From contig JAPPJZ010000031.1 in the NCBI GenBank assembly GCA_028874365.1, positions 9,596 through 44,082 on the forward strand: DNA of 34,487 nucleotides, written 5' to 3'. The notes under the pieces were generated by a model. That model saw only the letters and a program-made list of their open reading frames with translations, did not search any database and had not been told where the DNA came from. Both the position numbers and the translations under genes were made by a program. Source of the stretch: Chloroflexota bacterium. Its GTDB lineage: Bacteria > Chloroflexota > Dehalococcoidia > Bin125. How positions within the stretch are numbered: the first letter of the stretch is position 1; each line of letters starts with the position of its first letter. This document shows positions 1 through 34,487 of this stretch, piece after piece.

Positions 1-13
1 CATCCTGACCCAT

Positions 14-103
14 GCGGGGGTAGCTCAGGGGTAGAGCTCCTGCCTTCCAAGCAGGCGGCCGCGCCCCAGATCAACCAAACAGCGAATCCCGTCCCCCGCT
101 CCA
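14..103 (+). pseudogene. Broken tRNA-Gly(TCC), T-arm disrupted
   Basis: The acceptor stem (14-20 with 93-99), D-arm, anticodon arm with anticodon TCC, discriminator T and encoded CCA (101-103) are all present. The 5' half of the T stem and the TTC of the T-loop are missing, replaced by 20 bases (64-83) that cannot pair with the surviving 3' strand. The element is 90 bases long against 75 for the intact copy at 128-202. A standard T-arm cannot form, so it is probably non-functional. It may be a recombination scar, because T-arms are common integrase crossover sites. An assembly artefact is also possible. Confidence 0.75.
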
Positions 104-127
104 TCGAGTACGCTCATCCTGACCCAT

Positions 128-202
128 GCGGGGGTAGCTCAGGGGTAGAGCTCCTGCCTTCCAAGCAGGTGGCCGCGGGTTCGAATCCCGTCCCCCGCTC
201 CA
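128..202 (+). tRNA. tRNA-Gly(TCC)
   Basis: Full cloverleaf. The acceptor GCGGGGG (128-134) pairs with CCCCCGC (192-198), the D-arm follows, the anticodon loop reads CTTCCAA (anticodon TCC), the T-arm is GCGGG-TTCGAAT-CCCGT, discriminator U is typical of bacterial tRNA-Gly, and CCA is encoded at 200-202. It lies just downstream of the broken copy. No separate promoter is evident between the copies, so transcription may start left of the window. Confidence 0.95.
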
Positions 203-241
203 CCCCGCCGCCCTACGCCCCCGCTACACGCGCCCCGGAGC

Positions 242-706
242 CTACTGCAGCGGCAGGAGGATCTCCGTGTGCCACTTGGATTGGTCGGGCTCCGCCTCGG
301 GATCGGTGATGTAGCGCTCGATCGGCCCGGAAATCGGCGCTCGACCAAGCTCCTGCACGAAGCTCCAGATCGCTTCGTGGGTCCGCCCGAGTTCCTCGTA
401 CGGGCCAAAGTGGTCTGCCTTGACGGCATCACAGGCCGGCAGTTCCAGCAGTTCAATCGGCTCAGCCGGCTCGACCTCGTCGCCGACCTCGATACCCGCC
501 GACAACTCCATCTGGTTCGCGTCCATCGAGTGATAGACGGCCGACACATAACCCATGTCGGTCACGCCCTGCTCGGTCAACGCGGCGTACACGGCCGGGA
601 AGATGCGCGCGAACGTCGCGGGCAACTCCTCCGTCGACGCGCTGGCATGCATCACGGCCATCCGCCGGGCCGGCAACTGAACAACTTCCGGCATCATTCC
701 CTCCAT
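242..706 (-). CDS. GyrI-like / effector-binding domain protein, copy 1
   Basis: A 154-aa single-domain protein resembling the GyrI-like small-molecule-binding domain (the AraC effector-binding or SOUL-type fold) with no DNA-binding domain attached. Family hallmarks are the N-terminal strand, the central AVYHSMD segment, the HFGPYEEL strand and the C-terminal WHTEILLPL. Family members bind hydrophobic cations or other small ligands; the ligand here is unknown. The neighbour at 732-1190 is a clear paralogue, sharing AEPDQSKWHTEI near the C-terminus, so this is a local duplication. The printed start is Met1, but Met4 and Met5 (around 692-697) sit just behind a GGAGG and are at least as good. The gene probably ends the minus-strand transcript that begins at the pyr genes. 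Confidence 0.8.
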   Translation of the reverse strand: MEGMMPEVVQLPARRMAVMHASASTEELPATFARIFPAVYAALTEQGVTDMGYVSAVYHSMDANQMELSAGIEVGDEVEPAEPIELLELPACDAVKADHFGPYEELGRTHEAIWSFVQELGRAPISGPIERYITDPEAEPDQSKWHTEILLPLQ

Positions 707-731
707 TCGTCCTCGCTGGTCAACCCGAATG

Positions 732-1190
732 CTACGTCAACGGTAGCCAGATCTCGGTGTGCCACTTCGACTGGTCAGGCTCGGCGTCGGGCATCGTCAG
801 GTAGCGCTCAATCACCATCCCGCTCGGCGCTCGACCCGCCCTCGCGAGTTCGGACTCCAGCCGCCCCTGAGTTCGACGGAAGTCGTCGAAGAGGTACGGG
901 CCGAAGTGCTCGATCATGCCCGCCTCACATCCGCCCAACTCAAGCGTCGCCAGCGGTTCGACCGCTTCGAAGTCGTCGGCGACCTCCATCCCGGCCGACA
1001 GCACCAGTTCGTCCTCTCCAATCGAGTGATACACCGCGATCACTTCGCCAAACTCCGGTGGCCCTTGCTCCTGCAACGCATCCCAGACCGCCGGGTACAT
1101 CTGGGCAAAGGCGGAGACCAACTCCGAACGTGTCGTCACGGCGTGCAACACCGCCGACCGACGCCTGGACATCCAGCGAATCACCGACAT
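732..1190 (-). CDS. GyrI-like / effector-binding domain protein, copy 2
   Basis: A 152-aa paralogue of the gene at 242-706 with the same domain layout: an AVYHSI core motif, an EHFGPY strand motif and a C-terminal WHTEIWLPL. There is no fused regulator domain. Its start overlaps the last 10 bases of the 5-formyl-THF cyclo-ligase gene, which indicates translational coupling in one operon. The two copies have diverged in the ligand-facing central region (DELVLSAGME against NQMELSAGIE), so they may bind related but different small molecules. The function is otherwise unknown. Confidence 0.8.
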   Translation of the reverse strand: MSVIRWMSRRRSAVLHAVTTRSELVSAFAQMYPAVWDALQEQGPPEFGEVIAVYHSIGEDELVLSAGMEVADDFEAVEPLATLELGGCEAGMIEHFGPYLFDDFRRTQGRLESELARAGRAPSGMVIERYLTMPDAEPDQSKWHTEIWLPLT

Positions 1191-1744
1191 CGAATCACCC
1201 GCAACTCCGTCACGACGATGTCCGCGCGCCGATCGTGCGCTGAGAGCGGTAGCGCCTCGACCAGTTGCATCTCGTACGCCAGTCCCACGATCGGAGCCCT
1301 GACCTGGGACAGAAACCGGTCATAGTATCCGCCGCCCATGCCCAACCGTCCGCCGCTCAAAGTGAACGCCACCCCCGGCGCGACGATCAACCCTGCTGCT
1401 TCCGGGTCCGCCGGAGCCGCGAGAGCCGGATCCGGTTCGCGAAGGCCAAACGTGGACCCGACCAAATCCGACAGCCCGGCGATCTCGCGATGCTCAAGTT
1501 GGCCGTGCGCCCGAACCCGTGGACAGATCACACGTCTGCGCTCGTTCAGCGAACGCCTGATCAGTTCGTCGGTGCGAACCTCGCCCGGCAATGAACTCGC
1601 ATAGCAATGAACGACCTCGGTGCGGAGGTACTCGTCCAACGAGGCAAGTCGGGCGGCAATCGCGGCCGACCATCCTTCGATCAGCTCTGGTGGCAGCGCC
1701 GCGCGCCTCTGCCGAAACTCACTTCGCAACTCCCCTTTGGACAT
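1181..1744 (-). CDS. fthC: 5-formyltetrahydrofolate cyclo-ligase
   Basis: A 187-aa protein of the MTHFS family, which converts 5-formyl-THF to 5,10-methenyl-THF using ATP and so recycles a folate form that inhibits other enzymes. The signature GRLGMGGGYYDRF lies at residues 132-144 and forms the phosphate and folate-binding loop. The N-terminal Lys/Arg-rich helix (KGELRSEFRQRR) and the ICPRV strand are also typical, and the length is normal for the family. It starts 17 bases after the SMP-30-like gene and overlaps the GyrI-like gene downstream by 10 bases, so it is part of a polycistronic unit. Confidence 0.93.
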   Translation of the reverse strand: MSKGELRSEFRQRRAALPPELIEGWSAAIAARLASLDEYLRTEVVHCYASSLPGEVRTDELIRRSLNERRRVICPRVRAHGQLEHREIAGLSDLVGSTFGLREPDPALAAPADPEAAGLIVAPGVAFTLSGGRLGMGGGYYDRFLSQVRAPIVGLAYEMQLVEALPLSAHDRRADIVVTELRVIRCR

Positions 1745-1761
1745 CTAATCGGCCGCGGTCG

Positions 1762-2607
1762 CTACGGCAATCCCGCTCCGCCGACCTCCACGTCGAACGC
1801 CCGAATGCGGCCGCGTCGCGGATCGCCTGGCTGCGGGTTCGATGTCGGCGCTTCAAGCGAGAACAGGGTCTTGCGTCCCTCGCCGCCGAGCATGCACGCG
1901 TAGACGCCCATGTCGGACACTTCAATCCGCTCCAGAGTCTCCCCGCCCTCGGCGACCCGCACCAGAGCCCCGGGGTTGGTCGGCACAGCAACCCAGATCG
2001 CGCCGTCAGCGTCGAGCGCGATACCGTCCGGCGGGAAGCCAAGGTCCGCCCAGACTCGCTGGTTGGACAACGAACCGTCGTCCGCGATATCGAACGCAGT
2101 CAACCGCTGACCCCAGCTCTCACCGACCACAAGCGTCTTCCCGTCCGGAGTGATCACCGTGCCATTGGGGAACTGCAGGCCGTCGGCGGCGACTGACGAT
2201 TCGCCGTCAGGAGTGACCATGACCATGGTCGTCGCCCGAGGCGCCGAACCGTCCGTGATATCGAAACCGAAGTTGCCGATGTAGGAGTTGCCGGCAGCAT
2301 CCGTCACCATGTCGTTGCAGTTGTAGGGAGCCTTGTCCGAGATATCGGCTACTTCCCACAACCCGTCCGGATCCAGGCGAAGCAACTTGCGATCGGTCAT
2401 CGACACGATCAGCAGCCGCCCGTCCGGCAAGAAGCCCAGTCCAGAGGGTTGATTGGCCACTTCAACAATCGTCTCGCGTTCACCGTCGGGAGTCACGGCG
2501 ACCACCTCGTGAGCGTGCATGTCCGAGAACCAGAGTCGGCCCTCAAACCATCGCGGCCCTTCCGGGAAGACCAACCCATCCAGCACTAACCGTCCTTCGC
2601 GCGCCAT
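1762..2607 (-). CDS. SMP-30/gluconolactonase-like protein
   Basis: A 281-aa six-bladed beta-propeller of the SMP-30/gluconolaconase/LRE family, usually divalent-metal lactonases or esterases. Likely metal ligands are Glu16 (FPEGPRW), Asn148 (QFPNGT) and Asp199 (GIALDADG), with Asn98 (CNDMV) in the usual substrate-side position; the spacing resembles characterised SMP-30 proteins. Repeated PDG turns mark the blades. There is no signal peptide, so it is probably cytoplasmic. It follows pyrK by 42 bases and precedes the cyclo-ligase by 17. The natural substrate cannot be told from sequence, and no functional link to pyrimidine synthesis is implied. Confidence 0.85.
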   Translation of the reverse strand: MAREGRLVLDGLVFPEGPRWFEGRLWFSDMHAHEVVAVTPDGERETIVEVANQPSGLGFLPDGRLLIVSMTDRKLLRLDPDGLWEVADISDKAPYNCNDMVTDAAGNSYIGNFGFDITDGSAPRATTMVMVTPDGESSVAADGLQFPNGTVITPDGKTLVVGESWGQRLTAFDIADDGSLSNQRVWADLGFPPDGIALDADGAIWVAVPTNPGALVRVAEGGETLERIEVSDMGVYACMLGGEGRKTLFSLEAPTSNPQPGDPRRGRIRAFDVEVGGAGLP

Positions 2608-2649
2608 CGATCTGCTCCAGTTTGGACTCGACTCGAATCAAGATAGGCC

Positions 2650-3456
2650 TCAACCGTTCGGATAGACATCCAGCAACTCGAACCTCGGGCCGTCCTTGCA
2701 GCAGAGCTTGACGCCTCGCTTGGTGAACACGGCGCAGCCGTAGCAGATGCCCGTTCCGCAGGCCATCTCGGTCTCCATCAGGATCTGCACCGGTCGGTTC
2801 ATGCCGTCGCGGCGGACGATCGGCGACATCGCGCGGAACATGGGTACGGGACCACAAGCAAACGATTGATCGGCCCAGGAGAGGTACTCGGCGAACAGCT
2901 CGGTGACGAAGCCTTCCCTGCCCATCGAGCCGTCCTCGGTCGAGACCTGGTACTCAACCTGGGGTGGCAGCAACTCGGCGGGATAGACGCCGTCGGCGCT
3001 GCGCGCCCCGAAACAGAGCACGATTGACCGCGAGCGAGACGATTGCTCCGACTCTGCGTCGGCCAGCGCTACCAGCGGCGCAATGCCCACGCCTCCCCCG
3101 ACCAGCAGCAGGTTTGAGGCTGAACGGCGCACATCGAAGCCGCGACCAAGCGGTCCCGTCATCCAGAACTGTTGACCAGGCGGTGTCAGCGCCATCTGCT
3201 CGGTCACGCGTCCGATCACGCTGTAGAGCAGCGCGAACTGGCGATCAGAGTCGCGCGGCGAGGCGTAGCGGAAACGGTAGTAGGAGAACGCACGCGGCAG
3301 CAGCGGATCGAGCGTTCCCTGTCCCGATCCGGGATCGACCATGACGAACTGCCCCGGCTGCGCATGTTGGGTCAACGGTGGAGCGTCGTACCAGGTGACG
3401 AACGTGCCGGGATAGATTTCCTCGGTCTCGATCACACGGGCCGCGGCACGACGCAC
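2650..3456 (-). CDS. pyrK: Dihydroorotate dehydrogenase electron-transfer subunit (PyrK)
   Basis: A 268-aa ferredoxin-NADP-reductase-fold protein. The N-terminal FAD-binding barrel contains LLPRAFSYY (residues 52-60), the NAD-binding half has LLLVGGGVGIAPL (116-128), and the C-terminal [2Fe-2S] site uses Cys233, Cys238, Cys241 and Cys252 or Cys253. In type 1B dihydroorotate dehydrogenases this subunit passes electrons from the flavin of PyrD to NAD+. It starts at a GTG 20 bases after carB and closes the pyrimidine genes. The catalytic pyrD partner is not in the window and must lie elsewhere if this gene is used for pyrimidines. Confidence 0.92.
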   Translation of the reverse strand: MRRAAARVIETEEIYPGTFVTWYDAPPLTQHAQPGQFVMVDPGSGQGTLDPLLPRAFSYYRFRYASPRDSDRQFALLYSVIGRVTEQMALTPPGQQFWMTGPLGRGFDVRRSASNLLLVGGGVGIAPLVALADAESEQSSRSRSIVLCFGARSADGVYPAELLPPQVEYQVSTEDGSMGREGFVTELFAEYLSWADQSFACGPVPMFRAMSPIVRRDGMNRPVQILMETEMACGTGICYGCAVFTKRGVKLCCKDGPRFELLDVYPNG

Positions 3457-3476
3457 CAGTCTGGCTTCCGAACTCC

Positions 3477-6400
3477 CTAGACCCGACCAGCGGTGTAGTC
3501 AGGCAGGGGAGCGATGTTGTAATCGGCGCCGCCCTCGAGCATCGCGCCCACAGCGTGGTGCGCCGTGTCGATCGACGTGAAGCAGGGAATCCGCTGCTCG
3601 GCCGCAGCACGGCGGATGTGGAAGCCGTCGCGGATGTTGCTGCTGATCTGCTCGGGCGTATTGATCACCATGTCGATCTGACCTGAGCGGATCAGGTCGA
3701 TCACGTCTGGGTCGCCGCCGACCTCGCGCTTCGGCGCTTCGTGAACCTCATAACCCAGCCCTCGAATCAGATTGGCCGTGCCGACGGTGGCGTGAAGCTC
3801 GTAGCCAGCCTCGCCCAGTTCGCGAATCAGGCGCATCGCGCCCGGCTTGTCCTGGTCGGCGATGCTGAGCAGCGCGCGACCTCGCGGCGGCACCGCCATA
3901 CCGGCGGCGATCAGCGCCTTGTTCAGCGCCTTGTCGTAGTCCACGTCGACGCCCATCACTTCCCCGGTCGATTTCATCTCTGGCCCGAGGTGTGTATCCA
4001 CGCCCGACAGCTTGGACATCGAGAAGACGGGCGCCTTGACCGCAACCAGAGGGGTCGCTGGCCAGAGGCCGCTGGAAAAGCCCTGTTCGCCCAGGCTCTG
4101 TCCCAACATTGCACGCACCGCTACCTCGACCATTGGGACGCCGGTGATCTTGCTCAGGAACGGGACCGTACGGCTGGCGCGGGGATTCACCTCGAGCACG
4201 AAGACATTGCCATCGCGGTCCTCGGACTCACGCATGATCACGTACTGAATGTTCATCAAGCCCGCGACACCCAGACCAATGCCGATCTGCCGCGTGTACT
4301 CAACGAGAGTCTCCACTTCACCGCTGCGCAGGTTTGGAGCCGGATAAACCGCCATCGAGTCGCCCGAATGCACGCCGGCGCGTTCGATGTGTTCCATGAT
4401 CCCGGGGATCAGGACCGCATCGTCCTCGGGGCCGCCGCAGATTGCGTCAACCTCGACCTCGATGCCCGCCAGGTACTTGTCGATCAGGATTGGTTTGCCC
4501 GGAGCGGCCGCCTGCGCCTGCGTGACGTAGCGCGCGAGGTCGCCGACGGCTTGCACGATCTCCATTGCTCGACCGCCCAGCACGTACGACGGCCGGACCA
4601 GCACTGGATACCCGATCGCGTCGGCCGCCAGCACTGCCTCGTCAACGCTGCTCACGGCTGTCCCTGGCGGTTGCGGAATGCCAAGATCGGCCAGGAAGCG
4701 CTCGAACTGCTTGCGATCCTCGGCCAGGTCGATCACGTCGGCCTGTGAACCAAGAATCGGACGGGCCGCTTTGGTCAACGGTCCGGCGAGATTGATCGCC
4801 GTCTGACCCCCGAATTGCAGGATTGATGCAACTTCGCCACTCGCCGGACCGTTGCCGTTCAGCGAACCATCCTCGTTCTCGAGGATGTCGCGCACCGCTT
4901 CCTCGTCGAGTGGTTCGAAGTAGAGCCGATCCGAGGTGTCGAAGTCGGTCGAGACGGTCTCGGGATTGCTGTTCGCCATCACGGCGCCCCAGCCGGCCGC
5001 TCGCAGTGCCTGGGCCGCTTTGACCGACGCATAGTCAAACTCGATCCCCTGGCCAATCCGAATCGGTCCGGATCCCACGACCAGCGCGCGCTTGCCGACT
5101 TCGGGCTCAGCCTCGTTCTCATCCTCGTAGGTCGAGTAGAAGTAAGGCGTGACGGCGTCGAACTCAGCGGCGCAAGTGTCGACCATCTTGTAGACCGGCG
5201 CGATCCCCCAGCTCAGACGCTGCTCTCGTACGCGTTCGTCGACGCTGCCAGCCAGGTTCGCGATCTGCTCATCGGCGAAACCCATTCGCTTCGCCCGCCG
5301 CATCAACGTCGGCGTCAGCGGCTCGGCAAGCAGCCGCCGTTCCATTTGGACAATTGCTTCCAACCGCTCGAGGAACCACGGATCGACACCCGAACGGCGA
5401 GCGATCTCCTCGATCGACACATCCGCACGTACCGCGGCCAAGAGGTGCCAGAGTCGAATGTCGGTCGGCGTCTCTGCGGCCAGCGTTGGCTCGTCCTCAG
5501 CCTCGGAGTCCTCCCAGAGCACCGAGCGTCCGCCAACTTCCAGCGAACGCACCGCCTTCTGCAGCGCCGCCTCGAAAGTGCGGTCGATCGCCATCACTTC
5601 GCCGGTCGCCTTCATCTGCGTGCCGAGCACGCGATCACCGGCCTCGAACTTGTCGAACGGCCAACGCGGAATCTTGACCACGCAGTAGTCGAGCGCGGGC
5701 TCGAACGCGGCCTGCGTCCGACCGGTGACCTGATTGGCGATCTCATCCAACCGCTTGCCCGCCGCGATCTTGGCCGCGACGCGAGCGATCGGATATCCCG
5801 TTGCCTTCGACGCCAGCGCCGACGAGCGGCTAACGCGAGGATTCACCTCGATCACGTAGTAAGGCAGTGGTTCGTCGTGCGGTACTCCGACGCCACCGCC
5901 TTCGCGCATGGATTCTGGTGGCCACGGCACGACGTCCTGTCGCGGGGCCAGCGCGAGTTGTACGTTGCAGCCGCCCTCAATCCCCAATGAGCGGATGATG
6001 TTCAGCGAAGCCGAGCGCAGCATCTGGTAGTCCTTGTCGGACAGCGTCTGCGACGGCGCGACCACGATGGAATCGCCTGTGTGGACGCCCATCGGATCGA
6101 GATTCTCCATGTTGCAGATCGTGATGCACGTGTCGGCGCCGTCACGCATCACTTCGTACTCGACCTCTTTCCAGCCGAGCAGCGACCGCTCGATCAGGAT
6201 CTGAGTGATCGGCGAGGCATCCAGACCAGTCTGCACGACCCGCTCAAACTCCTCCATGGTTCGCACGAACCCTCCGCCCGTGCCGCCCAGCGTGTAGGCA
6301 GGTCTGATTGCGACCGGCAGACCGATGTCTTCTAGCGCCTCCCGAGCCTCTGCGAGCGAATGAACCACCGCCGAAGGCGGTGTGGGTTCGCCGATCTCGC

Positions 6401-6800
6401 GCATCGCCGTACGGAACAGCTCGCGGTCCTCGGCGCGCCGAATTGCGTCCAGCGGCGTCCCCAACAGGCGGACGTTGAACTCTTCAAGCACGCCCGCTTC
6501 GTGCAGGTCGACCGCGAGATTCAGACCGACCTGTCCACCCAACGTGGGTAACAGACCCTCGGGCCGCTCCCGCTCAATGATTCGGCGCAGCACCGGCACG
6601 GTCAGTGGCTCGATGTAAACCTCGTCGGCGACACCCTCGTCGGTCATGATCGTGGCCGGGTTCGAGTTGACGAGGATCGAGCGCACCCCCTCCTCGCTCA
6701 TGGCTTTGCAGGCCTGGGTGCCCGCGTAGTCGAACTCCGCTGCCTGACCGATCACGATCGGGCCGCTGCCGATGATCAGAACGGATTCAGGTTTCTTCAC
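3477..6800 (-). CDS. carB: Carbamoyl-phosphate synthase large chain
   Basis: A 1107-aa synthase subunit that makes carbamoyl phosphate from bicarbonate, ATP and ammonia delivered by CarA. It shows the family's internal duplication: [17 protein letters not shown] opens the first half and [17 protein letters not shown] the second, each with an ATP-grasp EVNPR motif. The C-terminal MGS-like allosteric domain includes [12 protein letters not shown] and the [14 protein letters not shown] segment. The GTG at 6798-6800 is chosen because it gives the canonical start [16 protein letters not shown]; the reading frame stays open 24 codons further upstream. It overlaps the small membrane-protein gene by 14 bases. 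An extra stretch of roughly 20 residues sits in the first ATP-grasp half just before EVNPR (bases about 5865-5945). Confidence 0.97.
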
Positions 6801-7041
6801 GTGTATCGCATCCCTGTGATTCGCCCGACTCCGGATTGTCCGAAACAGCGGGCGGACCTGCCGCCCGACCAATCAGACCCAGTCCCAAACCAAGCGGCAG
6901 CGCCACGAACGGTCCCAGCAACCAGAGTTCGCACTGCCCGCCAATCAGGTCGAAGATGCAGCACAACGCAAGCGTCAGCGTGGCCGCAGCGACGACGCCG
7001 CACAGTACGGCGCTGACGAGCAGTCCACGTCGAAGCTTCAA
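6787..7041 (-). CDS. Small two-helix membrane protein
   Basis: An 84-aa unrecognised protein starting at TTG. Two hydrophobic segments (about residues 8-28 and 39-60) are separated by a short Cys-containing loop ([14 protein letters not shown]), followed by an acidic hydrophilic tail. It begins with a positively charged MKLRRG, consistent with the N-terminus inside. It starts 12 bases after the GNAT gene and its stop overlaps the carB GTG by 14 bases, which fits a translated operon member. No function is known. A real gene is likely but not certain, because the start codon is weak and the Shine-Dalgarno sequence is poor. Confidence 0.6.
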
Positions 7042-7053
7042 TCGCCGGTCCCG

Positions 7054-7533
7054 TCACAGTGGCAACTCGAATCGTGATTCGGGATTGATCAGCGGCGCGA
7101 GTGCGCCGATCGCGCTGAGGAACGAGAGCGCCGCCTCGTTGTTGTCCGGCACCGAACCGACGATGCGACGGAAATCCTGTTCACGGGCGTGCGAGAGCAG
7201 GTATTCGGCCAGCACCGTTCCGATTCCGCGGCGCCGCCACTCCGATCGCATCCAAACGCCCAGCGTCGCCGTTTCCGGTTGGCGAGTGTTGTAGTCGAGC
7301 GCGCCGAATCCGATCACCGCTCCGTCCTCCACGGCCACGTAGATTGCGCCGCTGTCGCCCAGCCGACGCCGCCACATCGAGACCTCGTCCTCGTTCCAGG
7401 GTCGGTCGAAGACGACTGGATTTGGCCCTTCGACCACATCGCGGATCACATCTGCGATCTCGGCCGCGTCGTCCTCGGTAGCCAATCGATAGTCGGGCTC
7501 GAAGCCGTCGCCGGGGGCGGTGGAAAGCGTCAT
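7054..7533 (-). CDS. GNAT-family N-acetyltransferase
   Basis: A 159-aa single GNAT domain. The acetyl-CoA pyrophosphate loop is RRRGIGT (about residues 100-106), preceded by the strand TLGVWM and the AYVAVEDG-type beta hairpin; the C-terminal VPDNNEAALSFLSAIG matches the family's motif B. The substrate is unknown. The gene lies between carA and carB, with its ATG one base after the carA TGA, so it is translated with the pyr operon. Being embedded between the two halves of carbamoyl-phosphate synthase is unusual; the sequence gives no direct evidence for a pyrimidine role. Confidence 0.88.
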   Translation of the reverse strand: MTLSTAPGDGFEPDYRLATEDDAAEIADVIRDVVEGPNPVVFDRPWNEDEVSMWRRRLGDSGAIYVAVEDGAVIGFGALDYNTRQPETATLGVWMRSEWRRRGIGTVLAEYLLSHAREQDFRRIVGSVPDNNEAALSFLSAIGALAPLINPESRFELPL

Positions 7534-7534
7534 G

Positions 7535-8665
7535 TCAATCTCCCTGAACGCCGCTGACCGATTCGATCAGGTCGAGGAAGCGGTCGAAGAGGTGTCCGTT
7601 GTCCAGTGGACCGGGTGATGCCTCTGCGTGGTATTGAATCGAAAACACCGGCTCACTGCGATGCGACAATCCCTCGACAGTCTGGTCGTGCAGGTTGATG
7701 TGCGTGACCTCGACATCGGAATGCAGTCCGTCGGGATCGACGGCGTAGCCGTGATTCTGCGCGGTGATGGCGATCCGTCCGGTTGGAACCTCGAGCACCG
7801 GATGGTTGCCGCCGCGGTGTCCGAACTTGAGCTTGAACGTCTCCGCGCCGAACGCGCGGCCCAGCACCTGGTGCCCCATGCAGATCCCCATCATCGGCAA
7901 TTTCCCGATCAACGCGGTGGCCGTCTGCACTTGCAGTTCCCTGAGCTGAGGATCGCCGGGACCCGGCGACAACAGCACGCCATGTGGGTTGACCGAAAGG
8001 ATGTCTTCGACGCTCGCCGACGGCGGCATCGCCGTCACGCGGCAACCGCGGCGTCGCAGGTTTCGCAGGATGTTGTACTTCAAGCCTTCGTCGAGTACGA
8101 CGACGTGCGGGCCCGGCTCCTCGCCGCCGTTCAACAGCGCATGCGGCCTGCCGTCTCGCCAGCTATAGGGCTCCGCTACGCCGACATCGATGAAGTCCTG
8201 TGTGTCGTAGTCGGGTACCTCTGCGAGTTGGCGCTTCGCCGCATCGACCTCGGACGACGGAACGATCATCCCCATCATGACACCCGTATGCCGGATGCGG
8301 CGGGTGATCGCCCGTGTGTCGATACCGGCAATCCCGGGAATCCCAGCGGCCGCAAGGTAGTCGTGCAGCCGCATCCCGCCGCGCGGATGAGACGGCGAGT
8401 CGCACTCCGAGCGCACCACGAGACCGCGTACCTGGATCTGGCGGGATTCGTCGATTGGCGGATCGATGCCGTAGTTGCCGATCAGCGGGTAGGTCAGCAC
8501 GAGGATCTGACCGGCGTAGGAAGGGTCTGTCAGCATTTCCTGGTAGCCGGTCATCGAGGTGTTGAAGACGACCTCGCCCCACGTGTCGGTCGCGGCGCCC
8601 AGCACTGTGCCGCGGAACACGGCTCCGTCGGCCAGGACCAGCGCCGCCTCCAGATGTTCGGACAT
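7535..8665 (-). CDS. carA: Carbamoyl-phosphate synthase small chain (glutamine amidotransferase)
   Basis: A 376-aa subunit that hydrolyses glutamine and channels ammonia to CarB. The N-terminal CPSase small-chain domain carries EVVFNTSMTGYQEMLTDPSY, and the C-terminal class I amidotransferase domain has the oxyanion strand LLSPGPGDP, the nucleophile motif GICMGHQ and the His/Glu pair in QYHAEASPGP. The ATG at 8663-8665 is chosen over an open upstream extension because it gives the conserved N-terminus and shares one base with the pyrC stop (TAATG), a typical coupling arrangement. Confidence 0.97.
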   Translation of the reverse strand: MSEHLEAALVLADGAVFRGTVLGAATDTWGEVVFNTSMTGYQEMLTDPSYAGQILVLTYPLIGNYGIDPPIDESRQIQVRGLVVRSECDSPSHPRGGMRLHDYLAAAGIPGIAGIDTRAITRRIRHTGVMMGMIVPSSEVDAAKRQLAEVPDYDTQDFIDVGVAEPYSWRDGRPHALLNGGEEPGPHVVVLDEGLKYNILRNLRRRGCRVTAMPPSASVEDILSVNPHGVLLSPGPGDPQLRELQVQTATALIGKLPMMGICMGHQVLGRAFGAETFKLKFGHRGGNHPVLEVPTGRIAITAQNHGYAVDPDGLHSDVEVTHINLHDQTVEGLSHRSEPVFSIQYHAEASPGPLDNGHLFDRFLDLIESVSGVQGD

Positions 8666-9984
8666 TACTGCTCCCGACCGTCCCAGACGAAGCGTCCCTG
8701 TGAAATCGTCAGCGCGACAACGCCGGTCAACGTGTGCCCCGCGAGGGGTGTGTTCTTGCCCATCGACGCCCACGACTCTGGCTCAACGCGGGTGGCCGCG
8801 TCGGTCGACAGCAGCGTCAGGTCAGCCGGAGCGCCGACCTGCAGCGTGCCCAAGCCGCGCAACTCGCCCTGGTCCAGGTTCCATGCGCGTACCGGACCGA
8901 TTGTCAGCCGCTCGATTGCGTCAGCCAACGACAGGCGACCGGCCTCGACCAGCGAGTTCACCACGCCCCAGGCCGACTCGAGGCCCGAGATGCCAAAGGC
9001 CGCCGCGTCGAATTCGCATTGCTTGTCTACGGTCGCATGCGGCGCGTGGTCGGTCGCGACGGCATCAACGACGCCGGCAGCCAGTGCGTCGATGCACGCC
9101 TGGACGTCGGCTTCAGTCCGCAACGGCGGATTGACCTTGGCATTGGTGTCGTAGCGCAAGTCTTCGCTACTACCGGCGACGACGTCGTGGGTCAGCCAGA
9201 GGTGGTGAGGAGTAACCTCCGCCGTCACGTGCAGCCCGCGCGCCCGCGCGTCGGCGATCGCGTGCAGCGACGGCTCGGTCGAGATGTGGCAGGCGTGGAA
9301 TTGCGCGCCCGACGCTTCAGCAAGCGCGATATCGCGCTGGACGATCGACAGTTCGGCGGCAGCAGGTTGGCCACGCAGTCCCAGGCGTGCCGACACCGCG
9401 CCGTCGTGCATGACGCCACCCTGCGCGATCGCCGGGTCCTCGCAATGCTCCGCCAGTGGAATGCCGATATCTGAGAGATACTCAAACGCCTGGCGAGCGA
9501 GCGAGTTGTCCGCGACCGCGTCGCCGTCATCCGAGACCGCAACTGCCCCAGCCGCTCGGAGGGCATCGAGCTCTGTCAGCTCCTGTCCCTTGCGACCCTT
9601 ACTCACGGCGCCGATCGGCAAGACGCGGCAATCGGCGTCCTCCGCGCGCTGCAAAATGCCGTCGATGATTGCCGCCGTGTCCATCGCCGGCTCGGTGTTC
9701 GGCATGGCGCAAATCGTCGTGAACCCGCCGCGTGCCGCCGCCCGCCCGCCGGATTCGATGGTCTCCTTATGTTCCTGCCCCGGCTCTCGCAAATGCGTGT
9801 GCAGATCGACGAAGCCAGGCGACACAATCAGTCCTGACGCCGCGACGCGTCGGGCGCCGTGTGGCGACGAAACGTCCGCGCCAACCTCCGCTATCCGGCC
9901 ATCGACAATCAGCACGTCCAAACGGTCGTCGAGGCCCGAGGAGGGGTCGATCACGCGGCCGCCGTAGACCAGGATGCTGGTCAT
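8665..9984 (-). CDS. pyrC: Dihydroorotase
   Basis: A 439-aa amidohydrolase that cyclises N-carbamoyl-L-aspartate to dihydroorotate. The zinc ligands His62 and His64 and the substrate Arg66 are in DLHTHLREPG; MPNTEPA (99-105) binds substrate; and the metal/catalytic Asp lies in ATDHAPHA. The VSDDGD segment matches the bridging-Asp position of Bacillus-type (class I) dihydroorotases, as opposed to the shorter E. coli type. The start overlaps the pyrB stop as ATGA, and the stop overlaps the carA ATG. Confidence 0.96.
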   Translation of the reverse strand: MTSILVYGGRVIDPSSGLDDRLDVLIVDGRIAEVGADVSSPHGARRVAASGLIVSPGFVDLHTHLREPGQEHKETIESGGRAAARGGFTTICAMPNTEPAMDTAAIIDGILQRAEDADCRVLPIGAVSKGRKGQELTELDALRAAGAVAVSDDGDAVADNSLARQAFEYLSDIGIPLAEHCEDPAIAQGGVMHDGAVSARLGLRGQPAAAELSIVQRDIALAEASGAQFHACHISTEPSLHAIADARARGLHVTAEVTPHHLWLTHDVVAGSSEDLRYDTNAKVNPPLRTEADVQACIDALAAGVVDAVATDHAPHATVDKQCEFDAAAFGISGLESAWGVVNSLVEAGRLSLADAIERLTIGPVRAWNLDQGELRGLGTLQVGAPADLTLLSTDAATRVEPESWASMGKNTPLAGHTLTGVVALTISQGRFVWDGREQ

Positions 9985-11039
9985 GCGCCGCCTCGAATCA
10001 ACAGGAACAGAATCGCCATCCGAACTGCCAATCCAGCCGAGACCTGCGCCTCGATTCGACTTTGCGGGCTGTGCGCCACATTGACCGCGATCTCGACGCC
10101 TTCGTTCATCGGACCCGGGTGCATCACGATCGCTTCGGACGACGCCTCCGCGATGCGTTCAGTAGTGAGCTGGTAGCGGCGCGCGTATTCAGCGGACGAG
10201 GGCAACAGTCTGCCTCGCAGGCGTTCGTTCTGGATCCGTAGCGCCATCACTGCGTCCGCACCGACGATCGCCCGGTCCAGGTCCGACTCGATCTGGACGG
10301 CGGGAAGCGCCAGCGGGTGTTCTCGCTCGGAAGCACGGTTGCTGAGCGCGGAGGGCAGCAATGGGCGCGGAGCGACCAGCGTGACTTCTGCGCCGAGCGT
10401 CGTCAACGACCAGAGATTCGAGCGCGCCACGCGCGAATGCAGAATGTCGCCGACGATGACCACCTTGCGGCCGGAGAGGTCGCCGAACTCCTTGATCAGC
10501 ACGTAGGCGTCGAGCAGCGCCTGGGTCGGATGCGCATGCTGACCGTCGCCGGCGTTGACGATGTGACCATCAATCGTCCTGGCTGCCAGCCAGGGAGCGC
10601 CCGAGGCGTGGTGACGCATGACGACCGCGTCGGCGCCCACCGCCGAGAGCGTATTCAGGGTCTCAACCAGCGACTCACCCTTCTCGACGGACGAGCCTGA
10701 ACCGGACACGTTGATCACGTCGGCACCAAGAATCTTGCCGGCCAGCTCGAACGACGACCGCGTCCTCGTCGACGCCTCATAGAAGAGATTGAAGATCGTA
10801 ACCCCACGCAGCGCCGGCGTCCGTGCCACGTTGCGCTGCAGCACCTCCGCCATTGCGTCCGCCGTGCTCAGGATGCGCATGATCTCGGCTTCGGAGAGCA
10901 CATCGACATCCAGCAGGTGCCGATGTCGCCAGTCCGTGACCGGCTCGACCAGCGGCGTCCGCGCGCCAGCATCCGTTCGTTCATTGCTGTCTGGCGGCGA
11001 TGGTGAGGCTTCCGCGTTGGCGACGGGTTCAGTGACCAC
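9981..11039 (-). CDS. pyrB: Aspartate carbamoyltransferase catalytic chain
   Basis: Transfers the carbamoyl group to aspartate. The carbamoyl-phosphate loop STRTRSSFE is at residues 90-98, HPTQALLDA starts near 170, and MHPGPMNEGVEI gives the C-terminal aspartate-binding loop. The GTG at 11037-11039 is chosen; it overlaps the pyrR 3' end by 11 bases and gives 352 aa. That leaves about 35 poorly structured, Ser/Pro/Glu-rich residues ahead of the usual start at RHLLDVD, so a later start is possible. The frame stays open 25 codons further upstream, inside pyrR. No pyrI or inactive pyrC partner is present. Confidence 0.95.
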   Translation of the reverse strand: MVTEPVANAEASPSPPDSNERTDAGARTPLVEPVTDWRHRHLLDVDVLSEAEIMRILSTADAMAEVLQRNVARTPALRGVTIFNLFYEASTRTRSSFELAGKILGADVINVSGSGSSVEKGESLVETLNTLSAVGADAVVMRHHASGAPWLAARTIDGHIVNAGDGQHAHPTQALLDAYVLIKEFGDLSGRKVVIVGDILHSRVARSNLWSLTTLGAEVTLVAPRPLLPSALSNRASEREHPLALPAVQIESDLDRAIVGADAVMALRIQNERLRGRLLPSSAEYARRYQLTTERIAEASSEAIVMHPGPMNEGVEIAVNVAHSPQSRIEAQVSAGLAVRMAILFLLIRGGA

Positions 11040-11571
11040 GTGACAGCCTTTCGACAAAGATGCCGACGCAGTCCTCGCCGTCGGACTCCGCCAGTGAGAC
11101 GCGGACGTCGTCACCTCGCTGCGTGGGGATGTTCTTGCCGACGTAGTCGGCGCGGATCGGCAACTCGCGATGGCCGCGGTCGATCAGCACGGCCAGCTCA
11201 ATCACGGCCGGTCGTCCGTAGTGGATGAGCGCGTCAAGCGCGGCGCGGATCGAGCGTCCCGTGTAAAGCACGTCATCGACCAGCACAATGACCGCTCCAT
11301 CAATGTCTTCGGGGATCCGCGATGGCTGCATTCGCGCATGCGGCCGTTGAGCCAGATCGTCGCGATACAGCGAGATGTCGATCGCGCCAACCGCAATTCG
11401 GCGACCGTCGATGCCTTCGATCCTCACTGCGAGCCGTTCGGCAAGGGGGACGCCCCGCGTACGCATGCCGACCAGCATCAGACGCTCGGGATCGGGGTGG
11501 CGTTCGACGATTTCATGGGCAATCCGCGTGACGGCCCGATTCATCGCTGCCGCGTCCATCGAGGTCAGCAC
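11029..11571 (-). CDS. pyrR: PyrR: pyr operon RNA-binding regulator / uracil phosphoribosyltransferase
   Basis: A 180-aa type I phosphoribosyltransferase. The PRPP loop VIVLVDDVLYTGR is at residues 95-107, with DISLYRDDL and the VGKNIPT segment typical of PyrR. In other bacteria it binds pyr leader RNA when charged with UMP or UTP and represses the operon; many members also have uracil phosphoribosyltransferase activity. The GTG start is supported by GGAGG with a 7-base spacer and by the overlap with the leader-ORF stop. A matching RNA hairpin lies upstream at 11670-11710, so it probably controls its own operon. Confidence 0.96.
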   Translation of the reverse strand: MLTSMDAAAMNRAVTRIAHEIVERHPDPERLMLVGMRTRGVPLAERLAVRIEGIDGRRIAVGAIDISLYRDDLAQRPHARMQPSRIPEDIDGAVIVLVDDVLYTGRSIRAALDALIHYGRPAVIELAVLIDRGHRELPIRADYVGKNIPTQRGDDVRVSLAESDGEDCVGIFVERLSRGH

Positions 11572-11666
11572 GAGCCGGCCTCCAGATACAAAAGAACCAG
11601 CGACTTGCGCTGGTTCTGCAGCTGGTGCCCGCGTACGTCCAGAGTGGGATAGGGCTTCAGCGTCAT
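11565..11666 (-). CDS. 33-codon pyr leader peptide ORF
   Basis: A short ORF from ATG 11664-11666 to TGA 11565-11567, beginning MTLKPYPTLDVRG and ending LYLEAGSC. An AAGG lies 8 bases before the ATG, inside the 3' strand of the PyrR-binding hairpin. The ORF runs straight through the terminator-like hairpin (11590-11617) and its stop overlaps the first codons of pyrR. This is the layout expected for coupled transcription-translation attenuation: translation of the leader would mask the terminator and deliver ribosomes to pyrR. The peptide sequence itself is not recognised. Confidence 0.6.
   Translation of the reverse strand: MTLKPYPTLDVRGHQLQNQRKSLVLLYLEAGSC
11579..11583 (-). promoter_or_regulatory. 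Shine-Dalgarno of pyrR
   Basis: A GGAGG seven bases before the GTG at 11571, inside the leader ORF. It fixes the pyrR start and is only 7 bases downstream of the terminator-like U-rich tract. Confidence 0.8.
11590..11617 (-). terminator. Intrinsic terminator / attenuator before pyrR
   Basis: A perfect 10-bp stem AGAACCAGCG / CGCTGGTTCT with loop CAAGT, followed on the minus strand by TTT and a further TGT. It stands between the PyrR-binding hairpin and the pyrR Shine-Dalgarno, where a pyr attenuator is expected. The U-tract is short (the last stem base plus three Ts), so termination may be partial or condition-dependent. Confidence 0.75.
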
Positions 11667-11669
11667 CTT

Positions 11670-11710
11670 GTTGACCTTGCCGGCCTCACAGGACCGAGTT
11701 AAAGCTCAAC
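11670..11710 (-). promoter_or_regulatory. PyrR-binding RNA hairpin in the pyr leader
   Basis: On the minus strand GGTCCTGTGAGGCC (11682-11695) matches the PyrR-binding consensus ARUCCNGNGAGGYU. It folds as an upper stem CGGTC/GGCCG closing the hexaloop CTGTGA, then an asymmetric internal loop, then a lower stem GTTGAGCTT (11702-11710) with AAGGTCAAC (11670-11678) that has one G-G mismatch. The lower stem contains the AAGG likely used as ribosome-binding site for the leader ORF, so PyrR binding would be expected to block leader translation. This fits the family rule in sequence and predicted structure; binding itself is inferred. Confidence 0.88.
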
Positions 11711-11806
11711 TGGCGTTGCACCGAGCTTACAGCGCCGGGTTCTGCCCAACTATCACCCGCGATACCATCCCACGTGTTCCACCGTCCGGCTGTGGATCGG
11801 GGATTG

Positions 11807-12010
11807 TCAGACCTCGTCCTCGGCGCGGCGCTGCAGGTCGGGCGGCAGCAGGTTGGGAATCCCGTCCTCGATCGGATAGCGGAAATTGATTCGCTCGGAT
11901 ACCAGTGCGCCTTCGAGCACGTTGCCGTTCTCGTCTTCCCGCGTGACCTCCAGTTTGAGCGGATCGCGGGTCACCGGGCAGACCAGCTGGTCGACCAGTT
12001 CTCGTCTCAT
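11807..12010 (-). CDS. Trm112 family protein
   Basis: A 67-aa protein of the Trm112/UPF0434 (YcaR-like) family: the start MRRELVDQLVCPVTRDPL matches the family's CPxC..PL knuckle, followed by a strand pair and the diagnostic YPIEDGIPNLLP. The usual second Cys of the CPxC pair is Thr here, so zinc binding is probably lost. Eukaryotic and archaeal relatives activate methyltransferases; the role in bacteria is unclear. The ATG at 12008-12010 is chosen over a long upstream extension that has no family similarity and runs into the divergent biotin gene. It is 236 bases upstream of pyrR on the same strand. Confidence 0.85.
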   Translation of the reverse strand: MRRELVDQLVCPVTRDPLKLEVTREDENGNVLEGALVSERINFRYPIEDGIPNLLPPDLQRRAEDEV

Positions 12011-12155
12011 TCGCCACCCCGCATTCACCGTTGGTGCGCGTATCGAGCGCGGCGGGCATACTGCAATACTGTACGCCAACGCGTACGAATGACCATCAAG
12101 ATCCCCCGTGAAGCGAACTACACCGCACCGGGTGAAGAGAGCGGAGTTAGCAACC

Positions 12156-12371
12156 ATGGCCGATGTGAAGTCGCCGATGGCCGGCACCATTTTCGAGTTG
12201 ATCGCTGCGGTCGGTGATGAGGTCGAAGAGGGTGATGAGCTCGTCATCCTCGAGTCAATGAAAATGGAAATCCCGGTCGAGGCGCCTAACAGCGGCACCG
12301 TCGCGGAAATCCACATCGCCCAGGGCGACCAGGTCCAGGAAGGTGACGTGCTCGTCACGCTCAGCGGCTAG
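12156..12371 (+). CDS. Biotin/lipoyl carrier domain protein
   Basis: A 71-aa protein consisting only of a biotinyl domain. The biotin-accepting Lys36 is in ESMKMEIPV, and the fold's symmetric hammerhead strands (SPMAGTI and the later SGTVAEI) are clear. It acts as the mobile biotin carrier of an acyl-CoA or pyruvate-type carboxylase. The start is set by a GGAG nine bases before the ATG; upstream in-frame codons have no family match. The biotin carboxylase gene follows 33 bases later, so the two are probably an operon. No carboxyltransferase gene is next to them. Confidence 0.92.
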   Translation: MADVKSPMAGTIFELIAAVGDEVEEGDELVILESMKMEIPVEAPNSGTVAEIHIAQGDQVQEGDVLVTLSG

Positions 12372-12404
12372 ACGGACCAGCTTGCGAAGGCGATTGCTCC
12401 GACT

Positions 12405-13757
<1,353 letters not shown>

Positions 13758-13782
13758 CCCACCTGACGGCCAACCGAAGAGA

Positions 13783-14620
13783 ATGCACATGAAACTCGGC
13801 ATCTTCAACATGGGCACCGGCATCTCCGATCCGGCTTCGCTGCGAACCATCGCCGAAGCCGCTGAGGCCTCCGCTCTGGAGTCGCTCTGGTGCGGCGAGC
13901 ACGTTGTGCTGCCCAAGCCGCGTCGCGCCCTCCCCCGCCGATCCCGAGCACCATTTCCTTCACCCTGCTGTGGTGCTGAGTTACCTCGCCGCCTGCACCG
14001 AGCGCCTGAACCTCGGCACCGGCATCGTCCTGATTGCGCAGCGCAACCCGCTCGTGTTGGCCAAGGAGTTTGCCTCGGTCGACGTGGTCTCGAACGGGCG
14101 CGTCATCCTCGGCATCGGAGCCGGCTACCTGCAACCGGAGTTCGACGCGATCGGCGCGCCCTTCCGCGAGCGCGGACGCCGCACCGACGAAGCGATCGAC
14201 GCCATGCGCACGCTCTGGAACGAGGGGGATCCCAGCTTCGATGGCGAGTTCTGGCAGTTCAGCGGAATCGATGCTCATCCGAGACCTACCAGACCCGGTG
14301 GAGTTCCCATCCACATCGGCGGACATTCCGAAGCGGCCCTCAAGCGCGCCGCCGAGCGAGGGCAAGGCTGGTACGGCTGGATGCAGGATCCAGAGCAAAC
14401 CGCCGACTACGTTCGCCGCCTGAGCGAGCTATCCGAGCGGGTCGGCCGACCGGAAGAGTTGGGTGAGCTGGAGATCACGATCACCCCGCCGGGCCGACTG
14501 ACCGCCGACGCTATCGACCAGTACGCCGAAGCAGGCGCGCACCGACTGGTCTCGCTGGCCACGCCAAACGAGCGCAGCATGCTCCACGCGGTCGAGCACC
14601 TGGGGTCGCTATCGGGCTGA
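13783..14620 (+). pseudogene. LLM-class F420/flavin oxidoreductase, frameshifted
   Basis: Two overlapping frames together make one luciferase-like monooxygenase-fold protein of about 278 aa. Frame 1 codes the N-terminus (MKLGIFNMGTGI to EHVVLPKP) and frame 2 continues with APSPADPEHHF, LSYLAACTERLNLGTGI, VDVVSNGRVILGIGAGY and PIHIGGHSE, all family motifs. The join falls around 13915-13945 in a C-rich stretch, and removing one base would restore a single frame. It is either a sequencing or assembly indel, or a recently inactivated gene; everything downstream is intact, which favours an error or a very recent event. The ATG at 13789 behind GAAGAG is a likely start. It ends exactly where the convergent phosphotransferase gene ends. 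Confidence 0.8.
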
Positions 14621-15556
14621 TCACTCGCCCAGGTACATCAGCGCGCTTTCCGAGACCCGCTCCACGTCCGACCAGGAGTACCAGGGCGGTACGTCACCGA
14701 TCTCGGACCAGATGCGGTGAATGACGGCCAGCTTGTACATCTGGTGCAGCATCCAGTACCGCAGATCGTGAGCATCGCGTCCCGAGCGCTCAAAGGCGGG
14801 CGCAGCCAGTGGATGATCTTCCGGCGGCGCATTGAGGCCCTTGAGCGAGGCCAGCGCGGTGATCAGTCCCCAGTCCGAGAGCGGATCGCCGAGCTGCGCC
14901 TGCTCCCAGTCGACCACACCGCCGATTGAACCGTCGTCGGCGACGAGGTAGTTGAAGACGTTGATGTCGCCGTGGCAGAGCCGCGGCTCGGGGCTGTCGG
15001 GCAGGTGCTGGTTGAGGATCGCGCCGATCTCGGTGATCAGATGATCGTGGTGGCAGTTGAACGCAATGGCACGAGCGCGGACGGCGTCCAGGTCACGTAG
15101 GGCCGCCTCGTGGCCGGCCGCAGGAGGATCGAGGAACTCCAATCCGTTGCTCTGCCAATCCAGCTCGTGGATCGACTCAACCATCGACCGATAGTTGTCG
15201 ACGACCTCCGGTGTCATCGGGACCACGCCCATGTGCGGATGGTCGAGCCAGGACAAGACAACGTAGGGCGCGCCGAGCGGTGAGTCTTCGCCGCATTCGC
15301 CTAACACCTCCGGTACGGGGATCGGCGACGACCGGAGGCAACGGATAACCCGAGCCTCCCGTCGCACGTCGTAGGGCTGAAAGATGCCCTGCCGACGTTC
15401 CAGCCGCAGCACGACCGGGAGATCGTCCGCTCGCTTGACATGCCAGGTCAGATTCGAGACGCCGCCGTCGAGCCGCTCGGCAGAGGTGACTGTTCCGTTG
15501 ACGCCACAAGCCGACAGCGCCTCGGTCGCCCGCGATGGCGTCAGGTCGATGTCCAT
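14621..15556 (-). CDS. Phosphotransferase-family (APH-fold) protein, copy 1
   Basis: A 311-aa protein of the aminoglycoside-phosphotransferase/choline-kinase superfamily. The catalytic loop HGDINVFN is at residues 195-202, with Asp197 as base and Asn202 as metal ligand, and VVDWEQAQLGDPLSDWG supplies the metal-binding Asp216. The N-lobe shows VVLRLER. Proteins of this type near fatty-acid genes often resemble the kinase domain of ACAD10/11-like enzymes, not drug-resistance enzymes, so a small-molecule or acyl-chain hydroxyl kinase is more likely than antibiotic resistance. It is 4 bases after the thioesterase gene and shares its layout with the paralogue at 16018-16962. Confidence 0.87.
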   Translation of the reverse strand: MDIDLTPSRATEALSACGVNGTVTSAERLDGGVSNLTWHVKRADDLPVVLRLERRQGIFQPYDVRREARVIRCLRSSPIPVPEVLGECGEDSPLGAPYVVLSWLDHPHMGVVPMTPEVVDNYRSMVESIHELDWQSNGLEFLDPPAAGHEAALRDLDAVRARAIAFNCHHDHLITEIGAILNQHLPDSPEPRLCHGDINVFNYLVADDGSIGGVVDWEQAQLGDPLSDWGLITALASLKGLNAPPEDHPLAAPAFERSGRDAHDLRYWMLHQMYKLAVIHRIWSEIGDVPPWYSWSDVERVSESALMYLGE

Positions 15557-15560
15557 CGTC

Positions 15561-15986
15561 TCAGCCGGTCTGCGAGATCGAGTAGGTCACCCGCGCCTTG
15601 GCGATCAGCTTGCCCTGATCGCTGAACAGGTCGACGTCGCCGACGGCCAGCGTGCGGCCTTTCTTGATCACGTTCGACTCGACCCGCACTTTCGTCCCGA
15701 CCGCCGGACGCAGGTAGGAGATGTTCAACTCCGACGTGCCCTGCATCTGCTCCCCAACCCGGCAGGTCGAGAGCACTGCCGCGACCACGCCGATGTCGGC
15801 CAGCGAGGCCAGTACGCCGCCATGCACGCCGCCGCGCGCCCCGCCCGCCGTGTGCCGAGTGATCGGCATCTCCAGCACCGTGCGGCCGCGTGAGATCTCG
15901 GTGAACTGCTCGCCAAAGATGGAGTTGGTCCCATACCGATCTCTGATCTCAGGAAGCGGGACCAGCCACTGGATGTCGTCAGCCAT
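15561..15986 (-). CDS. PaaI-type hotdog-fold thioesterase
   Basis: A 141-aa single hotdog domain. The active-site segment GGVHGGVLASLADIGVV has the PaaI-family HGG turn and the Asp that serves as general base or nucleophile at the helix start. The second half has the TSELNISYLRP strand typical of the family. Such enzymes hydrolyse acyl-CoA or aryl-CoA thioesters; the substrate is not identifiable. It is sandwiched between two APH-fold genes on the same strand (4 and 31 bases away), implying one transcript and a shared acyl-CoA-related role. Confidence 0.9.
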   Translation of the reverse strand: MADDIQWLVPLPEIRDRYGTNSIFGEQFTEISRGRTVLEMPITRHTAGGARGGVHGGVLASLADIGVVAAVLSTCRVGEQMQGTSELNISYLRPAVGTKVRVESNVIKKGRTLAVGDVDLFSDQGKLIAKARVTYSISQTG

Positions 15987-16017
15987 GCCGAGAGTCTAGA
16001 GGCAGCCCGCCCACGCT

Positions 16018-16962
16018 CTACCGCGACAGCAACCGTTCGGTTGGCTCGGCGTACTCCCGTCCAATGTGATCGATACCCCAACCGTGCACGACGGTGAGCG
16101 CGGCTGTCGCCGAGGAGCGCTTGTAGAGCTGATGCAGCGTCCAGTACTGCAGGTCTTCCTCGTCACGCCCGTAGCTGCTGAGCGTGTCGCTCATCACTTG
16201 CCGTGCGCCGTCGGAGAGGTCGAGATTGCCCATGAGATCCTCAACCTGGAGACGACCCCAATCCGACAGCGGGTCGCCCAGATGCGCCTGTTCCCAGTCG
16301 AGCACGGCGGCGACCTGCGGTGGGTCGCCCGGGCGCAGGATGAAGTTGCCAAAGTTCACATCCCCATGAACGAGCATCGGAGGCGGACTGTTGGGGCATC
16401 GTCCCTCGAGGGCTTCACGCAGTCGGCGGATGTGAGGCTCGTCGTAGACACCGAACGACCGCAACCGCTGCGCGATTTCCTCGCGCTCGCGCATCGCCGG
16501 GCCCGATTCGGGCGGCAGCGGCAGCCAGTCGAGGCCGGCGCTGTGCCATTCGAGCGTATGAATCCGGCGCAACGTCTCGCAGTAGGTGCGGGCCGCGTCG
16601 GACTGCATCTGCTGCCGGTTCATCGCTTCTCCGTCGACCCACTCGACGACCAGGCAGCCTCGGCGCTGCGCTGCCGACGGATCGAGATTGGCGCTCATGC
16701 CCAGGACGTTCGGCACCGGGATGCCGGCGCGCGCGAGTTGTTGAAGCAACCGCGCCTCGGACGGCAGATCGTAGGGTGGCAGGATGCCTCGTTCGGGCTC
16801 GATTCTGACCGCGACGGGCGCGGCGTCTTCTCGCTCGACGCGGAAGCTGATGTGCGACTTGCCGCTGAGGCGCTGGACCAACGAGACGGCGCCTTCGACG
16901 CCACAGGCCGATAGCGCCGCCCCGACCAGCTGAATCTCGTCCGCCACCGCAGCCACCGCCAC
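16018..16962 (-). CDS. Phosphotransferase-family (APH-fold) protein, copy 2
   Basis: A 314-aa paralogue of the protein at 14621-15556. The catalytic HGDVNFGN lies at residues 199-206 and the metal Asp222 is in VLDWEQAHLGDPLSDWG, which is nearly identical to the other copy. The N-terminal halves share ALSACGV and the G-(I/L)-x-PYD segment. The start is uncertain because several GTG codons are clustered (16962, 16956, 16947), none with a clear Shine-Dalgarno. It is separated from rpmJ upstream by 23 bases. A small-molecule kinase role is inferred; the substrate is unknown. Confidence 0.85.
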   Translation of the reverse strand: MAVAAVADEIQLVGAALSACGVEGAVSLVQRLSGKSHISFRVEREDAAPVAVRIEPERGILPPYDLPSEARLLQQLARAGIPVPNVLGMSANLDPSAAQRRGCLVVEWVDGEAMNRQQMQSDAARTYCETLRRIHTLEWHSAGLDWLPLPPESGPAMREREEIAQRLRSFGVYDEPHIRRLREALEGRCPNSPPPMLVHGDVNFGNFILRPGDPPQVAAVLDWEQAHLGDPLSDWGRLQVEDLMGNLDLSDGARQVMSDTLSSYGRDEEDLQYWTLHQLYKRSSATAALTVVHGWGIDHIGREYAEPTERLLSR

Positions 16963-16985
16963 CCAGCCCTGCCGGGCCCGACCGT

Positions 16986-17102
16986 CTAGCCCTGGCGCTG
17001 CTTGTTGCGCGGGTTCCGCTTGTTGATGATGTACACGCGTCCCTTGCGGCGGACGATCTGGTCGTCACGGGAGCGCTTCTTGACCGAGGCTCTGACCTTC
17101 AT
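16986..17102 (-). CDS. rpmJ: Ribosomal protein L36, zinc-ligand-free (C-minus) form
   Basis: A 38-aa protein of the large ribosomal subunit. The conserved ends MKVRASVKK and NPRNKQRQG identify L36. The usual zinc-binding Cys, Cys, Cys, His set is absent: the positions are occupied by Ser, Asp, Asn and Asn-type residues ([19 protein letters not shown]). C-minus L36 paralogues in other bacteria replace the zinc form under zinc limitation and are often Zur-regulated. No obvious Zur box is visible upstream. The start has CGGAG five bases ahead. It stands alone, outside any spc-type ribosomal operon. Confidence 0.93.
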
Positions 17103-17236
17103 ACGGGCTCCGATTGCTGCTTTGGCAAGGATCGTACCACGCGAGCCTGGCCGGTCCCGTCGGCGAGTCTGTTGCAGACTCATCACCGACTTGGCGCTAT
17201 CCTCAGGTGGACGGCTCAGGAAGACATCATCTGCTT

Positions 17237-18469
17237 ATGCCCTTGAGCAACGCTCAAGCTGCCGACTCCACTGCACCGTTGCTCGACCGCTACGAGGAAG
17301 TTGAGGCTCTCGCCGAGCAGATTCGCTCGCACGGCGTGATGGGGCTCGACACCGAGTTCATCTCCGAGCGCACCTACCATCCGCAACTCGCCCTCCTCCA
17401 GATTTCCACGCCGGACGGCATCTACCTGATCGATCCGCTGGCCGAACACATCCAGAAGGCGCCCGACCAGCCGATCTGGGACCTGATGGCCGATCCCGAG
17501 GTCGTCACCGTCGTCCACGCGCATGATCAGGAATCGCGCTTCTGCCTGCAGCGCACGGGGCGCGCGCCGGGCAACCTCTTCGACGTACAACTCGCGGCGG
17601 CGTTCAACGGCTTCTACTATCCGATCGCTTACGACCGACTTGTCGGCGGCGTGCTGCGACGTTCGCTGGGTTCGTCGCAATCGCGGACGAACTGGCTGCG
17701 GCGTCCGCTGACTGCGGCGCAGATGCGCTACGCGGCCGACGACGTCCGCCACCTCTTGCCGCTCCAGGATGCCTTCACCTCGCGCATGAGCGGCGACGGT
17801 CAACGCCGGCTGCGCTGGTTGGAGGAAGAGACGAACCAACGGCTCGAGCGGCTCTCGGACCGCGAGACCGACCGCTGGCGGCGGCTGTCCGGCGCGAACA
17901 AGCTCTCGCCGCGCTCGCTGGCGGCCCTGCGCGAGCTCTCGGCCTGGCGCGAATCGACGGCGCAGCGGCACGACATGCCCTTCCGCCGGGTCGCATCGGA
18001 CGACCTGCTGGTCTCGCTGGCGGCGACGCGGCCCGCCTCGGAGTCGGAACTCGCCTCGATTCGCGGCATCGGTAAACTGAGCGTCGGCTACCGGGAGCAG
18101 GTGCTGCAAGCCGTCTGGACGGCGAACGAACTGCCGGACGACGAGTTGCCGGCTCGCGCCGCGACGCAGCGCAACGGCAAGCCCTCGCGCATGGTCCTGC
18201 TCTTCCTCGAATCGGTCCTGGCGGCCTCCTGCGCCGATCACGAGATCGACCCCGCACTGGTCGGCGGCAGCTCGCAGCTTCGAGCGCTGATCGCCTGGAA
18301 CGAAGCCGGCCGCGCGGGCGAACTCACCCCGCCCCTGCTCAAGGGTTGGCGCGGCGAGGTCTGCGCCGAACCACTGCTCGACGCCCTCGAAGGCCGCCTC
18401 AGCCTGAGGATCAGCGACCCGCTCTCGGCGAATCCACTGGCGGTCGGCGGGCTTCAGACGCCGAATTAG
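17237..18469 (+). CDS. rnd: Ribonuclease D with HRDC domain
   Basis: A 410-aa DEDDy 3'-5' exoribonuclease involved in tRNA and small-RNA 3' maturation. Catalytic residues in view are Asp38 and Glu40 (GLDTEF), Asp97 (VHAHDQES), and the Tyr165/Asp169 pair in RYAADDVRH; FDVQLAAAF also matches the family. HRDC domains occupy the C-terminal half (SPRSLAALRELSAWRE onward, with LASIRGIG). The ATG at 17237 is chosen because upstream in-frame residues have no family match; its ribosome-binding site is weak. The gap of 134 bases to the divergent rpmJ should hold both promoters. Confidence 0.93.
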   Translation: MPLSNAQAADSTAPLLDRYEEVEALAEQIRSHGVMGLDTEFISERTYHPQLALLQISTPDGIYLIDPLAEHIQKAPDQPIWDLMADPEVVTVVHAHDQESRFCLQRTGRAPGNLFDVQLAAAFNGFYYPIAYDRLVGGVLRRSLGSSQSRTNWLRRPLTAAQMRYAADDVRHLLPLQDAFTSRMSGDGQRRLRWLEEETNQRLERLSDRETDRWRRLSGANKLSPRSLAALRELSAWRESTAQRHDMPFRRVASDDLLVSLAATRPASESELASIRGIGKLSVGYREQVLQAVWTANELPDDELPARAATQRNGKPSRMVLLFLESVLAASCADHEIDPALVGGSSQLRALIAWNEAGRAGELTPPLLKGWRGEVCAEPLLDALEGRLSLRISDPLSANPLAVGGLQTPN

Positions 18470-18833
18470 GCGCGATTCAGGCTCCGCGGGGCGAGAATTT
18501 CGGGGGATTTCTTCGGATCTCCTGTCCTGGGCTGAAGATCGTGCGTTCTGGCGTCCAGCAGAGTCCAGATTTGTCCAGATTCGTCCAGATCTGGCTAGAT
18601 CTGGCCAGTTTTGGGCAGGAAAAGTCCGGCTGAGAGCAGGGATGTGCCGGTCTGCGTCGTGCTGTCGGCGGGGCGTTGGGGTGGCTTGCTGGTCTCGGTC
18701 GTTCATATGTTCTCATGGTACCCGATTTTGGCCGGCGTGGGTTGTCGGACCGGGTGCGCGCGCTCGGAGTGCATCGGTGGTGTCAGTGGCGGGATGAACG
18801 ACCTGCGGGGCCGCGCTAAGATGGCTGAGGCGA
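18470..18833 (+). other. 364-base non-coding gap between rnd and tRNA-Asn
   Basis: No gene is supported here. ORFs crossing it lack coding character and one runs into tRNA-Asn. It contains a 10-bp-period repeat (18553-18622, listed separately). A possible weak minus-10 box TAAGAT is at 18817-18822, 11 bases before tRNA-Asn, with only a poor minus-35. No convincing terminator is visible after rnd. Confidence 0.6.
18553..18622 (+). repeat. Seven-unit degenerate repeat with 10-bp period
   Basis: Seven consecutive 10-bp units: GTCCAGCAGA, GTCCAGATTT, GTCCAGATTC, GTCCAGATCT, GGCTAGATCT, GGCCAGTTTT, GGGCAGGAAA. The core is GTCCAGAT, and units 3-5 create the palindrome CCAGATCTGG (18585-18594). The period is close to one helical turn, so repeated motifs face the same side of the DNA. 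The function is unknown. Confidence 0.85.
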
Positions 18834-18909
18834 TGCCCGGTAGCTCAATTGGTAGAGCGGGCGGCTGTTAACCGCTAGGTTGCGGGTTCAAGTCCTGCCC
18901 GGGCAGCCA
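18834..18909 (+). tRNA. tRNA-Asn(GTT)
   Basis: The acceptor TGCCCGG (18834-18840) pairs with CCGGGCA (18899-18905). The anticodon loop CTGTTAA gives GTT, the T-arm carries GGTTCAAGTCC, the discriminator is G, and CCA is encoded at 18907-18909. The next gene, on the opposite strand, ends one base beyond the CCA, so the tRNA 3' end forms the left edge of the accessory cassette. Confidence 0.96.
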
Positions 18910-18910
18910 T

Positions 18911-19624
18911 CTATCCGCCAGTAGTCCGAAGATATGGACGGTCCAGCGCCCGCTGGTTCAAGCGCCTGCCGCGTTCTGTCACTGGCAGTGCGTTCATTAG
19001 GCCCGCGTCTACCGCCCGGCCCAGAAGCTTGACAAAGGGGCGATTCAAGGGCTGCTTGCGCGCCGTAGGGCTTACCGCCAATTCAGCCAATATCCGCGCC
19101 AATTGCACTTTGTTCAAGTTACCGCCAGTGCGAGCCGCAAACAGCTTCGCGATGTCCTTCTCTCGCCAATTGTCCCTAACGTCCCGCATTTCTGCTCTGG
19201 AGAACGCGTATTGCTCATTGCACGCCAATGTCAGCGCCCTCGCCAAATCGCTGTCGCTAAAGTTGTCGAACTCAAAAGTCTTCTTCCACACCTTCACTCT
19301 CTCCGGCGCTATAACCCTCCGCCTCAAACCGGACAACGACTTCTTAGTCTTCGACGAATCCTTCAGTCTACTTGCTCCTCCTTCGTTGTCGAGCACGACA
19401 AACACGACAACTTGGTGATCCTGAAGGTAGTCTACTAACCGGAATATCGCGTTGTATCTGTCTTCCCTGCTGTTGCCGGTAGCATTTCCTATTCCTCTTA
19501 GATTTACAAGTTCAATGCTGCCAGTTCCGTATTCAAACCCAAACAACAAGGGAAACAGACGACTGATGAACTCTACTTCGCTTTGTCCTTCCAACATAAG
19601 TACGACCTTCGGTTGGGGATTCAC
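18911..19624 (-). CDS. TOPRIM-domain protein, OLD/DUF4435-like
   Basis: A 237-aa protein starting at GTG. The N-terminal TOPRIM-like domain shows the acidic motif LMLEGQSEVEF (Glu12) and a second motif VVVFVVLDNEGG (Asp79 and Glu81), matching the E...DxD pattern of OLD-family nucleases and related TOPRIM proteins; FEFDNFSDSDLARAL further on also fits that group. The C-terminal third is helical and basic. Metal-dependent nuclease activity is inferred from the motifs and not shown. It lies 18 bases after the 327-aa gene, so the two are co-transcribed. Unlike PARIS or Gabija, no ATPase gene is adjacent. The codons are less GC-biased than in its neighbours. Confidence 0.7.
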   Translation of the reverse strand: MNPQPKVVLMLEGQSEVEFISRLFPLLFGFEYGTGSIELVNLRGIGNATGNSREDRYNAIFRLVDYLQDHQVVVFVVLDNEGGASRLKDSSKTKKSLSGLRRRVIAPERVKVWKKTFEFDNFSDSDLARALTLACNEQYAFSRAEMRDVRDNWREKDIAKLFAARTGGNLNKVQLARILAELAVSPTARKQPLNRPFVKLLGRAVDAGLMNALPVTERGRRLNQRALDRPYLRTTGG

Positions 19625-19642
19625 ATCATACTGATTCGCTAC

Positions 19643-20626
19643 CTATTCCAAATGGAGCCTTGGGTCCTGCTGTACCTTCGCTTCAGGCACAGAGTCCAAT
19701 CGGATTCCCAATGCCTTGTCGACCGATTCGACGTCATCTTCGTACAAATCTTCGAACAGGCTGCGGAAGAGCCCTGCCATTTGCCGAAACAGTTGAGCGC
19801 GTAGTGCATCGCCCCTCAGTTGAGCTCTCTTCCGATGGGACACGAACTGAACCATGTTTGACCAATCAAACAACGGATCGCAATCCTGCCGTGCCCACCT
19901 CAACCCTCTATGCGCCCTCATCAGTGAGTCCTGTGTCACGCCGAATCGTTCCGCCACCTTCTCAGAGTCCCAGTTCTCTCGATATTGGTACCAGTCCCAC
20001 GAATCACTATCATAAGCCAGCACTCCTCCATACCAGCTCGACTGTGGTAGATGGATAGTTCGCCTGTTGCTGAGTGTACTCGGCAGGTATGCGTTGGAAA
20101 TGTACTGTGCTAATGCAGCTTCCGCCCTCCGCTTCGACGACCGCTCTTGCAACCTCTTTTCGGTCCATTCGAGAACCCTCTCCATGTGCTCTTCCCAGGA
20201 TGGGTCTACTGCGTCCGGTTCCAGATGCCAGTCCAGCTCAATCTCGTAGTTCAGTCGGCGCAGAACGTCGTCCAAATCCCACACTTGGAATGCGGAATAG
20301 AGAGGCACTACCCGATTGTCCTCGATCTCCGGAACCGAATACTCTGTGAACGGAGAGTAGGACTCGATTATCCACTGATCCCAAAAGGAGTTTGGAGCAG
20401 GCAGACCGTCCAAGTAGATTGAACCATTACCATCCGCCCCTCGATCTATCCGAACTAGGGGACGAAAGGCTCTCAGTACCTCCAACCGATGAAGGCGCTC
20501 TCTGGTTACACGAAGGTTACGCTCCGTACAGTAGCGCACGAAGTCGTCAGCCGACAGAAGGCCGCGCATTCTCACGGCTGCTTCGTCGAGTATCAAACGG
20601 GCCGGGTAGCGTGGAAGGGTTACCAC
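19643..20626 (-). CDS. Unknown 327-aa partner of the TOPRIM protein
   Basis: Not recognised. It starts at GTG with AAGGTG seven bases ahead. Residues 24-60 look like a small helix-turn-helix (SADDFVRYCTERNLRVTRERL then LRPLVRI-like FRPLVRID), and residues 220-240 (SEKVAERFGVTQDSL) resemble a second one. The middle is rich in Trp, Tyr and acidic residues (ELDWHLEPDA, DSDSWDWYQY) and residues 145-170 form a charged helix. There are no membrane segments or signal peptide. It is the upstream gene of a two-gene operon with the TOPRIM protein, so a sensor or adaptor role is plausible. Base composition matches its partner and not the flanking chromosome. Confidence 0.7.
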   Translation of the reverse strand: MVTLPRYPARLILDEAAVRMRGLLSADDFVRYCTERNLRVTRERLHRLEVLRAFRPLVRIDRGADGNGSIYLDGLPAPNSFWDQWIIESYSPFTEYSVPEIEDNRVVPLYSAFQVWDLDDVLRRLNYEIELDWHLEPDAVDPSWEEHMERVLEWTEKRLQERSSKRRAEAALAQYISNAYLPSTLSNRRTIHLPQSSWYGGVLAYDSDSWDWYQYRENWDSEKVAERFGVTQDSLMRAHRGLRWARQDCDPLFDWSNMVQFVSHRKRAQLRGDALRAQLFRQMAGLFRSLFEDLYEDDVESVDKALGIRLDSVPEAKVQQDPRLHLE

Positions 20627-20669
20627 TGTTAGGCACCTTACCCTTCGACATCGCGGGTTTGCAGAGACT

Positions 20670-20743
20670 TGGCTGCCGAGCCAGGATTCGAACCTGAACT
20701 GAGGGATCCAAAGTCCCTAGTGCTACCGTTACACTACTCGGCA
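20670..20743 (-). tRNA. tRNA-Gln(TTG)
   Basis: Minus strand. The acceptor TGCCGAG (20743-20737) pairs with CTCGGCA (20680-20674). The anticodon loop CTTTGGA gives TTG, the T-arm reads GGTTCGAATCC, the discriminator is G and CCA is encoded at 20672-20670. It lies 14 bases after tRNA-Leu on the same strand and its 3' end forms the right edge of the accessory cassette. Confidence 0.96.
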
Positions 20744-20757
20744 AGTGGAGATGAGCT

Positions 20758-20844
20758 TGGTACCGAGGGCCGGACTCGAACCGGCACGGGCTTTACGCCC
20801 AATGGTTTTTGAGACCATCGCGTCTACCATTCCGCCACCTCGGC
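20758..20844 (-). tRNA. tRNA-Leu(CAA)
   Basis: Minus strand with the long variable arm expected of tRNA-Leu. The acceptor GCCGAGG (20844-20838) pairs with CCTCGGT (first pair G-U). The anticodon loop CTCAAAA gives CAA, the variable stem is GGGC/GCCC, the T-arm GGTTCGAGTCC, discriminator A and CCA encoded at 20760-20758. It begins 17 bases after the CNNM gene on the same strand, so the two tRNAs could be processed from a shared transcript. Confidence 0.95.
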
Positions 20845-20861
20845 ACGCATTGTTCAGACTA

Positions 20862-22190
20862 TCAGGACTCGCGGGCGACGTCGTGGCGGGGGTCGTGGCG
20901 GGGGTCGTGGCGTGCATCGCCGTCCTCGCGGTGAGCCTGAATCACGTTCAACTTGCGGAAGCGGACCAGTCGGATGCGGCGGCGATCCGACTCGGCGACC
21001 GTCCAGCGATAGCCGTGCAGATCGATTGACTCCTCGGTCTGGGGGATGCGGCGGAAGCGTTGCAGCAGCATGCCGGCGACCGTCTCCGCCTCCTCGTCCG
21101 AGAAGTCGAGCTCCAGCTCCGAGCCGAGGTCGGTCAGACCGCGGCGGCCCTCGACGAACTGCTCGCCGGCGATGCTCACCGGGACGGGCTCCGAGGCGGC
21201 CCGCGTCTCGCTGCGGATGTTGCCGACAACCAGCTCGAGGATGTCCTCGAGCGTGACCAGGCCGGTGGTCGCGCCGAACTCGTCGATTAGCAGCATCAGG
21301 TGCTGACCGGTGGTCTGCATTTGCGTGAGCACGCGCTGGACCGAAGCGCGTTCCGACTCGACCGGCGCATCGCGCATCACCTCGCGGACGCGGCGCTCGC
21401 GATGGCCCCGACCCAGCTCGGCCACAACGTCGGAGCCGTGCAGGTAGCCGATGTAGTCGTCGGCCGAGCGGTAGCGCACCGGCAGGCGCAGGAATCCGGC
21501 CTCGCCGAAGGTGCGGCCGGCCTCTTCGAGCGTGGCGGCCGAATCGATCGATCTGACCTGCGGGCGCGGGGTCATGATCCGTCGCACCTGGGTCTCGCCA
21601 AGGCGCAGCGCGCCGAGCAGGACCGAGGTGTCCTGACCCTCCAGCTCGCCCTCCTCGCGAGCCTGGACGATCGCGGTGCGCAGTTCGCCGAGCGACAGCG
21701 CCGAGTGCGCCTCTTCCTGGCCGCCGACGATCCGCAGCCAGATGCGCGAGGTCCAGTCGAGCGCGACCACGGCCGGGGCGGTCAGTCGGGCCCACCAGCT
21801 CAGCGGCAGCGAGTAGTAGCGCGCCACGGCAAGGTTGTGATGCAGGGCGACCGACTTCGGGCCAATCTCGCCGAAGATCACGAGCAGGATCGTCACGGCC
21901 ACGGTGGCCACGACGATGCTCAGCCCGCCGCTGCCGCCGACCAGCTCCTGCGCGATCACCGCGCCGACGGTCGCGGCGCCGGTGTTGACGAGGTTGTTGC
22001 CGACCAGGATCGAGGCGAGCAGCCGGCGGGGTTCGCGCAGCAAGGCGGCCGCGCGGTCGGCGCCGGGCAGACGTCGGCGACGCTCGTGCTCGAGCCGCAC
22101 GCCCTCGATCGACAGATATGCCGTCTCGGAACTGGAGAAGAACGCCGACAGCGCCAGCAGGCCGGCCAGCAGCACGAAATACTCAATCAC
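20862..22190 (-). CDS. CNNM/CBS-pair membrane protein (CorC/HlyC-like)
   Basis: A 442-aa protein of the hemolysin C/CNNM family, linked to magnesium and cobalt transport. The N-terminal CNNM domain has about four membrane helices with the motifs SSSETAYLS, GNNLVNTG and FGEIGPKS. A CBS pair follows (from IMTPRPQVRSID to LEDILELVVG), then a CorC_HlyC domain with TVAGMLLQRF. The GTG at 22190 is chosen because GGGAG stands seven bases ahead and it gives the usual N-terminus. The last residues, HDPRHDPRHD, come from a 12-bp tandem repeat and follow the conserved domain. Confidence 0.93.
   Translation of the reverse strand: MIEYFVLLAGLLALSAFFSSSETAYLSIEGVRLEHERRRRLPGADRAAALLREPRRLLASILVGNNLVNTGAATVGAVIAQELVGGSGGLSIVVATVAVTILLVIFGEIGPKSVALHHNLAVARYYSLPLSWWARLTAPAVVALDWTSRIWLRIVGGQEEAHSALSLGELRTAIVQAREEGELEGQDTSVLLGALRLGETQVRRIMTPRPQVRSIDSAATLEEAGRTFGEAGFLRLPVRYRSADDYIGYLHGSDVVAELGRGHRERRVREVMRDAPVESERASVQRVLTQMQTTGQHLMLLIDEFGATTGLVTLEDILELVVGNIRSETRAASEPVPVSIAGEQFVEGRRGLTDLGSELELDFSDEEAETVAGMLLQRFRRIPQTEESIDLHGYRWTVAESDRRRIRLVRFRKLNVIQAHREDGDARHDPRHDPRHDVARES
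20880..20915 (-). repeat. 12-bp tandem repeat at the CNNM gene 3' end
   Basis: Three units of GTCGTGGCGGGG (plus strand), the third diverged to GTCGTGGCGTGC, encoding HDPRHDPRHD on the minus strand. It lies just upstream of tRNA-Leu. This is a likely replication-slippage tract, possibly variable between strains. Confidence 0.85.
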
Positions 22191-22280
22191 GAACGGACTC
22201 CCTGCACGTTCCGTCACACAACGGACAGTGCTGCCCCCGAAACTGCCGGGGGCCATGAATCCCTACGCTACTCTTCTGGC

Positions 22281-22517
22281 ATGGTTGCACCGACAGAACC
22301 ACTCAGTATCAGCAACGCGGCCGACATCCTGAATGTTGACGCCGACGCTCTGCTCGACGAAATCCGCAACGCCGCAGCCGAAGCCGAGCGACCCTCGGCG
22401 CGGGATTGAACGATTCCCGGACCGGCGCTCAGTGTGAGCGTCTTCGTCAACGGCAAGCTCGCGGTCTGCGAACGGGACAAGCCCGGCTCCGACGACTGGC
22501 GCGTTCTCTTCAAATGA
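22281..22517 (+). CDS. Small hypothetical ORF interrupted by in-frame TGA
   Basis: The ATG at 22281 opens a 42-codon ORF (MVAPTEPLSISNAADI...) ending at TGA 22407-22409. The same frame then runs on for 35 sense codons with coding-like character (VSVFVNGKLAVCERD, DDWRVLFK) to TGA 22515-22517, 7 bases before the HAD phosphatase. A GTG at 22434 could restart translation. The options are two tiny genes, one gene with a nonsense mutation, or chance. No selenocysteine insertion element was identified. The first part has a helix-rich, acidic composition. The family is not recognised. Confidence 0.4.
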
Positions 22518-22524
22518 TTACGGC

Positions 22525-23196
22525 ATGAGACCGAGGTATCTGTCGGTCGTCTTCGACCTCGACGGCACGCTCGCGGACACGGAGCCGCTGGTCGTCGGCT
22601 GCATGCTGGAGACGATCAACGCCCACGGCCATCCCGTCGACGAGGCACTCCTGCTTAAGTTCATCGGCCCTCCGCTGCCGGTGATGCTGCACAACATGCT
22701 GGGCCTCAACCTCGAGCAGGCCCAGCCGATCTACATGGATTACCTGCGCCGATACGAGGAGTCCTACATGCCGCGCACGCGCCCGCTGCCGGGCGCGGAA
22801 ATGCTGCTGGACGCGCTGCGCGACGCCGAGGTGCCGCTCGCCGTGGTGACGAACAAACGAGAAGACGCCGGCCGCAAGACGGTCGAACTGCTGGGCTGGA
22901 CCGAGCGATTCGAGACGATCATCGGCGCCGACACGGCCAGCGATCCCAAACCTCACGCCGCTCCTCTCCTGCACGCGCTCGAGGTGCTCAACGGCGACGC
23001 CGAGACGGCCGCCATGGTCGGAGACACGGAGTCGGACATGGGAGCGGGGCGCAACGCGGGGTTCGCCGGTGTGATCGGCATCGTCGGAGTTCGGGACGCC
23101 GACTACCTGCGTCGGTTCGGCGCGACGCATACGGCGGAAGATCTCGACGGCGTGCGCCAACTGCTACTCGCCGGATCCGCCGCTACTACCGATTGA
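22525..23196 (+). CDS. HAD-superfamily phosphatase (Gph-like)
   Basis: A 223-aa HAD hydrolase with a phosphoglycolate-phosphatase-like layout. The nucleophile motif FDLDGTLAD has Asp11 and Asp13, an alpha-helical cap follows, then motif II AVVTNK, the Lys of motif III within DPKPHAAPLL, and the motif IV acidic pair in MVGDTESDM. The exact substrate is unknown; small sugar or glycolate phosphates are usual for this subfamily. The 3' end overlaps the convergent enoyl-CoA hydratase gene by 11 bases. Confidence 0.92.
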   Translation: MRPRYLSVVFDLDGTLADTEPLVVGCMLETINAHGHPVDEALLLKFIGPPLPVMLHNMLGLNLEQAQPIYMDYLRRYEESYMPRTRPLPGAEMLLDALRDAEVPLAVVTNKREDAGRKTVELLGWTERFETIIGADTASDPKPHAAPLLHALEVLNGDAETAAMVGDTESDMGAGRNAGFAGVIGIVGVRDADYLRRFGATHTAEDLDGVRQLLLAGSAATTD

Positions 23197-23977
23197 AGAC
23201 CGGTTCTCGCTTCTCGAGGAACGCGGTGACGGCTTCCGCGTGCGAGGGCAGGCGGCGCGACTCCCGGTCTCGGGCGCCTTCGCGCTCCATCACTCGGGAC
23301 AGGTCGGGTTCGGTGACGTTGTCGTTGAGCAGCGTCTTGATCTTGCGCACCACGGCTGTGGGGTTGTTGGCGTACTCTTCGGCCTTGGCCAGCGCCGTGG
23401 CGAACAGGTCTTCCTTCGGAACGACCGCCGAGACCAGTCCGATGCGATAGGCCTCTTCGGCCGGCACCATGCGGCCCGAGAGGCAGATGTCGGTCGCGTG
23501 GCCGAGGCCAACCAGTTGGGCCAGCAAGCGGGTCGAGCCGAGTTCCGGCACGAGTCCGACCTTGACGAAGCGAATCGAGAGCTTCGTGTCCTCGGCGGCG
23601 TAGCGAACGTCAGCGGGTAGCGCGAGGGTCAGGCCGACGCCGACGGCGTAGCCGTGAATCGCAACGATCACAGGCTTGGACTCACGAATCAGCTGGGTCC
23701 AGTTCGTGCCCAGCCGCATCCCCCGGTCGCGGTTGGTGGCGTCGGGATCGTCGGCCAGGCGCTGGTTGAACCCTTGCAGATCGGCGCCGGCGCAGAAGGC
23801 TCGACCTTCGCCGGCGATGACGACGGCGCCGATACCGTCGTCGGCATTCCAGGCGTGAATCTGGTCGGCCATCTCGCCGGCCATCTGATCGGTCCAGGCG
23901 TTCAGCTTTTCGGGACGGTTCAGCCGGATGACTCCGACGCGGCCGATCGTCTCGGTCAGGATCTGTTCGTAGGTCAT
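23186..23977 (-). CDS. Enoyl-CoA hydratase/isomerase family protein, copy 1
   Basis: A 263-aa crotonase-fold enzyme acting on acyl-CoA esters. The first oxyanion-hole strand GRAFCAGADLQG is at residues 59-69, the second lies in AIHGYAVGVGLTLAL, and LSIRFVKVGLVPELGSTRLL carries the Glu at the usual catalytic position. The start MTYEQILTE and C-terminal FLEKREPVF are normal for the family. It may hydrate enoyl-CoA in beta-oxidation, but crotonase members have many reactions and none can be fixed from sequence. It is unrelated in strand and operon to the copy at 29396-30193. Confidence 0.92.
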   Translation of the reverse strand: MTYEQILTETIGRVGVIRLNRPEKLNAWTDQMAGEMADQIHAWNADDGIGAVVIAGEGRAFCAGADLQGFNQRLADDPDATNRDRGMRLGTNWTQLIRESKPVIVAIHGYAVGVGLTLALPADVRYAAEDTKLSIRFVKVGLVPELGSTRLLAQLVGLGHATDICLSGRMVPAEEAYRIGLVSAVVPKEDLFATALAKAEEYANNPTAVVRKIKTLLNDNVTEPDLSRVMEREGARDRESRRLPSHAEAVTAFLEKREPVFNR

Positions 23978-24064
23978 CGCGCGTCGCCCGCTTCCGTTGT
24001 GTGCTTTGATGGGCCAAGTCTATATGTCGCAGGGAACATCACCTGCTGAGTCGGCCCACCAACG

Positions 24065-24808
24065 GTGAGCGACATCCCTAGGCTCGAATCCATGAGCCGC
24101 ATCGTTGAATTGCGAGATGCCGCTGGCCTGGAGATCACGACCCGCTCCGGCGCGCTTGTGGTGATCGCCGAGGACGGGCGCGTCGACATCGAAGTCGACG
24201 GCCTTCAGGAGAGAGCGAAGCGCCGGCAGATCTGGCGTGAGCGAGGCCGCCTGCACATCCGCTCCGGCAGCGGCAGTAACGCGCTGACGGTGAAGTGCCC
24301 GCCGGGCACCGACATCGGCGCCGGCAGCGACTCGGGCCGGGTCGAACTGCGCGGTGATTTCGGCGACGTCAAGCTCAAGAGCAGCAGCAGCACCATCAGC
24401 GTCGAGAGCGCACGCAGCGCTGAGGCGAAGACGCGCGACGGCAAGATTGACATCGCCCGTATCCACGGCCGTGCGTCAGCCGGGACGATTTCCGGGGCGA
24501 TCGAGGTGGACCAAGCGCGCAGTGCGCGAGCGGCGACCGTCAGCGGCAAGATCAAGATGAGGCGAGTCGTCGGCTCGGCGGAGGCAATGAGCGTCAGCGG
24601 CAACATCGACATCAAATCGGAAGGCGCCGGCGATATCAGCGCTGCTACCGTCTCCGGCGCGATCAAGGTCCGGATCCCCGAGCACCGCGCTCCCGAGATC
24701 AAGTGTCACCGCAAATCGGGCAGTCTTGATGTCGACTGCACGGAGGGCAATGACCTGCGGATCACGGTGGCGACGGTTTCGGGCGCGATCAAGGTAGGCA
24801 CCCACTGA
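24065..24808 (+). CDS. DUF4097-like beta-repeat protein
   Basis: A 247-aa protein made of short beta-strand repeats with a recurring VSGxIxV motif (for example TVSGAIKV twice and SVSGNIDI), as in the DUF4097 putative-adhesin family that forms a right-handed beta-helix-like stack. There is no signal peptide or membrane segment, so despite the family name it is likely cytoplasmic. It starts at GTG 24065; an internal ATG at 24092 is an alternative. The stop is only 2 bases before the possible TTG start of the nucleotidyl cyclase gene, suggesting co-translation. The function is unknown. Confidence 0.8.
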   Translation: MSDIPRLESMSRIVELRDAAGLEITTRSGALVVIAEDGRVDIEVDGLQERAKRRQIWRERGRLHIRSGSGSNALTVKCPPGTDIGAGSDSGRVELRGDFGDVKLKSSSSTISVESARSAEAKTRDGKIDIARIHGRASAGTISGAIEVDQARSARAATVSGKIKMRRVVGSAEAMSVSGNIDIKSEGAGDISAATVSGAIKVRIPEHRAPEIKCHRKSGSLDVDCTEGNDLRITVATVSGAIKVGTH

Positions 24809-24810
24809 TT

Positions 24811-25419
24811 TTGGACAGCACGCATCAGCGCGACCGCGACGAGCGAGCGGACATGAGCCGACATCCCGGCAATGAGGCGGTTATGTCGGCGTCAGCCGTC
24901 GCCGGCGCTCCGCCGAACTCCATCGAAGGGGCGGTTGTCTTCACCGACATCGTCAGTTTTACCGAGTTCAACGCCGTCGAGGGCGACGAAGCAGCAAACG
25001 AGTTGCTATCCGCCCAGGAAATGATCGTCAACCAGTTCCTGCCCGCGGGCTCGTGGCTGGTCAAGGAACTCGGCGATGGTCTGATGCTCTGGTTCCCCAA
25101 TGCCGACGTGGCGCTCGCCACCTGTCTCCGGCTCATGCAGCGGTTCGAGGAGTACTCGCTTGAGACGCTGCAGCCGTTATGGGTTCGGATGGGCATCCAC
25201 TGGGGTCGTCAGACACGGCGGCGGGCCGATCTGATCGGACACGACGTCAATCTCGCGGCGCGGATCGCCAATGAGGCGGGCGCGACGGAGCTGTTGCTGT
25301 CTGAGGCCACGGTGGCTGCGTTGCACGATGCGTCCGTCGCCGTCTTCGAGGAACTCGGTCCGGTGGTCATGAAGGGCATCCCCGACCCCGTCCGCCTGTT
25401 CCGAGCCGTCGCTCGCTAG
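24811..25419 (+). CDS. Class III nucleotidyl cyclase domain protein
   Basis: A 202-aa protein that is almost entirely one class III cyclase catalytic domain. In TTG-start numbering the metal-binding Asp46 is in VFTDIVSF and Asp89 in ELGDGL, Lys85 and Asp140 stand at the purine-specifying positions, and Asn147 and Arg151 in GHDVNLAARI are the transition-state residues. The full catalytic set therefore looks intact and adenylate cyclase activity is plausible, though not certain. No membrane, HAMP or sensor domain is attached. The true start may be the ATG at 24853 or 24883. Confidence 0.85.
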   Translation: MDSTHQRDRDERADMSRHPGNEAVMSASAVAGAPPNSIEGAVVFTDIVSFTEFNAVEGDEAANELLSAQEMIVNQFLPAGSWLVKELGDGLMLWFPNADVALATCLRLMQRFEEYSLETLQPLWVRMGIHWGRQTRRRADLIGHDVNLAARIANEAGATELLLSEATVAALHDASVAVFEELGPVVMKGIPDPVRLFRAVAR

Positions 25420-25461
25420 TTTCGAGGGCAGGTCAATGCCCAAACGCCTTACCCTGCTCGC

Positions 25462-26808
25462 GTGAGTTCTCTACCCAGCCTCAATGGGATTGACGAGCGG
25501 CCGCGCTGGCGGCGCAATGTGCGTCTCTATCCGTTGTTCTACTTCTTCCACAACCTGCAGTTCTTTCTGCCGATCTGGATCGTGTTTGCGCTCGACGACG
25601 TGGGCCTGAGCTTTGCCCAGCTCACGGCGATTGGCCCCGCGTTCTACGTGATCACGTCCTTCGGGCAGGCGCCGGCCGGAGCGATCGCCGACCGCTTCGG
25701 CCGCGTCCGCGTAATGCGCGCCTCGATAGCCATCTACATCGTCTTCCTGATCTGGTTCGCCTTCTCGGCCTCGTTCTGGCAGGCGGCGGTGGCCTGGGGG
25801 CTCTGGGGGCTGTCGATGGTCATGCTGACCGGGACCGACAGCGCCTTCCTGCACGACTCGCTCCAGGCGCTGGGCCGTTCGCGCGACTTCGAGCGCCAGG
25901 CCGGACGCGCCTTCGCGGTCCGCTCGTTCGCGATGGTGGCGGCGACGTTCATCGGCGGCGTCCTGGCCGGCATCGTCGGGATGCAGGCGACCGTGCTTGT
26001 CTGCTGCATCGGCAGCGGACTGGCCCTGCTGATTGCGTTCGGCTTCCGCGAGCCGCCCAGCCGCGAGCATGGCAGCGCGTACGGCAGCGGGGGACAGGCG
26101 CTCTCCTACATGAGCCTGATGAAGGAGACGCTGCGGTTGGCCGGCAAAACGCCGACGATCCGCTACTCACTGATCTTCAGCGCCATTCTCGTCGCCGCGC
26201 TGGTACCAGAGTTCTATCTGATTCAGCCGTTCCTCCGGGAGCAGGGGCTCGACGTTGGTTGGCTCTTCACCGCGCTGCAAGCCCCGCCCCACATCGCGAC
26301 CGTCCTGGCCGCTGCGCTCGCCTTCTGGCTCGCCGTGCGCCTGGGCATTGTGCGCACGCTGGCCTCGATGCCCTTCTGGGTGGTCGGCGTCTATGTCGGC
26401 ATCGCGCTCTGGAACGAACTCGGGGCGATCGCACTATTCGCTGTCCTGGGCTTCGCGCGCGGCGCCCAGATGCCATTGATGGAGGGCTACCTCAACCGCC
26501 GCATCCCCTCCCACCTCCGAGCCACGGCGCTCTCGCTGAATCACATGGGCTGGGCGCTGATCATGTTGCCCTTCCTGCCGATCTTCGGACAGTTCGTCGA
26601 GGCCAACACGATGCCAACCATTTTCTTCGGACTTGCCGCGTTCTTCGGGCCGCTGCTGCTGATCGTCATGATCCTCTGGGTCCGAGCCGACCGTCAGGAG
26701 CGAGGACGATTGCGATTGCCGCAGGCGATTCCAGCCCTGCTGCGGGAGGTCCTCTGGAAACCGCAACAGCGTCCCACATCCGCAACGCGGCCGGTTGACT
26801 TCGACTAG
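25462..26808 (+). CDS. MFS transporter
   Basis: A 448-aa major facilitator protein with about 12 hydrophobic segments. The motif-A-like loop GAIADRFGRVRVM at residues 73-85 follows helix 2, and PLMEGYLNRRIPSHLRATALS before a late helix resembles the second-half counterpart. It starts at GTG 25462. It is probably a secondary exporter or importer of a small molecule; the substrate is not identifiable. The downstream SDR gene starts 19 bases later, so the two are likely co-transcribed. Confidence 0.9.
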   Translation: MSSLPSLNGIDERPRWRRNVRLYPLFYFFHNLQFFLPIWIVFALDDVGLSFAQLTAIGPAFYVITSFGQAPAGAIADRFGRVRVMRASIAIYIVFLIWFAFSASFWQAAVAWGLWGLSMVMLTGTDSAFLHDSLQALGRSRDFERQAGRAFAVRSFAMVAATFIGGVLAGIVGMQATVLVCCIGSGLALLIAFGFREPPSREHGSAYGSGGQALSYMSLMKETLRLAGKTPTIRYSLIFSAILVAALVPEFYLIQPFLREQGLDVGWLFTALQAPPHIATVLAAALAFWLAVRLGIVRTLASMPFWVVGVYVGIALWNELGAIALFAVLGFARGAQMPLMEGYLNRRIPSHLRATALSLNHMGWALIMLPFLPIFGQFVEANTMPTIFFGLAAFFGPLLLIVMILWVRADRQERGRLRLPQAIPALLREVLWKPQQRPTSATRPVDFD

Positions 26809-26827
26809 CAGGCGAAAGGGCCGCCCC

Positions 26828-27607
26828 ATGCCCGACCGACTCGCCGGCAAGTCAGCCATCATCACCGGCGCCGGATCGCGCGCCGATGGCATCGGCAACG
26901 GACGCGCGACCGCCATTCTCTTCGCTCGCGAGGGCGCCGACCTGCTGCTCGTTGACCGCGACGAAGCAGCCGTCCGGGCAACGCTCGACATGATCCGGGC
27001 CGAAGGCAACGACGCCGCGATCGCCGTGGCCGACGTCACCTCAACCGAAGACTGCGCGCGAATCGTCGCCGATGCGGTCAGCCGCTACGGCAAGCTTGAT
27101 GTGCTGCACAACAATGTCGGCATCGGCGGTCGGGGCACGGTCGAGCAAGTCTCGGAGGTCGAGTGGGAGCACGTCCAGCGGGTCAACGTGACCTCGATGA
27201 TGTTGACCTGCAAGCACGCCGTCCCGGCGCTGCGCGAGAACGGCGGAGGCGCGATCACCAACGTGTCGTCGATCGCCGCATTGCGGCCTCGCGGGCTCAC
27301 GGCCTACAGCGTGAGCAAGGCAGCGGTGGCGACGCTGACGCAGGCGCTGGCCGTCGACCATGGGCGTGATCGGATCCGCGCCAACTGCATCATGCCCGGT
27401 CCGGTCTACACGCCGATGGTCTACGCGGCGGGCATGTCGGACGAACTGCGCGAGCGCCGCAAGAACGCAAGCTTGCTCAAGCAGGAGGGCGAGCCATGGG
27501 ATATCGGCTGGGCCGCCGTGTTCCTCGCCAGCGACGAAGCCAAGTACGTCACCGGCGTCATCCTTCCGGTTGACGGTGGCGTCACGGTGCGCGGTCCAGA
27601 CCGTTAG
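26828..27607 (+). CDS. Short-chain dehydrogenase/reductase
   Basis: A 259-aa classical SDR. The cofactor loop is TGAGSRADGIG (residues 13-23), NNVG is at 95-98, the catalytic tetrad is Asn120, Ser147/148, Tyr160 and Lys164 (TAYSVSK), and PGPVYTPM follows. Asp43 after the second strand favours NAD over NADP. The ATG at 26828 gives the usual N-terminus; an upstream TTG inside the MFS gene is less likely. The substrate is unknown. It abuts the convergent beta-propeller gene end to end. Confidence 0.93.
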   Translation: MPDRLAGKSAIITGAGSRADGIGNGRATAILFAREGADLLLVDRDEAAVRATLDMIRAEGNDAAIAVADVTSTEDCARIVADAVSRYGKLDVLHNNVGIGGRGTVEQVSEVEWEHVQRVNVTSMMLTCKHAVPALRENGGGAITNVSSIAALRPRGLTAYSVSKAAVATLTQALAVDHGRDRIRANCIMPGPVYTPMVYAAGMSDELRERRKNASLLKQEGEPWDIGWAAVFLASDEAKYVTGVILPVDGGVTVRGPDR

Positions 27608-29269
27608 CTATTCCTCAGCCGATTCCTGCTCCACGGCCTCTGTTTTGGTGGGAAGCTCATACACCGCGGCGTCGCCTGCGTCCTCGCCCGCCTCGGTGTC
27701 GGCCAACCAGGCGCCGACCACGGCGGTGGTGCCGTAGATTTCTGCGACCCAGCCGAACTCCGCTCGCTCGCCGGCCTCGATGGCATCAACCGGGCCGAGC
27801 ACGCCGACTTCCAGCCACTGGTCGTCGATCAACTCAAACACGTACGCAGCGCCGCTGCGGTAGGTACCGGACTCCGGGTGCGCCCGGTGGGGCGCACCGA
27901 TCACCATGCGATCGTCCCTGATGTCGACGGAGTAGCCGAACCAGTCGCCGGGCTGCATGTCGGACGCCTCGAGCTTGGCGTGGAAGTTCCAGAGGTTGTC
28001 GAGCTTCCAAACATAGGTCGCGCCGGCGCTCCAGTACGGATCGTCATGGTCGTACGCGCCGGAGGCCAACCACGGCATCCGCAGCGACACCTGCGAACCG
28101 AGGGAGTCACCGGCGATCGCATCCGATGCGACCAGCCTGCCGGCGAAGTTCCACTCGTCGTCGTAGAAGTGCCAGACGTACACGGCGCCCGCGTCCTCGG
28201 CGATCGTGTCGTCGCCCGGCGCGCCGACGACGAGCACGCCGTCCTGGAGCGCGATGTCGCGGCCGAACATCATTCGCTCGCTCGGTTCGCTCGGCTGGAA
28301 GTACGCCTCGGCCCGCCAGAGTCCCTTGTGTTGCTTGAACGTGGTGACCGAACCGGTTTGCTCGCCGAAGAGCGGATCCTCCCACGCCGACACGGCAATC
28401 CGATCGCCCGAGATCGCCACGCTCCAACCGAATGATGCGCCCGCCGTCGGGACTCGGGGGAGCAGGGTGCCGGTCCGCACCCATTCGCCGTTGAGCTTCT
28501 CGTAGACGTACGCCACACCCGAGTCGTCGATTCGGCTGCCGTCCTCGCGCAAGCCGTCTTCGTAGGGAGCGCCGATCACGAGACGGCCATTGTCCATCGC
28601 CAGCCAACGCCCGAACCAGCCCAGCGGATCCGGAAACTCCGGTAGGAGATAGGCGGTCTCGACCCATTCGCCCTCGATGCGCTCGAAGATGAACACGGCG
28701 CCGGTGTCCTCGCCCATCGCATCGTGATAGGGAGCCCCGACGGCGATGATGTCACCCTCGATAGCCGCCGACCAACCGTATTCGTCACGCTCGGCAGACA
28801 CGCTGGGCGTCAGCGATACGCCGTCTACCAGCCACTTGCGCACCGGCGCGACCGGGCGGTCCGGGCCGTTGTCCTGCGATTCCTGTTCAGCTTCTCCATA
28901 TGCGTCGGACGATCCGTAGCCCTGCGTCTGCTGCTGCGGTTGCGCTTGATCGCGATCCATCGCTTGCGCGGCCGACGGCTGCGAGTCCTGTTCCGCTTGC
29001 TGCTGGCTGGACACCTCAGCAGTCTGCGACTGGTCCGATGTCTCGTCCGGTTCGGGCTGCGCAAGGGTCGTCTGGCTCGCCTGCTGCTGTTGCCCGGCCG
29101 CGTCCTCTTCCTGGGATTGTGAAGCGAGTGTTTTGGACTGATCGTCGGTATCGGTACAGGCGGCGAGTGTGAAGAGCGAGAGCGCGGCCAACGACCATAC
29201 GACCATCGACACAGTCATCAACGTCCCGCTCAACACCCGCTGAGGGGACAGCGTCAGACCAAGCAACAT
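27608..29269 (-). CDS. Lipoprotein with seven FG-GAP-like repeats
   Basis: A 553-aa predicted lipoprotein. A hydrophobic signal ends in LAAC, the lipobox, with lipidated Cys38. A Gln/Ser/Asp-rich linker of about 100 residues follows, then seven repeats of roughly 50 residues, each with a core such as DIIAVGAPY, RLVIGAPYED, VLVVGAPGDD or RMVIGAPHR and a following G(A/S)xYVxE/W strand. The number seven suggests a closed beta-propeller, as in integrin-type FG-GAP proteins. It is likely displayed outside the membrane for adhesion or ligand binding. The start is uncertain: ATG 29269 or an internal ATG at about 29218. The longest open frame begins at 29353. Confidence 0.85.
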   Translation of the reverse strand: MLLGLTLSPQRVLSGTLMTVSMVVWSLAALSLFTLAACTDTDDQSKTLASQSQEEDAAGQQQQASQTTLAQPEPDETSDQSQTAEVSSQQQAEQDSQPSAAQAMDRDQAQPQQQTQGYGSSDAYGEAEQESQDNGPDRPVAPVRKWLVDGVSLTPSVSAERDEYGWSAAIEGDIIAVGAPYHDAMGEDTGAVFIFERIEGEWVETAYLLPEFPDPLGWFGRWLAMDNGRLVIGAPYEDGLREDGSRIDDSGVAYVYEKLNGEWVRTGTLLPRVPTAGASFGWSVAISGDRIAVSAWEDPLFGEQTGSVTTFKQHKGLWRAEAYFQPSEPSERMMFGRDIALQDGVLVVGAPGDDTIAEDAGAVYVWHFYDDEWNFAGRLVASDAIAGDSLGSQVSLRMPWLASGAYDHDDPYWSAGATYVWKLDNLWNFHAKLEASDMQPGDWFGYSVDIRDDRMVIGAPHRAHPESGTYRSGAAYVFELIDDQWLEVGVLGPVDAIEAGERAEFGWVAEIYGTTAVVGAWLADTEAGEDAGDAAVYELPTKTEAVEQESAEE

Positions 29270-29395
29270 ATGAATGAACCTGCCGTTCAGGGATCTGGTC
29301 GCCCCGCCGCGTTCATATCTGAACCACACAGTGGTCCGGACAGGGCGGCGCACCCCGCACTACCCGTCAGCCTATCCGCGATCCGGATTGCAGGG

Positions 29396-30193
29396 TTAAC
29401 GCCGATAGACAGGTTGGCGCTTTTCGCGGAAGGCCGCCTGCGCTTCGGCGGCGTCCGGACCGGACATCGTCGCTTCCTCCATCGAAAGCGAGAGCGGCAG
29501 CACGAGGTTGGAGACGTGCTTGATCCACTTGTTGATCGGCACCTTGGAAGCGGAGATTGCTCCGAGCGGACCATTTGAGAGTCGTTCCGCCAGCGCAATA
29601 GCGGTAGACAGCAACTCATCGTCCTCGACCACATCCTGCACCAGACCTAACTCCTTGGCCTGCTCAGCGCGGATGTGTTCACCGGTCATCAGGAAGTACT
29701 TGGCGCGCGCCGGTCCGACCAGCATCGGCCAGATCACGCCGCCGCCGTCGCCGGCGCCGATGCCCATGTTGACATGCGTGTCGCCGAGCACGCCCGACCG
29801 CCCGATGTAGACCACGTCGGCCATCAGCGCGACGGTCGCGCCCAATCCGAGCGCGTAGCCGTTGACCGCGCAGACCACGGGTTTCTCGCAGTCGAGCCAG
29901 TTGTCGACGATCAGCCGCGCCTCGTTCATACGGTTGAGGTAGCGGCCGCCCATCGGCTCGTCGCGGTCGGCGGAGAAGTCGCCGCCGGCGCAGAAGGCCC
30001 GTCCCGCGCCGGTCAGAACGAGCACCCGGACGTCGTGATCGCGGTTGGCGTCCACGGGCAACGATGCCAGTTCACGATGCATCGCCGAGTTGACGGCGTT
30101 CAGCTTCTCAGGCCGGTTCAGCGTGGCGATGGTGACGCCGTCGGATCGCTTGTCGATGTCGATGGTCGTGTAGTCGTCGGCATTGAGGGTCAT
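29396..30193 (-). CDS. Enoyl-CoA hydratase/isomerase family protein, copy 2
   Basis: A 265-aa crotonase-fold protein. Oxyanion-hole strands lie in GRAFCAGGDFS and AVNGYALGLGATVAL, and the active-site loop reads VNMGIGAGDGGG. The Asp in that loop replaces the usual Glu, as in several crotonase members that are not hydratases. The C-terminal EKRQPVYRR is like that of copy 1. The start is the ATG at 30193 with GGAG six bases ahead; a TTG four codons upstream is in frame. It lies 18 bases after the haloacid dehalogenase-like gene on the same strand. Confidence 0.9.
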   Translation of the reverse strand: MTLNADDYTTIDIDKRSDGVTIATLNRPEKLNAVNSAMHRELASLPVDANRDHDVRVLVLTGAGRAFCAGGDFSADRDEPMGGRYLNRMNEARLIVDNWLDCEKPVVCAVNGYALGLGATVALMADVVYIGRSGVLGDTHVNMGIGAGDGGGVIWPMLVGPARAKYFLMTGEHIRAEQAKELGLVQDVVEDDELLSTAIALAERLSNGPLGAISASKVPINKWIKHVSNLVLPLSLSMEEATMSGPDAAEAQAAFREKRQPVYRR

Positions 30194-30211
30194 CTGTGTC
30201 TCCAACTCAAC

Positions 30212-30928
30212 TCAGCAATCGAGCTGTGCGGCCATGTCGTGGAAGTCGGTAGCGACGATGTCGAACGACGGGTCGGGGGTGAGATCGACGGGGAAGTTGG
30301 GGCCGGCTTCATCGGGTCGGGGCACGAAGGCGGTTCTCATGCCGGTCTGGGCAGCCGCGAGCAGGTCACCCTGGTGGGCGGCGACCATCATCACCTCGTG
30401 TGATTCGCAGCCCAGCAGCTCCGCGGCCCGCTGGTAGCACTGCGGCTCCGGCTTGAACGCGCCGGTGATCTGGGCGGAGAGGACGCAGTCCCAAGGCAGT
30501 CCACCGAACTTCGCCATGTTGACCAGCAAGTCGACGTTGCCGTTGGACAGCGTCGAGACGACGAACCGCGAACGCAGCCGCTGCAGGCCACCGGGCGAAT
30601 CGATCCACGGATGCAGACGATGCCACGCCCGATTCAACTCCTCCACCTCGGCGCCCTCGGCCTCGATGCCCAGTTCTTCCAGCAGGATCTTCAACATGCG
30701 CAAGTGCAGTTGGTCGGCCGTCTGAAAGGGGAGCTCCCCGTCGCGGACGAGGCGCATTCCACCGGCGTAGCCCTCGCGTCGCCAACGGTCTGTGAACATC
30801 CCGGCGTCGGCCTCCACGCCGTGACGCTTGAGAAAGGCGGCCACCTCGGCCGAGACCGATGTGCGCCAGTCGACCACGGTGCCGAAGACGTCGAAGGTCA
30901 GGGCTTTGACAGCGCTGAGGTCGGTCAT
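30212..30928 (-). CDS. Haloacid dehalogenase type II-like hydrolase
   Basis: A 238-aa HAD protein of the type II (L-2-haloacid dehalogenase) group. The nucleophile Asp13 is in TFDVFGTVVDW with Val instead of a second Asp at +2, motif II is STLSNGN, motif III Lys in FKPEPQCY. The VAAHQGDL segment stands where classical dehalogenases have SSNxWD, a form common in bacterial homologues whose substrates are not established. True dehalogenation is plausible but unproven. Its Shine-Dalgarno GAGGGG lies inside the repeat at 30935-30968. Confidence 0.88.
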   Translation of the reverse strand: MTDLSAVKALTFDVFGTVVDWRTSVSAEVAAFLKRHGVEADAGMFTDRWRREGYAGGMRLVRDGELPFQTADQLHLRMLKILLEELGIEAEGAEVEELNRAWHRLHPWIDSPGGLQRLRSRFVVSTLSNGNVDLLVNMAKFGGLPWDCVLSAQITGAFKPEPQCYQRAAELLGCESHEVMMVAAHQGDLLAAAQTGMRTAFVPRPDEAGPNFPVDLTPDPSFDIVATDFHDMAAQLDC

Positions 30929-30934
30929 GGGAGC

Positions 30935-30968
30935 CCCTCACCCTAACCCTCTCCCACCGGGAGAGGGA
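30935..30968 (-). repeat. Palindromic intergenic repeat unit
   Basis: A 9-bp perfect stem CCCTCTCCC (30948-30956) / GGGAGAGGG (30960-30968) with a 3-base loop, next to CCCCTCACCCTAA on the plus strand. It fills the gap between the ABC ATPase gene and the HAD gene. It resembles a widespread dispersed intergenic element with the same CCCTCACCCTAACCCTCTCCC-type core. On the minus strand it ends in GAGGGG and supplies the ribosome-binding site of the HAD gene. No U-tract follows, so it is not a typical terminator. Confidence 0.75.
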
Positions 30969-30969
30969 A

Positions 30970-31821
30970 TCAGAGGATCTGGCTGAGGAACAGCTTGGTT
31001 CGTTCCTCGCGCGGGTTGGTGAAGAAGTGCTCGGGCGTGCCCTGCTCGACCAGCGCGCCTTCGTCGAAGAAGACGAGCCGGTCGGCGACCTCGCGGGCGA
31101 AGCCCATCTCGTGGGTCACCACGATCATCGTCATGCCCGACTCGGCCAACTCCTGCATCACGTCCAACACTTCCTTGATCATCTCTGGGTCGAGCGCCGA
31201 GGTCGGCTCGTCGAAGAGCATGATCTTCGGCTGCATCGCCAGCGCTCGCGCGATCGCGACGCGTTGCTGCTGTCCACCGGAGAGCTGCGAGGGGAACTTG
31301 TCGGCCTGCTCGGGAATGCCGACGCGCTCGAGCAACTGCATGGCCAGCGCCTCGGCCTCCAGCTTCGGCATATGCCGCACTTTCTGCGGGCCCAGCGTGA
31401 TGTTGCTCAGCACCGAGAGGTGGGGGAAGAGGTTGAACTGCTGGAACACCATCCCGACTTCGGAGCGAATCGCGGCCATCGCGCGGACGTCCTCGTTCAT
31501 CTCGATACCGTCGATCACGATGCGTCCCGCGTCGTGCTCCTCCAATCGGTTGAGACAGCGAATGTAGGTCGACTTACCAGAACCTGACGGACCGAGGATC
31601 ACCACAATCTCGTGTTCCTTAATCCGCAACGAAACGTCGTCCAGCGCCTGAAAATCACCAAACCATTTGTCGACGTGCTCGGTGACGATGATGTCCTTGG
31701 AGCCCGCCAGCCGAGGCGAGTACACCTCGCCCTCGCCGTTGGCCGCCGGTTGGGCGACTGCAGCCTCCTTCGGTCCCGCGGACTCGGCGATGATGTCGAC
31801 CGGGGTTAGTTCGTCTGTCAT
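30970..31821 (-). CDS. aapP: Polar amino-acid ABC transporter ATP-binding protein
   Basis: A 283-aa ABC ATPase of the GlnQ/AapP group. Walker [10 protein letters not shown] is at 77-85, the Q-loop QQFNLFPH near 127, signature LSGGQQQR at 180-187, and Walker [14 protein letters not shown] at 200-212. The N-terminus has about 40 extra residues rich in Ala, Glu and Pro before the ABC domain, which is unusual. It starts with AGGAG six bases ahead. It follows the two permease genes and completes the AapQMP set, powering uptake of polar amino acids; the exact substrate is unknown. Confidence 0.94.
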
Positions 31822-31852
31822 CAGAAGCTCCTCTGCCGCCTCAGGATTGAGG

Positions 31853-33124
31853 CTAGCGTTCGCCGATTCCCTGCGCGCGCTCGAGCCGCTGCGAGACCCT
31901 CGACATCATGAACGCAACGACCCAGAACACGACCGCAACGAACACATAGGCCTCGATCCGGTCGGGGATGAACTCCGATTGCGCAATCGCCGAGTCGGCG
32001 TTTCCCTTCAGCTCCCGCAACGTCAGGATGATCGTGACGAGAGTCGTGTCCTTCCAGATCGCGATCGCCTGGCCGACAATCGGCGGAATGGAAATCCTCA
32101 GCGCCTGGGGCAGGATGATCAGCTGCATCGATTGCAGTTTGGTCAGGCCGACCGCCTGGGCCGCTTCGTACTGACCACTGGGCAACGCCTGCAGGCCGCC
32201 CCGGATGTACTCGGCCATGTAGGCGCCCGTAAACACAGCGAGCACGACCATCGTGTTGATGATCAGGTTGTCGCCGATGACATCGGTCAGGATGAACAGC
32301 GCAACGAACAGCCAACCCAAGAGCGGCGCGCCGCGCACGATCTCGATGTAAGCGGTGCAGGTCCACTTGATCGTGCGCATCGTTGAGGCGCGGCCAAGCG
32401 CGAGCGGGATCGCCACCACCAGTCCGCCAACGATGCCGACGGGAGCAAGAATCAGGTTCAGGACGAAGCCGTCGAACTGTCGCGTGGTCGCACCGCCGTT
32501 GGCCATCAGGACGATCAGCACAATCGGAAGCGACAGCGCCAGCAATCCGCCGACAATGCGCTGTTGCCAGGCGCGGCGTGTCGACGTCTCGCGTGGCATC
32601 CAGATGGTCAGGTAGTAGCCGACGTACAGCAGGCCGATCGCCACCAGGAACCAGATTGATGACCAGATCGACGCGCCGCCGTGAGCCATCAGGAAGATGA
32701 CGAACGCGCCGGTCAGGACGACGAACAGCGTGTCTCGCCGGCCCAGGCTCGACCACGTCCCATAGGCGAGGCCGATCAGGAACATGACCACGGCGATGCT
32801 CGTCCACAGCCGCCAGGCTTCCTCGCGCGGGAAGGATCCGGCGAACAACAGCCAACGATTGGCGGTGATCACATTCCAGTTCGCGTCGAAGAACACGAAC
32901 CAGATAACGCCGGCAAGCATGATGCCCATGACTCCGGCGGAGAGGAGAGTGAGCAGAGTCCCCCCCGGTGAGGGGAAGAGGTTGCGGCGTATCCACTCAC
33001 GGGCGCGCACGGACCAGGGCCGGCGCGCGCGTTGACGGTGCGGTGGCAGGACGATCCGACGCTGACCAGGAGGCGGAGGGAGCGGCGCTTGCTCTGGGCG
33101 GGGAATGGGCGGTAGTTCAGACAT
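31853..33124 (-). CDS. aapM: Amino-acid ABC transporter permease (AapM-like)
   Basis: A 423-aa membrane permease. A Pro-rich basic cytoplasmic N-terminus is followed by extra helices and then the conserved C-terminal permease domain with the EAA-type loop [17 protein letters not shown] and the family's EIVRGAPLL and [10 protein letters not shown]. The long N-terminal region with additional helices distinguishes Aap-type permeases from the shorter Gln/His types. It begins 9 bases after the previous permease, with a GAGGGGG Shine-Dalgarno overlapping that gene's stop. Confidence 0.92.
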
Positions 33125-33133
33125 CGATCCCCC

Positions 33134-34357
33134 TCATAACCGATGCGAAGTGACGCGCGCATTGAGCACGTTCATCACGGCCGAGATTGCGAATGAAATC
33201 AGCATGTAGGTGACGATGATGATGAAGAACATCTCCAGCGCGTGACCGGCCTTGTTCTGCACCACCGTGGCCACCCGGAACAGGTCGTCGTAGAGCACCG
33301 CGTAGGCCAGCGATGAGTTCTTGTTCACGTTGAGGTACTGGTTGGTGACCGAGGGAATCATCTGACGCAGCGCCTGCGGCAGGATGATCAGCGAGAGCCG
33401 CTGATAGCCGGAAAGCCCGATCGAATTGGCCGCCTCGGTCTGTCCTCGGGGCAGCGCCTGAATGCTGGCCCGCACGATCTCCGCGATGAACGCCCCCGTG
33501 TATGCCGTCAGGCCGAGCACCAGCGCGGCAAATTCGGGTTTGATGACCATGCCTTCGGCGTACTGCGTGCCCTCGATGATCGGGCGGTCGATCGAGACGA
33601 CGACGCCGAGCAGGAGGAACGAAATCAGCGCTGCGCCCGCGAATATCGAGAAGGCCCAGCGGTTGGCGTAATGCGTCTGACCCGTCTCGCGCTCCAGTTC
33701 TTGCCGCGCGGCCCGGATCCGCATCGCCACAATCCCGGCCAGGATCAGTGCAATCACCCAGACGCCGACAAACCAGTCCGGGACGCCCCAGAGCCCGCCG
33801 GAAGGCACTGGCCAGGGGATCGCGATACCGCGGTTGGAGAGGAAGAAGAAGTCGCCGACGTTGAGCACGTTCTGGATGATGGGCGCGCCGACGAGCAGAA
33901 TCGCGTACCACAACACCACCTGAACGAGCAGCGGCGTGTTGCGGAAGATCTCGACGAAGAGCATTGCCATCTTCGAGACGAGGAAGTTCGACGACAGCCG
34001 AGCGACACCGACCACGACGCCGACAATCGTGGAGAGGAAGATCGCCACGAGCACCGCGCGAAGCGACGCCCAGACGCCGACGAGGTACATCGTCAGACGT
34101 GAGTTGGTGACGCCGTCGACGTCGATCAGCCACTGCGAGCCGACGGCGAAGCCGGCCGGGTCGCTGAGGAATCCGAAGCCGAACTCGCGTAGGTCGAGCG
34201 AGGTGTACACATACCAGGCGACGATCGCCGTCGCGGCGACGTAGATCGCCTGCTGGAGCACATTGCGGAACCCGCGCCGGTAGAACAGCGGCACCTCAGT
34301 CGAGGATCCGGTCGGTCCTCCGGAAGGTGGGGGCGACACGGGCGCTTGTGCGGACAT
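33134..34357 (-). CDS. aapQ: Amino-acid ABC transporter permease (AapQ-like)
   Basis: A 407-aa permease. It has the first-position Aap architecture: a helix after FYRRGFRNVLQQAIYV, a large periplasmic loop, then the conserved permease core with EIFRNTPLLVQ, the EAA-type loop IQALPRGQTEAANSIGL and LPQALRQMIPS. It pairs with the AapM-like protein to form the membrane channel. In Aap operons the binding protein AapJ normally precedes this gene; it would lie right of the window. The Shine-Dalgarno before the ATG is weak. Confidence 0.92.
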   Translation of the reverse strand: MSAQAPVSPPPSGGPTGSSTEVPLFYRRGFRNVLQQAIYVAATAIVAWYVYTSLDLREFGFGFLSDPAGFAVGSQWLIDVDGVTNSRLTMYLVGVWASLRAVLVAIFLSTIVGVVVGVARLSSNFLVSKMAMLFVEIFRNTPLLVQVVLWYAILLVGAPIIQNVLNVGDFFFLSNRGIAIPWPVPSGGLWGVPDWFVGVWVIALILAGIVAMRIRAARQELERETGQTHYANRWAFSIFAGAALISFLLLGVVVSIDRPIIEGTQYAEGMVIKPEFAALVLGLTAYTGAFIAEIVRASIQALPRGQTEAANSIGLSGYQRLSLIILPQALRQMIPSVTNQYLNVNKNSSLAYAVLYDDLFRVATVVQNKAGHALEMFFIIIVTYMLISFAISAVMNVLNARVTSHRL

Positions 34358-34379
34358 ACCGTTCCGTTCGCTTCACGTT

Positions 34380-34397
34380 TTCGCCACATCTGGCGAA
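34380..34397 (-). repeat. 7-bp inverted repeat upstream of aapQ
   Basis: TTCGCCA / TGGCGAA with a 4-base centre, about 23 bases before the aapQ ATG. In RNA it makes a small hairpin without a U-tract. It could be an intercistronic stem after a binding-protein gene or an operator. Bases 34398-34487 show no gene and no clear promoter. Confidence 0.6.
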
Positions 34398-34487
34398 GCG
34401 CGGTTCCGCCACAGGTTAACCGAGATGCCGTATCGAATGGGAATGAATCCTAAAGGTTGACAGGTTGGGCGACCCTCCCTAGCGTGA

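Follow-up and report, generated by a model that had tools for sequence, protein, structure and literature searches.

The pyr operon on the minus strand of the window (the whole stretch of DNA analyzed here, 34,487 nucleotides from contig JAPPJZ010000031.1 of a Chloroflexota bacterium) appears to be preceded by a leader in which PyrR gates the translation of a short open reading frame (ORF) coupled to pyrR itself, a reading to which, judging from the sequence comparisons described below, we assign a probability of roughly 0.65. RNA polymerase would make the PyrR-binding hairpin first, the lower stem of which contains the ribosome-binding site of the leader ORF. With UMP plentiful, PyrR would clamp this hairpin, the leader would stay untranslated, the terminator lying within the ORF would form, and transcription would stop; on those transcripts that escaped termination, few ribosomes would reach pyrR. 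With UMP low, PyrR would come off, the hairpin would open at a modest cost, and ribosomes would translate the leader and thereby mask the terminator; on reaching the pyrR start they would halt and begin anew, and the genes farther down are chained by the same type of overlap. The encoded peptide would be irrelevant, and the requirement would be an open frame ending on pyrR. The binding of PyrR, the translation of the leader, the masking of the terminator, and the restart at pyrR are the steps that we infer in this scheme.

If the scheme is true, an RNA-binding regulator switching a meaningless leader ORF links translational repression and transcription attenuation in a simple design, and short leader ORFs found before pyrR become interpretable. 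The original prediction had presented this as a fresh joining of two known mechanisms, a claim that has to be given up, since essentially the same model has reportedly been proposed for Thermus ZO5. For the pyr leader of that organism, Van de Casteele et al. reportedly proposed in 1997, in J Bacteriol, that the role of an antiterminator is taken by a translating ribosome. The Thermus ZO5 model comprises a PyrR hairpin, a leader ORF running through a terminator, and no antiterminator. The window agrees with it in that the ribosome-binding site ahead of the leader ORF lies in the hairpin and in that the ORF spans a terminator in the absence of an antiterminator, save for some pairing with the 3' arm of the terminator described below. 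It differs in that a whole family has kept the arrangement, which is also common in the class and persists where no terminator was found; moreover, the ORF of the Thermus leader in our comparison set (L081) passes through the terminator and runs 25 nt into pyrR, unlike the ORFs of the window's family, which end on the pyrR start. Comparisons across dozens of families would make the 1997 model testable. As far as the literature was searched, what is new here is the test by comparison, the coupling of the leader to the start of pyrR, the relatives without a terminator, and the distribution over the class; among the matches listed for PyrR leaders and for leader ORFs in general, no title or abstract beginning described such an arrangement, which is no proof of its absence in print.

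The genes on the minus strand run in the order leader ORF, pyrR, pyrB, pyrC, carA, a GNAT acetyltransferase gene, carB, and a pyrK-like gene. The identity of pyrR (11029 to 11571, GTG start) was established by NCBIfam equivalog models scoring above their cut-offs (NF003547, 236 bits, cut-off 230), and its product resembles solved PyrR proteins, including 1ufr, named pyr mRNA-binding attenuation protein (6e-56). According to curated models, pyrB lies at 9981 to 11039, pyrC at 8665 to 9984, and carA at 7535 to 8665. The leader ORF overlaps pyrR by 7 nt, pyrR overlaps pyrB by 11 nt (the likely GTG start of pyrB being a choice), pyrB overlaps pyrC by 4 nt, and pyrC overlaps carA by 1 nt; the GNAT gene (7054 to 7533) lies just behind the carA stop, between carA and carB. 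Elsewhere on the minus strand of the window, two adjoining genes (242 to 706 and 732 to 1190) encode GyrI-like small-molecule-binding proteins.

Upstream of the operon, a putative -10 element, TAAGCT, was read by eye at 11724 to 11729, and TARGCT or a similar sequence stands at the same place in relatives, as judged by eye from 19 upstream stretches; transcription probably starts near 11717. A sigma-70 promoter scan of the region found no promoter. Also by eye, a box like GTRTCGCGNGTGAYAG, at about 11746 to 11765 of the window and upstream of the putative -10 element, recurs in many leaders of the genus (L002 to L015). The predicted PyrR-binding hairpin occupies 11670 to 11710, with the hexaloop CTGTGA and, in its lower stem, the Shine-Dalgarno-like AAGG (11675 to 11678), 8 nt ahead of the ATG of the leader ORF. 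The latter, of 33 codons, runs from this ATG (11666) to a TGA (11565) through a stem of 10 perfect base pairs that, together with its U-rich tail, resembles an intrinsic terminator (11593 to 11617). The likely ribosome-binding site of pyrR, GGAGG (11579 to 11583), precedes its GTG by 7 nt. The hairpin with its hexaloop, the AAGG ahead of a short ORF, and the passage of this ORF through the stem were all found as originally predicted. An overlap of the leader TGA with the pyrR GTG had also been claimed; the two frames do overlap by 7 nt (GTGCTGA), but the TGA shares no base with the GTG.

The same layout, a leader ORF running through a terminator ahead of pyr genes, is known from E. coli pyrBI, in which the ribosome prevents termination, as is proposed for the window. 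That system works without PyrR and without a PyrR site, its signal being the UTP-dependent pausing of the polymerase. A UTP-sensitive coupling of ribosome and polymerase of this kind, with PyrR taking no part in the switch, is very unlikely for the window, because the ribosome-binding site of the leader is occupied by a conserved PyrR hairpin and the operon opens with pyrR.

The hairpin was identified with the Rfam model RF00515, which aligned over its full length to 11709 to 11588 with 37.2 bits and an E value of 0.0014 in a search of 501 bases, a score below the gathering score of 54 required for the full element. Since the full model also covers an antiterminator and a terminator, we claim only the hairpin core, that is, the GTCC-GAGGC core with a lower stem of the CCUU/AAGG type, which is present in the window. 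The AAGG is itself part of the PyrR consensus, as seen in the Rfam consensus line, and was invariant in all 56 class rows examined, so its presence alone is uninformative; what is informative is a start codon at ribosome-binding distance and its frame relation to pyrR. A consensus that includes a Shine-Dalgarno-like AAGG may explain how a PyrR hairpin could be recruited over start sites. Covariation was looked for in both stems. Across the class it was found for the hairpin, with 69 cells changed on both sides in the 56 rows, versus 39.5 after shuffling and no more than 37 when the partners were slid. Within the genus, neither the hairpin nor the terminator stem showed any, both being nearly invariant and hence uninformative. 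The folding of the leader as a whole was not unusual (z score of -1.22).

The AAGG turned out to be mostly paired in silico even without PyrR in most leaders of the genus (in the window, its four bases were unpaired with probabilities of 0.50, 0.14, 0.09, and 0.46), so the unrepressed level of expression is possibly modest. The predicted cost of opening it averaged 3.9 kcal/mol in the genus and 3.4 kcal/mol in the other leaders of the class, which is no different. Such a modest cost means that ribosomes could open the free hairpin but not a clamped one. In the genome, the hairpin of the window was the sole match of the hairpin model at an E value of at most 10, with 150 of 1,695 first-look candidates scored and with a model that includes the window sequence; the pyr operon may therefore be the only PyrR target in this genome.

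The conservation of the ORF in relatives had been set beforehand as the test on which the original prediction could fail, and the ORF passed it. pyrR was found in 19 of the 20 genomes of the window's family, which make up the whole sample of the order, and at all 19 loci the hairpin is followed by an ORF, 21 to 44 codons long, whose stop overlaps a possible pyrR start by 1, 4, or 7 nt. At one of them (L019), the ORF reaching pyrR begins at the second of two start codons that follow the hairpin; the earlier one (GTG) opens a frame of 18 codons that misses pyrR. The distance from the leader start to the pyrR start equals 2 modulo 3 at every one of the 19 loci, with spacings ranging from 62 to 134 nt, which means that the frame has been kept through insertions and deletions. 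Among the 15 loci of the genus, whose leaders align with a mean column identity of 60 percent, the ORF segment preceding the terminator showed 625, 779, and 732 differences at the three codon positions (1,688 codon pairs). No selection on amino acids was seen in this comparison, made by inspection of the counts; the similar variation of the codon positions indicates that the open frame and its end are kept and the peptide is not. The leader peptide thus does not look selected.

We also followed the arrangement through the class, where a search of 294 genomes gave a match in 282. The 130 loci examined comprised the 31 returned and 99 of the other best matches listed, hand-chosen to spread over families; 4 were dropped as having no pyrR anchor and 1 (L126, in which a variant hairpin is nevertheless visible) as failing the hairpin pattern, leaving 125, the window's family included. 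In these, 71 ATG codons stood at the 18 offsets from 8 to 25 behind the GAGGC versus 14 at the 24 offsets from 26 to 49. A start codon (ATG, GTG, or TTG) at offsets 9 to 25 was present in 106 of the 125 leaders and missing from 19. The ORF starting there ended on pyrR in 82 of the 106, versus 8 and 10 for the remaining frames; without the loci of the window's family the figures were 63 of 87, versus 7 and 10, and at least one ORF ending on pyrR was found in 31 of 40 families, versus 7 and 9. ORFs of such size are common in themselves, and shuffling the spacer with the frame relation kept gave 44.6 +- 4.0 of the 106, which is what could be said for a chance ORF in high-GC sequence; the maximum was 55, and the excess over chance comes roughly half from absent stops and half from the frame. 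The low counts in the other frames and the same frame relation at all 19 family loci have already largely contradicted this explanation, which we consider extremely improbable: as judged against relatives, other frames, and shuffles, the leader ORF is not chance. Of the 24 leaders with a start codon but no ORF ending on pyrR, 8 (L115, L130, L131, L132, L144, L148, L152, and L167) have the leader start in frame with pyrR, and there the leader and pyrR may form one longer protein, its 5' part lying across the attenuator region.

The stem within the ORF was the sole terminator-like site in the 751 bases from 11400 to 12150, in which shuffled sequences gave 0.4 on average; its perfect 10 bp (11617 to 11593) are followed by the tail TTTGTATC. 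The stem, AACCAGCG/CGCTGGTT, occurs at all 15 loci of the genus, its first A being replaced by G in two. A stricter scan scored it at 14 of the 15, the tail of L015 being too poor, and several relatives have a more regular tail (TTTTTTCG) than the window (TTCTTTTG). At the four family loci from other genera, no terminator-like site was found on either strand of the scanned stretches, and all four still have the hairpin, the ORF, and the overlap, so that within the family conservation extends further for the coupling to pyrR than for the attenuator. These loci, together with the overlap seen in 31 of the 47 class leaders in which the scan found no terminator and the chaining of the operon genes by overlaps, favor a reading in which the ORF serves to deliver ribosomes to pyrR, PyrR blocks them, and polarity does the rest, the stem being no working terminator (or Rho stopping transcription). 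We regard such translational repression with polarity only as rather unlikely for the window, because the stem is kept at 15 of 15 genus loci in an alignment of 60 percent mean column identity and is the one terminator-like site in a region where 0.4 would be expected.

PyrR in Bacillus acts by favoring the terminator over an antiterminator (PMC4347634). The window shares with the Bacillus attenuator (RF00515) the hairpin consensus and a terminator before pyrR, and the genus differs from it in the weakness of the hairpin-terminator pairing and in a leader ORF kept in frame. The mean energy of pairing between the 3' side of the hairpin and the 5' arm of the terminator was -5.5 kcal/mol in the genus, versus -14.6 kcal/mol for the terminator arms themselves (median ratio 0.37, 14 loci). 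For 64 terminator-bearing loci elsewhere in the class, many of which have a plain classical antiterminator, the corresponding means were -12.1 and -18.8 kcal/mol (ratio 0.63). In a control with shuffled arms the groups were not separated, the mean z scores being near equal (-0.70 for the genus and -0.76 for the others), so the contrast is supported by the energies alone and not by the shuffle control. When the whole upstream leader was paired with either 8-nt arm of the terminator, the energies stayed near the shuffle level at most genus loci; the exceptions concerned the 3' arm in L001 (the window), L002, L007, and L011, where the pairing was 1.7 to 2.3 kcal/mol stronger than in shuffles and weaker than the terminator.

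Apart from these 3'-arm exceptions, searches of the genus that used the 3' side of the hairpin, the hairpin as a whole, or the entire upstream leader revealed no strong antiterminator, and on average over the 14 scored loci the hairpin 3' side did not pair with the terminator 5' arm in the manner of a Bacillus-type attenuator. Classical attenuation, with the ORF as a bystander, can draw on the action of PyrR in Bacillus, on the class leaders in which a terminator was found (in 39 of these 78, the hairpin-terminator pairing amounts to 0.6 or more of the energy of the terminator), and on the partial pairing of the window's upstream leader with the 3' arm. We nevertheless consider it improbable here, since the pairing is weak in the genus and a bystander would not have retained its frame and end point at all 19 family loci. 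The weak pairing fits a ribosome that would itself act as the antiterminator. The original interpretation is partly supported; the attenuator is not the constant element, no terminator-like site having been found at the four family loci of other genera.

Sorted by the state of their attenuator, the class leaders had an ORF ending on pyrR in 20 of the 39 that could form an antiterminator (versus 3 and 6 in the other frames), in 31 of 39 with a terminator but no possible antiterminator (2 and 0), and in 31 of 47 with no terminator found by the scan (3 and 4). The expectation of more such ORFs in leaders unable to form an antiterminator (p = 0.017 with the window's family included) was rejected as evidence: with the window's family left out, the comparison became 20 of 39 versus 17 of 25 (p = 0.21), and at five other thresholds p ranged from 0.26 to 0.61.

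Beyond the class, a search of the phylum under stricter filters gave a match in 166 of 301 genomes of other Chloroflexota. Taken from the listed matches were 74 hairpin loci (14 returned and 60 fetched), of which 18 had no pyrR in the stretch, 9 failed the hairpin pattern, and 1 had no start codon, leaving 46. In these, 22 ORFs ended on pyrR, versus 7 and 5 in the other frames. We tentatively suggest, at somewhat less than even odds, that the common target of PyrR across the Chloroflexota might be the start of a pyrR-coupled leader ORF rather than an antiterminator, that this coupled ORF might be what all these leaders share, that terminators and antiterminators might be interchangeable, lost and regained, and that the window's genus might have acquired a new terminator without an antiterminator.

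A further 8 of the 46 leader starts were in frame with pyrR, and 7 of them represent hairpins lying directly on the pyrR start. In these seven (L226, L230, L236, L237, L245, L253, and L273, of families f92, f113, and f123), the hairpin stands 29 to 44 nt before the first matched pyrR codon. In Mycobacterium smegmatis, PyrR represses translation through a hairpin over the ribosome-binding site of pyrR itself, the layout seen in these three families. The window resembles M. smegmatis in having a PyrR hairpin over a ribosome-binding site and differs in that the site belongs to the leader ORF; the hairpin does not cover the pyrR site, the likely GGAGG lying outside it. The 18 hairpins with no pyrR in the stretch (L242, L246 to L248, L252, L257, L260, L276, L279, L282, L283, L287, L289, L291, L294, L298, and L299, as well as L259, where the contig breaks off) may precede genes other than pyrR.

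A comparison set of 80 named loci, mostly from Bacillota, contained 51 with the hairpin pattern and 32 with a start codon. No clear excess was found among the latter, 8 of the 32 ORFs overlapping pyrR versus 4 and 7 in the other frames; of these 8, three were from Chloroflexota and one from an Actinomycetes bin. In two Acidobacteria (L070 and L079), a PyrR-like hairpin is accompanied by ORFs of 60 and 34 codons, respectively, that reach the pyrR start, and upstream of pyrR in L074 two tandem PyrR-like cores stand before a possible short ORF.

What the first reader, a model, noticed from the sequence alone, without database searches (positions are those of the whole stretch)
18910..20669. Two-gene TOPRIM cassette inserted between facing tRNAs: candidate undescribed defence module
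Seen: two adjacent minus-strand genes with lower GC than both flanks, bounded by the 3' ends of tRNA-Asn and tRNA-Gln, with an OLD/DUF4435-like TOPRIM protein and an unrecognised 327-aa protein with helix-turn-helix-like stretches. Known: TOPRIM nucleases of this type act in PARIS, Gabija and OLD systems, normally together with an ATPase. Here no ATPase is present. Inference: a sensor or adaptor plus TOPRIM effector working without an ATPase would be a new arrangement.
Basis: partly seen in the sequence, partly recalled or inferred. Interest (0 to 1): 0.68.

Follow-up and report, generated by a model that had tools for sequence, protein, structure and literature searches.

The report
Broken single-gene TOPRIM nuclease at tRNAs
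The supposed two-gene cassette is one gene cut in two by a stop codon; intact copies elsewhere in bacteria and archaea encode a single unnamed protein that looks like an anti-virus nuclease without the usual ATPase partner, and in this bacterium it sits in a gene-swapping hotspot between two tRNA genes.

Summary
The sequence features are real: facing tRNA-Asn and tRNA-Gln, and between them 1,760 bp of lower-GC DNA that differs in every relative. The two-gene reading is wrong. The 327-aa ORF and the TOPRIM ORF lie in one reading frame, separated by a single in-frame TAG. At least 14 relatives encode both parts as one uninterrupted protein of about 515-690 aa, in Chloroflexota, Acidimicrobiaceae, Nitrospirota and Methanophagales archaea. 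The N-terminal part belongs to no known family and has no known fold. The C-terminal part folds like the OLD/GajA TOPRIM-plus-helical domain and keeps its catalytic residues. No P-loop is present. Relatives lie beside Type I R-M, Type IIG, AbiE, HKD-Snf2 and Hma genes, and the tree shows transfer between phyla. Best reading: a mobile, single-protein, ATPase-free, OLD-like TOPRIM nuclease with its own sensor-like N-domain, probably an anti-phage effector. The window copy is interrupted and probably inactive; two related copies are also remnants. ATPase-free TOPRIM effectors have a precedent (retron Eco2), and sensor-NTD-TOPRIM fusions were noted in 2013, so this is an uncharacterised new variant of a known kind. 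The tRNA interval is an integrase-free cargo hotspot, often with hicAB.

The parts
18910..20669 (.). Lineage-specific insert exactly between the 3' ends of tRNA-Asn and tRNA-Gln (variable in every genus member)
   Evidence: blastn to 12 genus members stops at 18909-18911 and resumes at 20668-20670; interval lengths 198-3166 bp elsewhere
18911..20626 (-). One gene (N-domain + OLD-like TOPRIM), interrupted by an in-frame TAG at 19643-19645
   Evidence: same frame in both halves; single ORF in relatives; the genome search reports '1 TAG' inside
19643..20626 (-).
   Evidence: no Pfam/PADLOC/NCBIfam match
20453..20560 (-). Conserved helix-turn-helix-like segment (DDFVRYCTERNLRVTRERLHRLEVLRAFRPLVR)
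   Evidence: conserved in the family; predicted as two helices and a strand; HTH assignment is inference
19643..19645 (-). In-frame TAG stop that splits the gene; position not conserved in relatives
   Evidence: TAG is a normal stop in this genome
18911..19624 (-).
18989..19627 (-). OLD-like TOPRIM + helical nuclease domain; catalytic E346 (19589-19591), E350 (19577-19579), D413 (19388-19390), E415 (19382-19384), E452 (19271-19273), K506 (19109-19111), numbered on the full frame
   Evidence: fold match to 6nk8 Z 12.9; residues invariant in 9/9 aligned proteins; equivalents in Bp OLD from PMC6755086
18834..18909 (+). tRNA-Asn(GTT), left border of the hotspot
   Evidence: conserved in 12 genus members
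20670..20743 (-). tRNA-Gln(TTG), right border; the inserted gene starts 43 bp downstream in the same direction
20758..20844 (-). tRNA-Leu(CAA), next to tRNA-Gln

Best explanation
The locus is one horizontally acquired gene inserted at a tRNA-bounded hotspot. It encodes a single protein: an N-terminal, mostly helical domain with an HTH-like segment, followed by an OLD-type TOPRIM-plus-helical nuclease domain, with no ATPase. In intact relatives the N-domain most likely senses or binds an infection signal (nucleic acid, or a phage or defence protein) and unleashes two-metal nucleic-acid cleavage by the TOPRIM domain, acting as an anti-phage, probably abortive, effector that often backs up R-M-type systems. 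In the window genome the gene is interrupted by an in-frame TAG, so this copy is probably inactive. Shown: single frame, fused relatives, TOPRIM fold and catalytic residues, no P-loop, patchy and transferred distribution, defence neighbours. Inferred: nuclease activity, its substrate, the sensing role, the defence function, inactivity of the window copy.
For: One frame with one TAG and an uninterrupted conserved linker. Single ORF in intact relatives. TOPRIM: PF20469 over cut-off in three relatives; fold match Z 12.9 to 6nk8 (174 residues, rmsd 3.9), about 10 to GajA, 7.8 to PARIS AriB, 6.5 to retron Eco2. E349/E353/D416/E418/E455/K509 (G218 numbering) invariant in 9/9, matching Bp OLD E400/E404/D455/D457/E508/K562 with the same E-to-K spacing of 54. 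No Walker A or ABC signature. Defence neighbours: Type I HsdM/S/R directly upstream (L073), AbiEi/AbiEii (L025), HKD+Snf2 helicase (L030), Hma operon (between a DUF1156 methyltransferase and HmaC, L065), DrmMI/Type IIG-like protein beside a remnant (L074); matched PADLOC scan 114 families against 16. Transfer: G218 copy groups with the Acidimicrobiaceae copy (65% identity, 99/98 support) apart from the same-genus window copy (41%). Copies in G319 and G062 are remnants with the N part lost.
Against: No direct functional evidence. The N-domain model is only moderate (pLDDT 65) and matches nothing, so the sensing role is a guess. The PADLOC comparison counts families, not genes, and rests on simple ORF calls. 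Nitrospirota copies sit in cobalamin gene clusters and some neighbourhoods show no defence gene. A distant subfamily (G253, G069, G060) lacks the lysine and in part the second acidic residue of the D-x-E pair. Window invariant residues are slightly less kept in the N part (27/32) than in most relatives.
Confidence: 0.66

Rival explanations
1. Two separate genes: the stop is a fixed, functional split, and a sensor/adaptor protein and a TOPRIM effector are made separately and form a complex.
For: The downstream part has a possible GTG start and stays open for 237 codons; catalytic residues are kept; PARIS shows that OLD-type proteins can split into two genes.
Against: No other copy is split at this point; intact relatives across three bacterial phyla and an archaeal lineage are fused. 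The GTG is an internal codon of the conserved linker with no well-placed ribosome site. The other TOPRIM-only copies are N-terminally truncated remnants.
Confidence: 0.08
2. The TAG is a consensus or assembly error, or a minority-strain base, and the gene is intact in the living organism.
For: The genome is a draft in 82 contigs, probably a metagenome-assembled genome; the rest of the frame is undamaged and the window branch in the tree is not unusually long.
Against: Single-base errors are rare in assembled consensus (general knowledge); remnant copies in G319 and G062 show that this gene does decay.
Confidence: 0.14
3. The TAG is read through or recoded, so a full-length protein is made at a low level.
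For: The frame continues with full conservation after the stop.
Against: TAG ends 7 of 17 clear genes in the window; no recoding signal was found or tested.
Confidence: 0.03
4. The family is not defence but DNA repair, RNA maturation (RNase M5-like) or a mobile-element function.
For: TOPRIM also occurs in RNase M5, RecR and primases; Nitrospirota copies lie in cobalamin gene clusters.
Against: Patchy: 11 of 400 phylum genomes, 4 of 393 class genomes. Transferred between phyla. Closest fold is OLD/GajA rather than RNase M5 (Z 12.9 and 10 against 5.7). In operon with Type I R-M and Hma. No match in phage or plasmid collections.
Confidence: 0.22

Closest known systems
OLD family nucleases, Classes 1-3 (P2 Old, GajA of Gabija, retron Eco8 effector)
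   Same: C-terminal TOPRIM plus helical domain, same fold and same metal-binding/lysine layout
   Different: OLD proteins have an N-terminal ABC ATPase; here a helical/HTH-like N-domain with no P-loop takes its place; D-x-E instead of D-x-D
PARIS (AriA ATPase + AriB TOPRIM tRNase)
   Same: TOPRIM effector with separable regulator; structural match to AriB Z about 7.8
   Different: No AriA-like ATPase; regulator-like domain fused in the same protein; no DUF4435 profile match
Retron Eco2 (RT-TOPRIM fusion)
   Same: Single protein, TOPRIM effector without an ATPase, regulatory N-terminal part
   Different: N part is not a reverse transcriptase; no retron features found
HEPN/Toprim-NTD1 fusions (described in PMC3710099, 2013)
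   Same: Sensor-like N-terminal domain fused to a TOPRIM (or HEPN or Mrr) effector in one protein
   Different: That NTD is about 240 aa, alpha+beta; this one is about 335 aa, mostly helical, and Pfam reported no N-domain match
tRNA-bounded integration hotspots of bacterial genomes
   Same: Conserved tRNA borders, variable low-GC cargo, empty sites in relatives, tRNA 3' repeats in some
   Different: Very small integrase-free cargo (0.9-3.2 kb) between two facing tRNA 3' ends, often with hicAB

Membership tests
OLD family nuclease | C-terminal TOPRIM/helical nuclease domain with E, E, DxD, E, K | tested here: met
   Fold Z 12.9 to 6nk8; residues invariant in 9/9, with D-x-E for D-x-D; PF20469 over threshold in three relatives
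OLD family nuclease | N-terminal (or partner) ABC ATPase | tested here: not met
   No Pfam ATPase match, no Walker A or ABC signature in any member, no other gene in the 1,760-bp insert
PARIS | AriA ATPase gene with a DUF4435 AriB | tested here: not met
   No PADLOC Ari match for either part or for relatives; no DUF4435 in Pfam
Gabija | GajA (ATPase+TOPRIM) followed by GajB helicase | tested here: not met
   Only a weak GajA match over 39 TOPRIM residues (E 0.0053); no GajB recognised beside the gene
Retron Eco2-type RT-TOPRIM | Reverse transcriptase domain fused to TOPRIM | tested here: not met
   No RT family match and no YADD motif
HEPN/Toprim-NTD1 protein | HEPN/Toprim-NTD1 N-terminal domain | tested here: inconclusive
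   Pfam scans of the window copy and relatives gave no N-domain match; fold of the N-domain unresolved
Wadjet JetD | DUF3322/DUF2220 TOPRIM with JetABC | tested here: not met
   No such Pfam or PADLOC match; no SMC operon recognised in the neighbourhoods looked at
Anti-phage defence gene | Located in defence islands more often than other genes | tested here: met
   Neighbours: Type I R-M, AbiE, Hma, HKD+Snf2, Type IIG against generic ATPases in matched control regions; count is of families, small sample
Anti-phage defence gene | Protects against phage | not testable with these tools
   needs a bench assay
tRNA integration hotspot | Conserved flanks with replaced content and empty sites | tested here: met
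tRNA integration hotspot | Direct repeat of the tRNA 3' end bounding the window insert | tested here: not met
   No repeat above shuffles in the window; present in G406, G218, G410, G402
tRNA integration hotspot | Integrase in the insert | tested here: not met
   No integrase-like gene recognised among the insert ORFs

The most novel reading that the evidence does not exclude
A previously unnamed family, spread over at least three bacterial phyla and Methanophagales archaea, of single-protein immune nucleases in which a new kind of sensor domain (HTH-like plus helical bundle) replaces the ABC ATPase that controls OLD-type TOPRIM effectors, recruited as a backup effector into Type I R-M and Hma operons.
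Probability: 0.45. Interest if true: 0.6.

Novelty: new variant of a known kind. Interest (0 to 1): 0.4.

Why it matters
The finding as written (a two-gene, ATPase-free system) falls away. What remains is an uncharacterised, easily testable single-gene TOPRIM family that travels between phyla and sits in restriction operons. It would ask how an OLD-type nuclease is held in check without its ATPase, which bears on how PARIS, Gabija and retron effectors are gated. It also shows how a premature stop can look like a new two-gene system, a caution for gene-pair based discovery of defence systems.

Tried and rejected
Protein pattern scan of genome contigs with the 327-aa part alone found nothing; the alignment-based scan worked. 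Scans of viral contigs and tblastn against phages and plasmids found no relative, so no phage or plasmid carrier was identified. PHROGs, NCBIfam and PDB sequence search gave no usable match. The weak HNHc_6, WapI, Nitroreductase and UBA_RAD5A Pfam hits are sub-threshold and were set aside. Fold search with the N-domain alone gave only common helical arrangements (best Z 6.2). The G085 hit (L031) shares only the HTH-like segment and lacks the TOPRIM residues, so it was excluded from the family. Promoter scan is near chance. Rfam found only the tRNAs. Recoding of TAG was rejected because TAG ends many genes here.

Full report
What is there. ARAGORN finds tRNA-Asn(GTT) at 18834-18909 (+), tRNA-Gln(TTG) at 20670-20743 (-) and tRNA-Leu(CAA) at 20758-20844 (-). 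Between the two facing 3' ends lie 1,760 bp with GC 0.535 against about 0.68 in the left flank. Two minus-strand ORFs fill it: 19643-20626 (327 aa) and 18911-19624 (237 aa, TOPRIM).

One gene, not two. The two ORFs are in the same reading frame, separated by a single TAG at 19643-19645. The frame continues from the stop through VANQYDVNPQPK into the TOPRIM domain. In G218 (same genus) the aligned stretch lies inside one uninterrupted 573-aa protein. Profile searches over the phylum and a scan of GTDB genomes found the same fused protein in G218, G597, G016, G354, G159, G253, G069 (two copies) and G060, an Acidimicrobiaceae MAG (L065), two Nitrospirota MAGs (L068, L070) and two Methanophagales archaea (L069, L072); a contig-edge Nitrospiria copy (L071) is partial. 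None is split at this point. The genome search itself reports the window copy as one match with '1 TAG' inside. TAG is an ordinary stop here: it ends 7 of 17 clear genes in the window. The residue under the stop is not conserved in relatives.

State of the window copy. Apart from the stop, the gene looks undamaged: all six catalytic positions are kept, as are 27 of 32 N-part and 27 of 30 C-part positions invariant in the other eight aligned proteins, and its tree branch is not unusually long. So the stop is either recent or an assembly error. Decay of this gene elsewhere is visible: G319 (same genus) and G062 keep the TOPRIM half with the N part lost. The inference that the window copy is inactive is likely but not shown.

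What the protein is. Pfam's OLD-like TOPRIM (PF20469) is weak for the window copy (16.6 bits, cut-off 23.2) but above cut-off for the G218, G597 and G253 copies (24.3, 28.0, 23.3). AlphaFold2 on the intact G218 protein with eight relatives gave mean pLDDT 69.6. Residues 337-553 match the C-terminal region of OLD nucleases at Z 12.3-12.9 (6nk8: 174 residues, rmsd 3.9), GajA at about 10, PARIS AriB at 7.8 and retron Eco2 at 6.5, with the OLD/GajA group well above the unrelated rows (Foldseek best E 6.6e-3, probability 1.0). E349, E353, D416, E418, E455 and K509 (G218 numbering) are invariant in nine aligned proteins. They correspond in order and spacing to E400, E404, D455, D457, E508 and K562 of Bp OLD, where they hold two metals and the catalytic lysine (PMC6755086); the E-to-K spacing is 54 in both. 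The N-terminal part of about 335 residues starts with an HTH-like segment followed by helices. It matches no Pfam, PADLOC, NCBIfam or PHROGs family and no known fold, although its own model is only moderate (pLDDT 65). No member has a Walker A or ABC signature.

Where it travels. It is patchy: 3 of 15 genus members including the window genome and the G319 remnant, 4 of 393 class genomes, 11 of 400 phylum genomes (one of these, G085, shares only the HTH-like segment). The G218 copy is 65% identical to the Acidimicrobiaceae copy and groups with it at 99/98 support, but only 41% identical to the window copy of its own genus, while a housekeeping protein beside the tRNA site is 83% identical between these two genus members. 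That indicates horizontal transfer. It is not tied to tRNA sites: no tRNA was found within the flanks fetched around the other copies. One taxonomic caution: the record behind G016 (L073) is titled 'Proteobacteria bacterium', whereas the genome search lists it in the window's phylum.

Defence context. In L073 the gene follows HsdM, HsdS and HsdR of a Type I system, overlapping the end of HsdR. In L065 it lies between a DUF1156 methyltransferase and HmaC of an Hma system. L025 has AbiEi and AbiEii, L030 an HKD+Snf2 helicase, and the remnant in L074 lies near a DrmMI/Type IIG-like protein. As a control, 55 neighbours from ten loci matched 114 PADLOC families at E <= 1e-15, headed by Type IIG, Type I specificity and restriction subunits, AbiE and HKD+Snf2. 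Fifty-five proteins from other regions of the same genomes matched 16, mostly HerA and other generic ATPase models. This counts families rather than genes, but the difference in kind is clear. The Nitrospirota copies sit in cobalamin gene clusters, so the association is not universal.

Mechanism. Most likely the N-domain keeps the TOPRIM nuclease silent and releases it on an infection cue, giving metal-dependent cleavage of DNA or tRNA. The nuclease chemistry is inferred from fold and residues; sensing, substrate and outcome are inference. Lack of an ATPase is not a bar: the C-terminal region of Bp OLD is active alone (PMC6755086), and retron Eco2 uses a TOPRIM fused to a reverse transcriptase (PMC12405507). 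Auxiliary or backup TOPRIM/OLD nucleases beside BREX-type operons have been catalogued (PMC12839542), and an N-terminal domain shared by HEPN and TOPRIM effectors was described in 2013 (PMC3710099). This family therefore fits a known theme but was not found described in the papers searched.

The site. In 12 genus members with the region assembled, the flanks (an RNase D-like gene with tRNA-Asn on one side, tRNA-Gln, tRNA-Leu and a CorC-like gene on the other; gene names by recall from sequence) are conserved, and alignments stop at the tRNA 3' ends. The content between is 198-3,166 bp and differs: two near-empty sites (G400, G401), DUF3800 genes, an unknown 165-aa protein, ImmA/IrrE with DUF4411 and a methyltransferase-HNH protein, or small membrane-like proteins, at GC 0.54-0.56 in the occupied sites and without an integrase recognised. 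Several carry hicAB next to tRNA-Asn. In G218, G402 and G410 a copy of the tRNA-Asn 3' part follows hicAB, and in G406 it follows a hicB-like gene, far above shuffles. The window insert has no such repeat. The gene in the window is therefore cargo of a real hotspot.

Verdict. The window copy itself is an interrupted gene.

Noticed in passing
window 18909-20670; L075-L087: The interval between facing tRNA-Asn and tRNA-Gln is a cargo hotspot in the genus: near-empty (about 200 bp) in G400 and G401, otherwise 0.9-3.2 kb of differing low-GC cargo (DUF3800, ImmA/IrrE + DUF4411 + methyltransferase-HNH, an unknown 165-aa family) with no integrase recognised.
   Followed up: partly
L084, L077, L076 (G218, G402, G410), first about 560 bp of the interval; G406 in L080: A roughly 500-bp hicAB toxin-antitoxin unit sits right after tRNA-Asn and is followed by a 26-52 bp copy of the tRNA-Asn 3' part (88-97% identity); in G406 a hicB-like gene is followed by a 51-bp copy at 100%. 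It looks like a minimal tRNA-bounded TA unit.
   Followed up: partly
L031:7948-9585 (-): A 546-aa protein of G085 shares the N-terminal HTH-like segment but not the TOPRIM; the segment may be a module reused in front of other domains.
   Followed up: no
L068 and L070, around the TOPRIM gene: In two Nitrospirota genomes the family gene sits in a cobalamin gene cluster, directly upstream of what looks like a cob(I)alamin adenosyltransferase gene, which does not look like a defence island.
   Followed up: no
L027-L030 (G253, G069 two copies, G060): A distant subfamily keeps the TOPRIM glutamates and aspartate but lacks the conserved lysine, and three of the four lack the second acidic residue of D-x-E.
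   Followed up: no
G319 and G405, CorC-like gene beside the tRNAs (L046, L047): the genome search reports one TGA inside the match of this otherwise conserved gene in two genus members; the position of the stop was not checked.
   Followed up: no
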